A DNA stretch of 64,000 nucleotides from an uncultured Bacillota bacterium (GTDB lineage Bacteria > Bacillota > Clostridia > Christensenellales > Pumilibacteraceae): assembly GCA_949294845.1 (NCBI GenBank), contig CASFJH010000036.1:1-64000 (forward strand), in the 5' to 3' direction. Position 1 is the stretch's first letter. Each line of letters opens with the position of its first letter. The notes below the pieces were generated by a model, which saw nothing but the letters and a program-made list of their open reading frames with translations, was not told the origin of the DNA and did not search any database. Shown one piece after another: positions 1-64,000 of this stretch. A program made the translations under genes and the position numbers.

Positions 1-55
<55 letters not shown>

Positions 56-59
56 AAAT

Positions 60-136
60 TGGCGACCTGGAAGGGACTCGAACCCTCGACCTCTAGCGTG
101 ACAGGCTAGCGTTCTAACCAGCTGAACTACCAGGCC
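60..136 (-). tRNA. tRNA-Asp (GTC)
   Basis: A complete cloverleaf on the minus strand. Acceptor GGCCTGG pairs with CCAGGTC (one G-T pair), followed by discriminator G and an encoded CCA. The anticodon loop CTGTCAC gives GTC, aspartate. The T arm contains GGTTCGAGTCC. Only four bases separate it from the tRNA-Phe gene and eight from the tRNA with anticodon CAT, so the three are almost certainly cut from one transcript. Confidence 0.97.
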
Positions 137-144
137 AAATATAT

Positions 145-221
145 TGGTGGGCCTTCAGGGACTTGAACCCCGGACAGGTCGGTTATGAGCCGACTGCTCT
201 GACCAACTGAGCTAAAGGCCC
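145..221 (-). tRNA. tRNA with CAT anticodon (elongator Met or Ile2)
   Basis: A complete minus-strand cloverleaf: acceptor GGGCCTT/AAGGCCC, discriminator A, encoded CCA, anticodon stem GTCGG/CCGAC and loop CTCATAA. It is not the initiator, because the three consecutive G:C pairs of the initiator anticodon stem are absent. Elongator Met and the lysidine-modified Ile2 both carry CAT, and the two cannot be separated with certainty by eye. It is first in the tRNA transcript. Confidence 0.93.
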
Positions 222-254
222 TCAAAAGCACTGCCCCGAAAGGCTAGCTTAATT

Positions 255-283
255 ACTATACTACAATTAAGAATTTATGTCAA
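255..283 (-). promoter_or_regulatory. promoter of the tRNA cluster
   Basis: Minus-strand -35 TTGACA (278-283), a 17-base spacer and -10 TATAGT (255-260). The start would fall about 25 bases before the first tRNA. The promoter lies between the end of comEC and the tRNAs, so the stable RNAs do not depend on the upstream operon. Confidence 0.85.
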
Positions 284-322
284 CGATTTTTATATGATTT
301 TCGGAAATTTTTTCAGCGTTTT

Positions 323-2476
323 CTATGACGCTTTTAATATGACGCCAGTAAGATAATTAAACGCAAAATCGCCCGTCTCCGCGCGCGAAAATTCAAGGTT
401 TTGCGATTCCGTTTGCCCGAATGCAAGAAAATCGGTCAGATATATTCTGTCGCCGTCTCCGGAAAATCGCACCTTGCTTCTTATAATAGAATAACCCTCT
501 GCAAAATTTTCATCCAGACGCGAAGTTACTGTATCGCCGCCTAAAAACAGCGCCTTACCCGATTCGAACGCAAAAGAATAGCCGTAAAATTCTCCGTCGT
601 TATAAAGAGGCTCAAAACCGCCGGAACTGTCGCCCTGCTCCAACATTATCACATCGGCGCCCGACGAGAAAAGAGTCCTCAGTCCCTTATACTCCCCGTC
701 CGGTATATAAACCTTTCCTACGCGGTATGTACGAATAAAGTCCGCGACGGCTTCGGCCGAGCTTTCGGACAAAGACGTAAGATATATCGCGTCAAGCTTT
801 TTCAGCTTCAGTTTTTTCATATACGCCGAAACGGAATCGCCGTCGCCGAAATCGCCTACAAAACTCGCTCCGTCCTCACCGGAGACAATGCTGTTTACCC
901 CCGGAGCGTTTACGGGTATAATGCTGTTATCACAGACAAACCCGTATTGAGGCACGGCAAACAGCACGATGCAGACAATCAATGCGGCAAGAGTCAGCCA
1001 TATTTTGCCGCGCGGAAGCATGAAATAATCTCCTGCGACGAATAAAAGCGGATATGCGACAAATACCGCCGCGGCGGAATAAACGATTACGGACGCATAC
1101 GGTATCAGCGCTACTCCCGACGCCACGGCGTCCATTATCCACAAGAACATACCCGACGCCTTAAACAGCACTGCGGCCGGCGCAATCACTGCGGTTATAA
1201 GGGCGGACACAAATAAAAGTACGAACACTAAAGTTATAAGCGGCATGAGCAGCACGTTGGTCAGTACGGAATAAACCGAGAACGTATTGAAATAATACAG
1301 CATACACGGCGTAACGCCCGCCTGCGCCGCAAACGATACGCTTATCGGCGCGGCTATAAACCGCGGTATTCTTATCCTCTTAAGAGCGCGCAGCACTAAA
1401 GGCGATACCGTAAGCATACCGAACACCGCGCCGACGCTCATCTGAAAACCGACGTCATATAAAGAAAGCGGTTTAAAGAGTAGTATGACAGACACACTAA
1501 GGCACAAAGCGCTCAAGCCGTCCCGTCTTCTGCCATTAATCAGCGTGGCAAGCCCCGTTGAGCACATCACGACGGCGCGCACCACAGACGGCGAAAACCC
1601 GACGAAAAGCATATACAAAATCAGCACGGCTGCCGTACAACCTGCTCTTACCGATACGCGCGCCCGCTTAAGCAGCAAAAGCATGAGCGCACAAAGAAAG
1701 CCGATATGCAATCCGGATACCGCAAGAATATGGCCTATACCGCTGACGCTGAAAACGTCGCGTATATCGTCGGACAGCGCGTATTTGTCTCCGGTCAGCA
1801 TACCGTATGCAACGTCGCCGTAGCCGTCTCCCAACTGCCCGACCAAAGCGCCATGCAGTTCGGTACGAAGCTTGTCGCGCAGTCCCTGTTCGCCGAATTC
1901 GAGCGTAACGTCGTCGGCGTCGATATACGCGAGATACCGCACGTCGCATCTGTAAAACGACGCATTTACCTTTAATCCGTCGGTCAGCTCCGCCTCGTAA
2001 AGCTTGGCCGAAAATCCGACTTTATCTCCGGCTTTGGCAAATTCCGCCACAGTGCCGCCGTAACTTTCTATATAAACCCGTATATTCCCCTTTACTTTCG
2101 CCCCATCCGCCTCTACGTCCGTAAGCACGACGGTCATATCGTCGCTCATTTCCACTCCGGCAACCACCGCGGATATTTCGTGCTCGGCAGAATAATCAAG
2201 CGGCGGCCGCCACCCTTCAACCGTAGTAAAAGCGACTGCAAAAACAACCGAGGACAAAACGGCGGAAAGAACAAAAGTAAGCGGCACCGCCGGACGGCGG
2301 CGCCGCACAATCAATGCGCAGCCCAAGAAAAACGCTGTCAGAACAGAAAAGAGCGCAAAGCCTGCCGGACGTGAAGCACACGCCAGCACTCCGGCAAACA
2401 CGGCCGCGCACATCGAAGCGCTTACGACCAACATACTCCGGAAATTCACAAATCTGAATCGCGGCCGCAGTTTCAT
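323..2476 (-). CDS. comEC: ComEC/Rec2-family DNA uptake channel with a degenerate metallo-beta-lactamase-like domain
   Basis: This 717-residue polytopic membrane protein is the ComEC channel that passes one DNA strand through the membrane during transformation. Residues 1-90 hold N-terminal membrane segments, about 95-200 the DUF4131-type soluble domain, and about 225-480 the competence domain with the diagnostic SGLHIG at 254-259. Residues 510-717 follow the fold order of the usual C-terminal metallo-beta-lactamase domain, but where the HxHxDH metal site should be the sequence reads TSLSESS (567-573), with no histidine. A GGD (646-648) of the family remains. Nuclease activity therefore looks lost. 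The gene starts 10 bases after hisIE with GAGG upstream of its ATG and seems to be the last gene of the histidine operon. Confidence 0.88.
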   Translation of the reverse strand: MKLRPRFRFVNFRSMLVVSASMCAAVFAGVLACASRPAGFALFSVLTAFFLGCALIVRRRRPAVPLTFVLSAVLSSVVFAVAFTTVEGWRPPLDYSAEHEISAVVAGVEMSDDMTVVLTDVEADGAKVKGNIRVYIESYGGTVAEFAKAGDKVGFSAKLYEAELTDGLKVNASFYRCDVRYLAYIDADDVTLEFGEQGLRDKLRTELHGALVGQLGDGYGDVAYGMLTGDKYALSDDIRDVFSVSGIGHILAVSGLHIGFLCALMLLLLKRARVSVRAGCTAAVLILYMLFVGFSPSVVRAVVMCSTGLATLINGRRRDGLSALCLSVSVILLFKPLSLYDVGFQMSVGAVFGMLTVSPLVLRALKRIRIPRFIAAPISVSFAAQAGVTPCMLYYFNTFSVYSVLTNVLLMPLITLVFVLLFVSALITAVIAPAAVLFKASGMFLWIMDAVASGVALIPYASVIVYSAAAVFVAYPLLFVAGDYFMLPRGKIWLTLAALIVCIVLFAVPQYGFVCDNSIIPVNAPGVNSIVSGEDGASFVGDFGDGDSVSAYMKKLKLKKLDAIYLTSLSESSAEAVADFIRTYRVGKVYIPDGEYKGLRTLFSSGADVIMLEQGDSSGGFEPLYNDGEFYGYSFAFESGKALFLGGDTVTSRLDENFAEGYSIIRSKVRFSGDGDRIYLTDFLAFGQTESQNLEFSRAETGDFAFNYLTGVILKAS

Positions 2477-2486
2477 CGGTCAGGCC

Positions 2487-3122
2487 TCAGGACTTGTAGT
2501 TCCTTTTCCTTTCCGAATTATGCCTGTCTTCCAGCACGCACAGCACGTCGTTAAATGACAGCCCGCGGTCCTTCATCAGCACAAACGTGTGAAAATACAA
2601 ATCGGCAAGCTCGTTGGCAAGCTCCTCGTTATCCCCCTTCATTGCGGCTATAATGACTTCGGCGCTCTCCTCGCCGACCTTTTTGCATATCTTTTCGCGC
2701 CCTTTATTGAGCAGGTAATTCGTATACGAACCTTCCCGAGGATTTACCGAACGGTCCTCTATCGTATCGATATTCTTCTGAAGTATATCTATATTCGCAA
2801 CGCGTTTAAAAGATTTGAGCTTATTGAAAAAACACGTTCTGTTTCCCGTATGGCAAGCCGCTCCGGTCTGCACAACGCGCAGCAGTATACTGTCGTTATC
2901 GCAGTCCGAATACACCTCGACAACCTCTTGAAAATGTCCGCTCGTCTCGCCCTTCAGCCATAGCTTTTTGCGGCTGCGGCTGTAATAATGCGCCCTGCCG
3001 GTTTCTAAAGTAAGCTGCAGAGCCTCCTCGTTCATATAAGCCTGCATCAATACCGAATTTGTATAAGCGTCAACGGCAATTGCAGGGACTAATCCGTGAG
3101 AATTCCATTTTATGTCTGTCAT
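2487..3122 (-). CDS. hisIE: bifunctional phosphoribosyl-AMP cyclohydrolase / phosphoribosyl-ATP pyrophosphatase
   Basis: This 211-residue fusion catalyses the second and third steps of histidine synthesis. The HisI part (about 1-110) has the metal-binding DCDNDS motif and the CHTG...C cysteine pair. The HisE part (about 120-211) has a YTNYLL segment and [11 protein letters not shown], typical of the helical pyrophosphatase. Its ATG overlaps the hisA stop by four bases (ATGA), so the two are translationally coupled. hisF, which often sits between these genes, is absent. Confidence 0.95.
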
Positions 3123-3832
3123 AATACTGTATTTTTAGCCTCTTTTACGTTAAATTTGCCTTCATATAGCGCCTTTCCGAGAATCGCTCCGTAAATTCCG
3201 GCGGTCTTAAGATTCCGCAGATCGTCCAGAGATACGACTCCTCCGCTCGCAATGACGGCCAGTCCGGTTTCGTCGGACATGGTTTTGCAAGCTCCGACAT
3301 TGACTCCGACAAGCGCGCCGTCTCTCGATATGTCTGTAAATACGACCGTAGTAACGCCGAATTGACGCATACGTTTTCCCAGTTCGACGCCGCTTAAGGA
3401 AGAGACCTCGGTCCACCCTTTTACCGCAGCCATACCGTCCTTGCAGTCTATGCCGCATATTACCTTTTCCGCTCCGAAAAGCCGGATAAACCGTTCAACC
3501 GTCTGCGGAGAGTCACAGCACACGGTCCCGAGAATGACGCGCGCCGCTCCGGCGCCGAGCCGCGCCTCGACGTCCTTCTCCGTTCTTATTCCGCCTCCCG
3601 TCTGAACCGGAACGTTTACCGCAGAGCAAATTTCCGCCAAAGTTTCGGCATTGACCGTAGAGCCGTCTCTTGCGGCGTCAAGATCGACCACATGAATATA
3701 GTCGGCGCCCTGCGCGGCCCACTTTACCGCCATTTCAACGGGATCGCCGTAAACGGTAACCTTTCCGAAATCGCCGCGATACAGCCTGACGCAACGTCTG
3801 TCGAGAATATCTATCGCCGGAAAAAGTTTCAT
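3119..3832 (-). CDS. hisA: ProFAR isomerase (phosphoribosylformimino-AICAR-P isomerase)
   Basis: A 237-residue TIM barrel of the usual length for HisA, which opens the ProFAR ring in histidine synthesis. The N-terminus reads [20 protein letters not shown], matching the HisA strand-1 pattern with catalytic Asp. VQTGGGIR and [12 protein letters not shown] are the phosphate-binding loops. It was weighed against the paralogue HisF, but the LYRGD signature after strand 1 fits HisA. The ATG shares one base with the hisB stop and the end overlaps hisIE. Confidence 0.94.
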
Positions 3833-4413
3833 TAAAGCACTCCCTTGCTGCTGGGAACGGAATCTCCCGTTATTCTGACCGCCGTTTTAAGAGCGCGGGC
3901 GAACGCTTTGAATACTGCCTCGACCTTATGGTGGCGGTTATATCCGTCAAGAATATCTATGTGCAACGTGACGCCGGCATTGACCGCAACGGCGCGGAAA
4001 AACTCCTCCGCCAGTTCGCAATCGAAATCGCCGATTTTGCCGTCGAGGTTACCGCCGAACTTGAGAAACGGTCTGCCGCTTATATCCACAACCGCGCGCG
4101 CAAGACTTTCGTCCATAGGTACATAAGCCCAGCCGTAGCGCTCTATACCCTTCTTGTCGCCAAGAAGCTTCGCTATCAGTTTGCCGAGTACAATTCCTAC
4201 GTCCTCGACGGTGTGATGCCCGTCTACGTTCAGATCTCCCTTGCACTTTACGTCAAGATCGAATCCGCCGTGACAGGCGAAAAGTTCGAGCATATGATCG
4301 AAAAAGCCTATACCTGTCTGAACGCTTCTTTTGCCCGTTCCGTCAAGATCGAGAGTAATTTCTATATCCGTTTCTCCCGTCTTTCTTTTCAATTGCCCCT
4401 TGCGCATAATCAA
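3832..4413 (-). CDS. hisB: imidazoleglycerol-phosphate dehydratase
   Basis: A 193-residue monofunctional IGPD, the manganese enzyme of the sixth histidine step. It carries GFFDHMLE near residue 37, [11 protein letters not shown] near 65 and the C-terminal repeat [19 protein letters not shown]; the HH pairs are the metal ligands. The phosphatase domain found in enterobacterial HisB is absent. It overlaps hisD by four bases and hisA by one. Confidence 0.96.
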
Positions 4414-5681
4414 ACTCCTTTGCGCACGCGTACAGAGTTGGCGTGCGCGTTGAGCCCTTCAGTCTCGGCCAGCAGAATTATATCGTCTGCCGCCGCCATC
4501 AGAGACTCCTTTTCATAGCGTATAACGCTTATCTTTTTTACATAATTGTCGACGCCGAGCGCGGAAAAGAATCTTGCGGTTCCCGACGTGGGAAGCACAT
4601 GATTTGGTCCGGCATAATAATCCCCCAACGGCTCGGGAGAATAATGCCCGAGAAATACCGCGCCGGCATTGCGGATCTCCGGAAGCAGCTTTTCGGGATT
4701 GCGCACGCACAGCTCGAAATGTTCGGGCGCCACCCGGTTCGCAATATCGATCGCTTCGTTCAGACTGTCGGTAAGAACAACTCCTCCGTAATCGGATATA
4801 GCTTTACCGGCAATCTCATTTCTGGGCAGAAGCGAAAGCTGTTTATCCAGCTCTACAGCCGTCTTTTCGGCGATCTCCCTACTGTCGGTAATAAGTATAC
4901 TCGTCGCAAGCTCGTCATGCTCCGCCTGCGAGAGCATATCCGCCGCAAGATAAACGGGATTCGCGCTGTCGTCTGCAACAATAAGTATTTCGCTCGGTCC
5001 GGCGATCATATCAATGCCCACATTGCCGAAAACTTCCCTTTTAGCAACCGCAACATAAATGTTACCCGGTCCGCTTATAACGTCTACGCGAGGAATACTT
5101 TCGGTGCCGAACGCCAGCGCCGCCACCGCCTGCGCGCCGCCAACTTTGAAAATGCGCTTTATGCCGCATTCCGCCGCGGCGACTACGGTAAGCGGATTGA
5201 GCCGTCCGTCCGGCGCTGGAGTGGTCATAACTATTTCGCCGACGCCCGCAACTACGGCCGGACACGCACACATCAGCACCGAGCTGGGATACGCGGCCTT
5301 GCCGCCCGGAACATATATTCCGGCGCGTCCGACAGGCCTTATTAGATACCCCGTCGTTTTTCCGTCAGTCGTAACGACGTTATCCTTGCGCATCTGGCGT
5401 TTGTGAAACGCCAGAATATTATCCCTTGCGCGCCTCAATGCGGCAAGAGTCTCCGCCGGTACGGCTTTGTACGCAGCCGCTTTCTCTTCATCCGATACCG
5501 TCGCCGTTATGGACGTAAGCTTGATTCTGTCAAACTTTTCGGTATAGTCAAACAGCGCCTTGTCTCCGTCGCGCCTTACGTCGGCAACTATCTTTTTGAC
5601 GGCCTCGTTGACGCCCTCCACATCGAGCTGAGAGCGGCGAAGCAGTTTTTCGACATCGTTTTTATTGTAAAATTTTATCAT
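4410..5681 (-). CDS. hisD: histidinol dehydrogenase
   Basis: A 423-residue enzyme of normal length that performs the last two NAD-dependent oxidations to histidine. Visible family motifs are [43 protein letters not shown] (with zinc and catalytic residues) and the C-terminal APEHFELC and GPNHVLPT. The start overlaps the hisG stop by four bases. It is followed directly by hisB, with no hisC between them. Confidence 0.96.
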
Positions 5682-6319
5682 TTAATGCCTGCCTCCACCG
5701 TTGCTATTATCTTGTCTGTAAGCGGTTTGATTTCATCGTATCTCGTCTTCATACTGACCTTGTTGACCACCAGCCGCGCGGTGATTTTACATATCTCCTC
5801 CAGCACCGACAGATCGTTCGCCTCGAGAGTTCTGCCGCTTTCCACTATATCCACTATAACGTCCGAAAGCCCGATCACAGGCCCCAATTCGACAGATCCG
5901 TTTAGTTTTATGATATCCACAGTTATACCTTGTCTGGCATAGTACTCACGCGCAACATTTTCATACTTGCTGGCTACCCTTAAAACGCTGTTGGTTATGG
6001 CGCCCTTCTGCTGCCTATATCCGGCCACGCACATACGGCACGCGCCGAATCCGAGATCGGCAATCTCGTATACGTCCTTATTTTCTTCCAGAAGAGTGTC
6101 CTTTCCGACCACTCCGATATCGGCCACTCCGCGCTCGATATATGTGGGAACGTCGCTCGGCTTGACAAAAATAAACCTGTACTTTTTTTGCGCGTCATGG
6201 AGTACCAGTTTACGCGTTTCAACTTTAAGCGGAGCACAGTCGATCCCGCATTTTTCAAACAGCTCGACGGCACATTCGGCCAGCCGCCCTTTTGCGAGCG
6301 CAATCGTAAGCAGTTCCAT
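5678..6319 (-). CDS. hisG: ATP phosphoribosyltransferase, short form
   Basis: A 213-residue short-type HisG, the committed enzyme of histidine synthesis. The short form lacks the C-terminal regulatory domain and needs HisZ, which is encoded immediately upstream; the single-base overlap supports a HisG-HisZ complex. Family features are the N-terminal LTIALAKGRLAE, the central DIGVVGKDTLLE and IVESGRTLEANDL, the phosphoribosyl-binding segment. Confidence 0.95.
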   Translation of the reverse strand: MELLTIALAKGRLAECAVELFEKCGIDCAPLKVETRKLVLHDAQKKYRFIFVKPSDVPTYIERGVADIGVVGKDTLLEENKDVYEIADLGFGACRMCVAGYRQQKGAITNSVLRVASKYENVAREYYARQGITVDIIKLNGSVELGPVIGLSDVIVDIVESGRTLEANDLSVLEEICKITARLVVNKVSMKTRYDEIKPLTDKIIATVEAGIK

Positions 6320-7506
6320 CAGCGCACCTCCTCCGTTTCCGCTCCGTCTGCGGTAAATGCTATTATTTTACCTATGCCGTTCTCTTTTGCAAACGCCTTA
6401 AGCGCAGCTCTGTCAGGCGCGAAAGCGTCCGTTACGCGCAAGCCGTCGCGGCGAAGCCTGCCGATATACGCCGATACCGCGGCTCCGTCGGCCCCGAAAT
6501 CGGAATAAGCGTAATCGCACGGCGGCGCTTTTTTAAGCGCGCGTCGGTTGTCAAGCGCCACCAGCAGCCTCTTCATACCTATGGCAAACCCCACAGCCGA
6601 CATTCCCTCTTTAAAAAGACCGCCTATATCGTCGTATCTGCCGCCGTCAAGCACCGAAAGTCCCATATCGGCGGCAAGTCCTTTTATGACCAGACCGCTG
6701 TAATAGTTAAGTCCTCTCAAAAGCCCCAGATCGAACGAAATATATTTACCATACCCGAGCTTCTGCAAACGCCCGTTGATATATCCGAGATGGTCGAGAA
6801 CCGCGGCGCAGCTGTCGTCGCCGCAGAGCCGTCTGGCCTCCTCCAGAACGTCGGCTTTACCGAACAGCGAAGGCAGAATAAGGAACTTCTCTTTAAGATC
6901 CTCGTCAACGCCCTTTCTCTGCAAAAACACTTCCAGCCCCAGCTGGTCTTTCTTGTCTATAAGCTCGCGCATCGCCTGAACGTCCTCTTCGTCCAGTCCG
7001 CAACCGCGCATTATGCACTTGAAGAACCTTACGTCCCCTATCTCTATAAGAAAATTTTCCAGCCCTGCGCTGAGAAAAGCTTCTATCGCCAGAATTATTA
7101 TCTCCACGTCGCCGTCAGGCCCCGAGTCGCCAAGCAACTCCACTCCGGCCTGCGAGAATTCGCGCGTGCGCGAAGTATATACGTTGGGCAGATATTCGAA
7201 GCTGTTTTCAGTATAGTAAAATTTCTTAACGCCGGAAAACTGCATCTTCGCCGCCATGCGGCAGACCTGCAGCGTAGTGTCGGGACGAAGGACGAGCAGT
7301 CTGCCGTCGTTATCGGTCAGTTTAAACATCTTTTCGACCGGCACGATGCCCGCATACAGATCGCTGTACTCTAAAGCGGGCGTCTCTATCCTGTCATAAC
7401 CGAACGCGGAAAACGTATCGCAAATCCTTTTTTCCGCAATATTCTTATTGTAGCACTCGTCGGGCAGATAATCCTGCACTCCGTAAGGAAGCGTCATCCG
7501 TTTCAC
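6319..7506 (-). CDS. hisZ: ATP phosphoribosyltransferase regulatory subunit (HisRS-like)
   Basis: A class II aminoacyl-tRNA synthetase-like protein of about 395 residues that acts as the regulatory partner of short HisG. Motif 2-like (LRPDTTLQVCRMAA) and motif 3-like (SAVGFAIGMKRLL) regions are present. A separate true hisS lies at 54841-56097. The reading frame can be extended to a GTG at 7518, but that GTG overlaps the GGAGG sequence. The better start is GTG at 7506, five bases after GGAGG. It is the first gene of the operon, 50 bases behind a consensus promoter. Confidence 0.92.
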   Translation of the reverse strand: MKRMTLPYGVQDYLPDECYNKNIAEKRICDTFSAFGYDRIETPALEYSDLYAGIVPVEKMFKLTDNDGRLLVLRPDTTLQVCRMAAKMQFSGVKKFYYTENSFEYLPNVYTSRTREFSQAGVELLGDSGPDGDVEIIILAIEAFLSAGLENFLIEIGDVRFFKCIMRGCGLDEEDVQAMRELIDKKDQLGLEVFLQRKGVDEDLKEKFLILPSLFGKADVLEEARRLCGDDSCAAVLDHLGYINGRLQKLGYGKYISFDLGLLRGLNYYSGLVIKGLAADMGLSVLDGGRYDDIGGLFKEGMSAVGFAIGMKRLLVALDNRRALKKAPPCDYAYSDFGADGAAVSAYIGRLRRDGLRVTDAFAPDRAALKAFAKENGIGKIIAFTADGAETEEVR

Positions 7507-7516
7507 AAAAACCTCC

Positions 7517-7538
7517 ACGCTTTATCAAATTAAAGCGT
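7517..7538 (-). promoter_or_regulatory. inverted repeat in the his operon leader
   Basis: A perfect 8-base inverted repeat, ACGCTTTA and TAAAGCGT with a 6-base loop, lies between the his promoter and the GGAGG of hisZ and touches the ribosome binding site. It could be a repressor operator or an RNA hairpin that modulates initiation. The leader, about 45 bases, is too short for a T-box. The role is inferred. Confidence 0.5.
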
Positions 7539-7558
7539 TAGATAAATAAAGTATTATG

Positions 7559-7587
7559 ATTATAACCGAAAAAAAATACAATGTCAA
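7559..7587 (-). promoter_or_regulatory. promoter of the his-comEC operon
   Basis: A perfect minus-strand consensus: -35 TTGACA (7582-7587), 17-base spacer, -10 TATAAT (7559-7564). It lies between recG and hisZ and would drive hisZ-G-D-B-A-IE-comEC, where gaps are at most about 10 bases. Confidence 0.93.
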
Positions 7588-7619
7588 GCGTTTATGCCCG
7601 AACAACGGCTGCAATTTCA

Positions 7620-9584
7620 TCAATTGAGCGCAAGCGACTTGAGATACGCCGCGGTGTAGTCGCCTGTAAACGCCACGACGGATTGAACATAATCCGCGTC
7701 GCCGAACAGCCTGTCCGAAATATTTTTCGCCGCAGTAACCGTATTCATATCCAACGCCGCGCCGCCGTGCTGTCGCGTTCCTATAAAATCGCCGGCGCCG
7801 CGCATACGGAAATCGTACTCGGCCAGAGCGAACCCATCGTCGGCAGAACAGAAATATTTAAGCCTCTCGCCTGCCGACGCGACGTCCGAAAACAGAAAGC
7901 AATAGCTGTCGACGCTTCCGCGTCCCACGCGACCGCGCAGCTGATGCAGCTGGCTTAATCCATATCTGTCAGCGTCAAAAATCACAATTGTGGTGGCGGC
8001 AGGAACGTCGATGCCCACTTCTATGACAGACGTAGTACACAAAATTTTAACTTTTCCGCTGTAAAAATCCTCCATTGTCTGTCTTTTAACTTCGTCATTC
8101 TGCTGTCCGTGCAGAAGTCCGAGATACGGAGCGAGGTCGGTACGGGACAGCTCGCCGAACAGAGCTTCGGCCGAAACGAGCTTTTCGTCCGACTCTACGC
8201 GCGGGCAGACGAGATAAGTCTGCTCCCCCTGAGCGGCCTTGTCGCGCACATACTCAAGCATTGCACTGCGCTTCGAGGCCGGAACGAGTTTAGTGCGCAC
8301 GCAGGCTTTGCCGCGCGGCGCAGAATATATGACTGACTGGTCTAGATTGCCGTAATATATAAGCGAAAGAGTTCTAGGTATAGGAGTGGCGGACATAACC
8401 AGACAGTCTGCCGCCTCCGATTTATTCTCGAACGCTCCGCGCTGGCTTACGCCGAAACGGTGCTGTTCGTCCGTAACGACGAAGGCAAGCGAATTGAACC
8501 TGACTCCGTCGGAGATCAGCGCGTGCGTCCCTATGACCATCTGCGCGCTTTCCGAGCGTATATTAAACAGAGCCTCGTCCTTTCTCTTCTTGCGCGCGCC
8601 TCCGGACAAAAGCTCTATCCGTATTCCCGTATCGCCGAAAAGCTTAAGAGCGGTTTTATAATGCTGCACGGCAAGTATTTCGGTAGGCGCCATCATTGCG
8701 CTCTGATACCCGTTAAGGCAGGCGAAATACATGGCAAGAAATGCCACTATCGTCTTGCCGCTGCCGACGTCGCCCTGAAGCATACGGTTCATCGGGCTGG
8801 GGCTCAGCATATCGGCGAGTATTTCGTTAAGCGCTTTGCGCTGGTCGGCGGTAAGCGTAAACGGAAGTTTGGCTATGAACTGTTCAAGCTCTCGCGTCTT
8901 ATCCGAATAAGAATGCGCCTTTACTTTCGATCTGCTCTTTGCGATTCTGAAGCCGGTCAGCTCGAAGGCAAGCCGGTCTATCGCTATAGTCCGTCTCGCC
9001 TCGTCAAGCGTTTGCGTATCTGTCGGATAATGCAGAATTCTGAATGCCCTGTCGTGGTCCATAAGCCCGTACTCGCGCCTGATACCGTCCGGCAGCATAC
9101 ATTTCACTCTTACGCGCGAAAAAACCTGTTTGAGCGCGTCCGAGAATACACTCTGCGGCAATCCCTTTATAGGCGAATACACCGGCACGATACCACCCTT
9201 TTCGACCAGTGTCGGAGCCTTGACACTCATAGCCGATCTGAAACGCTCGAGCCGTCCGGCAACCGTAATCGTTCCGTGCAGTCTCGAGACAATGTATTTC
9301 TGATTGAACCATGTGCACGAAACGCGCTCGCCCGACAGCGTGAAGAGATTTATTCTCACCATGCACAGCCCGCGCCGCACATATCTTACCGACGGCACGT
9401 CGGACGGAGTGCCGGTGACCACGACTTCCGCGCCGTCCTCCGCCTCTGCAAGCACAGTATCGCTTCTCGCGTCTATATATCTGACGGGAAAATGGCTCAG
9501 CAGATCAAGCGGAGTAAAAAACCCCGCCTTATTGAGCTTTTCTATTCTTTTTGTACCGATCCCTTTTATATCGCCGAGCGTCAT
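7620..9584 (-). CDS. recG: ATP-dependent DNA helicase RecG
   Basis: A 654-residue helicase that reverses stalled replication forks and migrates branched DNA. The N-terminal wedge domain (about 1-230) has the OB-like fold. The motor starts with Walker A GDVGSGKT (271-278), followed by TDEQHRFG (motif II), MSATPIPRT (motif III) and the C-terminal QLRGRVGRG motif VI. The length is a little below the usual 680. The ATG at 9584 has no strong ribosome binding site. Neighbours fakA and the Asp23 gene follow the Bacillus order, with the serine dehydratase genes missing. Confidence 0.95.
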   Translation of the reverse strand: MTLGDIKGIGTKRIEKLNKAGFFTPLDLLSHFPVRYIDARSDTVLAEAEDGAEVVVTGTPSDVPSVRYVRRGLCMVRINLFTLSGERVSCTWFNQKYIVSRLHGTITVAGRLERFRSAMSVKAPTLVEKGGIVPVYSPIKGLPQSVFSDALKQVFSRVRVKCMLPDGIRREYGLMDHDRAFRILHYPTDTQTLDEARRTIAIDRLAFELTGFRIAKSRSKVKAHSYSDKTRELEQFIAKLPFTLTADQRKALNEILADMLSPSPMNRMLQGDVGSGKTIVAFLAMYFACLNGYQSAMMAPTEILAVQHYKTALKLFGDTGIRIELLSGGARKKRKDEALFNIRSESAQMVIGTHALISDGVRFNSLAFVVTDEQHRFGVSQRGAFENKSEAADCLVMSATPIPRTLSLIYYGNLDQSVIYSAPRGKACVRTKLVPASKRSAMLEYVRDKAAQGEQTYLVCPRVESDEKLVSAEALFGELSRTDLAPYLGLLHGQQNDEVKRQTMEDFYSGKVKILCTTSVIEVGIDVPAATTIVIFDADRYGLSQLHQLRGRVGRGSVDSYCFLFSDVASAGERLKYFCSADDGFALAEYDFRMRGAGDFIGTRQHGGAALDMNTVTAAKNISDRLFGDADYVQSVVAFTGDYTAAYLKSLALN

Positions 9585-9617
9585 GATTATTCACACCCAA
9601 GCCGTATATTCACAAAG

Positions 9618-9626
9618 TTATCCACA
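9618..9626 (+). promoter_or_regulatory. DnaA box
   Basis: Exact TTATCCACA, upstream of recG. A one-mismatch box (TTATTCACA) lies at 9587-9595, and two more perfect boxes in opposite orientation lie at 9693-9713, so four boxes fall within about 130 bases. Confidence 0.7.
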
Positions 9627-9687
9627 TTTTATGTGAATTTCTCCGTTTGTACGGTTTCACATTGTTTCACGGCTCCTTTTATATGAT

Positions 9688-9718
9688 AAAAGTTATCCAC
9701 AGTGTGTGGATAACTTTT
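9688..9718. repeat. 14-bp inverted repeat made of two head-to-head DnaA boxes
   Basis: Perfect arms of 14 bases (9688-9701 and 9705-9718) around GTG. Each arm contains an exact 9-base DnaA box: TTATCCACA at 9693-9701 and its complement at 9705-9713. It lies 32 bases downstream of the fakA stop. As RNA the hairpin could terminate fakA, but the stem is AT-rich and the U tract short, so DnaA binding or titration is the likelier role. Confidence 0.7.
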
Positions 9719-9749
9719 TCATTATTTCCTTCGTGCCCGTGATATCCTT

Positions 9750-11387
9750 TTACTCAAGCGATACTATATAATAGTACAGCGGCTGGCCGCCGAAGTGGAT
9801 ATCCACATCGCAGCGCTTATATTTGTCGGTAAGCTCCTTGGCTATGGCGCTCGCCTCTTCCTCGGTGACGTTATTGCCGAAATAAAGCGTAATGTTGCTC
9901 ACGTCGCTGTCCATCATCTTATCGACGAGCTCCTTGGTGACCGTCTCGACTTTCTCGCCCTTGGCCACGATGCTCTTGGAATCCATACCGATGATGTCGC
10001 CTTCCTTGAGGTCAAAATTGTCGACCTGAGTGCTTCTGACCGCATATGTGACGACGCCGGCACGGATGCTCTGTATCGCCTCGACCATATTCACTTCGTT
10101 GTTCTCGACGGAATCCTCGGGATTGTATGCGAGCACGGCCGAAAGCCCCTGCGGTATATTCTTGGTGGGAATAATGTGCAGCGTGCGTTTACTCAGCGCT
10201 TTCGCCTGTTCCGCCGCGAGAATTATATTCTTGTTGTTGGGGAATACGAAAATATCCTTGGCAGCAATCTTATCGCACGCGTTGGCTATATCCTCCGCGC
10301 TCGGATTCATCGTCTGGCCGCCTTCTATTATATTGTCCACGAGCAGATCCTTGAAGATGCCGGACAAGCCTTCTCCCGCGCACACAGAAACAAGTCCCAT
10401 GGGTTTGAGCTCTTCCTTTTTCTGCCCGATGAGCGCACGGTTCTGTTCAAGCATATTCTCTATCTTGACTCTGTCAAGCTCGCCCAGCTCAAGCGCATAA
10501 GTCAGCACAACGCCCGGCTCGTTGGAATGAACGTGAACTTTAACCATATTGAGATCGCCGATAACGAGCACGCAGTCGCCTATCGTCATCAGGTTCTCCC
10601 TGAATCTGTCGATGTCAGCCTCGGTGGTCTTTTTATGCAGGTGAATGATGAAAAACTCGGTGCAGTAGCCGAATTCGATTTCGGCAAGGTCGTTATAATC
10701 AAAGTGAGCCTGCTCGTCGTACTTGCTGGCGCTGCCTTTGACGGTGTCGTCGAATTCTACGTTGGCGTCCTCTATACCGACGAGAACGTGATAAAAGCCC
10801 TGGAAAATTATAAGAAGTCCTCGGCCGCCGGCGTCCACTACTCCGGCTTTTTTAAGCACGGGCAGCATCTCTGGCGTAAGCTTAAGCATTTCCTCGCCGG
10901 CGTTTATGATGGAATCGAAAAATTCCGAAACCTCTATGCTCTTTTTTGTGATTTTGGCGGCGTGCTCGCTCATTGCGCGCACGACAGTAAGTATAGTGCC
11001 CTCTTTCGGCTTGGTGACCGCCTTGTACGCTATCTCGGTACCCTTGGCAAGCGCCTTGGCGAAGTTTTTGGCCGTAATCTCCTCGCAGGTCGCCAGCACC
11101 GACGACATTCCTTTAAGTATCTGGCTGAGTATAACGCCGCTGTTTCCCCTCGCTCCGCGCAAAGCTCCGTTGCTCAGCGCGCTGCACAGCCCCTCTATCT
11201 TGTTTGACGGACAGTTAGTGACTTCCTTTGCCGCCGACAGCATCGTAAGCGACATATTCGTACCGGTGTCGCCGTCGGGAACAGGAAAAACGTTAAGCGA
11301 GTCTACATGTTGTTTATTTATATCGAGGAGCTTGGCTCCGTTTAAGATCATTTTACGGAAGGTTGCTCCGTTAATGGACTTTTGCAT
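9750..11387 (-). CDS. fakA: fatty acid kinase ATP-binding subunit FakA (YloV/DhaL family)
   Basis: About 545 residues. The N-terminal DhaL-type domain has NVFPVPDGDTGTNMS, whose aspartates bind Mg-ATP, then GARGNSGVILSQ and DAGGRGLL. The C-terminal half matches the YloV/FakA family that phosphorylates fatty acids held by FakB. An upstream TTG at 11399 would include the GGAGG. The ATG at 11387, five bases after GGAGG, is preferred. It lies directly downstream of the Asp23-family gene, as yloU-yloV do in Bacillus. Confidence 0.92.
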   Translation of the reverse strand: MQKSINGATFRKMILNGAKLLDINKQHVDSLNVFPVPDGDTGTNMSLTMLSAAKEVTNCPSNKIEGLCSALSNGALRGARGNSGVILSQILKGMSSVLATCEEITAKNFAKALAKGTEIAYKAVTKPKEGTILTVVRAMSEHAAKITKKSIEVSEFFDSIINAGEEMLKLTPEMLPVLKKAGVVDAGGRGLLIIFQGFYHVLVGIEDANVEFDDTVKGSASKYDEQAHFDYNDLAEIEFGYCTEFFIIHLHKKTTEADIDRFRENLMTIGDCVLVIGDLNMVKVHVHSNEPGVVLTYALELGELDRVKIENMLEQNRALIGQKKEELKPMGLVSVCAGEGLSGIFKDLLVDNIIEGGQTMNPSAEDIANACDKIAAKDIFVFPNNKNIILAAEQAKALSKRTLHIIPTKNIPQGLSAVLAYNPEDSVENNEVNMVEAIQSIRAGVVTYAVRSTQVDNFDLKEGDIIGMDSKSIVAKGEKVETVTKELVDKMMDSDVSNITLYFGNNVTEEEASAIAKELTDKYKRCDVDIHFGGQPLYYYIVSLE

Positions 11388-11420
11388 ATTATCCTCCAAA
11401 AGACTTTGCGGTCCTCGGTA

Positions 11421-11771
11421 TCAGACCTTGACGCCGACAACGTTAACGTTGACCGTGTCGACGACCATGCTGGTGAACCGCTCAACGTCGTACTTGACGG
11501 ATTTTTTGAGCGATTCGGCAACGGCGTCTATTGAAACGCCGTATTTAATGATAACATACAAATCGATAAAAATTCTGTCGCCGTCCGTCAACACTTTAAC
11601 TCCGCGTGAAATACGCCTTTTGTTGAGCAGATCGGCCAGATTATCCGACATCTTTTTCGATACGAGATCCACTATGCCGTAACATTCGAGCGCGGTGAAA
11701 CCGGCAACCTGAGCGATAGCTTCTTCGGTAACCGTTATGCGTCCGTATGCGTTTGCTGTGTTTACACTCAT
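11421..11771 (-). CDS. Asp23/Gls24 family envelope stress protein (YloU-like)
   Basis: A 116-residue Asp23-domain protein with the family pattern of an N-terminal GRITVTEEAIAQVAG, a central GIVDLV and a strand-helix repeat ending GVKVLTDGDRIFIDLYVIIKYG. Family members are small, soluble and tied to cell envelope homeostasis; the exact role is not known. The start is supported by GGAGG before ATG. It is divergent from rpmB, as in Bacillus, and cotranscribed with fakA. A second paralogue lies at 20940-21257. Confidence 0.9.
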   Translation of the reverse strand: MSVNTANAYGRITVTEEAIAQVAGFTALECYGIVDLVSKKMSDNLADLLNKRRISRGVKVLTDGDRIFIDLYVIIKYGVSIDAVAESLKKSVKYDVERFTSMVVDTVNVNVVGVKV

Positions 11772-11803
11772 GGATCCTCCGTTATGTATGATACCACAGT
11801 AAT

Positions 11804-11832
11804 ATTTTACCCCATTCTTAATAATTATGCAA
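11804..11832 (-). promoter_or_regulatory. promoter of the asp23-fakA unit
   Basis: Minus-strand -35 TTGCAT (11827-11832), 17-base spacer, -10 TAAAAT (11804-11809), about 30 bases before the Asp23 ATG. Confidence 0.8.
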
Positions 11833-11854
11833 GAGTTTTATCGGATATTCTTGA

Positions 11855-11879
11855 AAATAGCAAAAATTTTTTGCTATTT
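11855..11879. promoter_or_regulatory. 25-bp palindrome between divergent promoters
   Basis: AAATAGCAAAAA and its exact complement meet around a single T, giving 12-base arms. It sits centrally between the -35 boxes of the leftward Asp23 promoter and the rightward rpmB promoter, a natural operator position. No known regulator is recognised. Confidence 0.55.
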
Positions 11880-11893
11880 GTGACTCAATTTGC

Positions 11894-11922
11894 TTGATAA
11901 AACTGCCGAAATATGGTATATT
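11894..11922 (+). promoter_or_regulatory. promoter of rpmB
   Basis: Plus-strand -35 TTGATA (11894-11899), 17-base spacer, -10 TATATT (11917-11922). The leader would be about 34 bases and ends in GGAGG seven bases before the ATG. Confidence 0.82.
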
Positions 11923-11962
11923 ATCATTGAATTATTGCGACTCAGTCAGTGGAGGTGTTATC

Positions 11963-12145
11963 ATGAGCAAGGTATGCGCTATTTGCGGCAAAGGAAAGGT
12001 CAGCGGCAACAACGTAAGCCATTCCAACAGACATACGAAACGTACTTTCAGCGCCAACGTTCATAAAGTGCGCGTGGAAATAAACGGAGTCGAATCGACC
12101 GAATATGTCTGCACGAGATGTCTGCGCACCAATAAAAACGCATAA
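11963..12145 (+). CDS. rpmB: 50S ribosomal protein L28, zinc-binding type
   Basis: A 60-residue L28, a late-assembling protein of the large subunit. Two CxxC pairs (CAIC near residue 5 and CTRC near residue 52) mark the zinc-binding form. The frame is open further upstream, but GGAGG seven bases before ATG 11963 and the promoter position fix the start. It is the only plus-strand protein gene in the window and has its own promoter and terminator. Confidence 0.97.
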   Translation: MSKVCAICGKGKVSGNNVSHSNRHTKRTFSANVHKVRVEINGVESTEYVCTRCLRTNKNA

Positions 12146-12175
12146 TTTTTAACGCGTTGTTAGTTGATAAAACGC

Positions 12176-12210
12176 AAAACTCCCCCTTTCCGTCCGGCGG
12201 GGGAGTTTTA
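12176..12210 (+). terminator. rho-independent terminator of rpmB
   Basis: AAAACTCCCCC (12176-12186) pairs perfectly with GGGGGAGTTTT (12199-12209), 30 bases past the rpmB stop. The A-rich left arm means it may also act on leftward transcripts. The stretch from here to recN (12211-12414) holds only degenerate repeats of a TAAAxCGGCG core and no gene. Confidence 0.9.
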
Positions 12211-12414
12211 CTTTGCCGTTTACGCGGTATCTTGACGCTGCTGGCAACCGACTGTACAGCGTAACGTCTGCGCTGACTGCCGTAGCGGCTTAACGCATAA
12301 AATCGGCGCGTTTATAGTAAATAAACAATAGTATAAACCGGCGTGAACGTAAAACCGGCGCGCTTTATCATACTTATTATAGTGCGTAACCGTTACGGCT
12401 AAAACCGTAGCCTT

Positions 12415-14133
12415 TTACTGCCCGGGCGCTTGCGCCAGGCTTTTTTTATATTCGTCGCTCCATTTTTTCATTTCAGCGGCGGTCTCGCGCGTCGTTTCGG
12501 TTATGTTCTTGCTGCCCGACAGACGGGAAATTTCGTCTATGGCGGCGGCTCTGTCGAGCGGAACAACCTCGGTCACGGTACTGTCGGAAACCACCTTTTT
12601 CTCTATATAATAGTGTCTGTCCGCCATCGAGGCTATCTGCGCCAGATGAGTCACGCACAGCACCTGATGCGAGCGTGAAATACGGGCGAGCTTCTTTGCG
12701 ACTGCCTGTCCGACTATTCCGCTTATTCCGGCGTCTATTTCGTCGAAGATAAGCGTGGGTATATCGTCCGTGCGCGAAGTTATTACTTTAAGCGCGAGCA
12801 TGAAACGCGACATCTCGCCGCCCGAAATTATCTTGATAAGCGGTTTGAGCGGATGCCCGACGTTGGGGCTGAAATAAAATTCGACTGAGTCGAACCCGTT
12901 GCGCGTCATCGCGTCCTCTGCGGCTTGCCTCTCGGGCATATCCGAAAAGCGCACCTCGAAACGGCTGTTCTCCATGCCCAGCTCGTTAAGCTCGCGCTCA
13001 ATCAGTCGGGAAAATTCGATCGCGCCGGCGCGGCGTTTTTCAGACAGGCCGACACACAGCCCGTACAGTCTGTCAGCCAGTTCTTTCTTGTCGGAAAGAA
13101 GTTTTTCGTAGAGTTTATCGCTGTTTTCCAGCTTATACAGCCGCTCCTCCGCCTCTGACAGATAAGCCGTCATTTTATCGTAATCGCCGTACTTGCGCTT
13201 TAACGCCGCGATCAGATCGTAGCGCTGCTCGAGCCGGTCTATCTCACGCTCGTCGAAATTCATGCGCTCAAGCGCATCGACCGCCGTCTCCGAAATGTCC
13301 TCCAGCTCGATCGACACCGATTTCAGTCTGTCGTACAGCTCCAGATATTCGTCGCTGACGTCGCTTATATTACCCAGCGCCCTGAGCGCCGTTCCTATAA
13401 GAGACGACGCGGGCTCCGTTTCGCCGCTTTCGGTCAGACAGTCGGCCGCTGCGCCCAGCGCGTTGCGGATACGCTCCGCCGAAGCTATCAGTTTGCGACG
13501 CTCCTTCAGCGCGTCTTCCTCTCCCCTCTTAACGCCTGCCGACTTGATCTCTTCGATCTGATATTTCAATATGTCGATATTCTTTTCCCGTTCGCCCACA
13601 TCGCCGAGCGCCTCGAGCTCTTTGACTACTCCTCTGTATGCAGAATAAGCTTCGTCAATTTCCGCGGTCAGCTCCGAAATCGAAGCGCGTATGAAATAGT
13701 CGAGTAATTTCAGATGCTCGGTCTTATCCGACAGAGTCTGATACTCGTTCTGCCCGTAAATATCCACAAGGCGCGCGACGAGTTCTCTTAACATGGACGC
13801 CGCGACCTGTCTACCGTTTACGCGTATCTCGTTTCTGCCGTCGGCGGAAAAACGCCGCGTCACAATGAGTATATCGTCGCCGTCCAGTCCCAGCTCGGTA
13901 AGCTTGGGCATAACCGCAGGAGTGACGTCGAATACGCCCTCCACCATGCCGGACGACTCACCGTAACGCAAAAGAGTTTTGTCGTATCTGCCGCCCAAAA
14001 GCAGAGTGAGCCCGTCAACGATAACCGATTTGCCCGCGCCCGTTTCTCCGCTTAAGATATTGAGTTCGGGAGAAAACTCAAGCTCGACGCGCTTTATAAG
14101 CGCTATGTTTTCTATAGTAAGCCGACTGAGCAT
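12415..14133 (-). CDS. recN: DNA repair protein RecN
   Basis: A 572-residue SMC-like ATPase that acts early in double-strand-break repair. Walker A GETGAGKS lies at 29-36, long coiled coil fills about 150-370, and the signature SGGEMSRFMLALK and Walker B TLIFDEIDAGISG lie near 440-490. The length is normal for the family. It is the last gene of a nadK-argR-recN unit, five bases after argR, an arrangement common in Firmicutes. Confidence 0.96.
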   Translation of the reverse strand: MLSRLTIENIALIKRVELEFSPELNILSGETGAGKSVIVDGLTLLLGGRYDKTLLRYGESSGMVEGVFDVTPAVMPKLTELGLDGDDILIVTRRFSADGRNEIRVNGRQVAASMLRELVARLVDIYGQNEYQTLSDKTEHLKLLDYFIRASISELTAEIDEAYSAYRGVVKELEALGDVGEREKNIDILKYQIEEIKSAGVKRGEEDALKERRKLIASAERIRNALGAAADCLTESGETEPASSLIGTALRALGNISDVSDEYLELYDRLKSVSIELEDISETAVDALERMNFDEREIDRLEQRYDLIAALKRKYGDYDKMTAYLSEAEERLYKLENSDKLYEKLLSDKKELADRLYGLCVGLSEKRRAGAIEFSRLIERELNELGMENSRFEVRFSDMPERQAAEDAMTRNGFDSVEFYFSPNVGHPLKPLIKIISGGEMSRFMLALKVITSRTDDIPTLIFDEIDAGISGIVGQAVAKKLARISRSHQVLCVTHLAQIASMADRHYYIEKKVVSDSTVTEVVPLDRAAAIDEISRLSGSKNITETTRETAAEMKKWSDEYKKSLAQAPGQ

Positions 14134-14138
14134 GACGG

Positions 14139-14588
14139 TCAGCCTCTGAGAATTTCCTTAAGCGCGGCGACAATGCGCAGGCTGGCTTGTTCGCCCCTGG
14201 TTATTACCAGTACGGTGTCGTCGCCGGCCACGCACCCTATAACGTCAGGATCGCCCATTCTGTCAACGAACATACCGGCGGAATTGGCCGCGCCCGATAT
14301 TGTCTTTATCACGACGTTATTGAGCGCGTAATCGATGGAAAAAACCGCGTGCCTGAACATATTGAGAAGTTTTACCGAAATATTGCTGTCGGCGGCGTCT
14401 CTGGCGTACTTCTGCTTTTTCCCGTCCGAAACCTTGACCAGTCCCAGCTCTTTTATATCGCGCGAGATCGTTGCCTGCGTAGCCTGAAAATGCTCGCGCA
14501 CAAGCTCCGCGGCAAGTTCGTCCTGCGTCTCTATATCCTTCTTTGAAATCAGTTCGAGAATCTTCAGTTGTCTGGCGTTCCTAGCCAT
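14139..14588 (-). CDS. argR: arginine repressor ArgR/AhrC
   Basis: A 149-residue arginine-sensing regulator. The N-terminal winged helix contains the diagnostic FQATQATISRDIKELGLVKV. The C-terminal hexamerisation and arginine-binding domain has GCVAGDDTVLVI. In Firmicutes ArgR represses arginine synthesis genes and activates catabolic ones. It lies between nadK and recN. No arginine genes are in the window, so its targets lie elsewhere. Confidence 0.95.
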   Translation of the reverse strand: MARNARQLKILELISKKDIETQDELAAELVREHFQATQATISRDIKELGLVKVSDGKKQKYARDAADSNISVKLLNMFRHAVFSIDYALNNVVIKTISGAANSAGMFVDRMGDPDVIGCVAGDDTVLVITRGEQASLRIVAALKEILRG

Positions 14589-14608
14589 ATGCGCAAACCT
14601 CCGTTATA

Positions 14609-15427
14609 TCAGGTAACGCTCCACTTGTTGAGCTTGCTTAGCAGTTTGGAATAAAAATTACTGTCCTTCAGCCATATGAATCCGGCGGATCTTTCGGCTT
14701 TTTCAATACGAACCACTCCTTTCGCGTCGCCCTCGTCCCTTCCGTCGACAATGACGCGCGCGCCGCCGGACGACAGTTTAAGCTCTATCACCTCGCCGTC
14801 GCTCACCACAAGCGGCCTGCTGTGAAGCGAATGAGAGTTGACCGGCGTAAGCGCGAAAGCGCCGGTATCCGGAGCAATGACCGGTCCGCCGGCCGAAAGC
14901 GAATATGCGGTCGACCCGGTTGGCGTCGCCACTATAAACCCGTCGCAACGGTAACGGTCGACCGTCTTGTTGCCTATGTCGGCAGCAAGCTCAAGCAGCG
15001 TCCCGAGATTTTTACGCATAACCGCCGCCTCGTTGAGTCCGTATACCGTTTTGGACGCAAACGTAACTTTAAGCAGGCTGCGCCTGTCTACGGTATAATC
15101 TTTATTAAGCAGTATTTCGGGTATCCTGTCCATTCCCGAAGGCTCAAGTTCGGTAAGAAAGCCCACGTTGCCGGTATTTACTCCCAGTATCGGAATATCG
15201 TACTCGGCGCAGTAATTGACGATGCGCAGTATCGTCCCGTCTCCACCCACAGTTATCATAACGTCGGGACGCAGCGAAGTATTTTTGTCGAATGTTCTGC
15301 TGCCGGGCAAAGCGCAGTCGGCATGGAAAAGGCACTCGATGCCGTAAGCCTCGAGTAATTTTGCCAGTTTACCGGTTATGCTTAAGCCCTCGTCACGAGA
15401 GCGGTTTGTGAAAATTCCCGCGCGCAT
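14609..15427 (-). CDS. nadK: NAD kinase
   Basis: A 272-residue NAD kinase that makes NADP. It has GGDGT at 61-65, the NE pair in GLNEAAVMR and GSTAYSLSAGGP. The frame stays open to an upstream codon at 15466, but the -10 box TATAAT (15455-15460) lies inside that extension. The ATG at 15427, just after an AGGGG stretch, is therefore chosen. It heads the nadK-argR-recN unit; tlyA, often present between dxs and nadK, is missing. Confidence 0.93.
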   Translation of the reverse strand: MRAGIFTNRSRDEGLSITGKLAKLLEAYGIECLFHADCALPGSRTFDKNTSLRPDVMITVGGDGTILRIVNYCAEYDIPILGVNTGNVGFLTELEPSGMDRIPEILLNKDYTVDRRSLLKVTFASKTVYGLNEAAVMRKNLGTLLELAADIGNKTVDRYRCDGFIVATPTGSTAYSLSAGGPVIAPDTGAFALTPVNSHSLHSRPLVVSDGEVIELKLSSGGARVIVDGRDEGDAKGVVRIEKAERSAGFIWLKDSNFYSKLLSKLNKWSVT

Positions 15428-15454
15428 GATCCGCCCCTTTTCAAATTTAATATA

Positions 15455-15483
15455 ATTATACAACAAAACGTATAAATATACAA
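15455..15483 (-). promoter_or_regulatory. promoter of nadK-argR-recN
   Basis: Minus-strand -35 TTGTAT (15478-15483), 17-base spacer, -10 TATAAT (15455-15460). The predicted start is about 20 bases before the nadK ATG. It lies in the short gap after dxs. Confidence 0.82.
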
Positions 15484-15502
15484 ACGTTTTTAAGCAAATT
15501 TT

Positions 15503-17293
15503 TTATTTGAAAAGTTTTCTGAGGTTTTCAGCCGTAAGTCCGGCCTCTTTGAGAGAACAGTCGACGTCAGCGCTTTCCACGAATCGGTCGGGGTAACCGA
15601 GATTTATTACCTCGCAGTCCTTGTGCGCCGAGTTGACGTAAGCCAGCACTTCACGCCCGAAGCCGCCGCACAGCATATTGTCTTCCATAGTTATTATACG
15701 GGCGCCCGAAGCTGCAACGGAGTCGAGAGTCTTTAAATCGAGCGGTTTGACGGTGCGCACGTTTATCACGTTTACGTCGCAACGCATCGCTTCGTCCAAC
15801 ATTCTGTTCCCCGCCGCGAGAACGTAATTGCGGTTATCCGCACGCTTCAGCGTTTCCCACGAGTAAGGGACGAACGGAGTGCGGTACTCTGTTTCGTAGC
15901 TGCGCGGATAGCGTATGGCAAGCGGCGTGCCGACAGACAGCGACCATTCGAGCATCTCTTTGAGCTCGTAGCCGTCTTTGGGCGCGCATACCGTCATTCC
16001 GGGCAGCATACCGAGGTACCCGAGATCGAAAACGCCCTGATGAGTCACTCCGTCGGCGCCGCACGCGCCGGCTCTGTCTATCAGAAAAGTAACAGGCAGA
16101 CTGTTTATGCATACGTCATGCAGTATCTCGTCGAAAGCACGCTGAAGAAACGTGGAATAGACGGCAAAGTACGGCTTGAAGCCGCCGGCGGCGAGTCCGG
16201 CGCACATTGTGACGGCGTGCTCCTCGGCAATACCTACGTCGTGATAGCGCTCGGGAAAGCGCGCCGCAAACGCCGTAAGCCCCGTTCCCTCAGCCATAGC
16301 CGCAGTCACCGCGACCACGCGTTTGTCGCGTTCGGCAAGCTCCGGCAGACATTCGGATACCGTCCTTGAAAAATCCACGCCGCGCCGCGGTCTGGCGCCG
16401 CCTATGCCGTGATAACGAGTAGGGTCGGTCTCGGCTTCGGTAAGTCCCTTGCCTTTGCTGGTTATAAAATGCAGCAATACGGGTCTTGCTTCGTTCTTAA
16501 CCTGCCGTAAAATATCGACTATTTCCCCTATATTATGCCCGTCGAACGGTCCGAGGTACTTGATGCCGTAATTTTCAAACATCTTGTTGACAAGCATTGC
16601 CGACTTGACGCTTTCCTTTGTCCGGTCAAGCGCGCGCACTATCTTGTCGCCGAAAAACGGCAGCGCCGAAACGCCCTTCTTTATATCCTTCTTGATTCGC
16701 GAATATCTTTTGCTGAGTCTCAGACGCGCAAGATATTTGCTAAGCGCGCCCACGTTGCCCGAAATGGACATCGTATTGTCGTTAAGAACGATGATAACCC
16801 TCTCGTTGTTTTCGCCTATGTCGTTTATCGCCTCGAAAGACAGTCCGCCTGTAAGCGCGCCGTCGCCGATTAAAGCGACTACATGATGCTTTTCGCCCTT
16901 GAGATCGCGCGCGCGCGCCAGTCCGACCGCGACGGAAAGCGAGGTGCTGCTGTGCCCCACCGTAAAAGCGTCGTGCTCGCTTTCGCTCATTCGGGGGAAC
17001 CCGGACAGCCCGCCGTTAGTCCTTATCGTACCGAAAAGATCGCGGCGGCCGGTTATTATTTTATGAGTGTACGCCTGATGCCCGACATCGAAAATTATTT
17101 TATCCTCAGGCGAATCGAAAACGTAATGCAGCCCGATAGTGAGCTCTATCGAGCCGAGATTGGACGAAAGATGTCCGCCGTTAAGCTTTACTGTGGATAT
17201 TATTTTTTCTCTTATCTCGGCAGCGTAAGCTTCCAGCTCGGAAATCTTCAGCTTTTTGAGGTCGCCGACCGAATTGACTTTTTCCCAGTACAT
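15503..17293 (-). CDS. dxs: 1-deoxy-D-xylulose-5-phosphate synthase
   Basis: A 596-residue thiamine-diphosphate enzyme joining pyruvate and glyceraldehyde-3-phosphate, first step of the MEP isoprenoid route. GDGALTGG with downstream NDN binds the cofactor; GIAEEHAVTMCAGLA carries the catalytic Glu; DRAGACGADGVTHQG is the transketolase-type pyrimidine motif (usual form DRAGxxGxDGxTH). The ATG shares one base with the ispA stop. It works with ispA here and with dxr and ispG at 38231-41666. Confidence 0.96.
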   Translation of the reverse strand: MYWEKVNSVGDLKKLKISELEAYAAEIREKIISTVKLNGGHLSSNLGSIELTIGLHYVFDSPEDKIIFDVGHQAYTHKIITGRRDLFGTIRTNGGLSGFPRMSESEHDAFTVGHSSTSLSVAVGLARARDLKGEKHHVVALIGDGALTGGLSFEAINDIGENNERVIIVLNDNTMSISGNVGALSKYLARLRLSKRYSRIKKDIKKGVSALPFFGDKIVRALDRTKESVKSAMLVNKMFENYGIKYLGPFDGHNIGEIVDILRQVKNEARPVLLHFITSKGKGLTEAETDPTRYHGIGGARPRRGVDFSRTVSECLPELAERDKRVVAVTAAMAEGTGLTAFAARFPERYHDVGIAEEHAVTMCAGLAAGGFKPYFAVYSTFLQRAFDEILHDVCINSLPVTFLIDRAGACGADGVTHQGVFDLGYLGMLPGMTVCAPKDGYELKEMLEWSLSVGTPLAIRYPRSYETEYRTPFVPYSWETLKRADNRNYVLAAGNRMLDEAMRCDVNVINVRTVKPLDLKTLDSVAASGARIITMEDNMLCGGFGREVLAYVNSAHKDCEVINLGYPDRFVESADVDCSLKEAGLTAENLRKLFK

Positions 17294-18117
17294 CAGAATT
17301 TCCTGTCAGCCGTTTTTTTCGCAAGATCGGCAAAAAATCCGGCGTCCGCGCCCAACGCTTCCGCTTGTTCCACCGCTGCCGCTACGCCGGCGGCTACGGC
17401 CGCGCGTGCGGCCTGTTCGCCGAACATTCCGACAAACGATCTTTTGTCCTCGTCCTTGTCGAGCAGGTCGTCGGTAAGCTGAAACGCCATGCCGAAATTC
17501 TCGCCGTAAACTCTGAGGCGGCCGAACTGTTCCTCATCCGCTCCGCCCGCCGCGGCGCCTGCCGTTATCGCCGCCGTTATAAGGTCGCCCGTCTTATGCC
17601 GGTATATATATTCCATCGCGCTTTTATCAGGCATTTCGTCGCATATGTCGAGCGACTGTCCGCCTATAAGACCTGCGGATCCGCACGCGTCGGCGATGAT
17701 CGCGCCGGCGCGGACAAACTCTTTTCCCTCCCCTGCCAGCGCCATAAGTATTTCGTATGCGAGATTGAGCAAAGCGTCGCCTGCAAGCACAGCCATTCCT
17801 TCGCCGAAAATCCTGTGAACCGTCGGCTTGCCGCGCCTGAAATCGTCGTTGTCCATTGCCGGCAGATCGTCGTGTATCAGCGAGTAGGTGTGTATACACT
17901 CCACCGCAACGGCCATTTTAAATACGCGCTCGTCAGGCTCGCTGAAAAGGCGGCACGCCTCGATAAGCATAACCGGCCGCAGCCTTTTGCCGCCGCTTTT
18001 CAACGCGTAAAGCATTGCGTCTTTAAGCGTTCGGGGCGCGGATATTCCGTCGGCGAACCGGTAGAGCACGGCTTCGAAATCCGACTTTGCTTTGTCGTAT
18101 TTATTCTCGAAAGACAT
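17293..18117 (-). CDS. ispA: polyprenyl (farnesyl/geranyl) diphosphate synthase
   Basis: A 274-residue trans-prenyltransferase. The first aspartate-rich motif is DDLPAMDND (near residue 85) and the second is DDLLDKDED (near 215), with HKTGDLI between. These bind Mg-diphosphate of the allylic substrate. The frame is open upstream into xseB, but ATG 18117 overlaps the xseB stop by one base, is preceded by GAGG and gives the normal length. The product length cannot be read from sequence by eye. Confidence 0.94.
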   Translation of the reverse strand: MSFENKYDKAKSDFEAVLYRFADGISAPRTLKDAMLYALKSGGKRLRPVMLIEACRLFSEPDERVFKMAVAVECIHTYSLIHDDLPAMDNDDFRRGKPTVHRIFGEGMAVLAGDALLNLAYEILMALAGEGKEFVRAGAIIADACGSAGLIGGQSLDICDEMPDKSAMEYIYRHKTGDLITAAITAGAAAGGADEEQFGRLRVYGENFGMAFQLTDDLLDKDEDKRSFVGMFGEQAARAAVAAGVAAAVEQAEALGADAGFFADLAKKTADRKF

Positions 18118-18332
18118 TACAGTTCCTCTGTGAAAGCTTTTTCGGTAAGCTCGTCCATTTCCTTGCGAATAACTGTTATCTTGCCCTTGAACTCGTTGAG
18201 ACGGGCGAGACATTCGCGTGTGAGCGCGAGGCTTTTCTCGTAAAGGCTTATTCCCTCTTCAAGTCCGACCGAACCGCTTTCTATCTTATCGGCCAGCGAT
18301 TCGAGCTCGGTAAGCTTCTTTTCAAACTCCAT
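18117..18332 (-). CDS. xseB: exodeoxyribonuclease VII small subunit
   Basis: A 71-residue helical protein with LESLADKIESGSVGLEEGI and LYEKSLALTRECLARL, the conserved XseB pattern. It binds several-fold to XseA to form exonuclease VII. It lies three bases after xseA and overlaps ispA, the standard Firmicute order. Confidence 0.95.
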   Translation of the reverse strand: MEFEKKLTELESLADKIESGSVGLEEGISLYEKSLALTRECLARLNEFKGKITVIRKEMDELTEKAFTEEL

Positions 18333-18335
18333 AAT

Positions 18336-19604
18336 TCACTCCTTTTGCCCGACTTTGGCGTCGTCCGATCTGTCTATATATTCCACTCGCGCGCCGAACG
18401 CGCCGTCGCGCATGACCACTCTGACGCCGTCTCCTCCCCGCAATTCATTCACCCCGTCGACCGCATTTCCGTCGCGGTATACTTTTGCGTAACCTGTATT
18501 GAGTATCTTCAGCGGATTAACGCTTTCCGTCCTTACCGCCGTCATCTTAAGCGCGTTTTCCGCAGAGGTTACCTTATCTGCCGCCGCGACCGAAAGTCCG
18601 TTAGCCGCCGCCGACAGCGCGCCGAGAGCGCGGTTATAAAGCCGCCTTACGTTTTCGCCGCACCTGTCCGCGGCGCTTATAACGCTCAGCCGCACGGCGG
18701 CGTTTTTGCGCTCGGCCGCCTGCTCTATCCGTGACGCAAGCGAGGAAAGCGCTCCTGTCCGGCCGCGCAGCTTGCGGTTGACGGCGGCGTCGGCAGCCGC
18801 CATGGCGGCCGATATCCGTCTGGCGGCGACTTCGCCCGATTGGGCGACGATCGCCGCCGCAATGCTGGGCGTAGCCGCGCGTACCGTAGCGGCGAAATCG
18901 CACAGCGTATAGTCGGTTTCATGTCCGACCGCCGAGATTACGGGGATACGGCTCGACCCGACCGCACGGGCGACCGCTTCGGTATTAAACGGTGCCAGAT
19001 CGGTATTTGCTCCGCCGCCGCGCGCTACGACGATGGCGTCGACAGATATTTTTTCGTTGATTTCGTTTACCGCCGCCGCGATCATATCGGCAGCGTCGTC
19101 GCCCTGTACCTTGACCGGATAAACGACTATGCCGGCGCAGGCGCCGCGCGTCTTCATTACCGTAAAAAAGTCGTGCAGTACCGCTCCCGTCAGGCTGGTG
19201 ACCAGCGCCACGCGCCTTATTGCAGCCGGCAGAGGCGGCTTGTCCGAGAAAACGCCTTCCGCCTCCAGTCCGGCTTTGAGTCTGAGAAATTCGGCATACA
19301 GCAGGCTTTCGCCGTAAGGCTGTATGTCGCGGTAAACGAAATCCACGCGGCCGCTTCTGGCGTAAAAAGTCACCGTGCCGGTCAGCAGAACTTTCATGCC
19401 CACCTCGTGCTTTACGTTACTGTTATACCTCAGGCACCGGAGCGAACATTCTCCGTCTTTAAGAGTGAGAAAAGTAGTGCTCCCCGACACCGAACATTCG
19501 AAAATTTCACCGTAAACGGCTATATTGTGCAAGACAAGTTCGTCTTCAAATACGCCCTTTATATATCCGTTGAGCTGAGTTACCGAAATCGGATCTCTAG
19601 CCAA
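18336..19604 (-). CDS. xseA: exodeoxyribonuclease VII large subunit
   Basis: A 422-residue nuclease subunit that degrades single-stranded DNA. An N-terminal OB fold (about 1-105) is followed by the catalytic domain with VVARGGGANTDLAPFN and SAVGHETDYTLCDFAA, both highly conserved, then a long Ala-rich coiled coil (about 250-370). It overlaps folD by eight bases. Confidence 0.96.
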   Translation of the reverse strand: MARDPISVTQLNGYIKGVFEDELVLHNIAVYGEIFECSVSGSTTFLTLKDGECSLRCLRYNSNVKHEVGMKVLLTGTVTFYARSGRVDFVYRDIQPYGESLLYAEFLRLKAGLEAEGVFSDKPPLPAAIRRVALVTSLTGAVLHDFFTVMKTRGACAGIVVYPVKVQGDDAADMIAAAVNEINEKISVDAIVVARGGGANTDLAPFNTEAVARAVGSSRIPVISAVGHETDYTLCDFAATVRAATPSIAAAIVAQSGEVAARRISAAMAAADAAVNRKLRGRTGALSSLASRIEQAAERKNAAVRLSVISAADRCGENVRRLYNRALGALSAAANGLSVAAADKVTSAENALKMTAVRTESVNPLKILNTGYAKVYRDGNAVDGVNELRGGDGVRVVMRDGAFGARVEYIDRSDDAKVGQKE

Positions 19605-20439
19605 CCGAGGACGCCGCCTTTAAAGTGTTTTCCAGTAGCATGGTTATAGTCATGGGGCCGACTCCGCCGGGTACGGGCGTAATGTAACCGGCGATTTTTT
19701 CGGCTGAGGAGAATTCCACGTCGCCGTAAAGCCTACCTTCAAAGCGGTTCATGCCTACGTCTATGACTACCGCGCCCGCTTTGATCATATCTCCCGTAAC
19801 GAATTCCTTTCTGCCGATCGCAACCACCAGAATATCCGCGCTGCGCGTAAAATCCGCCAGATTGCGCGTCTTTGAATGGCAGACGGTAACGGTCGCGTCG
19901 TGCTTAAGAAGCATAAGCGCTACGGGCTTGCCTACAATATTGCTGCGGCCGACTACTACGGCGTGTTTGCCGGCTATATCTGTACCGGTGCTTTTTATCA
20001 GTTCGATGATGCCCAAGGGCGTACAGGCCGAAAGGCATTTTTCGCCCAGCATGAGCTTGCCGGCATTTACCGCGTGAAATCCGTCGACGTCCTTTTCGGG
20101 CGAAATCAGCGACAGCGCCTTAAGCTCGTCGAGATGCTTAGGAAGCGGCAGCTGAACGAGTATGCCGTGAACCGAAGGGTCGGCGTTGAGCGTCACTATC
20201 AGTTCGTCCAGTTCGGCCTGGGACACGTCGTGAGGCAGATAGTACGCGAATGACTTTATTCCGGTAAATTCGCAGGCGGCTATCTTGTTTTTAACATAGA
20301 CTTTGCTCGCCGGATCCTCTCCCGCCAATACCACTGCCAGCCCGGGTACGATGCCGGACGCCTTGAGCGCGGTCACACGGTCTCTTATCCCGAGCCGCAG
20401 CTTATCTGAAAGCGCTTTCCCGTCAATTATCTTCGCCAT
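19597..20439 (-). CDS. folD: bifunctional methylene-THF dehydrogenase / methenyl-THF cyclohydrolase
   Basis: A 280-residue FolD of normal length, interconverting one-carbon folates. It has the substrate-binding YVKNKIAACE lysine motif near residue 52, GILVQLPLP, the Rossmann VVGRSNIVGKPVA and the C-terminal TPVPGGVGPMT. The frame runs further upstream, but ATG 20439 is preceded by GGAGGAG inside the end of nusB and fits the family start MAKIIDGK. Confidence 0.96.
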   Translation of the reverse strand: MAKIIDGKALSDKLRLGIRDRVTALKASGIVPGLAVVLAGEDPASKVYVKNKIAACEFTGIKSFAYYLPHDVSQAELDELIVTLNADPSVHGILVQLPLPKHLDELKALSLISPEKDVDGFHAVNAGKLMLGEKCLSACTPLGIIELIKSTGTDIAGKHAVVVGRSNIVGKPVALMLLKHDATVTVCHSKTRNLADFTRSADILVVAIGRKEFVTGDMIKAGAVVIDVGMNRFEGRLYGDVEFSSAEKIAGYITPVPGGVGPMTITMLLENTLKAASSVG

Positions 20440-20887
20440 TGCTTTCGTCTCCTCCGTCGTTCTCGTCCTTGCCGAACGTTTCGCGCTCGGCAAGCAGTTC
20501 TTCCTTATTCGCCATAAACGACGCGAGCACGCCGTTGATAAACGCCGCACTTCTGTCGGTGGAATATATCTTGGCTATCTCGACCGCTTCGTTGACCGCA
20601 GCCTTGTCGGGAACGTCGGTAAAGAGAATTTCTGCCGCGGCGAGCAGAATGATCGCGCAGTCCACTTTGTAAATACGGTCGAAAGCAAACCCTTTTGAAA
20701 AGCGTTCCACCGCCGCCCGTAAAAAAGCGAAATCGCCGTCGACGGCATCGACGACGTTTAGTATATACTGTATTTCCTCTTCCGCGTGCTGCTGAAAAAG
20801 CTCTTCCTCGGTGGCGCCGGCCTCGCCGGTCACCAGTTTGCCGTAAATTATTTTGAACGCGTCCTCTCTTGCCGATCTCCTGCTCAT
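20423..20887 (-). CDS. nusB: transcription antitermination factor NusB
   Basis: A 154-residue all-helical NusB, part of the rRNA antitermination complex with S10. It starts with SRRSAREDAFKIIY, has the central FDRIYKVDCAIILLAAAE and ends VNEAVEIAKIYSTDRSAAFINGVL, all characteristic. The acidic C-terminal tail overlaps the folD start. A terminator hairpin lies between it and the upstream Asp23 gene. Confidence 0.95.
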   Translation of the reverse strand: MSRRSAREDAFKIIYGKLVTGEAGATEEELFQQHAEEEIQYILNVVDAVDGDFAFLRAAVERFSKGFAFDRIYKVDCAIILLAAAEILFTDVPDKAAVNEAVEIAKIYSTDRSAAFINGVLASFMANKEELLAERETFGKDENDGGDESNGEDN

Positions 20888-20900
20888 AAGTCCTCTCTCG

Positions 20901-20932
20901 AAAAAACCCGCAGATCGGGTTTTCCGATCTGC
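20901..20932 (-). terminator. terminator after the second asp23 gene
   Basis: GCAGATCGG and CCGATCTGC form a 9-bp stem (20910-20918 with 20924-20932), followed on the minus strand by TTTTTT. It lies between the Asp23 gene and nusB. No promoter was found before nusB, so nusB may be reached by read-through, making this a partial attenuator. Confidence 0.8.
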
Positions 20933-20939
20933 AGATTTT

Positions 20940-21257
20940 TCAGTTCTCGTCGAAAGTAACGCCCATTATATTGACGTTGACCACGCCGACTTTATAGTTT
21001 GTCATCGATTCGACGCTGCGCTTAATATTCTCCTGCACGCGGAACGCAACTTCCGCGCAGCTGGAGCCGAACGAAACGTCTATATACACGTCTACGTTTA
21101 TAGTATCGCCGACCTGTTCCGTCCGCAGCCCTTTGCCGGCAAGGGACACAACGCCGCTTATCTCCTGCGCCGCAAGCGCTATTATAGACATCACTACGTT
21201 GTGACCGTATGTGACGTTTCCCGAAGAGTTGAGATTGTAACGGGATTTAAGCGGCAT
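20940..21257 (-). CDS. Asp23/Gls24 family protein (YqhY-like)
   Basis: A 105-residue Asp23-domain protein, paralogous to the one at 11421-11771, sharing the pattern VVMSIIALAAQEISGVVSLAGKG and NVDVYIDVSFGSSCAEVAFRVQENIKRSVESMTNYKVGVVNV in broken form. Its place just upstream of nusB is the YqhY position in Bacillus, where it is linked to lipid metabolism. The start has CGGAG six bases upstream. Confidence 0.88.
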   Translation of the reverse strand: MPLKSRYNLNSSGNVTYGHNVVMSIIALAAQEISGVVSLAGKGLRTEQVGDTINVDVYIDVSFGSSCAEVAFRVQENIKRSVESMTNYKVGVVNVNIMGVTFDEN

Positions 21258-21306
21258 CGTGTGCTCCGTGCTTCGTTAGTCAGCTGTTATAAACCTCTGC
21301 TTTAGT

Positions 21307-21335
21307 ATTATAACATATCTTTTGTAAAATTACAA
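21307..21335 (-). promoter_or_regulatory. promoter of the second asp23 gene (and downstream genes)
   Basis: Minus-strand -35 TTGTAA (21330-21335), 17-base spacer, -10 TATAAT (21307-21312). It lies immediately after the spoIIIAH stop and gives the vegetative genes a start independent of the sporulation operon. Confidence 0.85.
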
Positions 21336-21348
21336 TTGATTTGACGGA

Positions 21349-21831
21349 CTATTCGACCGGAATTATTCTGACGTCGTTTGCCGTTTTATCCGTCTCGCTC
21401 ACCACGATTTCGAGAATCTGGGCTGCCTCGTCGGCTGTAAGCTCGGGCGATTTTACTATAACGTTGATATTTTCGGTCGTATTGGTCACTACCGCGTCCT
21501 CGAATCCCAGCGACTTGATAAGCCCCTCTATGACCAGTTCGGTCTCCATATTGCGCGTAAGCTCGAGCTTTGCGGCTTCGGCGTCGGCAATCGCTTCGGC
21601 GGACGACGCCTCGTTGGCTATTATTGCGTCGTAATACAGCATCGACTGGTCGCGCGTAGTCTGTCTGTCGGCACGGTAGGTTTCAAAAAAGCTCCCGTAC
21701 ATGGTTACGTTGTCGCTTCCGGCGTCCGCATTATCCGACGCGCGGTTAAGAAAAATGTTGAGACACGCCGCAGCCGCGAGCAGCGCTACCATACCGACAA
21801 GCACAAAAATTTTCTTCTTCTTACTTAACAT
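21349..21831 (-). CDS. spoIIIAH: stage III sporulation protein AH
   Basis: A 160-residue protein with an N-terminal membrane segment (about 8-28) and an extracytoplasmic domain. SpoIIIAH of the mother cell forms the intermembrane channel with forespore SpoIIQ. The C-terminal EScJ/PrgK-like ring-building fold fits GLIKSLGFEDAVVTNTTENI. It is the last gene of the operon, 18 bases after spoIIIAG, with its own ribosome binding site. Confidence 0.9.
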   Translation of the reverse strand: MLSKKKKIFVLVGMVALLAAAACLNIFLNRASDNADAGSDNVTMYGSFFETYRADRQTTRDQSMLYYDAIIANEASSAEAIADAEAAKLELTRNMETELVIEGLIKSLGFEDAVVTNTTENINVIVKSPELTADEAAQILEIVVSETDKTANDVRIIPVE

Positions 21832-21849
21832 AGATATTCTCCTTTTAAT

Positions 21850-22353
21850 TTATTTTTGCTTTTCCATAGGATAAACGCATATATTCTCCGGCGTAAGATC
21901 AAGCAACACCGAGACGGCGTTTATTACGTCCAACTTAATCTTAACATTGTCTCCTCCTTCACAGATTATTATCGCCCCAAGCGCCTTGGGATAGATTTCT
22001 TTAAGTACTATCGGCCCCGATCCGTCCGGACCGGTAACAATCTGCGGCGTGGACGTCGAAGAACCCGTTCCCGACGACGAAACGTAAGCGATAACCGCCT
22101 CAACGCCCGACTCCCAGCGTATTATTACCTTCGCTTTGCCGGCGCCTTTCAGCGCCGAAACCGTTTCGGTCAGCTCGCGCTGCATCCGGTCGCAGTAGTT
22201 CTCGCCGGAAGCCGTTTCGGTATCGTCGTCGCCGCGGTCGGGCAAAAGAGTGCTTATATAAACCGCAAGCATGACTACCACGGCGATAACGGCGAGAATT
22301 ATCTCGAAGTGCTTTACGCTCTTTATTTTCTCGATTACGCCTTTTACGCTCAT
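21850..22353 (-). CDS. spoIIIAG: stage III sporulation protein AG
   Basis: A 167-residue protein with one membrane segment (about 17-34) and a soluble domain containing MQRELTETVSALKGAGKAKV, which matches the SpoIIIAG ring-forming domain. In Bacillus this protein makes the large ring of the feeding-tube channel. It overlaps spoIIIAF by four bases. Confidence 0.9.
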   Translation of the reverse strand: MSVKGVIEKIKSVKHFEIILAVIAVVVMLAVYISTLLPDRGDDDTETASGENYCDRMQRELTETVSALKGAGKAKVIIRWESGVEAVIAYVSSSGTGSSTSTPQIVTGPDGSGPIVLKEIYPKALGAIIICEGGDNVKIKLDVINAVSVLLDLTPENICVYPMEKQK

Positions 22354-22814
22354 ATTACCGTAATCCTGTCCTCTTCCACGTCAAGATACTGCGCCGCCAA
22401 CGCCCTCACCGAGTCATAATTATGTATATGCTCGTTTTCGCCCTGTATACCGTTTTCGGACAAAATTATGACCGCTCTTTCCACCGTGATTTCAACGTCC
22501 GCTTTGCCGGTTATTTCGACGTCGGCGGAAATGCCCTGCTCGGCCAGAGCGCGCTCGAGCGCGCGCTCCAAAACGCCTATCTTAAGATCGGACGCATAAT
22601 CGATAAATTCGTCGTCGGTTATATCGGCGCTGATGTCGAACTCGCCCGTTTCTATCAGTTTGGGCAGCGGAGTGATCACGACAAGCACCGTTATCGTGGC
22701 GAAAACCGACCTTATAAAGCTTTTCAGCCTGCTTTTTGTCAGCATAAGATCGACTACGGTGCCGGCAAGTACTATGCCGAGAACCGAAAGCACCCAACCT
22801 GCGATCGCGCTCAT
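22350..22814 (-). CDS. spoIIIAF: stage III sporulation protein AF
   Basis: A 154-residue protein with two N-terminal membrane helices (about 6-24 and 34-52) and a soluble ring-building domain. The order, size and topology match SpoIIIAF. It overlaps both neighbours by four bases, which points to coupled translation in the channel operon. Confidence 0.88.
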   Translation of the reverse strand: MSAIAGWVLSVLGIVLAGTVVDLMLTKSRLKSFIRSVFATITVLVVITPLPKLIETGEFDISADITDDEFIDYASDLKIGVLERALERALAEQGISADVEITGKADVEITVERAVIILSENGIQGENEHIHNYDSVRALAAQYLDVEEDRITVI

Positions 22815-23980
22815 AACGCTATATTCCCCGTTGATATCACAAGCAGCAGCAGTATGAAGTAGAGAAACGCAAGCCCGATGATTATCGCCGCCAGCGTTCC
22901 CACGCTTTTTGACAGGCCGCCGAGCAGCTCCGACACGCGCGAATTGCCTAGCGGCTCCACGACCGCCGCCGCCAGTTTGAGCGACAGGCCGAGAACCGCC
23001 AGATTGATCACGAACGGCGCCGCCGTCGCAATCAGTATAACCACCGCCGTAAGCCCCACCGAATTCTTTATAAGCACGCTGCCCGCCATGACGGTATTAA
23101 ATCCTTCCGATAGGTATCCGCCTATTATAGGCACATATTTGCTCAGCGCGAATTTCGTCGTACGCACGGTTATGCCGTCGTACACCGAAGCGGTTATGCC
23201 CTGCACGGACAAAAACGCTATATACAGGAAGAACGCCGTAGAAAGCAGCCATTTGCACGCCGACATGAAAAATCCGCTCATATTGCGCAGATTACCCGAG
23301 CCGGTAAGATTTCCCACTGCCGTAAACGCCGTCGAAAATATAAACGCCGGCAGCGCAGCCGCAGATACGAGAGTTATTATCCCGGAAGTGAGTATTAGCA
23401 CGCCCGGCTGATAGACTCCGGCGGAAGCTCCGGCTCCGGCGGCTGTCATCAGGGTGAGAAGGACGGGAAAAAAAGCTTCGGACTGTTTCCTTATATCGGT
23501 TATTATCTCCGCCGCCGCGCCTATGACCTGAGTAAACTGCGACAGCAGCAGAACCAGAATTATTCCCACGCACGCCAGATGCACTATCTCCGATACCGAT
23601 TCGGACGCAAAGCCGCCTTTTACCGAGTCTATCAGCGACGAGGCCACCGCTACCGCCGTTACCGCCAGCATAAGCGGCAGAAACTTAAGCGCCGAAGCTT
23701 TCAGCGCCTCCAGCATATACCTGAACAGCGTGCCGTATTCTATAGCTGCGTCGCCCGAAACCGCATTTTTTATATAATCTCTTACTGACGAAAAGCCAAG
23801 CAGCTCAGCCGCGTCCACGTCCATTTCGGAGGCGTACTGCTCTATCGCGGAAAGATCGATACTGTCCGCCACGTCGTTTATGCCGGACGACAGATCGTCG
23901 CTGTCCGCGGCTGCAAACGCGGAGCCGGGCATCAAACAGACAATGATGAGCAGCAGTAATGCGACGGCCGCTTTTTTCAT
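22811..23980 (-). CDS. spoIIIAE: stage III sporulation protein AE
   Basis: A 389-residue polytopic membrane protein with an N-terminal signal-like segment (about 5-24) and about seven further hydrophobic segments. LSKYVPIIGGYLSEGFNTVM is typical of the family. SpoIIIAE is the large membrane component of the SpoIIIA channel. It overlaps spoIIIAD and spoIIIAF by four bases each. Confidence 0.93.
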   Translation of the reverse strand: MKKAAVALLLLIIVCLMPGSAFAAADSDDLSSGINDVADSIDLSAIEQYASEMDVDAAELLGFSSVRDYIKNAVSGDAAIEYGTLFRYMLEALKASALKFLPLMLAVTAVAVASSLIDSVKGGFASESVSEIVHLACVGIILVLLLSQFTQVIGAAAEIITDIRKQSEAFFPVLLTLMTAAGAGASAGVYQPGVLILTSGIITLVSAAALPAFIFSTAFTAVGNLTGSGNLRNMSGFFMSACKWLLSTAFFLYIAFLSVQGITASVYDGITVRTTKFALSKYVPIIGGYLSEGFNTVMAGSVLIKNSVGLTAVVILIATAAPFVINLAVLGLSLKLAAAVVEPLGNSRVSELLGGLSKSVGTLAAIIIGLAFLYFILLLLVISTGNIAL

Positions 23981-24363
23981 TGCAGTAACCCGGCTATTAT
24001 GTCAAAAAGTTTTACCACTACAGGCAGCGCGAGCCCCATGATAACTATCTTGCCTCCGAGAACGACTTTATCCGCGAGCGATCTGGAGCCGGTATCCTCT
24101 ATCAGTCCGGCGGCAAAATCGGTCACATATCCGATCCCTATTATTTTTACCAGCAGCGAGAATATTCCGCCGTCAATCCCGGCCTTGTTCATCAGCTCTC
24201 CGAACGCCGAAAAAATACCGGCCAGTCGGTCGAGCACCATAAGTAATATGATTATTCCGCCGGCGACCGAAACCGCTACGGCCATGTCGGCGCGCGTCTC
24301 GCGCAGAATAAGCGCGCATACGGCGGTGATTATTCCGGCCGCCGCAATCTTCACTATATCCAT
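23977..24363 (-). CDS. spoIIIAD: stage III sporulation protein AD
   Basis: A 128-residue membrane protein with about four hydrophobic segments, including IIGIGYVTDFAAGLIEDTG, conserved in SpoIIIAD. It resembles SpoIIIAC twice over and is thought to form the export-gate-like core. It shares a base with the spoIIIAC stop. Confidence 0.92.
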   Translation of the reverse strand: MDIVKIAAAGIITAVCALILRETRADMAVAVSVAGGIIILLMVLDRLAGIFSAFGELMNKAGIDGGIFSLLVKIIGIGYVTDFAAGLIEDTGSRSLADKVVLGGKIVIMGLALPVVVKLFDIIAGLLQ

Positions 24364-24566
24364 CAGTATAGACCGAATATCGTTTTAAGCGTGTCAAAAA
24401 GCTGCGCTATGAGATCGACCACCATCAGCAGCACTATGACAAGTCCTGCCAGTGTGGTGAGCGTCGCAATCTCTTCCTTATCGGCTTTTTTCAATACCTG
24501 ATTGATTATTGCCGTCAGCAAACCTATCGCCGCTATTTTGAAAATAAGATCGATCCCCATAAACAC
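24363..24566 (-). CDS. spoIIIAC: stage III sporulation protein AC
   Basis: A 67-residue protein with two transmembrane helices. LIFKIAAIGLLTAIINQVLKKADKEE is the family hallmark in broken form. It lies three bases after spoIIIAB in the conserved order AA-AB-AC-AD. Confidence 0.93.
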   Translation of the reverse strand: MFMGIDLIFKIAAIGLLTAIINQVLKKADKEEIATLTTLAGLVIVLLMVVDLIAQLFDTLKTIFGLY

Positions 24567-24569
24567 CTC

Positions 24570-25049
24570 TTACAACAGCAGGATTCCCAAGCCTATGCCG
24601 CCGAGCAGACCGAGTTTAACGGCCGTAACGCCGTACTTAAGATACTTTCTTTCGGCGGCGCGGAAGCGTTCATCCGCGTCGGATTCCGCCGCCTTCAGCT
24701 CGGCTATCTGCGTCTCCGCATCCACGCGGCCTATGGAAAACAGCGTGCTCTTTACCGTTTCGAGTTCCTCGCGGCTCAGGTATCCGCCCGAAAGCCGCGC
24801 AACGCCGCTTTTAAGCCCGTCGGCATATTCCGAAAGGTGCTTTTTAAAGAGAGCGTCCGCGGTTTCGAATCCGCCCGTAAGCGTCATTATGTCTGTCCGC
24901 CGGAAGCCGAGATCAGAGCCGACGTACCGAAGAAACCGCCTGTACTCGCCGAAATACCGCCTGCGCTCCGCCAGATATCTGCGGTACAGGTCGCCTGCAA
25001 AAGCTCCGACGGCCGTCGACAGCAAAAAAAGCAGCAGTCTCACGCCCAT
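24570..25049 (-). CDS. spoIIIAB: stage III sporulation protein AB
   Basis: A 159-residue protein with an N-terminal membrane segment, a helical soluble part rich in Arg and Glu, and a C-terminal hydrophobic end (KLGLLGGIGLGILLL). The size and topology match SpoIIIAB, related to type II/IV secretion GspF proteins. It shares one base with spoIIIAA. Confidence 0.9.
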   Translation of the reverse strand: MGVRLLLFLLSTAVGAFAGDLYRRYLAERRRYFGEYRRFLRYVGSDLGFRRTDIMTLTGGFETADALFKKHLSEYADGLKSGVARLSGGYLSREELETVKSTLFSIGRVDAETQIAELKAAESDADERFRAAERKYLKYGVTAVKLGLLGGIGLGILLL

Positions 25050-25942
25050 TACATCAGCGGCCTCAGATCGGCGTCGTACACTCCCGACAGCCGTCCCACT
25101 CCCTCCAGCACGGCGTAGCGCTCGAACAGTCTGTTGTCGACTATACGGGATATGCCCGGCTTATTGACAACGTCCTTTATATCCGCCGAGTGTATGCTGG
25201 CTATCAGCCTGACTCCCGACAGTACGGCCTCTTCGGCCGCCGCAAAATCCTCGCACGACAGCTCGTCCGTGATTATGACGTCGGGGCGCAGACTTCTTAT
25301 GCCGCAGCCGAAAGCATAGCTTTTGGGACAGCCGCTAAGCACGTCGCTGTTCAGTCCGACGTCAAGCTGCGGTACGCCGTTGTGCGCCGCGGCTATTTCT
25401 GCGCGTTCGTCCGCAACGAGCACGTTAAACTGCTTTTGCGAGATTGCCGCGGCAATGTCCCTTAAATATGTGGTCTTGCCGCAGCCGGGCGGAGACACGA
25501 TAAGCGTATTTCTGACGCCGCCGTCGGCTATGAACGGAATAAGTCCGTCCGCGCAGCCTTTTACCTCGTGCGGTATACGGATATTGACGGAACTGAAATT
25601 TTTAAGCGTTTTTACCCTGCCGCCGTCCGTTACCGCCGTACCGGCTATCCCTATGCGAACTCCGCCCGATACCGTAATGAACCCTCCGGCAATAGTATCG
25701 TAGACCGCGTACAGTGAAAAATCCGACGCGCGCACTATCACGTCCTGTATCGCCGATACGTCGACCGTCACCGCGCCGTCGCAGTCGCGCCCTATGCCGG
25801 AGCGGCCGAGATAATAGTATCTGCCGTCGTAATTGACGGTCACAGGCCGACCGGCGCGCAGCCTTATTTCGTAAAGCCTAGAAATATCCAGACGGCTGCG
25901 TATGATCTTTATTATGTATTCAGGCAGGAATTTTTCTATCAT
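25049..25942 (-). CDS. spoIIIAA: stage III sporulation protein AA, secretion-type ATPase
   Basis: A 297-residue ATPase of the SpoIIIA channel, similar to type II/IV secretion ATPases. Walker A SPPGCGKTT is at 150-158, VADERAEI follows, and RPDVIITDELS is the Walker B region. It starts at ATG 25942 with a weak AAGG upstream, one base after the stop of a 33-codon ORF. It opens a tight eight-gene operon whose genes overlap or nearly touch. Confidence 0.95.
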   Translation of the reverse strand: MIEKFLPEYIIKIIRSRLDISRLYEIRLRAGRPVTVNYDGRYYYLGRSGIGRDCDGAVTVDVSAIQDVIVRASDFSLYAVYDTIAGGFITVSGGVRIGIAGTAVTDGGRVKTLKNFSSVNIRIPHEVKGCADGLIPFIADGGVRNTLIVSPPGCGKTTYLRDIAAAISQKQFNVLVADERAEIAAAHNGVPQLDVGLNSDVLSGCPKSYAFGCGIRSLRPDVIITDELSCEDFAAAEEAVLSGVRLIASIHSADIKDVVNKPGISRIVDNRLFERYAVLEGVGRLSGVYDADLRPLM

Positions 25943-25943
25943 A

Positions 25944-26045
25944 CTACCTTATGTGTATTGCCTGTCCCGTTCCGATATGCGTAATTGACGGCAAAAAACT
26001 TTTAAAGGCGCTCTTTATAAAACCGGTCACGCGCTCCGTCCGCAT
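25944..26045 (-). CDS. possible 33-residue coupled leader ORF before spoIIIAA
   Basis: An ATG at 26045 is preceded by GGAG eight bases upstream. The frame ends TAG one base before the spoIIIAA ATG (TAGTATG), a geometry typical of translational coupling. The peptide begins MRTERVTGFIKSAFKS and is basic and amphipathic. It is not recognised. The frame can be extended to an ATG giving 49 residues, without a ribosome binding site. It may be chance. Confidence 0.35.
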   Translation of the reverse strand: MRTERVTGFIKSAFKSFLPSITHIGTGQAIHIR

Positions 26046-26131
26046 ACTCTTTACTCCATAGGCGGTATGCCCGTTCCGCAGCGACGGCTTCATGCGGCGT
26101 AAAAAACAAGCGCTTTACCGCATCGGGAAAT

Positions 26132-26161
26132 AAAAAAAGCCCGGCGAGCATATCGCCGGGC
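26132..26161 (-). terminator. rho-independent terminator of efp
   Basis: GCCCGGCGA and TCGCCGGGC form a 9-bp GC-rich stem (26139-26147 with 26153-26161), followed on the minus strand by TTTTTTTA. It lies about 28 bases after the efp stop and insulates the sporulation operon. Confidence 0.93.
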
Positions 26162-26188
26162 ATTAAACACAAAAATTTCAAAAGGCGC

Positions 26189-26761
26189 TTACTTGACGCG
26201 CTCCATATATGTGCCGGTACGCGTGTCGACGCGTATTTTTTCTCCGTTATTGATAAAGAGCGGAACCATTATATTATATCCGGTTTCCAGCTTGGCGGGT
26301 TTGTTGCCGGCCTTGGAGGTATCTCCCTGTATACCCGGTTCGGTCTCGACAATCTCGAGTTCGACAAAGTTAGGCGGCTCTACCGAAAAAGCTCTGCCCT
26401 TGTACATCTGAACGTTGACAGTCATCTCCTCTTTGACGAAGCGCATGGCGTCCTCGACTATCTCGTAATTGAGCGGAACCATCTCGTAGGTTTCGAGGTC
26501 CATAAAATAATAGAGATCGCCGTCGTTATAAGAGTACTGCATTTCTTTGCGCTCGATATGGGCGGTCGAATACTTGTCCGACGGGTTAAATGTCTGCTCG
26601 AGCACCTGTCCGGTCTCGAGATTTTTGAGCTTAGCTCTGACAAAAGCCGCGCCTTTACCCGGTTTTACATGCTGAAAATCGACTATTACATATATCTTGC
26701 CGTCGATCTCGACCGTAACCCCTTTTCGGAAATCACCGGCCATTAAAGTTTCTGCTGCCAT
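26189..26761 (-). CDS. efp: translation elongation factor P
   Basis: A 190-residue EF-P of three beta-barrel domains that rescues ribosomes stalled at polyproline. The tip loop [12 protein letters not shown] places the modifiable lysine at K36. The C-terminal [25 protein letters not shown] is canonical in broken form. The start has AGGAGG five bases before ATG. A Xaa-Pro peptidase lies immediately upstream, the common Firmicute pairing. The N-terminus is about six residues longer than usual; the inner ATG is less well placed. Confidence 0.96.
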
Positions 26762-26770
26762 AAAATCCTC

Positions 26771-27796
26771 CTAAAGATTTATATTTTTGGAAAAATCGGT
26801 AAGGTTGCGCACCCCGTCCGCTTTTACTACCGCCATATCCTCGATACGCACGCCGCCCACACCGTCTATATAGACGCCCGGCTCGACGGTAATTATCATG
26901 TTTTCGACAAGCGCTTCGTCCGAAAACTTTGAGAGTCTGGGAGCTTCGTGTATTTCCACGCCCACGCCATGCCCGAGAGAATGTCCGAACTGTCCGCCGT
27001 AACCGTGCGCCGTGATATATTCCCTTGCAAGCGAGTCGGCCTCGCGCCCCGTCATACCGGCTCTGATGTATTTAAGCGCGTACTGCTGAGCCTCCAGCAC
27101 GATTGCGTGTACCTTGACAAGCTCCTCGCACGGCTCGGTAAGACAGAAAGTCCTGGTCATATCCGAACAGTATCCGTCAAGCACCGCTCCGGTATCGATC
27201 AGTATCACGTCGCCCTTTTCGAGCTTCTTCGACGACGGCTTATGATGCGGAACAGCCGAATTCGCTCCGAAAGCCACTATCGGATCGAAAGAAGGTTTCG
27301 CTCCGCCGCGCAGATATTCGTATGTGATGAGCGCGGCTATCTCGCGTTCCGTGACGCCCGGTTTTATCTGCTGTATCACCTTCTTCAGGCAAACCTGATT
27401 GAAAATCTGCGATTTGGCTATACGCTCTATTTCATCGTCCGTCTTGACGGCGCGGCGCGCGGCAATGACGGAGCTCGCGGGACATAGGGAATAGCCTTTC
27501 AGCTCGGACTTGAGCCGCGTATAGTCGCCGTAAGAAAGTCTGTCGTCCTCAAAGCCGACAGCCTTGGCCTCTATCTTTGAAAGGCAGTTCCTTATCGTTT
27601 CGTACAGCGCCGGAGCCTCGATAATCTCGACGGTAAAGCCCGGGCAATCCTTTACATATCCGGCATATCTGAAATCGGTAATAAGAAAGCTCTCCCTCTC
27701 GCTCACTATAACGCAACCGAAAGAGGTCTCTTTGCGCGTAAAATAATTTCTGTTATTTTCGTCGAACAATACCAATACGTCTGCCGTTTTACTCAT
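26771..27796 (-). CDS. M24 family Xaa-Pro peptidase
   Basis: A 341-residue pita-bread metallopeptidase, aminopeptidase P or prolidase type. The five metal ligands are visible: two Asp in IDTGAVLDGYCSDMTRTF, His in GHSLGHGVGVEIHEAP, Glu in TVEPGVYI and Glu in GVRIEDM. The N-terminal creatinase-like domain is present but short. The pairing with efp suggests housekeeping peptide turnover. Whether it is PepP or PepQ cannot be settled by eye. Confidence 0.92.
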   Translation of the reverse strand: MSKTADVLVLFDENNRNYFTRKETSFGCVIVSERESFLITDFRYAGYVKDCPGFTVEIIEAPALYETIRNCLSKIEAKAVGFEDDRLSYGDYTRLKSELKGYSLCPASSVIAARRAVKTDDEIERIAKSQIFNQVCLKKVIQQIKPGVTEREIAALITYEYLRGGAKPSFDPIVAFGANSAVPHHKPSSKKLEKGDVILIDTGAVLDGYCSDMTRTFCLTEPCEELVKVHAIVLEAQQYALKYIRAGMTGREADSLAREYITAHGYGGQFGHSLGHGVGVEIHEAPRLSKFSDEALVENMIITVEPGVYIDGVGGVRIEDMAVVKADGVRNLTDFSKNINL

Positions 27797-27816
27797 AGAT
27801 GCTCCCTGTCCGTATA

Positions 27817-27822
27817 ATTATA
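27817..27822 (-). promoter_or_regulatory. extended -10 promoter of the M24 peptidase-efp unit
   Basis: TGGTATAAT on the minus strand, an extended -10 with TATAAT at 27817-27822. An 18-base spacer leads to only a weak -35 (TTTAAC). It lies in the 45-base gap after the endonuclease IV-like gene. Confidence 0.6.
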
Positions 27823-27841
27823 CCACATTCCGTCAAAAAGG

Positions 27842-28699
27842 TTAAACGATTTTATGCATATTTTTCATTAAAACGGCGTCGTCCGACATCGTGCCGTCAG
27901 ACTCGCATATGACGAAAGGCTTAAGCCCGTACTCGTCTATGACCTCGGCAAGAGGCAGATAATCGGGGCCGAAAACGTCGTCTGCAAACGTGAGATGATG
28001 CGATTCGCCGCCGGCGCCGTATGCTATCTTGGAAAAATGAATGTGCATATTGCGCGTTTTTTCCTCGCCAAGCTCGCGCATAGACGCGTCGATTATACGC
28101 TTGTAATCGTCCTTACCCCTTATGCCGCCCATAGTGTAACAATTTATATGGCCGAAATCGAAGCACGGATAAAAAACGTCGCTCAGCTTGCAAAACCGCA
28201 GAACCTCCTCCACACGCCCCACCTGTCTTATCTTACCGAGAGTCTCTATGCATATCTTGCATCTTTCGGCTCCGTCAAGCCTTTCGGCAAGCAGACCGAA
28301 ATTGCGCTCCGCCTCGGCGACGGCGTCCTCCCTCGACGCTTTTCCCTGTGCCGCCGGATGTACGACCACGCGTTCGCCGCCCATTCTCCTGACCGCGTCC
28401 AGCGACTGCAGCACATATCCTATCGATTTTTCGATCATATCTCCGTCGGGATTGGAAAAGTTGGTGTAATACGGGGCATGGGCGCTGACTTCTATGCCGA
28501 ACCTGTCCATTTCAACGCGTATTTTTTCAGCGGTCGGGTCGGACATGGATACTCCGCGGCCGAAGGAGTATTCAAAAGCGTTAAGCCCCAGTCCGGACAG
28601 AAAGGAGCCTTCCTCCCATGTGTGTTTGCGCCCCGAAGCGTAAAACGAATCGGAATTGCCCGACGGCCCTATGCGCAGTATGCCGTTATTGACGCTCAT
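27842..28699 (-). CDS. endonuclease IV (Nfo)-like TIM-barrel protein
   Basis: A 285-residue member of the AP endonuclease 2 / sugar isomerase-like barrel family. Trinuclear-zinc positions of Nfo can be followed: SAHAPYY (His), VVHPAA (His), CIETLGK (Glu), FDFGHIN (Asp, His), MHIHFSK (His) and CES (Glu). Where Nfo has the D-x-H of DRHHSLG, this protein has ESHHLTF, so one Asp ligand is Glu. It may be a true AP endonuclease or a relative. It overlaps ribF by four bases, in the place where rpsO and pnp often follow. Confidence 0.82.
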   Translation of the reverse strand: MSVNNGILRIGPSGNSDSFYASGRKHTWEEGSFLSGLGLNAFEYSFGRGVSMSDPTAEKIRVEMDRFGIEVSAHAPYYTNFSNPDGDMIEKSIGYVLQSLDAVRRMGGERVVVHPAAQGKASREDAVAEAERNFGLLAERLDGAERCKICIETLGKIRQVGRVEEVLRFCKLSDVFYPCFDFGHINCYTMGGIRGKDDYKRIIDASMRELGEEKTRNMHIHFSKIAYGAGGESHHLTFADDVFGPDYLPLAEVIDEYGLKPFVICESDGTMSDDAVLMKNMHKIV

Positions 28700-29583
28700 C
28701 TTAATATGTCCTGCCTGATCTGTTCGCCGAGAGCCTCGGGCGAATCGAATTTTTCTATGCCGCGCAGGTATTGCAGAAATCTGACGGTGGCGATTTTATC
28801 GTAAGCGTCGCCGCGGTAATCTTCCAAAAAGCTTTCCACCGAAACGGACGAATCGTTAAATGTCGGCTTTACGCCGATATTTGTCGCCGATCTGTACTTC
28901 TTGCCGTCGATTTCCGTTTCGGTCTTGTATACGCCGTATTTTATAATATGCTTTGCATGGGAAATGTAAAGATTGACGGTCGGATATCCGAATACGCGGC
29001 CTTCGCCTCTGCCCTTTACCACTTTCGCGCGGAACATATACGGATCGCCGAGCATGAGATTTGCGCGTTCGATATCGCCGGCATTAAGCAATTCTTTTAT
29101 CCCCGTGCTGGACACCCGAACTCCGTCCAGCATTATCTCCGGCACTACTTCCAGTCTGATGCCCTTGGCGTCGCAATACTCCGCAAGATACGCGGTGTCG
29201 CCGTATCCCCCCGCGCCGAAAAGATAGTCGTAGCCGCACACGAATCCGCGAACGTCGAGCGCGCCGGTGAGCATATCGAGAAATTCGCGGCGGTCGGTGT
29301 CCTTAAACGTCTTGTCGAACGGACAGGAAAACAGGTAATCTATACCCAGTCCCGACATGATATACGCCCTTTCCGGATATATGTATATCAGCTTGGACAG
29401 AGTATTGAACTGCTTGTAGGCGTTGTTTGAAAAAGTAAATACGCACGAAGCGACTCCGTCCGCGGCGGCAAGCTCGCGCACGCGGTTTATGATCTTTCTG
29501 TGTCCGTAGTGAACGCTGTCGAAAAATCCCAGCGCCATATATACCGGTCTGTCGGTTACTGTCTGAAAGTCGATTTCGTACAT
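28696..29583 (-). CDS. ribF: bifunctional riboflavin kinase / FMN adenylyltransferase
   Basis: A 295-residue enzyme that makes FMN and then FAD. The adenylyltransferase domain (about 10-180) has GFFDSVHYGHRKII, with HYGH at 25-28 the nucleotide-binding HxGH motif. The kinase domain starts near KGRGEGRVFGYPTVNL and ends with SFLEDYRGDAYDK. It sits in the standard place after truB. Confidence 0.95.
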   Translation of the reverse strand: MYEIDFQTVTDRPVYMALGFFDSVHYGHRKIINRVRELAAADGVASCVFTFSNNAYKQFNTLSKLIYIYPERAYIMSGLGIDYLFSCPFDKTFKDTDRREFLDMLTGALDVRGFVCGYDYLFGAGGYGDTAYLAEYCDAKGIRLEVVPEIMLDGVRVSSTGIKELLNAGDIERANLMLGDPYMFRAKVVKGRGEGRVFGYPTVNLYISHAKHIIKYGVYKTETEIDGKKYRSATNIGVKPTFNDSSVSVESFLEDYRGDAYDKIATVRFLQYLRGIEKFDSPEALGEQIRQDILR

Positions 29584-29589
29584 ACCTTT

Positions 29590-30435
29590 TCACCTCAGTA
29601 ATGTCTTGATGCGCGTTATTCCGCCTTCGGTCGACGCCAGTCCGAACAGCTCGCCGCGGCAGTACAGCACGCTAGTACCTTCGGGCGCTCCGACGTCGGT
29701 TCTGACGCCGTTGACCAGCTTTTTGAAAAAGCTTTCGTCGGCGTCGAATCGCGGCCGGTCGGCGAGCGCCGTCTCAGGCGGCACAAGCGCGGCTTCTCCC
29801 AGTCGTTCCAACTTCCCTACGGTAACCGCGTCCTCGACGGCGAACGCTCCGCACCTGACGCGCTTTATCGCCGTCATTACGGCGACCGTGCCAAGCGAAT
29901 GAGCCGTATCTCTGCATATGCTGCGTATATAGGTACCTGCAGAGCAGTGTATCCGAACTCTGAGAGCAGGCGGCTCATAATTCAGCGCTTCGGCAGAATA
30001 TACCGTTACTTTTTTAGGCGGAAGCGCGACGTCTATGCCTTTACGGGCGAGCGCATAGGCTCTCACGCCTCCCACGCTTTTGGCGCTGTACTGCGGCGGA
30101 ATCTGATCGAAATCGCCCCGTATACGCGAAAGAGCTTTTACGACGGCCTCACCGTCGGGGACGGCTCCTCCCGAAACCGTTACGGCGCCTTCGCCGTCAA
30201 GCGTATCGGTCTCGTACCCGAATGTGAACTCCGCCTCGTAAACCTTGTCTTTGGAGAGGAAAAAATCGAACAGTCTCGTGCATTTGCCCACTCCGATCAG
30301 CAGCACGCCCTCGCCCTGTGGGTCCAGAGTGCCGAAATGTCCTACGGCGCGAGTGCCGAGGATCCGCCTTACGGCATTTACGCAGTCGTGGCTGGTCACG
30401 CCTTTTGCCTTATACAGATTGATAATCCCGTTCAT
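29590..30435 (-). CDS. truB: tRNA pseudouridine(55) synthase
   Basis: A 281-residue TruB that makes the conserved pseudouridine in the T loop. The catalytic Asp is D38 in GHFGTLDPQGEGVL. YSAKSVGGVRAYALARKG and CSAGTYIRSICRDTA are further family motifs. It lies three bases after nrnA in the infB operon. Confidence 0.95.
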   Translation of the reverse strand: MNGIINLYKAKGVTSHDCVNAVRRILGTRAVGHFGTLDPQGEGVLLIGVGKCTRLFDFFLSKDKVYEAEFTFGYETDTLDGEGAVTVSGGAVPDGEAVVKALSRIRGDFDQIPPQYSAKSVGGVRAYALARKGIDVALPPKKVTVYSAEALNYEPPALRVRIHCSAGTYIRSICRDTAHSLGTVAVMTAIKRVRCGAFAVEDAVTVGKLERLGEAALVPPETALADRPRFDADESFFKKLVNGVRTDVGAPEGTSVLYCRGELFGLASTEGGITRIKTLLR

Positions 30436-30438
30436 TCC

Positions 30439-31371
30439 CTAGATGCGCACCGATCGCAGCAGTTTTTCGATAACGTCCTCGTAATAGCCGCTCAGCATAC
30501 AGCCTGCCGCGACCGTATGGCCGCCGCCGCCGAACATGGCCGCAGCTCTCGAAACGTCGTAGCCTTTGGATCTGAAGCTGACTTTGTACTGCGGACGGGT
30601 CTGTTCGGTAACGCATATCGCTATACGGGTATCGGCCATATCCATAGCCAGATCGATAAGCCCTTCGGTGTCGTCGACGGTGCAGCCCGTTTCGGAAAGA
30701 TCCTGCTGCGTTATCGTTACGACGCAGATACCGTCGTCGTAAAATCGCATCGACTGTATTGCGCGCCCCATAAGCGCCGTCTTCTCGCGCGTCTTGCTGC
30801 GGTACAGACTGTTGGTTATCTTATTCGGATCCACGCCGTATCTTTCGACCAGTTCCGCAGCGGTGTAGAGCACTTCGGCGGTCGTGTTGGAATGCATGAA
30901 ATTACCGGTGTCTGTCGACAGTCCGGCGTAAAGGCATACCGCGGCCTGCGCCGACATCATTCCGCTGTCGCGGACGAGCTTGTACAGAATCTGGCAGGTG
31001 CTTGACGCATCCACGCGCACCACGTTTACTTTGGCGAAGCCGTTGTTTGTCTTATGATGGTCGATATTGACCGAAGAGGCGCAGCTCCTGATATATCCGG
31101 AATACCGCCCCATTCTCGTGACGTCGCCGCAGTCGACGGCTATGCAGAGGCCGTATCTGCTTTTACGGGAAGCGTTAACGCATTCGCTGTGCGGCAGAAA
31201 CCGGTACGCGGCAGGCATTTCGCCGTCCACAAGGACGTCGCACGGCACGTCCAGCCTCAACGCGATATCCTTTAATGCGAGCGCCGCACCCAGAGCGTCG
31301 CAATCCGGTCTGATATGGCATACGACCACGGCGCTGCCGGCAGAGCTTAAAATCTTTATCAGATCAATCAT
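30439..31371 (-). CDS. nrnA: DHH/DHHA1 oligoribonuclease / pAp phosphatase NrnA
   Basis: A 310-residue phosphoesterase that degrades short RNA and dephosphorylates pAp. The metal-site motifs are HIRPDCDALG (H19, D23, D25), VDCGD and NIDHHKTN (DHH at 104-106). The C-terminal DHHA1 domain has GGGGHTVAAGC. Its ATG overlaps rbfA by eight bases, and truB follows. Confidence 0.93.
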   Translation of the reverse strand: MIDLIKILSSAGSAVVVCHIRPDCDALGAALALKDIALRLDVPCDVLVDGEMPAAYRFLPHSECVNASRKSRYGLCIAVDCGDVTRMGRYSGYIRSCASSVNIDHHKTNNGFAKVNVVRVDASSTCQILYKLVRDSGMMSAQAAVCLYAGLSTDTGNFMHSNTTAEVLYTAAELVERYGVDPNKITNSLYRSKTREKTALMGRAIQSMRFYDDGICVVTITQQDLSETGCTVDDTEGLIDLAMDMADTRIAICVTEQTRPQYKVSFRSKGYDVSRAAAMFGGGGHTVAAGCMLSGYYEDVIEKLLRSVRI

Positions 31372-31711
31372 TTTTCAGCCCTTCGAGTATGGCGTTGATC
31401 TTCTCGCTGTACGCCTGAGAGGTATCGCGTATAAACGTCAGCTGAGGAACTACCCTGAGCTCCTTGAAATCGACGCTCAGCTCATGCCTTATAAATCCCG
31501 CGCAGCTCGTAAGCGCGTTGAAGGTGATCTCGCATCTGTGCTCGTCGCCGTATATGCTGACATATACTTTAGCCGTTTTGAGATCCTTTGCCGTATCAAC
31601 GCGCAAAACGCTGACCATTTCGGTTATATGCGGATTCTTTACGCGGTTGGCAATGATATCGGCAATACTTTTCTGTATTTCGCTATTTATTCTGTCAAGT
31701 CTGTGGTTCAT
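31364..31711 (-). CDS. rbfA: ribosome-binding factor A
   Basis: A 115-residue KH-like protein needed for 16S rRNA maturation and 30S assembly. RLDRINSEIQKSIADIIANR opens the protein as in all RbfA, and AGFIRHELSVDFKELRVVPQLTF is the KH core in broken form. The ATG has GGGAGA nine bases upstream. A 71-base gap separates it from infB, and no signal was seen there. Confidence 0.94.
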   Translation of the reverse strand: MNHRLDRINSEIQKSIADIIANRVKNPHITEMVSVLRVDTAKDLKTAKVYVSIYGDEHRCEITFNALTSCAGFIRHELSVDFKELRVVPQLTFIRDTSQAYSEKINAILEGLKND

Positions 31712-31782
31712 AATAAAGTATCTCCCGATCGATGAATTTACAAGCCGAAACCCCGGTGTGACGTCCGTAACCTATCCGACTC

Positions 31783-34350
31783 TTACTTTATTTCCTCTAA
31801 AACATAACATTCGATCTCGTCGTTCTCGCAAAGATCGGAGAAATCTCCGAGATTTATACCGCATTCGAAGCCGGCGGCAATTTCCTTGACGTCGTCCTTG
31901 AAATGTTTGACCGAAACTATGGTTCCCTCGGCTATCTTGTCGCTGCCGCGGAACAGGCGGTACTTGGCGCCTCTTATTATCTTGCCGTTCGTCACATAGC
32001 TGCCCGCAATGGCGCCCGCCTTGGACGTACGGAACACGCTGCGTATCTGCGCGCGGCCGACGATCTTCTCTTCGTACCGCGGCTCGAGCAGCCCCTTCAT
32101 GGCCTTCTCGATGTCCTCGATAGCCTCGTAAATTATGCGGTACAGGCGCACGGTAATTCCGCTCGACTCGGCAAGCGCCTTGCTCTCGGCGTCGGGGCGC
32201 ACGTTGAAGCCCACGACCATTGCGTGCGAAACTTCGGCTATCATCATATCCGAACGGTTTATCGCGCCCACTCCGGCATGGATAACGGTAACTTTAACCT
32301 CGTCGTTCGAAAGGTTGACAAGAGAATTCCTCAGCGCCTCGACCGAACCCTGAACGTCGGCTTTGAGCACAACGTTGAACTCTTTTATCTTGGATTCGCG
32401 TATCTTATTGAATACGTCGTCGATAGTGACCTTCTGTCCCTCGTCGATCTTTTCGGTCTGTATCTTTGCCTGACGTTCGGCTATTACCTGACGTCCGGTC
32501 TTTTCGTCCTCAACGGCAAACACTGCGTCGCCCGCCGACGGAACCTCGTCGAATCCCAGCACCGACACTGGCGTGGAAGGGCCTGCTTCCTTTATATTTC
32601 TGCCCTTGTCGTCCACCATAGCGCGCACGCGGCCGCCCGAAACGCCGGACACCACGAAATCGCCCACTCTGAGCGTGCCGTTCTGCACTATGATATTCGC
32701 AACGGGGCCTTTGCCCTTGTCCAGCTTGGCCTCTATTATGGTTCCCTTGGCCTTGCGGTTGGGATTGGCCTTATATCCGTTGTATTCGGCAAGGAACAGT
32801 ATGGTTTCAAGCAGTTTATCCACGCCTTCGCCCGTCTTTGCGGATACCGGCACCATCATGGTGTCGCCGCCCCATTCGTCGGGAACAAGCCCGTACTCGG
32901 TCAGCGACTGCTTGATTTTCTCGGGGTTGGCGCCCGGTTTGTCTATCTTGTTTATTGCAACGATGACGGGAACGTGCGCGGCCTTGGCGTGGTTTATCGC
33001 CTCTATGGTCTGCGGCTTGACTCCGTCGTCGACGGCGACGATAAGCACTGCTATATCGGTGACCTGCGCTCCTCTCGCGCGCATCTGCGTGAACGCTTCG
33101 TGTCCGGGAGTGTCGAGGAACGTGATTTTTTCGCCCTTTACGGTTACGGAATAAGCGCCTATATGCTGGGTTATTCCGCCCGCCTCGCCTCCGGCTACGT
33201 TGGTGCTGCGTATAAAGTCGAGCAGCGAGGTTTTGCCGTGGTCGACGTGTCCCATGACGGTGATAACGGGAGGACGTTTGACGAGATCCTTTTCGTCGTC
33301 CGCCTCGTCGTATTCGGCCTCGAGCCGCTCTTCCATCGACTTGTCGAGCTTAAGCTCCAGCTTTACACCCAGCTCGTTTGCGACCAGTTCCATGGTGGGG
33401 AAATCCACTACGCTGTTTATATTGGTCACGATACCGAGTATCATAAGCTGTTTTATGATTTCCTGAGCGGTCTTGCCTATCTTCTCGCTGAGTATTTTGA
33501 CCGTGAGGTTTTCAGTCGTGATGACCGCTTTCTCTATTTTAACCGGAGTAAACACTACCGGCTCCTTGGCGCGCTTGTTCTTAAGCTTACGGGTTCCCAT
33601 GCGCTCTTCGTCAAGATCCTGCGGAATAAATCCTTTGCGAATGAGCGTGCGCTTGTTCATAGTCTTTTTGTCTTCAGACTTTGTATGCTCCTTGCGCTTG
33701 CCGTCAAACCCTTTGCGGTCTTTGGAAGGCGCGGGCAAATCGATCTTAGGCAGAGGTCTCGCCGCAGAAGCTGCCGGACGGGGTCCCAGCGGCTTGGCGG
33801 TCTTTCCCGGAACGCGCGCCGGCCCTTTCGCGTCGTGCAAAGGCCGCGAAACTACAGGAGGCGGCGTAATGCGTCCCTTTATATAACTGGGCATCGCGTT
33901 ATGATCGGTCGAAACAAACGACCTTGTACGCGTAACCACGTCGCTTTTCGTGACCGTCGTTTTAGCTTTCTTTTCGGCGTCGGACGACGCGGGTCTCTGA
34001 ACTTTCGGTTCAGCGGCAACGACAGACTCCGCCGCCTTTTCGGGCGCGGCGACAGGTTCAGCCGACTTTTCGGACGGCGCAGCCTTTTCGGCTTCTTTTA
34101 CCGGTTCGTCTGCGGCGGACGGCGCAGCCTTTTCGGCTTTCGCCTCCGCTCTGGCGCGAGCCTCCTCTTCCGCCTTCAGTTTTTCCTGTCTTCTGCGTTC
34201 GCGCTCTCGGACCCGTCCCAAAAGAGACTCCACTTCGGCCTTAAGCTTCCGTATATTTCCGGACAAAACGGAAATCTTGCCGCCCGCCGCATTTTCTGCG
34301 TTGAGCTGCTTGATTTTGTTTTCTTTTTCGCCAGATTCGTTCATTGACAA
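31783..34350 (-). CDS. infB: translation initiation factor IF-2
   Basis: An 855-residue GTPase that brings initiator tRNA to the 30S subunit. The first 270 residues are an Ala/Glu/Pro/Lys-rich disordered tail that includes an exact 24-base DNA repeat. Then come the IF2_N helix region and the G domain, with GHVDHGKT (G1), DTPGHEAF (G3) and NKID (G4), and domains II-IV. The start is probably TTG at 34350, ten bases after GGAGG; an ATG at 34344 is six bases further. Confidence 0.96.
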
Positions 34351-34352
34351 AA

Positions 34353-34676
34353 CTATTTTACCTCCGCAGGTTCTATCACAAATTTTTCGTTAAGATTGCC
34401 GAGTATCGCTTCGGCCATCTGTCTGTCCGCGACGCCTATCGCCTTGCAGTTGACTCTGTGCGTGATTTCCGAGAGATCGTCCGCGCACCGTATTACGGCG
34501 GCGCCCTTGGCGGCTGCGGCAGCTTTCAGCTTGAACGCCGATCCCTCTGCAAGGTCCGCCGCGTACAGCACCGCGTATACTTTTGATCCGGAGCGGCAGA
34601 TCATATCCACGCCGTAAACCGCTTTGCCCGCCCTCATGGCAAATCCCAGCATCGACGCGATTTTGTCGGGCGTCAT
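34353..34676 (-). CDS. L7Ae-family ribosomal protein (YlxQ-like)
   Basis: A 107-residue L7Ae/L30e-fold RNA-binding protein. It has IASMLGFAMRAGKAVYGVD and AVLYAADLAEGSAFKLKAAA, the latter carrying the family kink-turn binding helix. YlxQ binds RNA, but its role is not settled. It lies between ylxR and infB, and overlaps ylxR by four bases. Its end supplies the GGAGG for infB. Confidence 0.9.
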   Translation of the reverse strand: MTPDKIASMLGFAMRAGKAVYGVDMICRSGSKVYAVLYAADLAEGSAFKLKAAAAAKGAAVIRCADDLSEITHRVNCKAIGVADRQMAEAILGNLNEKFVIEPAEVK

Positions 34677-34939
34677 GATTGTCTGTCAAACTCCTCTTTC
34701 AGTTTATCGTAAACTTCGGCCGGAATTTCGCATTTGAAAGCGCGGTTGAGCTGTTTGGCTTTCAAGCACTTGTCAAGACATTCTTTCTTCCTGCACAAAT
34801 ACGCGCCGCGTCCGTTCTTCTTGCCGGTGAAATCCAGCGTGAACGTGCCGTCGGTCAGGCGCACGACGCGGATAAGCTCCTTTTTGGGGAACATACCTCG
34901 GCAGCCGATACACATTCTTTCGGGAGTTTTCTTCTCCAT
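34673..34939 (-). CDS. rnpM: YlxR/RnpM family RNA-binding protein
   Basis: An 88-residue protein with the diagnostic PERMCIGCRGMFPKKELIR and GRGAYLCRKKECLDKC. The family was recently described as a modulator of RNase P (RnpM) and as nucleoid-linked. Cysteines at CIGC and C..C may hold structure. It is encoded between nusA and ylxQ, the invariable Firmicute order. Confidence 0.92.
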   Translation of the reverse strand: MEKKTPERMCIGCRGMFPKKELIRVVRLTDGTFTLDFTGKKNGRGAYLCRKKECLDKCLKAKQLNRAFKCEIPAEVYDKLKEEFDRQS

Positions 34940-34944
34940 GTCGG

Positions 34945-36072
34945 CTACTCCAGATCGCCGAGATCCTCGTCGAACAGGCTGTCGTCGGCAGCTGCCGGAA
35001 CAGGTTCTTCTTCAACAGCCTCCTCAACGTCCGACTTGACGAGCGATGAATACGGTTTAACGTCTATTTTCCAGCCGGTCAGCCGCGCCGCCAAGCGTGC
35101 GTTCTGCCCTTCGCGCCCTATCGCCAGAGACAGCATATCGTCCGTAACGACCACTTTGGCGGTCTTTTCGGCGTCGTTCACCTGCACCATAATGACCTTT
35201 GCCGGACTGAGCGCGCGCGCGATGAATTCCAGCGTGTCCGCGCACCAGGGGATTATGTCTATCTTCTCTCCGCCGAGCTCGGATACTATCGCGTTGACGC
35301 GCATACCGCGGTTGCCTACGCACGCGCCAACGGGATCGATATTCGACTCCTCGGTATATACAGCCATCTTCGTGCGGTAACCCGGTTCGCGCACGATCTC
35401 CTTTATAACGACCAGTCCGCTCGCAATCTCGGGAACCTCTATCTCAAACAGACGTTTGACGAACCCCGGAACGGTACGCGACACCATTATCTGCGGACCG
35501 CGCACTCCGTCCTTTATCTTCTTGACATAGACCTTAACCTTGTCGCCCACGTTGAATCTGTCCGAAGGCATCTGATCCTGCGGCAGCATGACCGCCTCCA
35601 GCTTGTTGATCTCGACATATACGTTCTTGCCCTCGAGGCGGCGCACAACGCCGGTGACGAGCTCGTCCTCCTTCTGGGACAGCTCGCTGTAGGCTATCTC
35701 GCCCTCCACCTCGCGCAGCTTCTGCATGATTACCTGCTTCGCTGTCTGCGCGGCGATGCGTCCGAACTCCTTGGACGATATCTCTTCGGCAACGATGTCG
35801 CCTACTTTATACTTCTTATCTATATATCTGGCGTCCTCAAGGCTTATCTCGGTGTCCTTGTCCTCGACCTGCTCGACAACTTTCTGATAGGCGATGACCT
35901 TTATGAGGTTGCGGTCGGGGTTGAGCTTGACTTCCACGGCCTTGGCGGTGCCGGTATGCTTTTTATACGCGATCGCGAGCGCGGTCTGAAGCGCGTCTAT
36001 AAAAATTTCTTTCTTGATGCGTTTTTCTTTTTCCAGTTCGTCCAGCGCCTGAAAAAAATCCTTGTTGATCAT
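34945..36072 (-). CDS. nusA: transcription termination/antitermination protein NusA
   Basis: A 375-residue NusA with an N-terminal RNA polymerase-binding domain (about 1-125), an S1 domain (about 130-200) and two KH domains (about 210-350; VGACVGNRGMRV and LAIGREGQNARLA). The C-terminal acidic repeats of proteobacterial NusA are absent, replaced by a short acidic tail. It lies 24 bases after rimP with AGGAGG-like sequence before ATG. Confidence 0.96.
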   Translation of the reverse strand: MINKDFFQALDELEKEKRIKKEIFIDALQTALAIAYKKHTGTAKAVEVKLNPDRNLIKVIAYQKVVEQVEDKDTEISLEDARYIDKKYKVGDIVAEEISSKEFGRIAAQTAKQVIMQKLREVEGEIAYSELSQKEDELVTGVVRRLEGKNVYVEINKLEAVMLPQDQMPSDRFNVGDKVKVYVKKIKDGVRGPQIMVSRTVPGFVKRLFEIEVPEIASGLVVIKEIVREPGYRTKMAVYTEESNIDPVGACVGNRGMRVNAIVSELGGEKIDIIPWCADTLEFIARALSPAKVIMVQVNDAEKTAKVVVTDDMLSLAIGREGQNARLAARLTGWKIDVKPYSSLVKSDVEEAVEEEPVPAAADDSLFDEDLGDLE

Positions 36073-36096
36073 GATTTCCTTTTTTCCTCCTGAAAC

Positions 36097-36555
36097 TTAA
36101 CTAAAATGAACGCTCGGACGCGCCAGAGCGATACGGTTTGTCTCAAACGACACGTCTGTGCCGTCTATCTCGAGCACCACGACGTTTTCCGTCCTGCTTT
36201 TAAGAATACCTTCGTAATACTTCTTGCCTTTTATCGGAGCGTAAAGCTTGATTTCCACTTCCCGCCCGTAATTGCGCTCGAAATCGCGCTGCGTTTTGAA
36301 CGGTCTGTCCAGCCCCGGCGACGACACGTTGAGAATGTAAGGTCCGTCGACCGGATCGAGCTCGTCGATAATGGGATTTATCGTGTTATGCACCAGCTCG
36401 CAGTCGTTAAGCGTTACTCCGCGCGGAATGTCGATATATATCGTCAGATTCATTCCGTCCGGCTTTTTGACGTATTCCACGGCGACTATCTCGAACCCGC
36501 ATTTCTCCACCGGCTCCCTTATTGCGTCGTAAGTTTCCTGCTCTACCTTGTTCAA
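36097..36555 (-). CDS. rimP: ribosome maturation factor RimP
   Basis: A 152-residue protein needed for 30S maturation. It has the RimP pattern FEIVAVEYVKKPDGMNLTIYID, followed by GVTLNDCELVHNTI and YILNVSSPGLDRPF. The frame is open further upstream, but the leader hairpins and promoter lie there. TTG at 36555, seven bases after GAGAGGG, gives the usual family length. It is the first gene of the rimP-nusA-infB operon. Confidence 0.92.
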   Translation of the reverse strand: MNKVEQETYDAIREPVEKCGFEIVAVEYVKKPDGMNLTIYIDIPRGVTLNDCELVHNTINPIIDELDPVDGPYILNVSSPGLDRPFKTQRDFERNYGREVEIKLYAPIKGKKYYEGILKSRTENVVVLEIDGTDVSFETNRIALARPSVHFS

Positions 36556-36562
36556 AGCCAAA

Positions 36563-36609
36563 CCCTCTCTAACAGCAGTTGAGAGCGGGTCGTTGCAACC
36601 CACTCTCAA
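36563..36609 (-). promoter_or_regulatory. rimP leader with two competing hairpins
   Basis: On the minus-strand RNA, TTGAGAG and CTCTCAA (36579-36609, with an inner GGGT/ACCC stem) form one hairpin. The same CTCTCAAC can instead pair with GTTAGAGAG (36565-36585), which contains most of the GAGAGGG ribosome binding site of rimP. The two structures exclude each other. No U tract follows, so control of translation rather than of termination is suggested. This is inference from base pairing. Confidence 0.6.
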
Positions 36610-36632
36610 GCACCATAGTATTCAGTATTGAT

Positions 36633-36661
36633 ATTATACCATGAAATAAAGCAAAAATCAA
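36633..36661 (-). promoter_or_regulatory. promoter of the rimP-nusA-infB operon
   Basis: Minus-strand -35 TTGATT (36656-36661), 17-base spacer ending TGG, -10 TATAAT (36633-36638). The start is near 36626, giving a leader of about 70 bases that contains the two competing hairpins. Confidence 0.87.
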
Positions 36662-36665
36662 GCGT

Positions 36666-38234
36666 TTAGCTGATAAAATTCGCCAATTTGAGAAAAACCT
36701 CGGCAGTCGCTATCGCGTCGTAAATGGCGCGGTGCGCACCCTTGTTCTTTATCCCGAAATATTCGGTCAGTTTTCCCAGGTTGAACTTCGTAAGCGACGT
36801 GAGATATTTGCGTCCCAGCGCCAGAGTGTCTATACGCTCGTTATCGAAATATATGTTCATCTCCTGACCCGCGGCCGACACAAAGCCGTAGTCGAACTGA
36901 ACGTTCTGCCCGACCATTATCGTTCCGTATGAAAATTTGTAGAAATCGGGCAGCGCTTCGTCGATAGTGGGAGCGTCCTTAACGTCGTCGTCCGTTATCG
37001 TGGTAAGCGCCGTTATCCGTTCGGGAACGGGAACCTCGGGATTGACGAAAGTCGAAAACGTCTGGGAAATCAGACCGTTTTCCACACGCACCGCCCCTAT
37101 CTCTATAATTTTGTCCGACGCCGTATTGAGTCCGGTAGTTTCGATGTCGAAAACGCAGAACGTTTTGCCCAGCACGAAATCGGCAATTCTGTCTTCCTTT
37201 TTGAAAAGCGAGCCCTGTTCCGCCACAACATAAGGCTGAGGAAAAACATAACGGTATTCGTCCTCCACCTTGCGTATAATGCGGTTGACGGTGAAATCCT
37301 TGGGAAATACGCAAAGCGAGATGCGCTTTACCGAATACGTCATCTGCCCGGGGCGGAACTTATCGATGTCAAGATCGCCGCAGCAAACTATTTCGCGCCC
37401 GTTTTTAATGAGCGTCATGCGCTCTTCCGTCTTACGGCTGGGAAAATATATGCAGCTGAGCTCTCCCGTCGGATCCTTAAGTATAAATTTAAAGTAGCTC
37501 TTCGGCTTGCCTTCGGCGACGTTTTTGCGTTCTATCTGCTGAAACTGCTCCACCTTGCCGCACACCACCAGTCTCTGCTCGGGGCGCTTGCAGTCGCATA
37601 TGTATCTGGCGAGATCGTAAATTATTGCGCCCACGAATTCCTCGACCATCTGCGGCCGTATGAGCCGCTGCTCGTCGGCGCGGTCGAACGTCGTGCCGTT
37701 CTCTTCGCTCTCAAGCCTTCTCTCGTACTGCTCTATACTGTCCTCGGTCCTGGTATCCTTTTTGGCTGCGGTCTGCACGCGGATATCTTCGCAGTAATTG
37801 AGCTCGATGAAATTCTCTATCGCGCGGATAACCTTTTTGTCCTCGCAATACCCGATAAGCGCCTCTTCTATATTCAGCGTTACCGTTATCCGATCTCCTT
37901 CGCGCCTTACGATTACGTCGTTCTCGCCCAATCCGCTCGAGAGCACCGGATATGCGAAAAGAAACTTGAAAAGTCTGACTTTGAAGAACTCCGCGTCGAA
38001 ATGGCTTTTTATAAACTTCACGTCAAGCGCGCACGGCACCGCCGCCACGGAACGGATCAGCCCGACGAGCTTTTCCTCGTTCTCCATTACTTCCGCTTCT
38101 TTGTCCTCGGGGTATATAAAGGCGAGCGTTATCCTGTTTTTGCTCAGCTCCGCCTCCCCGAACGACAGCCGCAGATATGAAAACCGCCCGTCCGTAAGCT
38201 TGTTAAGTTGTTCCGAAAGTTCGCAGGTCTTCAC
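36666..38234 (-). CDS. PolC-like exonuclease lacking the PHP and polymerase domains
   Basis: A 522-residue protein at the conserved polC position between ispG and rimP, but about one third of PolC length. Residues 1-210 resemble the PolC N-terminal region, about 218-312 an OB fold (YFKFILKDPTGELSCIYFPS), and 355-520 a DEDDh exonuclease with D363/E365 in VFDIETTGLN, D448 in QNVQFDYGF, and H501/D506 in AHRAIYDAIATAE, the PolC form of motif III. The exonuclease looks active. The PHP HxH motif and the entire polymerase are missing, and the gene ends cleanly just before the rimP promoter. It might proofread for another polymerase or act alone in repair. It overlaps ispG by four bases. Confidence 0.8.
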   Translation of the reverse strand: MKTCELSEQLNKLTDGRFSYLRLSFGEAELSKNRITLAFIYPEDKEAEVMENEEKLVGLIRSVAAVPCALDVKFIKSHFDAEFFKVRLFKFLFAYPVLSSGLGENDVIVRREGDRITVTLNIEEALIGYCEDKKVIRAIENFIELNYCEDIRVQTAAKKDTRTEDSIEQYERRLESEENGTTFDRADEQRLIRPQMVEEFVGAIIYDLARYICDCKRPEQRLVVCGKVEQFQQIERKNVAEGKPKSYFKFILKDPTGELSCIYFPSRKTEERMTLIKNGREIVCCGDLDIDKFRPGQMTYSVKRISLCVFPKDFTVNRIIRKVEDEYRYVFPQPYVVAEQGSLFKKEDRIADFVLGKTFCVFDIETTGLNTASDKIIEIGAVRVENGLISQTFSTFVNPEVPVPERITALTTITDDDVKDAPTIDEALPDFYKFSYGTIMVGQNVQFDYGFVSAAGQEMNIYFDNERIDTLALGRKYLTSLTKFNLGKLTEYFGIKNKGAHRAIYDAIATAEVFLKLANFIS

Positions 38235-39262
38235 TTGTGCGCCTCTATCAGTTTTTTCAATTCGTTCTTCACTTCGCCGAACGCCACCGTTTTCACCGGT
38301 TTTCCCTTGACGAATATCACTGCTTTATCCTTGCCGCCGGCTACTCCGAAATCGGCGTCGCGCGCCTCTCCCGGTCCGTTCACCACGCACCCCATTACGG
38401 CTATCTTGAGCGGCTTTGAAACGTTAACGGTGAGCTCGCGCACCTCGTCGACTACCGACATGAGATCGTATTTGCACCGCGAGCACGTCGGACAGGATAC
38501 AATCTCGCAATGTTTCTCCAGCCCCAGAGCGCGCAGAATCTCGCGGCCGGCCAGCACTTCGGCAACCGGATCGCCCGACAGCGACACCCGTATCGTATCG
38601 CCTATGCCGTCAGCCAGCAGCGCGCCTATGCCTATTGCGGATTTGACCAGCCCGCTCTCGTAAGCGCCTGCCTCGGTAACCCCCAGATGCAGCGGATAAT
38701 CGCATAAGGCGGCCAACCTGCGGTATGCGTCTATCGTCGTCTTTACCGACGACGCCTTTGCCGAAACCACTATATCGTAAAAGCCGAATTCCTCCAGCAG
38801 CCGAACGTGCCTCAACGCGCTCTCGCACAGAGCCTGAGCGGTAGCGCCGTATTTGTCCAGCAGATCTTTCTCGAGCGAACCGGCGTTAACGCCTATACGG
38901 ATCGGCGTGCCGTTGGCTTTGCACGCTGCCACCAGTTCGGCTATACGTCCGCGGTCGCCTATGTTGCCGGGGTTAAAACGGACCTTTGACGCGCCCAAGT
39001 CGCTCGCCATGACAGCGAGGCGGTAATCGAACTGAATATCGGCTACAAGAGGAACTTTGACGGCTTTGACCAGTCTGCCGAAGGTTTCGGCTTCAACAGC
39101 GTCGGACACCGCGACGCGAACGATGTCGCAGCCGGCGTTTTCCAGCCGTCCGATCTGCGCGAGAGTCGCTTCGTAATCGGCCGTATCCGTATTCGTCATC
39201 GACTGTACCGTGACTCGGCCGCCGCCTATTACCGTATTTCCTGCTTTTACCGTTCTTTTCAT
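38231..39262 (-). CDS. ispG: 4-hydroxy-3-methylbut-2-enyl diphosphate synthase
   Basis: A 343-residue enzyme of the MEP pathway, an N-terminal TIM barrel and a C-terminal 4Fe-4S domain. The cluster ligands are the cysteines of SCPTCSRC and MGCVVNGPGEA, with the Glu of GPGEA as the fourth ligand. VTVQSMTNTDTADYEAT is the N-terminal signature. It lies between rseP and the PolC-like gene. Confidence 0.96.
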   Translation of the reverse strand: MKRTVKAGNTVIGGGRVTVQSMTNTDTADYEATLAQIGRLENAGCDIVRVAVSDAVEAETFGRLVKAVKVPLVADIQFDYRLAVMASDLGASKVRFNPGNIGDRGRIAELVAACKANGTPIRIGVNAGSLEKDLLDKYGATAQALCESALRHVRLLEEFGFYDIVVSAKASSVKTTIDAYRRLAALCDYPLHLGVTEAGAYESGLVKSAIGIGALLADGIGDTIRVSLSGDPVAEVLAGREILRALGLEKHCEIVSCPTCSRCKYDLMSVVDEVRELTVNVSKPLKIAVMGCVVNGPGEARDADFGVAGGKDKAVIFVKGKPVKTVAFGEVKNELKKLIEAHK

Positions 39263-39266
39263 AAGT

Positions 39267-40544
39267 TTATCCGAATAAAGGCGCTATAAATCTCCATAGA
39301 TCCAGCACTACGACGAATGCCAGAAGAAGTATTATGCCGACAGTGTGTATCGTGTTTTCCACTTTCTGATTGATCGGCTTGCCCCGTATCCACTCTATGG
39401 CGGTAAATACTACTTTAGAGCCGTCGAGTGCCGGTATAGGCAAAAGATTGAATATGCCGAGGTTGCTCGCTATAAGAGGAAGCAGTATGAGAATGTTGCG
39501 CCAGTTGGCTTTTGCAAGATCCGCCATCAGCGCTATCGTACCGGCCGGACCGGCAAGGTCGGTTATCGGTATCTTGCCTACCACCAGATCGCCGAACGTG
39601 CCGAGTATCAGCCAGGACAGCTTGAACATATACGGCACGCAGTATTTAAGCGCGTAACCCAATCCGACGTCCTCGAAATCATACAGCGACGCATATCCGA
39701 ACCCGACGTAATCGAGCGTCTCCGGTTCGCCCGTCTCCTCATTTACCGTTTCCGTCACTATGTGCTTTTTGGTGACGTTGACCGTCAGCAGCTCGCCGCC
39801 GCGCTCAACGGTAAGAGTAACGCTGTCGTTTTCCTCAACGTCGGCGATAAGATCGTCGTAGCTGTTCATAACGCCTATCTCGCGGCCGTTTACCGCGCGC
39901 ACCACGTCCCCTTCCTCGAGCGGATTGAAGGCTACGCCGTCGGCGTCGGTGTACACTTTTGACACCGTGGGAACGGTAAACCCTATCGCCCATATAAAGA
40001 TGAGCGAAAACACTATGGCTGAAAGCAGATTGGCTACTCCGCCCGAAAGCAGGACTATTATTCTCTTCCACGGCTTTTCCTCGAGAAACGACCGCCCACC
40101 GCCCGCCGCCGGTTCGGCGACTGCCGCGCCGGCTGCAGCTCGATCCGATTCTGTCGGGTAAGGTGCGTCGGCGGCAGCAACGGGCGCTCCGGTTTGCTCC
40201 GCTGCTGTCGGGTAAGCGGCGGCCGAATCGGAAGCCTGCTGCGGCGAGGCTTCGGGTAAGGCGTCCTTTTTGCCGCCGTCCGTTTTGTCCTTGCCTGGAG
40301 CAAGAATATCCTCGCCGCTCGCAATCTCGCCCTCGAACGCGCAGTAGCCGCCCAAAGGAATCAGTCTGAGCGAAAACACTTCCCCGTTCTTTTTCTTTTT
40401 GGAGAATATTTTCGGGCCGAACCCCACCGAAAATTCGTTTATTTTGAATTTGAGAATTTTACCCGCCAGATAGTGCCCGAATTCGTGTATGACTATCATC
40501 AGCAGCAATATCACTATGGCGAGTATGATATATAAAAACAGCAT
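39267..40544 (-). CDS. rseP: site-2 metalloprotease RseP/RasP with an added disordered segment
   Basis: A 425-residue intramembrane protease. The zinc site HEFGH (20-24) lies in the first membrane helix, a PDZ domain in about 190-290, and the second ligand motif in NLLPIPALDGSKV near 380. The family cuts anti-sigma factors and signal peptide remnants. Residues about 74-150 are an Ala/Pro/Glu-rich stretch absent from usual members, inserted just after GGYCAFEGE. The neighbours dxr, cdsA and ispG are standard. Confidence 0.93.
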   Translation of the reverse strand: MLFLYIILAIVILLLMIVIHEFGHYLAGKILKFKINEFSVGFGPKIFSKKKKNGEVFSLRLIPLGGYCAFEGEIASGEDILAPGKDKTDGGKKDALPEASPQQASDSAAAYPTAAEQTGAPVAAADAPYPTESDRAAAGAAVAEPAAGGGRSFLEEKPWKRIIVLLSGGVANLLSAIVFSLIFIWAIGFTVPTVSKVYTDADGVAFNPLEEGDVVRAVNGREIGVMNSYDDLIADVEENDSVTLTVERGGELLTVNVTKKHIVTETVNEETGEPETLDYVGFGYASLYDFEDVGLGYALKYCVPYMFKLSWLILGTFGDLVVGKIPITDLAGPAGTIALMADLAKANWRNILILLPLIASNLGIFNLLPIPALDGSKVVFTAIEWIRGKPINQKVENTIHTVGIILLLAFVVVLDLWRFIAPLFG

Positions 40545-41666
40545 TCAGTTCTCCCGCATGACTCCGGAATACACATCGTCGAACGTGGCGTAAATGTCGG
40601 CCGTATCGGGATCGGCGGTAAAACCGGTATACGTCAGATATTTTTCCACTATATCGTATATGTCTGTGAACCTTATTTTATGCGATAAAAACAGTTTTAC
40701 GGCCGCTTCGTTAGCCGCATTTACGGCGCAGGGAATATTGCCGCCCTTTCTCATCGCCTCTCTGCATACGGCAGGCAGAGGAAAATTCTTTTCGTCGGGC
40801 GGCATAAAGGTAAGGTTTTTGTCAAAGGCTAACGGAGCCGTACCTGACGGGAGCCTGTCGGGATACGAAAGCGCAAGCTGAATGGGAATATCCATGCTCG
40901 GCGTCGACATCTGCGCAGCTACCGCTCCGTCGACAAATTCCACCATCGAGTGGATTATGCTTTCGGGGTGGATCACATAATCTATTTTATCCGTGCCGAA
41001 CAGCCAGCGCGCCTCAATTATCTCGAGCCCCTTATTCATCATCGTGGCGCTGTCCACGCTGATTTTTTTGCCCATGTTCCAGTTGGGGTGTCTGACCGCC
41101 TGTTCGGGAGAGACTTCCCTCAGCCTGTCGCGCGTCATGCCGCGGAAAGGTCCGCCCGACGCCGTAAGGATTATGCGCCTGACGTCGCCACCGAAGCGCA
41201 GACACTGCCATACGGCCGAATGTTCGCTGTCGACGGGAATAATTTTAACGCATTTTTTCTGCGCCGCGGACGTAACCGCCGCGCCTGCCGCGACAAGCGA
41301 TTCCTTGTTTGCGAGAGCTATGTCTTTTCCCGCTTCGATCGCGGCGAGCACCGGTCTCAGGCCGCTCATGCCCACGACCGCCATAACCGTCATGTCGGCT
41401 TCCGGTACAGACGCCGCCTGCGCGACGGCTTCCGCGCCGAAAGCGACGCGGCAACCGCATATCTCACGCGGAAAACCGGCGGCAATGCTTTCATCAGCAA
41501 CGGCGGCAAACGTCGGCCTGAATTCGCGTATCTGGCGTTCGAGCGTGCCGACGCTTTCGCGCACGGCCAGCGACGCCACCGAAAATTTTTCGGGATAGCG
41601 GCGGACGACTTCCAGCGTTTGTCTGCCTATGGAACCGCTGCTTCCTATGACTGCAAGCTTTTTCAC
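40545..41666 (-). CDS. dxr: 1-deoxy-D-xylulose-5-phosphate reductoisomerase
   Basis: A 373-residue NADPH enzyme of the MEP pathway. GSSGSIGRQTLEV is the Rossmann loop. ALANKESLVAAGAAV, PVDSEHSAVWQCL and ASGGPFRG form the metal and substrate site, and HPNWNMGKKISVDSATMMNKGLE is the active-site signature in broken form. It overlaps cdsA by four bases and abuts rseP. Confidence 0.96.
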   Translation of the reverse strand: MKKLAVIGSSGSIGRQTLEVVRRYPEKFSVASLAVRESVGTLERQIREFRPTFAAVADESIAAGFPREICGCRVAFGAEAVAQAASVPEADMTVMAVVGMSGLRPVLAAIEAGKDIALANKESLVAAGAAVTSAAQKKCVKIIPVDSEHSAVWQCLRFGGDVRRIILTASGGPFRGMTRDRLREVSPEQAVRHPNWNMGKKISVDSATMMNKGLEIIEARWLFGTDKIDYVIHPESIIHSMVEFVDGAVAAQMSTPSMDIPIQLALSYPDRLPSGTAPLAFDKNLTFMPPDEKNFPLPAVCREAMRKGGNIPCAVNAANEAAVKLFLSHKIRFTDIYDIVEKYLTYTGFTADPDTADIYATFDDVYSGVMREN

Positions 41667-42529
41667 AGCACCGTAAGCACAAGCATATACATATACAGGA
41701 AAACTCCCGTAAGCATCATGCCGTCTATTCTGTCCATAACTCCGCCGTGACCGGGAAGGATATTACCGTAATCTTTTATGCCGCACAGCCTCTTGACGTA
41801 AGACGCCACGAGATCGCCCACCTGATTAAACAGCGATCCCACGAACCCGAGCACTAAAAAGTGCGCTATATTCGTACCGAGCGTCCGCCCGATAAACTCC
41901 ACGTTAAGAAACCCGTACAGCGAGCATACCAGCACCAGCGCGCCGCCCAAAGTGCCGCCCAGCAGTCCGCCGATCGCTCCCAAAACGGTTTTTTTGGGGC
42001 TTATGACAGGGCAAAGCTTGGGGCCTCGGAAAGTGCTTCCCACGAGATAGGCAAAAGTATCGGTGAGCGTGGAAACGAGAAACAGCAGCAGTATCGAAGG
42101 AACTCTCAGCGTTTCGGGCAGATAGTTAAGCGCCAGCATATACACCAGCAACGTAACGGGATAAAGGAGCACCAGCAGAGTGCTGGTGACGTTACGCATG
42201 GTCTTTTCCTTGCTTAAGCGCACATAAACGAGCGACATGACAATCAGAACTATCAGCACGCCGTACCATATGGCGACGCCGCCCTTGCCGTTAAGGAAAT
42301 AATTCGCCAGAACGAACGCGAGGTAACCGAGAAGCACTCCGGTTATTACCAGAGGATCTAACGGACGGCCGAAACGCTCGCCTATCGCCCTGCTCACTTC
42401 TAAAACCGCGGCTATCATCACAAGCATTGTAAAAATGTCAAAAAACACGGGATGCACCAATAAGCTCAGCAGTACCGTGCCGACGTATACAATAGCAATG
42501 ATTATACCTGTGAAAAACCGCTTTTTCAT
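41663..42529 (-). CDS. cdsA: phosphatidate cytidylyltransferase
   Basis: A 288-residue polytopic membrane enzyme that makes CDP-diacylglycerol. About eight hydrophobic segments are visible, and the C-terminal signature KDYGNILPGHGGVMDRIDG carries the Mg-binding residues. The ATG directly follows the uppS stop. Confidence 0.95.
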   Translation of the reverse strand: MKKRFFTGIIIAIVYVGTVLLSLLVHPVFFDIFTMLVMIAAVLEVSRAIGERFGRPLDPLVITGVLLGYLAFVLANYFLNGKGGVAIWYGVLIVLIVMSLVYVRLSKEKTMRNVTSTLLVLLYPVTLLVYMLALNYLPETLRVPSILLLFLVSTLTDTFAYLVGSTFRGPKLCPVISPKKTVLGAIGGLLGGTLGGALVLVCSLYGFLNVEFIGRTLGTNIAHFLVLGFVGSLFNQVGDLVASYVKRLCGIKDYGNILPGHGGVMDRIDGMMLTGVFLYMYMLVLTVL

Positions 42530-43234
42530 TCACCGTACCTTGCCGAAGCGCCTGTTGCGTCCGGCGTAGTCCTTAAGTAGTTTTAACAATTCTTTTTTGC
42601 CGAAATCCGGCCACAGCGTTTTAACGAAGAACAGCTCGGAATATGCCGCCTGATACAGCATGAAATTGCTCAACCGCATCTCGCCGCCGGTACGGACTAT
42701 CATATCGGGATCGGGCAGATCGGCGGTATAAAGCCTTGCGCCTACCGAGTCCGCGTCGAAAGGGCCGCCCGTTTCGGCAAGCGACTTTGCCGCGCGCGCG
42801 ATTTCGTCGCGACCGCCGTAATTGAGCGCTATGGTCAGCACGCCGTTCTTTCCGTCGCGGCTCTTTCTTTCCACCCTGCCGAGCACTTCGTTTACATCGG
42901 ACGGGAAAAAGGAAAGATCGCCGATAAAGCATACCCTTACGCCGCCGGCGATAATCTCTTCGGTCAGCTCCTCCATACCGTCGCGCAGCAGCTTTATCAG
43001 TCCGTCTACTTCGTCCTTAGGCCGCTGTTTGTTCTCCGTGGAAAAAGCGTATACCGTCATATACGGTATGCCCAGTCCGAAAACGTCGGAAGCCAGCTTT
43101 TTCAGCGCGGCTACGCCGGCTCTGTGGCCGTAGTTTCTGGGCATCATTCTCTTCTTTGCCCAGCGGCCGTTGCCGTCCATTATAAACGCTATGTGCGCCG
43201 GCAGTCTGTCCTTAAACGATATGTCAGACTTCAA
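42530..43234 (-). CDS. uppS: isoprenyl transferase (undecaprenyl diphosphate synthase)
   Basis: A 234-residue cis-prenyltransferase that makes the C55 carrier lipid for cell-wall synthesis. IMDGNGRWAKKR (D20, G21, N22, G23, R24) is the diphosphate site, then GHRAGVAALKK, YAFSTENKQRP and the C-terminal DPDMIVRTGGEMRLSNFMLYQ in broken form. It overlaps the frr stop by 11 bases. Confidence 0.96.
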   Translation of the reverse strand: MKSDISFKDRLPAHIAFIMDGNGRWAKKRMMPRNYGHRAGVAALKKLASDVFGLGIPYMTVYAFSTENKQRPKDEVDGLIKLLRDGMEELTEEIIAGGVRVCFIGDLSFFPSDVNEVLGRVERKSRDGKNGVLTIALNYGGRDEIARAAKSLAETGGPFDADSVGARLYTADLPDPDMIVRTGGEMRLSNFMLYQAAYSELFFVKTLWPDFGKKELLKLLKDYAGRNRRFGKVR

Positions 43235-43799
43235 GAATCTCCGCTTCCTTGGCTTTAAGAACTTTTTCGGCTTCCTCTATAGCCTTATCGAGCGTCTTCT
43301 GAACGTCCTTTTCGACCGAAGCCTGTTCGTCTTCCGTAATAACACTGTCCTTCTTCAGCTTTTTAAGCGCCTCGATCATATCGCGGCGTTCGTTACGAAG
43401 CACCACCTTGGTGTCCTCGCACGTTTTCTTGATCTGCTTAACGAGCTCTTTTCTGCGCTCCTCGGTAAGCTGAGGGAACACCAGCCTTATCACCTTACCG
43501 TCGTCGGAAGGATTTATGCCTATGTCGGACGCCGCGATCGCTTTGGATACGGCTTTTACCATGCTGACGTCCCAAAGCGAAATCATGAGCATCCGCGCTT
43601 CGGGAACGGTAATGTTCGCCATCTGACTGAGCGGCGTGGGAGTTCCGTAGTAATCCACTACTATTTTGTTGAGTATCTGAGGATTTGCGCGGCCTGCACG
43701 CACCGCGACCATCTCGCTTCTGAAATGATCGAGCGCCTTTGACAGCTTGCCTTCGTATTTATCGTATTCGGTCTGTACCTGCGGATTGTAGTTACCCAT
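43224..43799 (-). CDS. frr: ribosome recycling factor
   Basis: A 191-residue RRF that splits post-termination ribosomes with EF-G. AVRAGRANPQILNKIVVDYYG and the C-terminal helical repeats are typical in broken form. The frame runs a few codons further upstream, but ATG 43799 follows AGGAGG at a proper distance. The pyrH-frr gap holds a good promoter, so frr-uppS-cdsA-dxr-rseP-ispG probably form one unit. Confidence 0.95.
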   Translation of the reverse strand: MGNYNPQVQTEYDKYEGKLSKALDHFRSEMVAVRAGRANPQILNKIVVDYYGTPTPLSQMANITVPEARMLMISLWDVSMVKAVSKAIAASDIGINPSDDGKVIRLVFPQLTEERRKELVKQIKKTCEDTKVVLRNERRDMIEALKKLKKDSVITEDEQASVEKDVQKTLDKAIEEAEKVLKAKEAEILEV

Positions 43800-43835
43800 A
43801 CTGTCCTCCTTGGGAAATTCGTTCACATAAATTAT

Positions 43836-43864
43836 ATTATACCAAATTTACCTTGCCAAGACAA
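43836..43864 (-). promoter_or_regulatory. promoter of the frr operon
   Basis: Minus-strand -35 TTGTCT (43859-43864), 17-base spacer ending TGG (extended -10), -10 TATAAT (43836-43841), between pyrH and frr. Confidence 0.8.
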
Positions 43865-43869
43865 GCGTT

Positions 43870-44589
<720 letters not shown>

Positions 44590-44606
44590 TTAAATATTTG
44601 CGAGGT

Positions 44607-44649
44607 AAAAAAACAGACATATTATGCGTTTAAAAGCCAATATGTCTGT
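44607..44649 (-). terminator. terminator between tsf and pyrH
   Basis: ACAGACATATT and AATATGTCTGT form an 11-bp stem (44613-44623 with 44639-44649), followed on the minus strand by a run of T. It lies 15 bases after the tsf stop. Because pyrH has no visible promoter of its own, it may be leaky. Confidence 0.85.
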
Positions 44650-44663
44650 CGGTGCGTCAGCGC

Positions 44664-45587
44664 TTACTTGCCGCTCTGAATCTTTGCGACCTCTTCGGCC
44701 AGATTGTCGACTTTCTTTTCAAGGCCTTCGCCCATCACGAACCTTTCGAAACGTTTGATTTCGACCTTTGCGCCGACGCTTTTTCCCATTGCCTCGACCG
44801 CCTGAGCGACGCTTATCGAGCTGTCCTTCAGATATTCCTGATCAAGCAGACAGATCTCTTTGAAGAATTTCCTTATGCGGCCCTGAACCATCTTTTCCGC
44901 AACGGCGGCCGGCTTGCCCTCGTTCATCGCCTGCACTTTGAGAATCTCTTTTTCGTGCTCGACCTCTGCCGCGGGCACTTCGCTCTCGCAAACATACTTG
45001 GGCGCGAAAGCCGCTATATGCATGGCCACGTCATGGCAGGTAGCGGCGAATTCCGCATTGCCGTTGACGTCCTTGTCGGTGCTGACTTCAAGCATTACGC
45101 CGATCTTGCCGCCCATATGGATATAGGTTTCCACACGGCCGCACGATACGGCGTAGCGCGCCATTCTGCGGTAGGCGATCTTCTCGCCTATCTTGGCGGT
45201 GGCGGCGTTGATGAGATCGGTAACGGTTTCGCCGCCGCATTTGGCGCCGAGCAGCGCCTCGTCGTCGGCCGGAGCGTTGACGGCCACGGCTTCGGCGACC
45301 TTTTTACACAGATTTATGAACTCGTCGGATTTGGCGACAAAATCGGACTCGCAGTTGACTTCGGCGAGCGCACCGGTCTTGAAATCGTCCGAAACATACG
45401 AATATACCGCGCCTTCGGAAGCGATACGCGAAGCTTTTTTCGCGGCGACCGCGACTCCGCGCTCTCTGAGATACTCGGCGGCTTTGACCATGTCGCCGTC
45501 GGTTTCGGTAAGCGCCTTCTTGCAATCCATCATGCCGGCGCCGGTCTGTTCTCTCAGTTTTGCTACGTCTTTTGCTGTGAATGACAT
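44664..45587 (-). CDS. tsf: translation elongation factor Ts
   Basis: A 307-residue nucleotide exchange factor for EF-Tu. The N-terminal UBA-like part contains LREQTGAGMMDCKKAL and the family TEGDMVKAAEYLRERG form (TDGDM here). MHIAAFAPKYV is in the core. It follows rpsB by 19 bases, the universal order. Confidence 0.96.
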   Translation of the reverse strand: MSFTAKDVAKLREQTGAGMMDCKKALTETDGDMVKAAEYLRERGVAVAAKKASRIASEGAVYSYVSDDFKTGALAEVNCESDFVAKSDEFINLCKKVAEAVAVNAPADDEALLGAKCGGETVTDLINAATAKIGEKIAYRRMARYAVSCGRVETYIHMGGKIGVMLEVSTDKDVNGNAEFAATCHDVAMHIAAFAPKYVCESEVPAAEVEHEKEILKVQAMNEGKPAAVAEKMVQGRIRKFFKEICLLDQEYLKDSSISVAQAVEAMGKSVGAKVEIKRFERFVMGEGLEKKVDNLAEEVAKIQSGK

Positions 45588-45606
45588 TTCTTACATCCTC
45601 CCGTAT

Positions 45607-46392
45607 TTATTCGGCAGCAGGCGCTTCTTCAGCGGAAACGGTCTCGGCCTCGGCTGCAGCGACCGTTGCTGCGGCTTCGGCCTCGCGGCGCGCCGCCAGT
45701 CCTTCCTCGCCCTCGTTGGCCTCGATAACGGCGTCGGCCATGGCGCCCGCTATAAGCTTTATGGCGCGGATAGCGTCGTCGTTTCCGGGAATGACGTAAT
45801 CGATCTCGTCCGGATCGCAGTTGGTGTCGACTATAGCCACTATGGGAATATTAAGGCTGCGCGCTTCGGCGACTGCCAGATGCTCCTTCTTGGGATCGAC
45901 TACAAACAAAGCGCCCGGGAGAGTGCGCATATCGCGGATACCGCCCAGACTCTCTTCGAGCTTGTCGCGCTCTGCCTTGAGCTTCATGACTTCCTTCTTG
46001 GGAAGCACGTTGAATTCGTTCATCTTTTCCATCTGGTTGAGCTTGTTCAGACGGTCGATGCGCGAACGTATGGTCGTAAAGTTGGTGAGCGTGCCGCCCA
46101 GCCAGCGGGATTTCATATAGAACATACCGCATCTTTCGGCTTCCTGGGCGATGGCTTCCTGAGCCTGCTTCTTCGTCCCCACGAACAGAATCGACTTGCC
46201 GGCAAGCGCCGTCTCCTTGACAAACGCGTAAGCTTCGTCGATGAGTCCCACCGTCTTTTCGAGATTGATGATATAAATATCGTTTCTCGCGGTGTAGATG
46301 TACTTCTTCATCTTGGGGTTCCACTTTCTGGTCGGGTGTCCGAAATGAACGCCGGCCTCAAGCAGCTGTTTCATTGAAACAACGTTCGACAT
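45607..46392 (-). CDS. rpsB: 30S ribosomal protein S2
   Basis: A 261-residue S2 beginning [25 protein letters not shown] in family form, with [11 protein letters not shown] and [12 protein letters not shown] later. The C-terminal 25 residues are an Ala/Glu-rich tail. ATG 46392 follows AGGAGG. It lies behind its own promoter with a leader of about 130 bases, long enough for autoregulation by S2, although no known S2 site was identified. Confidence 0.97.
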
Positions 46393-46527
46393 AAATTATC
46401 CTCCTGTTTATACCTCCCCGATCGCCGCTTTCAAAGGGTCCAAACGTCGTAACGGGCATGAAAAAATTTACCTTTCCGACGCAACAGCGAACCAACGGCA
46501 ACGCGGGTGCGAAATAAAACCTGAAAT

Positions 46528-46556
46528 ATTATAGCATAACCGCTAAGAATATGCAA
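46528..46556 (-). promoter_or_regulatory. promoter of rpsB-tsf
   Basis: Minus-strand -35 TTGCAT (46551-46556), 17-base spacer, -10 TATAAT (46528-46533). The 5' leader from about 46521 to 46393 is GC-rich in part and could fold. Confidence 0.88.
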
Positions 46557-46679
46557 ACATTTTTACCCTGTTTTCCCGAAAATTTCACGCTTCGTAGAGT
46601 TTTATACTTGTGTGTAGGGTCAAGGGTGAATGAGCCTTGATATAAACTTACACCTCAAGCGCTTCGGGCAGCCGACCGG

Positions 46680-46799
46680 CAAACAAATAACCGCCCGAAG
46701 CTCGGACGGTTAAATGTGCGAGGGCCTACCCTTTCAGCCAAAGGTTCCTCCCGCTGTCTACGCGCGTCAGCCGTAGCTGTCCCCTACGGGACTGTGGGC
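46680..46799 (-). ncRNA. candidate structured small RNA of about 120 nt
   Basis: A transcription start near 46799 is set by a strong minus-strand promoter (46806-46834). The RNA begins with a hairpin CCGTAG/CTACGG (7-base loop), has a middle part with CCTTT/AAAGG inside a GAGG...CCTC region, and ends in AACCGTCCGA/TCGGGCGGTT (46689-46711, one G-T pair, 3-base loop) followed by ATTTGTTTG. No plausible ORF lies within it. I compared it by eye with 6S, SRP, tmRNA, RNase P, T-box and common riboswitches and found no match. It could be a new RNA or a distant member of a known one. Confidence 0.6.
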
Positions 46800-46805
46800 A
46801 AGTAT

Positions 46806-46834
46806 ATTTTAATACAAGGAGACAGATATGTCAA
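46806..46834 (-). promoter_or_regulatory. promoter of the candidate small RNA
   Basis: Minus-strand -35 TTGACA (46829-46834), 17-base spacer, -10 TAAAAT (46806-46811). A 13-base palindrome, CTGTAA-A-TTACAG (46835-46847), abuts the -35 box and may bind a regulator. From 46848 to 46975 nothing else is recognised. Confidence 0.8.
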
Positions 46835-46975
46835 CTGTAAATTACAGCTTAAAACAGAGGCGTAAGCCTTATCCCGTTATTCGGCATAGTAGTTTCCGTT
46901 TTGTTCGCGTTACTTCCCTTTCGGAAAAGTTACGCCGGAGAAAAATGCGGCGAGTTTTCCGCCGGTTATATACGC

Positions 46976-47011
46976 GAAAAACTCCCCGCGCGCCGGTTTG
47001 CGCACAGGGAG
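46976..47011 (-). terminator. terminator after the DUF1292 gene
   Basis: On the minus strand CTCCC-x-GTGCGC pairs with GCGCGC-x-GGGAG around a short loop, followed by TTTTT. It lies about 20 bases after the DUF1292 stop and separates it from the small RNA gene. Confidence 0.8.
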
Positions 47012-47029
47012 CCCGTCAATATCGCAGCG

Positions 47030-47410
47030 TTATTTCTTTTCGTGATCGCAGTCGCAGCCGTCGTGGCCGCAACCGTCATGATCACAGTCGCAACCGTCGT
47101 GGCCGCAGCAGCTGCAGCCTTCTTCCTGCGCCGCCACCGCTATAAGATACTCGTTGAAAACCGCGTTGAGCAGCTCTTCGTCCTCGACGGGTACGAACAG
47201 ATCGGAGTCGCCGTCCTCCTGCTCGACCATCTTGAATATGAGCGCTTCGTCCTCGCCCAGACCTTCGAGCGGCTCTACTGGCTGCAGAAGCGCGTAAAAT
47301 TCGTCCTCGTACTCCACGCACGCGACCTGATAAAACTCCACCGGCTTGTTGTTGTCGTCATACAGAGTGATGACTTCGTCGTCAATAAGCTCCACGTTTT
47401 CCTTGTCCAT
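47030..47410 (-). CDS. DUF1292 (UPF0473/YrzB-like) protein with a Cys/His-rich tail
   Basis: A 126-residue acidic protein. Residues 1-95 match the DUF1292 family (VITLYDDNNKPVEFYQVAC, LQPVEPLEGLGEDEALIF, PVEDEELLNAVFNEY), whose function is unknown. Residues 99-126 form a tail with eight Cys and four His arranged as two copies of CGHDGCDCDH, likely to bind metal. It follows ruvX by three bases, the family's usual neighbour in Firmicutes. Confidence 0.88.
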   Translation of the reverse strand: MDKENVELIDDEVITLYDDNNKPVEFYQVACVEYEDEFYALLQPVEPLEGLGEDEALIFKMVEQEDGDSDLFVPVEDEELLNAVFNEYLIAVAAQEEGCSCCGHDGCDCDHDGCGHDGCDCDHEKK

Positions 47411-47413
47411 GAT

Positions 47414-47836
47414 TTACTCCTTGTCTTTACTCATATTTGCGTCAAGGTAGCTCTGCAAAATCAGCCTCGCCGCCGCCTTGTCGATAATTTCTCCGCGCCG
47501 CTGCCGCTTAACGCCCGCTTCGGTCATAAGCTGCTCGGCCTCGACGGACGTCAGCCGCTCGTCCCGGTATTCTATCCTTGCTCCGGTCACCTTGGCAAGT
47601 ACCCGTCCGAACGCTCTCGTCTTCTGCGCGCGTTCGCCTTCGCTGCCGTCCATATTCAGCGGCAGTCCTATGACGACCGTCTGCACGCCGCGCGAACGCA
47701 CTATTTCGGCAGTCATGTCTATAGCTTTGCGCATACTTCCCGTTTTAAGCACGGTTACAGCTTCTGCCAGTATACCGCTGTCGGACGCGGCTATACCCAC
47801 TCTGCTGTCTCCGTAATCCACTCCCAGGTACTTCAC
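47414..47836 (-). CDS. ruvX: RuvX/YqgF family RNase H-fold nuclease
   Basis: About 140 residues, with the YqgF signature LGVDYGDSRVGIA at the N-terminus, VVIGLPLNMDGSEGERA in the middle and YRDERLTSVEA near residue 98. The Asp residues of the first and later motifs are the RNase H-type metal ligands. The family acts in 16S rRNA 5' processing and was proposed as a Holliday junction resolvase. GTG 47836 (or TTG 47842) must be the start, because the first domain strand follows at once. No ribosome binding site precedes it. Confidence 0.92.
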   Translation of the reverse strand: MKYLGVDYGDSRVGIAASDSGILAEAVTVLKTGSMRKAIDMTAEIVRSRGVQTVVIGLPLNMDGSEGERAQKTRAFGRVLAKVTGARIEYRDERLTSVEAEQLMTEAGVKRQRRGEIIDKAAARLILQSYLDANMSKDKE

Positions 47837-47843
47837 GGTCAAT

Positions 47844-47871
47844 ATTATAACACATCAATCCGTCCTTGCAA
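47844..47871 (-). promoter_or_regulatory. promoter of ruvX-DUF1292
   Basis: Minus-strand -35 TTGCAA (47866-47871), 16-base spacer, -10 TATAAT (47844-47849). The predicted start falls at or within a few bases of the ruvX GTG, which would make the mRNA leaderless or nearly so. Confidence 0.7.
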
Positions 47872-47944
47872 AGCGTTTTAAAAGCTTTTTCTAAAAAAGC
47901 CGCAACGACAGTACCGGAAACCGACACAGTGCAAAAAGCCGGAA

Positions 47945-47977
47945 ATAAAAAATTCCGCGCGGAACTCCGCGCGGAAT
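47945..47977 (-). terminator. terminator of the 59-codon gene
   Basis: ATTCCGCGCGG and CCGCGCGGAAT form a perfect 11-bp stem (47952-47962 with 47967-47977), followed on the minus strand by TTTTTTATTT. It lies 17 bases after the small ORF's stop. Confidence 0.94.
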
Positions 47978-47994
47978 CAATCGGTCGGTTTTAT

Positions 47995-48174
47995 TCAGTT
48001 ATCCTGATTTTCCGGATTCATGCCTTCGCAGATATCGGAACCCACGGAGCACATCTTCGCTTTTACGGCGTCCTCGGCTTTATGCACCTGCTGACGTATG
48101 TTGCGGCTTTTGGACGCCGCCAACATTCCGGCTACGGCGCCCATGGCGAAACCGATGAAAAGATTGTTGCTCAT
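47995..48174 (-). CDS. 59-residue small protein with an N-terminal membrane segment
   Basis: An ATG at 48174 is preceded by GAGGAGG. The peptide starts MSNNLFIGFAMGAVAGML, one glycine/alanine-rich membrane helix of YtxH type, then SKSRNIRQQVHKAEDAVKAK and a polar C-terminus with two Cys. It has its own terminator and a SigF-like promoter (48192-48221), so expression in the forespore is suggested. No named family was recognised. Confidence 0.75.
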   Translation of the reverse strand: MSNNLFIGFAMGAVAGMLAASKSRNIRQQVHKAEDAVKAKMCSVGSDICEGMNPENQDN

Positions 48175-48191
48175 ATATACCTCCTCTTCCG

Positions 48192-48221
48192 TAGTATCGC
48201 CTTTATGCGCTTTAACTATAC
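48192..48221 (-). promoter_or_regulatory. SigF-like forespore promoter
   Basis: On the minus strand GTATA (48217-48221) is separated by 15 bases from GGCGATACTA (48192-48201). This fits the SigF pattern GYATA and GGNNANANTN in Bacillus and is close to SigG. No SigA-type promoter was seen in the 115-base gap after iscU. Confidence 0.5.
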
Positions 48222-48289
48222 GGAAAAAAGTATACTGCGCGTTTCTAACGTATCTTTACGCGCTTGAAGCCGTATCTTTATATAAGGAT

Positions 48290-48676
48290 TCAGCCCTCTT
48301 GGCTTTTCTTGTAATTTTTAAGGTAATCGTTTATCGCTTCCTTGATTGCCTCTTCGGCGAGCACGGAGCAGTGCAGTTTCTGCGCGGGCAGACCGCCGAG
48401 AGCGTCGACCACCTGCTGATTGGTCAGCTTGAGCGCCTCGTCGACCGTCTTGCCTTTTATCATCTGCGTAGCTACCGACGACGTGGCTATAGCCGCGGTG
48501 CATCCGAAAGTCTGGAAAGACACGTCCTGGATAACCTCGTTCTCGTCTATCTTCATGAAAATCTTCATTATGTCGCCGCAGACGGCGTTGCCGACAGTTC
48601 CTACGGCGTTGGCGTCCTTCATCTCGCCCACGTTCTTGGGGTGCGAAAACTCTTCAATAACTCTTTCGTTGTACAT
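48290..48676 (-). CDS. iscU: Fe-S cluster assembly scaffold IscU/NifU N-domain
   Basis: A 128-residue scaffold with three ligand cysteines C33 (NAVCGD), C59 (FGCTAAIATSS) and C103 (KLHCSVLAEEA). NVGEMKDANAVGTVGNAVCG is characteristic in broken form. It receives sulfur from the desulfurase encoded 21 bases upstream. Its type is NifU-like as in Clostridia, without the C-terminal Nfu domain. Confidence 0.95.
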   Translation of the reverse strand: MYNERVIEEFSHPKNVGEMKDANAVGTVGNAVCGDIMKIFMKIDENEVIQDVSFQTFGCTAAIATSSVATQMIKGKTVDEALKLTNQQVVDALGGLPAQKLHCSVLAEEAIKEAINDYLKNYKKSQEG

Positions 48677-48697
48677 GAATTTTACTCCTTGTAAGCT

Positions 48698-49879
48698 TTA
48701 CATTTTCACGCCGTCTCTGAATTCGGCGAACAGCGGCGACATTTCGCGCAGCGTAGTTATTATTTCGGTCAGTTTGTCAAGCGTGTAATCCACGTCCTCG
48801 ACGGTCGTATATTTTCCGAAAGTAAATCTTATCGAGCCGTGCGCTTTTTCCACCGGAAGTCCGGTCGCCAGCAGCACATGGGACGGATCGAGCGAGCCGG
48901 ACGAGCACGCCGAACCGGACGAGCACGCAACTCCGGCAAGATCCAGACGCATCAGTATCGATTCGCCTTCTAGAAATTCAAAAGAGAAATTGGCGTTCTG
49001 CGGCAGGCGCTTTTTTTCGTCGCCGTTGTATACGATATACGGTATACGTTGCTTCACTCCTGCGACAAACCTGTCTCTCAAAGCCGCTATGCGCGCGGCG
49101 TTGGCGTCCAGGTCGCGCAGCGCTATTTCGAGCGCCTTGGCTATACCCACTACCGCAGGCACGTTGGTAGTACCGCCGCGCATCGTGCGCTCCTGATGAC
49201 CGCCGGCGATAAGCTTGTCGGGCTTGACTCCGCTCCGGATATAGAGCACGCCTATTCCCTTAGGCCCGTAAAACTTATGTCCTGAAAACGTCATAAGATC
49301 GACACCCAGATCGTTAACGTCTACGGGAATGGAGCCCATCGCCTGCACCGCGTCGGTATGAAACAGCGCATGGTGCGCGTGCGCAACAGCCGCCAGTTCT
49401 TTTACCGGCTGCACCGTGCCTATCTCGTTATTTGCCAGCATTACCGACACTATCGACGTATCGTCCGTTATATATTTTTCCAGTATCTCGGGTGTGACGA
49501 TACCCTTGTCGGTTACCGGCAGAAAAGTCACCCGATATCCTTCGCGCTCAAGCTGATGCGCGGAGCCTATCAGCGCCGCGTGCTCGATAGAGCTTACTAT
49601 AACGTGTCTGCCGCGCCCCGAGTAAGCCGAAGCGCAACCCTTAAGCGCCCAGTTATCGCCCTCTGTGCCGCCCGAAATGAAGTAAATCTCGGTAGGCTTC
49701 ACCCCGAGCAATTCCGCTATCTTGCGACGCGCCGCGTCTACCGCGGCTCCGCCCTCCTGCCCGAAAGAATGCATACTGTTGGCGTTGCCGAATTTTTCGG
49801 TAAAATACGGCAGCATCTCCTGCAGAACTTCGGGATCGACCGGCGTTGTCGCCGAATAATCCAAGTAAACTCTTCTCAT
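48698..49879 (-). CDS. iscS: cysteine desulfurase IscS/NifS
   Basis: A 393-residue pyridoxal-phosphate enzyme that takes sulfur from cysteine. The PLP lysine is in SGHKFYGPKGIGVLYIR, and the catalytic cysteine loop reads GVACSSGSACSSGSLDPSHVL in broken form, with the SSGSAC tract. The N-terminus YLDYSATTPVDPEVL is standard. It lies 13 bases after iscR. Confidence 0.96.
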   Translation of the reverse strand: MRRVYLDYSATTPVDPEVLQEMLPYFTEKFGNANSMHSFGQEGGAAVDAARRKIAELLGVKPTEIYFISGGTEGDNWALKGCASAYSGRGRHVIVSSIEHAALIGSAHQLEREGYRVTFLPVTDKGIVTPEILEKYITDDTSIVSVMLANNEIGTVQPVKELAAVAHAHHALFHTDAVQAMGSIPVDVNDLGVDLMTFSGHKFYGPKGIGVLYIRSGVKPDKLIAGGHQERTMRGGTTNVPAVVGIAKALEIALRDLDANAARIAALRDRFVAGVKQRIPYIVYNGDEKKRLPQNANFSFEFLEGESILMRLDLAGVACSSGSACSSGSLDPSHVLLATGLPVEKAHGSIRFTFGKYTTVEDVDYTLDKLTEIITTLREMSPLFAEFRDGVKM

Positions 49880-49892
49880 AATCTCTATCCTT

Positions 49893-50291
49893 CTATACGC
49901 ATTTATACTCGTTTACCATGTCGCGCAGACTTACCGACGACAAAGTGTTATTAATATTATCCGACAATCTTGCGAATATCCGCTTATTCGGGCAATACGC
50001 GTCCTTGCATACTCCCTCGGCGCAATCGGACATGTCGAAACCGTCGTCCAGCGCGTCGAGTATATCCTTTACGCTTATCTGCTCGGCAGGTCGGCTGAGT
50101 CTGTAACCGCCCTTGACGCCGCGGTCGGCCTCCAGCACCCCTCCCTTTTTCAGCATAATGAGCAGCTGCTCGAGATACTTCTCGCTGTGTCCCGTCTGCT
50201 TCTTAAGCGCGCTGAGAGGAACCGTCCCGTCGGCTACCGCTATCAGGAAACACATCTTAAGTCCGTATTTTGTCCTCGTCGTAAGCTTCAT
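49893..50291 (-). CDS. iscR: Rrf2 family Fe-S-sensing regulator IscR
   Basis: A 132-residue winged-helix repressor. KLTTRTKYGLKMC opens the domain, GGVLEADRGVKGGYRLSRP is the wing, and C90, C95 and C100 (DCAEGVCKDAYC) are in the cluster-binding position. It heads iscR-iscS-iscU and probably represses its own operon when clusters are plentiful. CymR was considered but lacks these cysteines. Confidence 0.92.
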   Translation of the reverse strand: MKLTTRTKYGLKMCFLIAVADGTVPLSALKKQTGHSEKYLEQLLIMLKKGGVLEADRGVKGGYRLSRPAEQISVKDILDALDDGFDMSDCAEGVCKDAYCPNKRIFARLSDNINNTLSSVSLRDMVNEYKCV

Positions 50292-50302
50292 TCCCTTAAA
50301 TC

Positions 50303-50326
50303 CCTACTTTTTTAATAGGCTATTAA
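50303..50326 (-). promoter_or_regulatory. candidate IscR operator
   Basis: Directly downstream of the -10 box the minus strand has TTAATAG-C-CTATTAA, overlapping CCTATTAAAAAAGTAGG. The latter resembles Rrf2-family operators with a CCTA...TAGG frame. Its location at the transcription start fits autorepression. Confidence 0.5.
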
Positions 50327-50327
50327 G

Positions 50328-50356
50328 ATTATACTATCGCCGCACTTTGCTGTCAA
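50328..50356 (-). promoter_or_regulatory. promoter of iscR-iscS-iscU
   Basis: A perfect minus-strand consensus: -35 TTGACA (50351-50356), 17-base spacer, -10 TATAAT (50328-50333). From 50357 to 50576 no gene is seen; a direct repeat GCAAGCAAACC occurs at 50461 and 50491. Confidence 0.93.
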
Positions 50357-50576
50357 GCGTTTTCAGCATAAAAAATCCGCTTTTTTATCCGGCCGACGCT
50401 GCCGACCGTTCGCAGCTTAAAATGAAAAAAATATACCGTCCGGCGCATTAAGCCCGAGCGGCAAGCAAACCCATAAAAGGCCGTGTGCCTGCAAGCAAAC
50501 CGCGGTTGCGGCTTAAAAGCTCGTATGTCGGCAAATGCGGCCGGAGGAAACCGGAACGTAAAATTCCGGACGCGGC

Positions 50577-50605
50577 AAAAAAAGCTCCGCGATGAAGCGC
50601 GGAGC
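50577..50605 (-). terminator. terminator downstream of glyA
   Basis: GCTCCGCG and CGCGGAGC (8-bp stem, 50584-50591 with 50598-50605) followed on the minus strand by seven T. A second, weaker hairpin starts at the glyA stop itself. Confidence 0.93.
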
Positions 50606-50688
50606 ATAATATAGGCGTTTTTCGGTGTCACAAAGTAAGCTTTTTCCGGTATCGGGCGGTTAAAGTACCGCGAGCGGTTTTAAACCGC

Positions 50689-51933
50689 TCACAGATCCTT
50701 ATAAAGGGGAAATTTTTCGCACAGCCCGTCGACTTTGGCCCTGACCTCGCCGAGCGCCGCCTCTTTCCTCTTTATGACGTCGGCAATGCACTTGCCTATG
50801 ACGCGCATTTCGGGTTCCTTCATGCCGCGCGTGGTAACCGAGGGGGTGCCTACGCGTATTCCGCTCGTGACGAACGGGGACTGCGGATCGTTGGGAACGG
50901 CGTTCTTGTTTACCGTAATGCGGCACTCGTCGAGCAGATGCTCTATCTCCTTGCCGGTAACGTTATTCTTCATGAGCTTCACCAGCATGAGGTGGTTGTC
51001 CGTTCCGCCTGAAACGAGGTCTATATCTTCCTCGGTCAATGTTTGAGCGAGAGCGCGCGCGTTGAGCACCACCTGGTGCTGATACGCCTTGAATTCGGGC
51101 GACATGGCTTCTTTGAACGCAACGGCCTTAGCCGCGATGACGTGCATGAGCGGACCGCCCTGCGTGCCGGGGAAAACCGCTTTGTCTATCTGTTTTGCAA
51201 GCGCTTCCCTGCACATTATCATGCCGCCGCGCGGGCCGCGCAACGTTTTGTGCGTGGTCGTCGTTACGACGTCGGCGTAAGGCACGGGGCTGGGATGTTC
51301 TCCGGCAATTACGAGTCCGGCGATATGCGCTATATCGACCATGAAATATGCGCCCACTTTATCGGCTATCTCGCGGAAGCGCTTGAAATCGAGCGTGCGC
51401 GAATACGCGCTGGCGCCTGCCAGTATCAGTTTGGGTTTATGCTCGAGAGCAAGCCTTTCAACCTCGTCGTAATCGATGGTTTCGGTCACGGGATCGAGTC
51501 CGTAAGGTACGATTTTGTAGTTCTTGCCCGAAAAATTGACCGGACTGCCGTGCGTGAGATGGCCGCCGTGCGCGAGGCTCATTCCGAGAATGGTGTCGCC
51601 TATGTCGAGCAGCGCGAAATACGACGCCAGATTGGCGTTCGCTCCGCTGTGCGGCTGAACGTTGACGTGCTCGCACCCGAAAAGCTTTTTGGCGCGCTCG
51701 ATGGCAAGCGTTTCCACTTCGTCCACATATTCGCATCCGCCGTAGTACCTTTTGCCGGGATAACCTTCGGCATACTTGTTGGTAAGATGCGATCCCATAG
51801 CCGCCATAACCGCCGGGCTGACAAAGTTCTCGCTCGCGATAAGCTCGATATTGCCGCGCTGACGGCCGAGTTCGCGCTCCATCGCGTCGGCTGTTTCGGG
51901 GTCGGTCTGCCTGATCAGTCTGAGGTCAATCAT
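50689..51933 (-). CDS. glyA: serine hydroxymethyltransferase
   Basis: A 414-residue PLP enzyme that makes glycine and methylene-THF from serine. [34 protein letters not shown] and the PLP-lysine segment [16 protein letters not shown] are all canonical. The ATG lies inside the end of the RseC-like gene with AAGGAG nine bases upstream. It is the last gene of the unit that begins near hslV. Confidence 0.97.
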
Positions 51934-52345
51934 TTGTATCTTCTCCTTGGGAAATGTATTTCGATATTATAACAGGCATATAGCCGCGTTTCCTGCGGTA
52001 AAACCTGTCCGCGGCATACGTCACCGCAATGCCTGCGGCAAGCGCCGCGGCTATGACCGCTATCTGAACGGCCGCCGTAAGCGCTCTTGTCGCCGCCACG
52101 GCTGCGGCCACGAACGCCAGCGGTATAACGAACAGAAACAGCGGCGCGAGCAGTATGTCCTTTTCGGGCAGCCTGACCACAACCTTGTCGCCTGCCGTGC
52201 AATCGGCTTCCTTTATCGCGTTCACTCTCACCGACGAGCGGCGGTTGAACGAACAGCGGTTACAGCCCGCGCATTTTTCGGTTCGATTTATCTCAATGAC
52301 CGCCGATCTGCCTTTATCCTTGATTACGGTGACAACCTCGGTCAT
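51926..52345 (-). CDS. RseC/MucC-like membrane protein
   Basis: A 139-residue protein. An N-terminal soluble part has a cysteine cluster (CAGCNRCSF) after [15 protein letters not shown], then two membrane helices (about 75-95 and 98-115) and a basic C-terminus. This is the SoxR-reducing system / RseC domain pattern, linked in other bacteria to RNF and redox control. ATG 52345 overlaps tcdA (ATGA) and follows AAGGAGA. The frame is open for 30 more codons upstream, without support. The partner is unknown here. Confidence 0.8.
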
Positions 52346-53052
52346 CTGAGCAGTCTCCTTATTACCTCTCCGCCCAGCTTGCAGCCGGCGACTGCCGGCG
52401 GATAGCTTATGCTTGCCGGCGCCACGCTGCCGCATAAAGGCGGCTTGGGCGACGCTATTACGGTAAGCGACTTTATACCCTCGCGCTTCAGCCGCGTCCG
52501 CACCGCGCGAGCAAGCCCGTCGTACTTGGTGTCGTATATGTCCGTAACGACGAAATCGTCGTCAAGACGGTTTCCGGCGCCCATTGCGGAGATTATCGGT
52601 ATACCGCGTCTGTGGCACTCTGTTATGAGCAGCACCTTGTCCGCTACGCTGTCTATAGCGTCTGCCGCGCAGTCGTATCCCCCTTCGAGAATACGGTCGG
52701 CGGTCGTGGCGTCGAACCTGCAGGAAAACGTAGTTAATTTCAGCTCCGGATCGATACGGGCGGCGCGTTCGGCCGCCGCTTCGGTCTTAAGCCTGCCGAC
52801 CGTCGTAATATCGGCAAGTATCTGGCGGTTGAGGTTGGTTATGTCCACCCTATCGCCGTCTACCGCGACGATACTGCCCACGCCCGCTCTGACAAGCGTT
52901 TCGAAGCAGTAGCCGCCTACTCCGCCCAGTCCGACGACAAGAACTCGTGCGGCGCGCAGCTTCGCCGCGCCGTCGCCTATCAGCGCCGCCGTACGCGCAT
53001 GCCGCCCGTCCGCCGGTATGGCGTTGCCGTCAGGACTTTGCGTCGTTGACAC
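52342..53052 (-). CDS. tcdA: tRNA threonylcarbamoyladenosine dehydratase (E1-like)
   Basis: About 236 residues, ThiF/E1 family. VLVVGLGGVGGYCFETLVRAGVG is the nucleotide-binding loop in broken form, followed by DGDRVDITNLNRQ and DAIDSVADK. TcdA (YrvM) cyclises t6A37 in tRNA. GTG 53052, inside the aspS end, is the likeliest start; a longer frame to 53088 is possible. The aspS-tcdA order is that of Bacillus. Confidence 0.9.
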   Translation of the reverse strand: MSTTQSPDGNAIPADGRHARTAALIGDGAAKLRAARVLVVGLGGVGGYCFETLVRAGVGSIVAVDGDRVDITNLNRQILADITTVGRLKTEAAAERAARIDPELKLTTFSCRFDATTADRILEGGYDCAADAIDSVADKVLLITECHRRGIPIISAMGAGNRLDDDFVVTDIYDTKYDGLARAVRTRLKREGIKSLTVIASPKPPLCGSVAPASISYPPAVAGCKLGGEVIRRLLR

Positions 53053-54841
53053 GGATCGAAAGCTCTCTGAGCTGCTTGGGCTCGACAATATTGGGGGCGT
53101 CGGTCATAAGATCGGAAGCGTTCTGCACCTTGGGGAACGCGATAACGTCCTTTATGTTATCGGTACCGGTGAGAAGCATTACCAGACGGTCGAGGCCGAA
53201 CGCGAGACCGCCGTGAGGAGGCGTGCCGTAATTGAACGCGCCCACGAAGAACCCGAAGCGCTTTTCTATCTGTTCGTCCGAGAAGCCGAGCGCGTTGAAC
53301 ATACGCTTCTGTATCTCGCGCGAATGGATTCTTATGCTGCCGCCGCCGGCTTCCTGACCGTTGATAACGAGGTCGTAAGCCATGGCGCGCACCCGTGCCG
53401 GATCGGTCTCGAGATATTCGAGATCCTCCACTTTAGGCATCGTGAAAGGATGATGCATCGCAACGTAGCGCTTCTCCTCGGCGCTGTATTCGAACTGCGG
53501 GAAATCGGTAACCCACAGCAGGTCGAATTTGGATTTGTCTATCAGATTGCCCTTTTCCGCCAGATGAAGCCTGAGAGCGCCCAGCGCGGCGAACACCACT
53601 TCGTCGGTATCGGCGCAGAAGAACAGTATATCGCCGGGCGTCGCGTCTGCACGGCGTAGAATGGCCGACACGGTTTCTTCGGACATGAATTTAGTGATGA
53701 CGGACTGTATTTCGTTCTCGCGGACGGCTATCCACGCCAGACCTTTCGCCTTATACGTCTTTACGAAATCGGTCAGATGATCTATGTCGCGGCGCGAAAG
53801 CACGGGATCGGCTCCGCCGACAAAGCCTTTCGCGTTTATCATTCTCACGCTGCCGCCCTTTTTGACGGCGCCCTCGAACACCTGAAATCCGCACGTTGCC
53901 GCCAGATCTGAAATGTCGGTTATCTCCAGTCCGAAACGCGTGTCGGGCTTGTCCGAACCGAAACGCGACATTGCCTCCGAATAAGGAATTCGGCGGAGCT
54001 TTTCGTTTATTTCCAGTCCGATGCACTGCTTGAAGATATGCTTGATCATGCCTTCCGCTATCTCCATCACGCGCTCTTCGCTGTCGGCAAACGACCTTTC
54101 AAGGTCGATCTGCGTGAATTCGGGCTGACGGTTGGCGCGAAGATCCTCGTCGCGGAAACAGCGCGCTATCTGGTAATACCTGTCGAAACCGCTTATCATG
54201 AGCAGCTGTTTATACAGCTGCGGCGACTGCGGCAGCGCGTAAAACTCGCCCGGATGCACACGGCTGGGAACGAGATAATCGCGCGCGCCTTCCGGCGTGG
54301 AACGGCCGAGATACGGCGTTTCTATCTCCATAAAATCCTTGCTCTCGAGGTAAGCGCGCGCCGCTGAGCATATCTTGCTGCGCATACGCAGCTTCTCCTG
54401 CAGAGGCGCCGTTCTCAGGTCGAGATAGCGATATTTGAGCCGCACGCTCTCGTTTACCGCCGCACTGGACTCGTCGATGGCAAACGGCGGCGTATCCGCG
54501 TCCGAAAGAATTTTCAGCTCGTGCGCAAGCAGCTCGACCGTGCCTGTCGTCAGCTTGGGATTGACGGTATCCGCGCTTCTTGCGCGCAGCTTACCCTTTA
54601 CAGCAAGCACATACTCGCTTCTGATGGCCTCGGCCTTTCTGAAATCTTCCTGCGAGATTTCCGACGCGTCGAAAACTATCTGCAGCAGTCCCGTGCGGTC
54701 GCGCAGGTCTACGAATATCAGGCCGCCGAAATCGCGGCGCTTTGCCGCCCAGCCCATTACGGTCAGCTCGTTGCCTATCTGTTTTTCATTTGTTTCTCCG
54801 CAGTAATTGCTGCGGACGTAATCGCCCAAAAACTCCGACAT
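53030..54841 (-). CDS. aspS: aspartyl-tRNA synthetase
   Basis: A 603-residue class II synthetase of bacterial type: N-terminal OB anticodon-binding domain (about 1-110), catalytic core with GARDYLVPSR, the motif 2 FRDEDLRANRQPEFTQIDLE region in broken form, a GAD insertion domain (about 310-420) and motif 3 GLAFGLDRLVMLL. It shares one base with hisS. Whether it also charges tRNA-Asn cannot be told by eye. Confidence 0.97.
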   Translation of the reverse strand: MSEFLGDYVRSNYCGETNEKQIGNELTVMGWAAKRRDFGGLIFVDLRDRTGLLQIVFDASEISQEDFRKAEAIRSEYVLAVKGKLRARSADTVNPKLTTGTVELLAHELKILSDADTPPFAIDESSAAVNESVRLKYRYLDLRTAPLQEKLRMRSKICSAARAYLESKDFMEIETPYLGRSTPEGARDYLVPSRVHPGEFYALPQSPQLYKQLLMISGFDRYYQIARCFRDEDLRANRQPEFTQIDLERSFADSEERVMEIAEGMIKHIFKQCIGLEINEKLRRIPYSEAMSRFGSDKPDTRFGLEITDISDLAATCGFQVFEGAVKKGGSVRMINAKGFVGGADPVLSRRDIDHLTDFVKTYKAKGLAWIAVRENEIQSVITKFMSEETVSAILRRADATPGDILFFCADTDEVVFAALGALRLHLAEKGNLIDKSKFDLLWVTDFPQFEYSAEEKRYVAMHHPFTMPKVEDLEYLETDPARVRAMAYDLVINGQEAGGGSIRIHSREIQKRMFNALGFSDEQIEKRFGFFVGAFNYGTPPHGGLAFGLDRLVMLLTGTDNIKDVIAFPKVQNASDLMTDAPNIVEPKQLRELSIRVNDAKS

Positions 54842-56097
54842 CAGTTTATCCTCTTTAATATGAATTGCGTGATTTTATCCGTCTCAACGTCAGTCTCGCT
54901 ACCGTCGGACATTTTCTTCAGGCGGACCGAACCGCTTTCCAGCTCGCTCTCGCCGATAACCGCGACGTATGTCGCGCCCAGCTTATCTGCGTATTTCAGC
55001 TGGGATTTGACCGACCTGTCAAGAAAGTCGGTCTCCGCCGAAACGCCTGCTGCTCTCAGCGAACGGACAAGCGCGCGGCACGCTTTGTCCGCCGCGGCGG
55101 ACTGCCGCGCCACAAAAATATCGATATGCGGACGCGCTATGCCGACTCCCGTCTGCTCCATGAGCAGCAGCAGTCTTTCCAGTCCCAGACCGAACCCGAC
55201 GCACGGCGTGTGCTTGCCCCCCACCGATTCGACGAGATTGTCGTACCTGCCTCCGGCGCAAACCGTACCCTGCGCTCCGAGCGCGTCGGTAACGAACTCG
55301 AACACGGTGCGCGTATAATAATCCAGTCCGCGCACTATGTCGGGATCTACGACGTAAGGTATGCCGGCGTCTTTTAAGCGGCTCTCCAGCTCGCTCATAT
55401 GCGCGCGGCAGTCGTCGCAAAGATAATCTGTGATCTTAGGCGCTCCGGCCACTATCGCGCGGCACCCCTCGACCTTGCAGTCGAGTATGCGCAGCGGATT
55501 GCGCGAAAATCTGTCGCGGCAGTTCTCGCACATATCGCCTATCCTGTCGCCCAGAAAAGCGGTGAGCGCCGCGTTGTACTTGGCGCGACATTCGGGACAG
55601 CCGATGCTGTTTAAATGCAGAGAAAGCCGTCCGATACCCAGCTTTGTGAGAAAGTCGTAAGCGAGACCTATGATTTCGCAGTCCATTGCCGGCGAAGGGC
55701 TGCCGTAAGCTTCCACGCCGAACTGATGGTGCTCTCTCAGTCTGCCGGCCTGCGGCCGCTCGTATCTGAATACCGGCGTGATGTAAAACATCTTAAGAGG
55801 GAGCGAACAGCTTTCGAGATTGTTTTCCACATACGACCGCGCGACGCCGGCCGTACCTTCGGGCTTCAGCGTTATGCTGCGGCCGCCCTTGTCCTCAAAA
55901 GTGTACATCTCCTTATTGACGATGTCGGTAGTGTCGCCTATAGAACGCAGAAAAAGCTCGGTATGCTCGAATACCGGCGTGCGTATCTCGCGCGCGTTGT
56001 ACAGAGCGCACACGTCGCGCGCCGTTTTTTCGACGTACTGCCAGCGGTAGCTGTCGCCGGGAAGAACGTCTTTTGTTCCTTTAGGTATGTTGATCAT
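54841..56097 (-). CDS. hisS: histidyl-tRNA synthetase
   Basis: A 418-residue class II synthetase. PKGTKDVLPGDSYRWQ, LKPEGTAGVARSYVE (motif 2 region), the histidine-specific RGLDYYTRTVFEF and the C-terminal anticodon domain are all present. No T-box precedes it; it is read from the hslVU promoter. HisZ at 6319-7506 is its non-charging paralogue. Confidence 0.97.
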   Translation of the reverse strand: MINIPKGTKDVLPGDSYRWQYVEKTARDVCALYNAREIRTPVFEHTELFLRSIGDTTDIVNKEMYTFEDKGGRSITLKPEGTAGVARSYVENNLESCSLPLKMFYITPVFRYERPQAGRLREHHQFGVEAYGSPSPAMDCEIIGLAYDFLTKLGIGRLSLHLNSIGCPECRAKYNAALTAFLGDRIGDMCENCRDRFSRNPLRILDCKVEGCRAIVAGAPKITDYLCDDCRAHMSELESRLKDAGIPYVVDPDIVRGLDYYTRTVFEFVTDALGAQGTVCAGGRYDNLVESVGGKHTPCVGFGLGLERLLLLMEQTGVGIARPHIDIFVARQSAAADKACRALVRSLRAAGVSAETDFLDRSVKSQLKYADKLGATYVAVIGESELESGSVRLKKMSDGSETDVETDKITQFILKRIN

Positions 56098-56104
56098 AAG
56101 CGTT

Positions 56105-57415
56105 TTACAGAATATATTTTTTAAGGTCGTGCCGTCCGGCCTGCGTCGACAGGTGATCCAGAACGTACTTTGCGTCTATCTTTACGTCTACGGTCGGATG
56201 GTCGCCGCCGGCGTTGAAGCTGACGTCCTCCAGCAGACTCTCCATTATGGTATGGAGGCGGCGCGCTCCTATGTCCTCGCCCGTTTCGTTTTCCCTGACG
56301 GCGAGACGCGACATCTCCTCGACGGCGTCATCGGTAAATGTCAGATTGATGTTGTCGACGGCAAGCAGCGCCGCATACTGCTTGGTTATCGCGTTTTCGG
56401 GCAGCGTGAATATCCTGACGAAATCTTCAAACTTGAGGCTGTCAAGCTCCACCGTGATGGGAAACCGCCCCTGAAGCTCGGGAATGAGGTCGGAAATATT
56501 GCTTACATGGAACGCTCCCGACGCTATGAAAAGGATATAATCAGTCTTGATTGCGCCGTATTTTGTCATTACGGTGCAGCCCTCGACTATGGGCAGAATA
56601 TCCCTCTGCACGCCCTCGCGCGAAACGTCGGGACCGGACGAAGCGCCGCGCGAGGCGATCTTGTCTATCTCGTCGATAAAAATGATGCCTTCCTGCTCAG
56701 CCCGACGCAGCCCTTCGGCGTTTATGCCGTCAGAGTCGATACGCTTTTCGCTTTCCTCGATTATGAGCAGCTTGAGCCCCTCTTTTACGGTCAGCTTGCG
56801 CTTCTTTTTCTTTTTGGGGAAAAGCCCTCCGAACATATCTCCGATGTTTATTTCCGTTCCCGAACCGGGAATAACTTCCATCGGCTTGGGGTTGTCGGTA
56901 ATCTCCATCTCGATCATATGGTTGTCCAGTTTGCCCGAACGTATCTCGGAGAGTATCTCCTCCCTTAATATCGCTTCCGGCTTTTCGGTCTGCTCCTTCT
57001 TTCTGCCGTTATACAGCGCGTCCGCTATCTTCTTTTCGGCTTCGGCGCGGGCGGCGGCCTCCACTTCGGCCATCTTTTCCGCTTTTACGAGATGCACCGC
57101 CGTTTCGGCAAGATCGCGTATCATCGACTCCACGTCGCGGCCGACGTAACCCACTTCTGTAAACTTGGTCGCCTCCACTTTTATAAAAGGCGCTTTCACC
57201 AGCTTTGCAAGCCTTCTGGCTATTTCGGTCTTGCCTACGCCGGTAGGCCCTTTCATTATGATATTCTTGGGCGTTATCTCGTCGCGCAGCTCCTCGGGCA
57301 GACGGCTGCGGCGGTAACGGTTGCGCAGCGCCACTGCGACCGCGCGCTTTGCCGCGTCCTGACCGATGATATATTTGTCCAGCTCGGCTACTATCTGTCT
57401 GGGCGTCAATTCCAT
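56105..57415 (-). CDS. hslU: ATP-dependent protease ATPase subunit HslU (ClpY)
   Basis: A 436-residue AAA+ unfoldase. Walker A GPTGVGKTE is at 56-64, Walker B IIFIDEIDK near 247, a helical I domain fills about 110-230, and sensor 2 RRLHTIMESLLED is C-terminal. With HslV it forms the two-tier protease. It lies four bases after hslV. codY, which often follows, is absent. Confidence 0.96.
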   Translation of the reverse strand: MELTPRQIVAELDKYIIGQDAAKRAVAVALRNRYRRSRLPEELRDEITPKNIIMKGPTGVGKTEIARRLAKLVKAPFIKVEATKFTEVGYVGRDVESMIRDLAETAVHLVKAEKMAEVEAAARAEAEKKIADALYNGRKKEQTEKPEAILREEILSEIRSGKLDNHMIEMEITDNPKPMEVIPGSGTEINIGDMFGGLFPKKKKKRKLTVKEGLKLLIIEESEKRIDSDGINAEGLRRAEQEGIIFIDEIDKIASRGASSGPDVSREGVQRDILPIVEGCTVMTKYGAIKTDYILFIASGAFHVSNISDLIPELQGRFPITVELDSLKFEDFVRIFTLPENAITKQYAALLAVDNINLTFTDDAVEEMSRLAVRENETGEDIGARRLHTIMESLLEDVSFNAGGDHPTVDVKIDAKYVLDHLSTQAGRHDLKKYIL

Positions 57416-57419
57416 AAGG

Positions 57420-57953
57420 TCACACCTCCTCCACCGTCAGATTGCCGTTCGTGAAAACGCAAATCTCGCTGGCGATGCGCATCGCTTCAACCGCTATCTC
57501 GCGCGCCGACATATCGGTGTTCTTATCGAGAGCGCGCGCCGCAGCCAGCGCGAAATTGCCGCCGCTGCCTATCGCCGCGATACCGTTTTCCGGCTCGATA
57601 ACGTCGCCTACGCCGTCGAGCACGAACATTTCCTTCTCGTCGGCGACTATCATCATCGCCTCAAGCTGTCTGAAAGCGGTGTTGCCGCGCCACGTTTGCG
57701 CAAGCTCGACCGCGCTGCGCATAAGGTTGCCGCTGAATTTGTTGAGCATCTCCTCAAACTTCTGGCTGAGCGTGAAAGCGTCCGCCACGCTGCCGGCAAA
57801 GCCCAGTATGACCTTGCCGTTGTATACGCGGCGCACTTTTACCGCGTTGCTTTTCATTACTATATTCTGACCGCCGGTCACCTGCCCGTCTCCGGCGATG
57901 ACCGTCTTTCCGCCTTTTTTGACGGCTACGATCGTAGTTCCTTTAAGTTCCAT
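57420..57953 (-). CDS. hslV: ATP-dependent protease subunit HslV (ClpQ)
   Basis: A 177-residue proteasome-type peptidase. The N-terminus [13 protein letters not shown] places the catalytic threonine at T6 after a five-residue propeptide. GDGQVTGGQ and [12 protein letters not shown] are family motifs. It is the first gene behind the promoter at 57991-58019; xerC, common upstream of it, is missing. Confidence 0.96.
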
Positions 57954-57990
57954 CCGATTCTCCTCGGCCTAATTGGCCTGTACGGGTTAT

Positions 57991-58019
57991 ATTATACTAC
58001 AACCCCCGATAAAAAGCAA
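57991..58019 (-). promoter_or_regulatory. promoter of hslV-hslU-hisS-aspS-tcdA-rseC-glyA
   Basis: Minus-strand -35 TTGCTT (58014-58019), 17-base spacer, -10 TATAAT (57991-57996). A small GGCC-AATTA-GGCC repeat lies in the leader just before GAGGAG. Confidence 0.85.
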
Positions 58020-58075
58020 ATATAAACCGCGCCTTTTTAAATTTTCAACGTCGGGCGAATACGCCTTTAAACCCG

Positions 58076-59401
58076 TTAATTTTCCGCGGCGCATATTCCG
58101 CTGTCCGCGGCCGAAACGAACTCGCGCATCGCGCGCACTCCGCGCTCGTAATACGCCGCTTTTCTTTCGCTCTTACGGCGCGGCGCTGCGTCGAGGGGCG
58201 GCAGTATGCCGAAATTGGCGTTCATAGGCTGAAAATCCGCGTTGGGCGCGGTCAGGTAACGCTGAAGCGCGCCGATTACCGTTTCGGGAGGAAAAACGAG
58301 CGGTTCTTGCCCCGAGCAGCGGCGGAAAAGGTTGATCGCGGCGACAAGCCCGGCCGCGATGCTCTCGACGTAGCCTTCCACGCCGGAAAGCTGTCCGGCA
58401 ATATACGTCAGCGGATATCCTTTAGCGCTGAAATCCGGATTGAGCGTTTGCGGCGCGTTCACGATCGAGTTGCGATGCATTACCCCGTAACGCAGAATCT
58501 CGCAGTTTTTAAGCGCCGGAATCATGGAAAACACCCGTTTCTGCTCGCCGAACCGGAGGTTTGTCTGAAACCCCACCAGGTTGTACATACCGCCCGAAAC
58601 GTTCTCCTTTCTCAGCTGTACGACGGCGAAAGGCCGTTTGCCCGTAACCGGATCGGTAAACCCGACCGGCCGAAGCGGTCCGAACCTCAACGTATCCCTG
58701 CCGCGCGCAGCCATGATCTCCACGGGCATACACCCTTCGAAAACCTCGCGTCTGTCAAACCCGTGCAGCTCAACCGTTTCGGCGGCGGCGAGCGCGTCGG
58801 TAAAAGCGTAATACTCGTCTCTGTCCATGGGGCAGTTGACATAGTCGCTCTCGCCCCTTCCGTACCTGTCGGCGGTAAAAGCGCGCGACATATCGACGCT
58901 TTCCGCCGACACTATTGGCGCCGCCGCGTCGTAAAAATGCAGGTTGCCGCCCAGCCGTGACGAAATCGCGTCGGCAATGCCGCCCACCGTAAGCGGCCCG
59001 GTGGCGATCACGGTAGGCCGCGCAGGATCCCAGTCGTCGGCGACGTCCGTTATACGCGTTATTCCCTTATTACGCTCCACCTCGTCGGTCACCGCCCGGG
59101 CAAACAGCTCCCTGTCCACCGCAAGCGCGCTGCCGGCAGGCACTCTCACGCCGCGCGCTATTTCCAGCAGTCTGCACCCCAGTATATCCAGCTCGGCCTT
59201 GAGCAGTCCGCTCGCCGTAGTAGTTTCCTCGCTCTTAAGGGAATTCGAGCATACGAGCTCGCCCAGCATATCGGTTTTATGCGCGGCGGAACCGCGCAGC
59301 GGCCGCGCCTCTATCAGATCGACCTGCGCGCCAAGCGCCGACAGCCTCAGCGCCGCCTCGCATCCGGCAAGGCCTCCTCCTATAACGGTAGCTTTAAGCA
59401 T
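58076..59401 (-). CDS. trmFO: folate- and FAD-dependent tRNA (uracil-54) methyltransferase TrmFO
   Basis: A 441-residue flavoprotein that makes T54 in tRNA with methylene-THF. VIGGGLAGCEAALRLSALG is the FAD loop in broken form, ELVCSNSLKS carries the catalytic Cys near residue 51, and NFGILPPL lies near the C-terminus. It overlaps topA by eight bases, part of the comM-dprA-topA-trmFO string. Confidence 0.96.
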   Translation of the reverse strand: MLKATVIGGGLAGCEAALRLSALGAQVDLIEARPLRGSAAHKTDMLGELVCSNSLKSEETTTASGLLKAELDILGCRLLEIARGVRVPAGSALAVDRELFARAVTDEVERNKGITRITDVADDWDPARPTVIATGPLTVGGIADAISSRLGGNLHFYDAAAPIVSAESVDMSRAFTADRYGRGESDYVNCPMDRDEYYAFTDALAAAETVELHGFDRREVFEGCMPVEIMAARGRDTLRFGPLRPVGFTDPVTGKRPFAVVQLRKENVSGGMYNLVGFQTNLRFGEQKRVFSMIPALKNCEILRYGVMHRNSIVNAPQTLNPDFSAKGYPLTYIAGQLSGVEGYVESIAAGLVAAINLFRRCSGQEPLVFPPETVIGALQRYLTAPNADFQPMNANFGILPPLDAAPRRKSERKAAYYERGVRAMREFVSAADSGICAAEN

Positions 59402-61664
59402 CTTTGCTGTCTGTTTTCGCGGTATATCCGCATTCGCCGTTTGAACAGCGCAGCACCTTTCCGTCCTTGGTCGTTCTTTCGGTCATATAGCTTCCGCACT
59501 GCGGACACCTTTCGACCGCCGGTTTATAGCGCGAAGTAAACTTACATTCCGGATACCCGGTACAGCCGTAAAAGGACGAGCCGCGCAGTATAACCTTCTT
59601 AAGCGGCTTGCCGCACTCGGGACAAGGCGGCAGCTCTTCGGGTGCTTCGTCCTTTCGGTTGCCCGATTCGTCCAGATTTATTATGTTTTTGCATTTGGGA
59701 TATCCGGGGCACGCCAGAAACTTGCCGTAACGCCCCTCTTTAACGACCATGGTGCGGCCGCACTTACTGCATTTTACGTCCGAAAGCTGCTCTTCTTTCT
59801 TTTCGGTCTTTACCGGATTGCCGTTTTCGTCAAGACGCATGGTGTTTTTGCAGCGCGGATAATTGGGGCACGCCAGAAACTTGCCGTAACGCCCTTCCTT
59901 TATGACCATTTTAGCGCCGCATTTGTCGCAAATCACGTCCGTAGGCTGGTCAGGCGCCTTAAGACTGAAGCTGTCGTCCAGCGCCTCGGCGATCCGCGCC
60001 TCGAAGCCGTCGTAAAAGCCCGCAACCACCTGCTGCCAGACCTTGCCGCCCTCCTCTATCTCGTCAAGCTCAGTCTCCATACGCGCGGTAAACTTAACGT
60101 CCATGATCTCGGGGAAATACCTGATGAGCATATCAGTGACTTTCATTCCCAGCTCGGTAGGAACGATATATTTCCCTTCGTGATCGACGTACTTGCGCGA
60201 AAACAGCAGAGTAACGGTAGGCGTGTATGTCGCAGGACGGCCTATGCCCTTCTCTTCCATCGTTTTTACAAGACTCGCTTCGGTAAAGCGCGCGGGCGGC
60301 TTGGTGAACTTCTGCTCGTACTTGTACTCGCAGAAATCCAGCGTCTGTCCCTCGCTGAGCTCTGGTATTCTCGGCTGGCTTTCGTCCTCGTCCTTTTCCT
60401 CCACATAAGCGTTGTATACCGCCGTATATCCGGCGAACAGCGGAGTTTTTCCGTTTACCTTGAACCCGTATCTGCCGGCTGTTATGTCGACAGATACGGA
60501 ATTGTACTTCGCCTCCGCCATCTGACTGGCGAGAAAACGCTCGTATATAAGTTTGTACAGCTTGTAGTGATATTTGTTTATGACGTCTTTGAGACTGTCG
60601 GGAGTGCGGTCGAGCGAAATGGGACGGATCGCCTCATGCGCGTCCTGCGCGGTCTTTTTGGTAGTGTAAACGTTGGGCTTTGCAGGAACGTAGTCCTTGC
60701 CGAAACGCTGCGCGATATACGCCCGCGCCTCGTTCTGCGCGTCGACCGAAACGCGCGTCGAATCGGTACGGATGTACGTTATCAACGCCACCTTGCCCTC
60801 GCCCGGCACGTCGACGCCCTCGTAAAGCGCCTGCGCCGCCGAAGTAGTCTGCTTGAGCGACATTCCCAGCTTGTTGAGCGCGTCCTGCTGCATCGTGCTC
60901 GTTATAAACGGCGCCGGCGCGTGTGATTTAGTAACGGCCTTTTTCACGCCGGTCACGACGTAAGTCTGCCCGTCAAGCTCGGCTTTTACCTTTTCGACTT
61001 CCTCGGCGCTTACCGGACGGAATTTCGCTTTATCGCGCGTGGCGAGCGCCGCTTTTATCTTCGCCTTATCTTCGTTCTGCAAAACGGAAAAGAAGTTCCA
61101 GTACTCTTCCGGCTTAAAGTTGAGTATCTCGCGTTCTCTCTCCACCACCAGCCGCAAAGTGACCGACTGAACGCGTCCGGCCGACAGCTTGCTCTGTATC
61201 TTGCGGCATAGCACGGGCGACAGCTTGTAGCCCACAAGCCTGTCGAGCACGCGCCGCGCCTGCTGCGCGTCCACAAGCGCCTCGTTTACGGCGCGCGGAT
61301 GCTGCAGCGCGTTCTGTACGGCTTTCCTGCTTATCTCGTTGAATTCTATTCTGACGGGCGCGTCTTCGGGAATGTTGAGAAGATGCGCGACGTGCCACGA
61401 TATCGCCTCGCCCTCGCGGTCGGGGTCGGTGGCCAACAGCACCGTTTCGGCCTTGCCGGCCGCCGCGATAAGCGCCTTTACTATATCCTTCTTGTCCTCC
61501 ATTATGACGTAATGAGGCTCGAAATTATGCTTGACATTTACGGCGAGCGACCGCTCGGGCAGGTCGACGACGTGTCCTTTGGTGGCGAAAACCTTGTAGC
61601 CGGGGCCGAGATATTTCTCGACCGTTTCCTTTTTGCCTATACCTTCGATAACAACCAGTTTCAT
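59394..61664 (-). CDS. topA: DNA topoisomerase I
   Basis: A 756-residue type IA topoisomerase. The TOPRIM part opens VVIEGIGKKETVEKYLG, where most bacteria have VESPAKAKTIEKYLG, keeping the catalytic Glu; ATDPDREGEAI (about 78-88) is intact. The active tyrosine is Y297 in ITYIRTDSTRVS. Four C-terminal cysteine zinc ribbons (about 575-750) bind DNA; the first two share EGRYGKFLACP. It overlaps dprA by four bases. Confidence 0.96.
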   Translation of the reverse strand: MKLVVIEGIGKKETVEKYLGPGYKVFATKGHVVDLPERSLAVNVKHNFEPHYVIMEDKKDIVKALIAAAGKAETVLLATDPDREGEAISWHVAHLLNIPEDAPVRIEFNEISRKAVQNALQHPRAVNEALVDAQQARRVLDRLVGYKLSPVLCRKIQSKLSAGRVQSVTLRLVVEREREILNFKPEEYWNFFSVLQNEDKAKIKAALATRDKAKFRPVSAEEVEKVKAELDGQTYVVTGVKKAVTKSHAPAPFITSTMQQDALNKLGMSLKQTTSAAQALYEGVDVPGEGKVALITYIRTDSTRVSVDAQNEARAYIAQRFGKDYVPAKPNVYTTKKTAQDAHEAIRPISLDRTPDSLKDVINKYHYKLYKLIYERFLASQMAEAKYNSVSVDITAGRYGFKVNGKTPLFAGYTAVYNAYVEEKDEDESQPRIPELSEGQTLDFCEYKYEQKFTKPPARFTEASLVKTMEEKGIGRPATYTPTVTLLFSRKYVDHEGKYIVPTELGMKVTDMLIRYFPEIMDVKFTARMETELDEIEEGGKVWQQVVAGFYDGFEARIAEALDDSFSLKAPDQPTDVICDKCGAKMVIKEGRYGKFLACPNYPRCKNTMRLDENGNPVKTEKKEEQLSDVKCSKCGRTMVVKEGRYGKFLACPGYPKCKNIINLDESGNRKDEAPEELPPCPECGKPLKKVILRGSSFYGCTGYPECKFTSRYKPAVERCPQCGSYMTERTTKDGKVLRCSNGECGYTAKTDSKDA

Positions 61665-62743
61665 TTTATGAGATCCTTGATCGCGTAATTATTGGCGGGA
61701 AGTCTTATTATGACGTCCTTAAGCTCCAGCCCGACGAGCAGCGGCGTCAGCTCGTAAGGCTTCAGTCCGAGGCAGTCGCACAGCGAGTCGAAATGCGCGC
61801 TGCCGTCGCGTTGCAATATTCTTATTATTGCGCATTCGGCGTCGGTGAAATTCATGCCGTCCGGCTCGCGCACGCGGGGTTTGATTCCCAGCTCCGACAG
61901 AATATCGCCCACGCCGCGGACGAGTTTGGCGCCGTCCGCGATAAGCGCGTTTGTACCGGCGCTTCTGGGCGACGTAACGTTGCCCGGCACGGCAAACAGC
62001 TCGCGCCCCTGTTCAAGCGCGAATTCCGCCGTAAGCAGCGCGCCGCTTTTTTCGGGAGCCTCCACAACGACGGTTCCGAGAGTAAGTCCGGCAATAAGCC
62101 TGTTGCGCTCGGGAAAGGTGAATTTCATCGCTTCGGTGCCGGGCGGCAGCTCGCTTACCGCCAGCCCTTTTTCCGAAATCTCCTCAAACAGCGCCGTATT
62201 CGATACCGGCGTGATCTTATCCAGTCCCGAAGCGACCACGGTAATGACCTTTCCGCCCGAATCGAGAGCAGCTCTCAACGCGTAACCGTCTATCCCCGTC
62301 GCCAGTCCGCTTACTACGGTAAGCCCTTCCGAAGCGATGCCCGACGCCAGCCGCTGAGCGACGTTCTGTCCGTATGACGAGCACGCCCTCGTGCCGACGA
62401 TTGCCACCGAATCGGTGCTCAGCAGACCGCTGTCTCCCATATAATACAGCGCGAGCGGCGGCGAAACCTCTTTCTGTCTGAGCCGCTCGGGAAACGACGG
62501 ATTGGCGCGCGTCATTACGCCTATTCCTTCGCCGCGGAGCTTTTCAAGCTGTCCGCACAGAAAATCGCGGCTACGCGTTCTGACCAGCTCGCCGTATTTG
62601 TCTCCCAGCGCCTGTCTGAAGCGTTCGGGCTCCTCCCATATCGCTTTTATCGGCGCCGATCGGGCGATCGCGTTTATCTTATGCGCGCCGACGTAAGTCC
62701 GGCTTAGCCAGAAATATATCAGCGACTCGGAAATTTCCATCAT
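61661..62743 (-). CDS. dprA: DNA-processing protein DprA
   Basis: A 360-residue protein that loads RecA on incoming single strands in transformation. The Rossmann-like domain has VAIVGTRACSSYG, SGLATGIDGYALRAAL, FPERNRLIAGL and FAVPGNV. A C-terminal winged helix lies at about 290-355. It overlaps comM and topA by four bases each. With comEC and comM it suggests at least remnants of competence. Confidence 0.96.
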   Translation of the reverse strand: MMEISESLIYFWLSRTYVGAHKINAIARSAPIKAIWEEPERFRQALGDKYGELVRTRSRDFLCGQLEKLRGEGIGVMTRANPSFPERLRQKEVSPPLALYYMGDSGLLSTDSVAIVGTRACSSYGQNVAQRLASGIASEGLTVVSGLATGIDGYALRAALDSGGKVITVVASGLDKITPVSNTALFEEISEKGLAVSELPPGTEAMKFTFPERNRLIAGLTLGTVVVEAPEKSGALLTAEFALEQGRELFAVPGNVTSPRSAGTNALIADGAKLVRGVGDILSELGIKPRVREPDGMNFTDAECAIIRILQRDGSAHFDSLCDCLGLKPYELTPLLVGLELKDVIIRLPANNYAIKDLIK

Positions 62744-64000
62744 GTTCCCTGCTCGAACGCGCGGTACTGTATCGCTTCGGAAAGATGCTCCGCCCTTATG
62801 TCGGCGCTTTCCGCGAGATCGGCTATGGTGCGCGCCACCTTTAATATGCGAGTATACGCTCTTGCCGAAAGCCCCAGCTTATCGAACGCCGATTTGAGCA
62901 GCCTGTCGCCTTCGGCGTCCGGCCGGCAATACTCGCGCGTCATAGCGCTGTTCATCTTGGCGTTGCAGTAAACTCCGGAGCCTTCCAGTCTCTTCTGCTG
63001 AATCTTTCTCGCGCGGTTTACCCTCTCCCTCACGGCCGAGCTGGGTTCGGCGGTCTCGTCTGACGATATCTCGTCGTAAGTTACGTTATCGGCCTCTATC
63101 CTCAGATCTATCCTGTCAAGCAGCGGACCGGAAACGCGCGCGCGGTACTTCTGTATCTGCGCCGGCGTGCAAACGCACTCCTTGTCCGTGCCGTAATGTC
63201 CGCAGGGACACGGGTTCATACTTGCCACCAGCATGAAATCCGCCGGATACGTCACGCTGCGCGCCGCGCGCGAAACGGTTATCACTCCGTCTTCGAGAGG
63301 CTGCCGCAGTATTTCCAGCGACGACCGCGGATACTCGGGCAGTTCGTCCAGAAACAGCACGCCGTTATGCGCGAGCGATATCTCTCCCGGCCTGGCCGAC
63401 GTTCCGCCGCCCGTCATAGAGATTCTCGACGCGGTGTGATGCGGACTGCGGAAGGGCCTTTCCCGTATTATGTCGCTGTCGAGAAGTCCGGCGACCGAAT
63501 AAATTTCCGAGGTTTCGAGCGCCTCTTCAAGCGTCAGCTCGGGCATTATCGACGGCAGACATCTGGCAAGCATGGTTTTCCCGCCGCCGGGCGGTCCGAC
63601 CATAAGCACGTTGTGACCGCCCGCTGCGGCTATCTCTAGCGCGCGTTTTGCGGCGTACTGACCTTTGACATACTTAAGATCTTCGGCGTAATCGCTCCTC
63701 TCCGTCTCCAGAGTGCGGTGAGCGACGGGCGCCGCGCCCTCTCCGCAGAATAAAGCCGCAGCCTCCTTAAGAGTGGCCGGTGCGTAAATCTCCGGTCCGG
63801 TTATGTACGCGGCTTCTCCGGCGTTGGCCGCCGGTATCATTATTCTTTTACAGCCGGCGGCCGCCGCGGATATCAGAACGGGCAGCACTCCCCTGACTTT
63901 ACGCAAAGTGCCGTCCAGAGCCAGCTCGCCCACGACCGGAAAATCCTCCGGCGCGGCGGCTATCTGTCCGGTAGCCGCAAGAATTCCCAAAGCTATGGGA
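62740..64000 (-). CDS. comM: YifB/ComM-family Mg chelatase-like AAA ATPase, 5' truncated
   Basis: The reading frame is open to the window edge, with the codons PIALGILAATGQI at the break, so about the first 80-90 residues are outside. The visible part has the end of the S5-like N-domain, Walker A GPPGGGKTMLARCLP, FLDELPEY (Walker B) and CPCGHYG with the C-terminal Mg-chelatase domain. ComM is a branch-migration helicase for natural transformation. It overlaps dprA (ATGA). Confidence 0.94.
   Translation of the reverse strand, partial: PIALGILAATGQIAAAPEDFPVVGELALDGTLRKVRGVLPVLISAAAAGCKRIMIPAANAGEAAYITGPEIYAPATLKEAAALFCGEGAAPVAHRTLETERSDYAEDLKYVKGQYAAKRALEIAAAGGHNVLMVGPPGGGKTMLARCLPSIMPELTLEEALETSEIYSVAGLLDSDIIRERPFRSPHHTASRISMTGGGTSARPGEISLAHNGVLFLDELPEYPRSSLEILRQPLEDGVITVSRAARSVTYPADFMLVASMNPCPCGHYGTDKECVCTPAQIQKYRARVSGPLLDRIDLRIEADNVTYDEISSDETAEPSSAVRERVNRARKIQQKRLEGSGVYCNAKMNSAMTREYCRPDAEGDRLLKSAFDKLGLSARAYTRILKVARTIADLAESADIRAEHLSEAIQYRAFEQGT

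Follow-up and report, generated by a model that had tools for sequence, protein, structure and literature searches.

A protein with PolC N-terminal domains and a DEDDh exonuclease, but without polymerase, at the polC locus of a clostridial order

What has become of PolC in a bacterium in which the slot between ispG and rimP, where polC normally lies, holds a gene for a protein of 522 residues? We approached this question in a window of 64,000 nucleotides, the whole stretch of DNA analyzed, which comes from an uncultured member of the Bacillota (contig CASFJH010000036.1). An earlier note, made from the sequence of the window, had proposed that the polymerase part was cleanly lost and the proofreading module kept. 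The open reading frame is as described there, running on the minus strand at 36666..38234 from a GTG start to a clean stop codon (36668..36666), and its neighbors are indeed ispG upstream (38231..39262, minus strand) and rimP downstream (36097..36609, minus strand), with nusA next and both rimP and nusA intact. The GTG start and the stop of ispG share four nucleotides (GTGA). The note had also placed the stop just before a rimP promoter, and here only the stop can be upheld, as a promoter-like site (TTGATT-17-TATAAT) does lie between the gene and rimP, but a scan showed such sites to be no more common than chance. Just downstream of this site, within positions 36540-36640 of the window (minus strand), there is a perfect 14-bp RNA hairpin (GAGAGUGGGUUG..CAACGACCCGCUCUC region) with a folding z of -2.8; no Rfam family was matched between the 522-residue gene and rimP. 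The TTG start listed for rimP falls near or inside this hairpin, so the true start is probably located further downstream.

At its N terminus the protein has two KH-like domains, followed by an OB fold and a DEDDh exonuclease that is complete; PHP and polymerase are missing. The predicted N-terminal subdomain I, of KH-like type II (residues 1-79, 37998..38234, minus strand), and subdomain II, a predicted second KH-like repeat (residues 80-160, 37755..37997, minus strand), were identified by AF2 modeling, structural matches to KH domains, and hhalign, in the first case against the N-terminal domain (NTD) of PolC. The model of residues 1-165 reached a pLDDT of 87.6 and shows two consecutive helix-strand-strand-helix-helix-strand repeats of the KH type, its best structural matches including KH domains of ribosomal proteins and NusA; the fold search of these domains returned generic KH domains and no tau domain V structure, a result that excludes nothing. 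The OB fold (residues 222-310, 37305..37571, minus strand) gave a weak Pfam match, below the cut-off, at residues 224-302, together with Foldseek matches to the PolC structures 9qpc and 3f2b and an hhalign match to PolC. A linker of 46 residues (311-356, 37167..37304, minus strand) replaces the N-terminal half of the PolC PHP domain and leads to the DEDDh 3'-5' exonuclease domain (residues 357-519, 36678..37166, minus strand), which is nearest to the exonucleases of PolC and matches Pfam RNase_T at residues 361-514 (E 9e-40). The catalytic residues D363, E365, D448, H501, and D506 are all found where the earlier note had put them. The top NCBIfam match is PolC, whose cut-off of 873 bits lies far above the 169.7 bits obtained, since nothing is matched beyond the exonuclease and a portion of the N terminus. 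Searches of the 522-residue protein with Pfam and NCBIfam profiles, and with hhalign for PHP, detected no PHP domain, palm/thumb/fingers polymerase core, or HhH region. The full-length AF2 model, built from a seven-row alignment, was poor over the exonuclease (pLDDT of about 25-56), so the assignment of this domain rests on sequence. Profile searches and predicted folds therefore bear out the domain content that had been claimed, an N-domain, OB fold, and exonuclease kept with no PHP or polymerase.

The evidence also supports the view that the gene is a remnant of polC in which NTD, OB fold, and exonuclease survived the loss of the polymerase. In the sister families, a full-length PolC of about 1,310-1,470 aa is encoded between ispG and rimP, or behind ispG in cases where no rimP was detected. 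Residues 10-312 align with the NTD and OB fold of these sister PolCs over 280 columns (hhalign probability 99.3%, E 1.8e-20), so a counterpart in PolC exists for the region that the note had singled out (residues 1-312), and what is predicted for it, two KH-like folds, is what has been published for the PolC NTD (PMC3919608). PolC 9qpc is also the best Foldseek match of the full-length model. As for the exonuclease, among the matches listed from the class (243 genomes) its best relatives are those of PolC, with identities of up to 52%. PolC came out polyphyletic in an initial exonuclease tree that had long branches and included few PolCs; once PolC was well sampled, the short forms, as we call this protein and its orthologues, clustered on the PolC side, apart from most DnaQ and DinG rows, with weak deep support. 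An AU test on a joint clade of PolC and short forms gave a p of 0.24, by which such a clade is neither rejected nor demonstrated, and taken by itself the exonuclease tree does not place the short forms firmly within PolC. These two results, the weak separation of PolC from other DnaQ-like domains in the tree and the neutral AU test, are what could be held in favor of an unrelated DnaQ- or DinG-type exonuclease convergently fused to KH and OB domains. The shared polC slot, the NTD-OB profile match, the identical domain order, the closeness to PolC exonucleases, and a distribution in which short form and PolC exclude each other all contradict such an origin, which we consider very improbable and largely refuted. 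Even less credit is due to a polC split or truncated by assembly or binning. The genome of the window does consist of 91 contigs and is 90% complete, but the contig is 82 kb long with rimP-nusA intact downstream, and dozens of independent assemblies have this form at this locus, among them those of the cultured Pumilibacter muris and P. intestinalis (NCBI Clostridia); an intact gene conserved in this way rules out an assembly error, a split polC, or a chance ORF. Synteny, N-terminal profile homology, KH-like folds, exclusive distribution, and the split between hosts thus agree with the clean loss of the polymerase.

In one clostridial order, 15 family-level groups have orthologues of ~500-545 aa in this slot, about 50 of them in all. 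Within the family of the window, 35 of 37 genomes (from a set of 61 relatives) have the short form, the two without a match being 67% and 77% complete. In a sample of 121 genomes of the order, nearly all of them at least 90% complete, the scores against the PolC model are bimodal, with 47 genomes at about 840 bits or more (counting G096, whose PolC is split over two contigs) and 74 at 170 bits or less. The low scorers are 73 genomes belonging to 15 families plus a single genome, G074, from a family that otherwise bears PolC. Short forms are retained even in genomes of 0.8-1.2 Mb with 98-100% completeness, and none was found outside the order among the matches listed from the class sample of 243 genomes. 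In a host tree made from ispG, nusA, dxr, and rseP (1,366 columns), a single branch with 100/100 support divides the hosts of PolC from those of the short form, which is consistent with a single event of PolC loss. G074 (family f11, 96% complete) has no PolC above background, despite the full-length PolC of its family, and may represent a second, independent PolC loss in which the short form is absent.

This spread across the clade goes beyond the earlier note, as do a clamp-type motif in the linker and the existence of lineages with a dead exonuclease. PolC has its clamp motif at its very C-terminal end, where Q-x-x-[LIMF]-[FLY] was recognized in 11 of 12 sister PolCs (the twelfth is missing this end); in the short form the site is gone because the protein ends right after the exonuclease. 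The linker of the short form carries a putative beta-clamp-binding motif of the QxxPhi[FLY] kind, Q340-G-S-L-F344 in the window (37203..37217, minus strand). Q-x-x-[LIMF]-[FLY] is present in the linkers of 47 of 54 orthologues, and the stricter Q-x-[SDNT]-[LIM]-F in 36, against an expectation of 0.017 per linker, calculated from the frequency in the rest of these proteins. Most of the linker is variable, but Q340 ranks with its four best-conserved positions. Ahead of PHP in full-length PolC the motif was found in 0 of 12 proteins, in one of which the start of PHP was not located by pattern. Judging from sequence conservation, the linker motif is probably a new hook for the sliding clamp, a function that is predicted for it.

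If the polymerase of PolC has disappeared, which polymerase would the exonuclease work with? No PolC-type polymerase was matched in any short-form genome of the 61-genome set, and nearly always there is one DnaE per genome (none was detected in G031, and G015 has an extra partial match). The earlier note had considered a free subunit for DnaE or for a second PolC; the genome of the window, as assembled, holds no second PolC and has one DnaE. This DnaE passes the PRK06826 cut-off, as do the DnaEs of the PolC-bearing sister families, so we can take it as the DnaE1-type companion polymerase described for Clostridia. All 13 DnaEs examined retain the full set of nine PHP ligands (HHDHEHCDH), and they also contain a clamp-type motif. 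With an intact PHP site DnaE1 may proofread itself, and this is the main argument against the short form being the sole proofreader. No other strong DnaQ-type exonuclease was found in the genome of the window. Its only other RNase_T match is a 432-aa protein (L035:446-1741, minus strand, contig C50) with a degenerate RNase_T-type domain in which the first catalytic motif is altered, and with a C-terminal half that has no domain assignment. Compared with L076, the DnaEs L034 and L075 from short-form genomes have additional stretches inserted in their PHP region (for example around RFTDEKAEVFDFLKEGREFKVKP), which are missing in L079. In a genome of 0.9 Mb (G064), DnaX (L122) is a protein of only 410 aa without the C-terminal tau region, while the short form keeps its KH-like domains; in the other genomes looked at, DnaX has 501-558 aa and this region is present.

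The reading we prefer, with a probability of about 0.6, is that the short form is a PolC-derived, clamp-tethered exonuclease that proofreads DnaE1 in trans. In this clade PolC would have been given up as a polymerase, and with the polymerase core went HhH and the two halves of PHP. The QxxLF-type motif of the linker would tie what remained to the sliding clamp, the KH-like domains may touch the clamp loader or DnaE1, the OB fold would hold the displaced single strand, and the exonuclease would trim mispaired 3' ends made by DnaE1, so that the protein would behave as a trans-acting proofreader, epsilon-like in action but descended from PolC. In Bacillus subtilis, the PolC exonuclease is reported to proofread errors of DnaE in trans, and a polymerase-deficient PolC to stimulate synthesis by DnaE (PMC5627055). 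An ancestor with such trans-proofreading that lost the PolC polymerase would leave a selected remainder like the one seen here.

A PolC-derived, clamp-tethered protein could also serve mainly in DNA repair or end processing (gap filling, mismatch excision, or the trimming of Okazaki or blocked-fork ends), with DnaE1 proofreading itself through its PHP domain. The intact PHP site of every DnaE examined fits this possibility, and clamp motifs are common in repair enzymes. The same can be said of the observation that most DnaE1-only bacteria have one candidate proofreader, either PHP or DnaQ (PMC12926913). However, a repair role does not agree well with the retention of the PolC N-terminal domains, which have been proposed to contact the clamp loader (PMC3919608), with a single copy at the ancestral polC locus even in the 0.8-1.2 Mb genomes, or with the trans-proofreading reported for PolC, and we regard it as unlikely. 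Somewhat more doubtful is a mainly non-catalytic adaptor of the replisome, in which KH-like domains would contact the clamp loader or DnaE, the OB fold single-stranded DNA, and QxxLF the clamp, the exonuclease being secondary and sometimes discarded. What speaks for an adaptor is that six orthologues lack the full catalytic set, belonging to three separate lineages on the host tree (L064/L065/L068; L070 with L101; L069), and that their NTD-OB part remains at the locus, from which it follows that nuclease activity is not always needed. The first of these, the g8 lineage, keeps QSSLY or QSYLY in the linker, and a separate DnaQ-like exonuclease is present in 5 of 5 genomes with a dead short form versus 6 of 42 with an active one in the 61-genome set (Fisher p of 3e-4, uncorrected for relatedness). 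On the other hand, DEDDh is intact in 48 of 54 orthologues, spanning 30-60% identity, which means that most lineages maintain the nuclease by selection; the linker motif has also been lost in L101, and remnants resembling QMNF or QLSF are left in L070 and L069. Nor is the separate DnaQ universal, as further dead lineages (G165, G079, and G082) have no strong separate exonuclease. A strict rule by which a dead exonuclease is accompanied by a separate DnaQ, true in the 61-genome set, was dropped on account of these three, and the association should be seen as a trend.

Several known systems come close to the short form. With full-length PolC, the short form shares the ispG-rimP locus and, in the same order, the two KH-like domains, the OB fold, and the DEDDh exonuclease; it differs in stopping three residues past the exonuclease, without either PHP half, palm/thumb/fingers, or HhH, and in having its clamp-type motif between OB fold and exonuclease, whereas that of PolC is C-terminal. 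Like the DnaQ/epsilon subunit of Escherichia coli Pol III, it is a separate DEDDh exonuclease beside DnaE1 with a predicted clamp motif outside the exonuclease core. Unlike epsilon, it derives from PolC, its motif and the additional KH-like and OB domains precede the exonuclease, and with the exonuclease ending at residue 519 of 522 there is no counterpart to the polymerase-binding tail that follows it in epsilon. Standalone exonucleases of the DinG and DnaQ-like types share the DEDDh fold and motifs, but they lack NTD and OB fold and fall apart from the short forms in the exonuclease tree, which places the latter, with weak support, on the PolC side and does not give the DinG or DnaQ grouping that the note had named as contrary to its reading; the Superfamily 2 helicase that follows the exonuclease in DinG is absent from the 522-residue protein by sequence and Pfam. 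PolA2/APEX also has a QxxLF clamp-binding motif predicted in a flexible segment associated with its exonuclease, but is an A-family polymerase with an inactive exonuclease (PMC12926913).

The available text of two surveys distinguishes three replicase arrangements (DnaE1 only, PolC with DnaE1, and PolC with DnaE3), assigns PolC with DnaE1 to the Clostridia, and reports PolCs without exonuclease, with no mention there of PolCs without polymerase (PMC3919608, PMC12926913); a keyword search of the open-access literature for truncated, lost, or polymerase-less PolC returned nothing comparable. A deep clade of Clostridia without PolC polymerase runs contrary to this uniform description. As PHP, polymerase core, and HhH are absent, the short form does not qualify as a PolC polymerase; it descends from PolC and probably works like a proofreading subunit. 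We lean, by a small margin, toward a fourth arrangement in which a single DnaE1 would be accompanied by a detached, clamp-tethered proofreader made of the front third of PolC, which in some descendants would have become a dead replisome adaptor. That the clade abandoned the PolC polymerase and kept the proofreading half suggests that an ancestor with PolC and DnaE1 drew more benefit from the exonuclease than from the polymerase. The short form would be the natural counterpart of the polymerase-dead PolC used in B. subtilis to demonstrate trans-proofreading of DnaE, and with such a natural version the question of who proofreads DnaE where PolC is lacking becomes testable. Two predictions can be made: PolC inhibitors such as ibezapolstat should find no target in these gut bacteria, and short forms will be misassigned in gene surveys that call polC by exonuclease or OB similarity. 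The exonuclease-less PolCs of Clostridia and Negativicutes (PMC3919608) are also PolCs minus one module in bacteria with PolC and DnaE1, with the opposite loss, the exonuclease missing and the polymerase kept. Among the full-length PolCs in our data, one of 1,456 aa (L047, genome G048) has a weak RNase_T match (53 bits) and no ETTG motif by simple pattern, and is possibly a PolC whose exonuclease is decaying.
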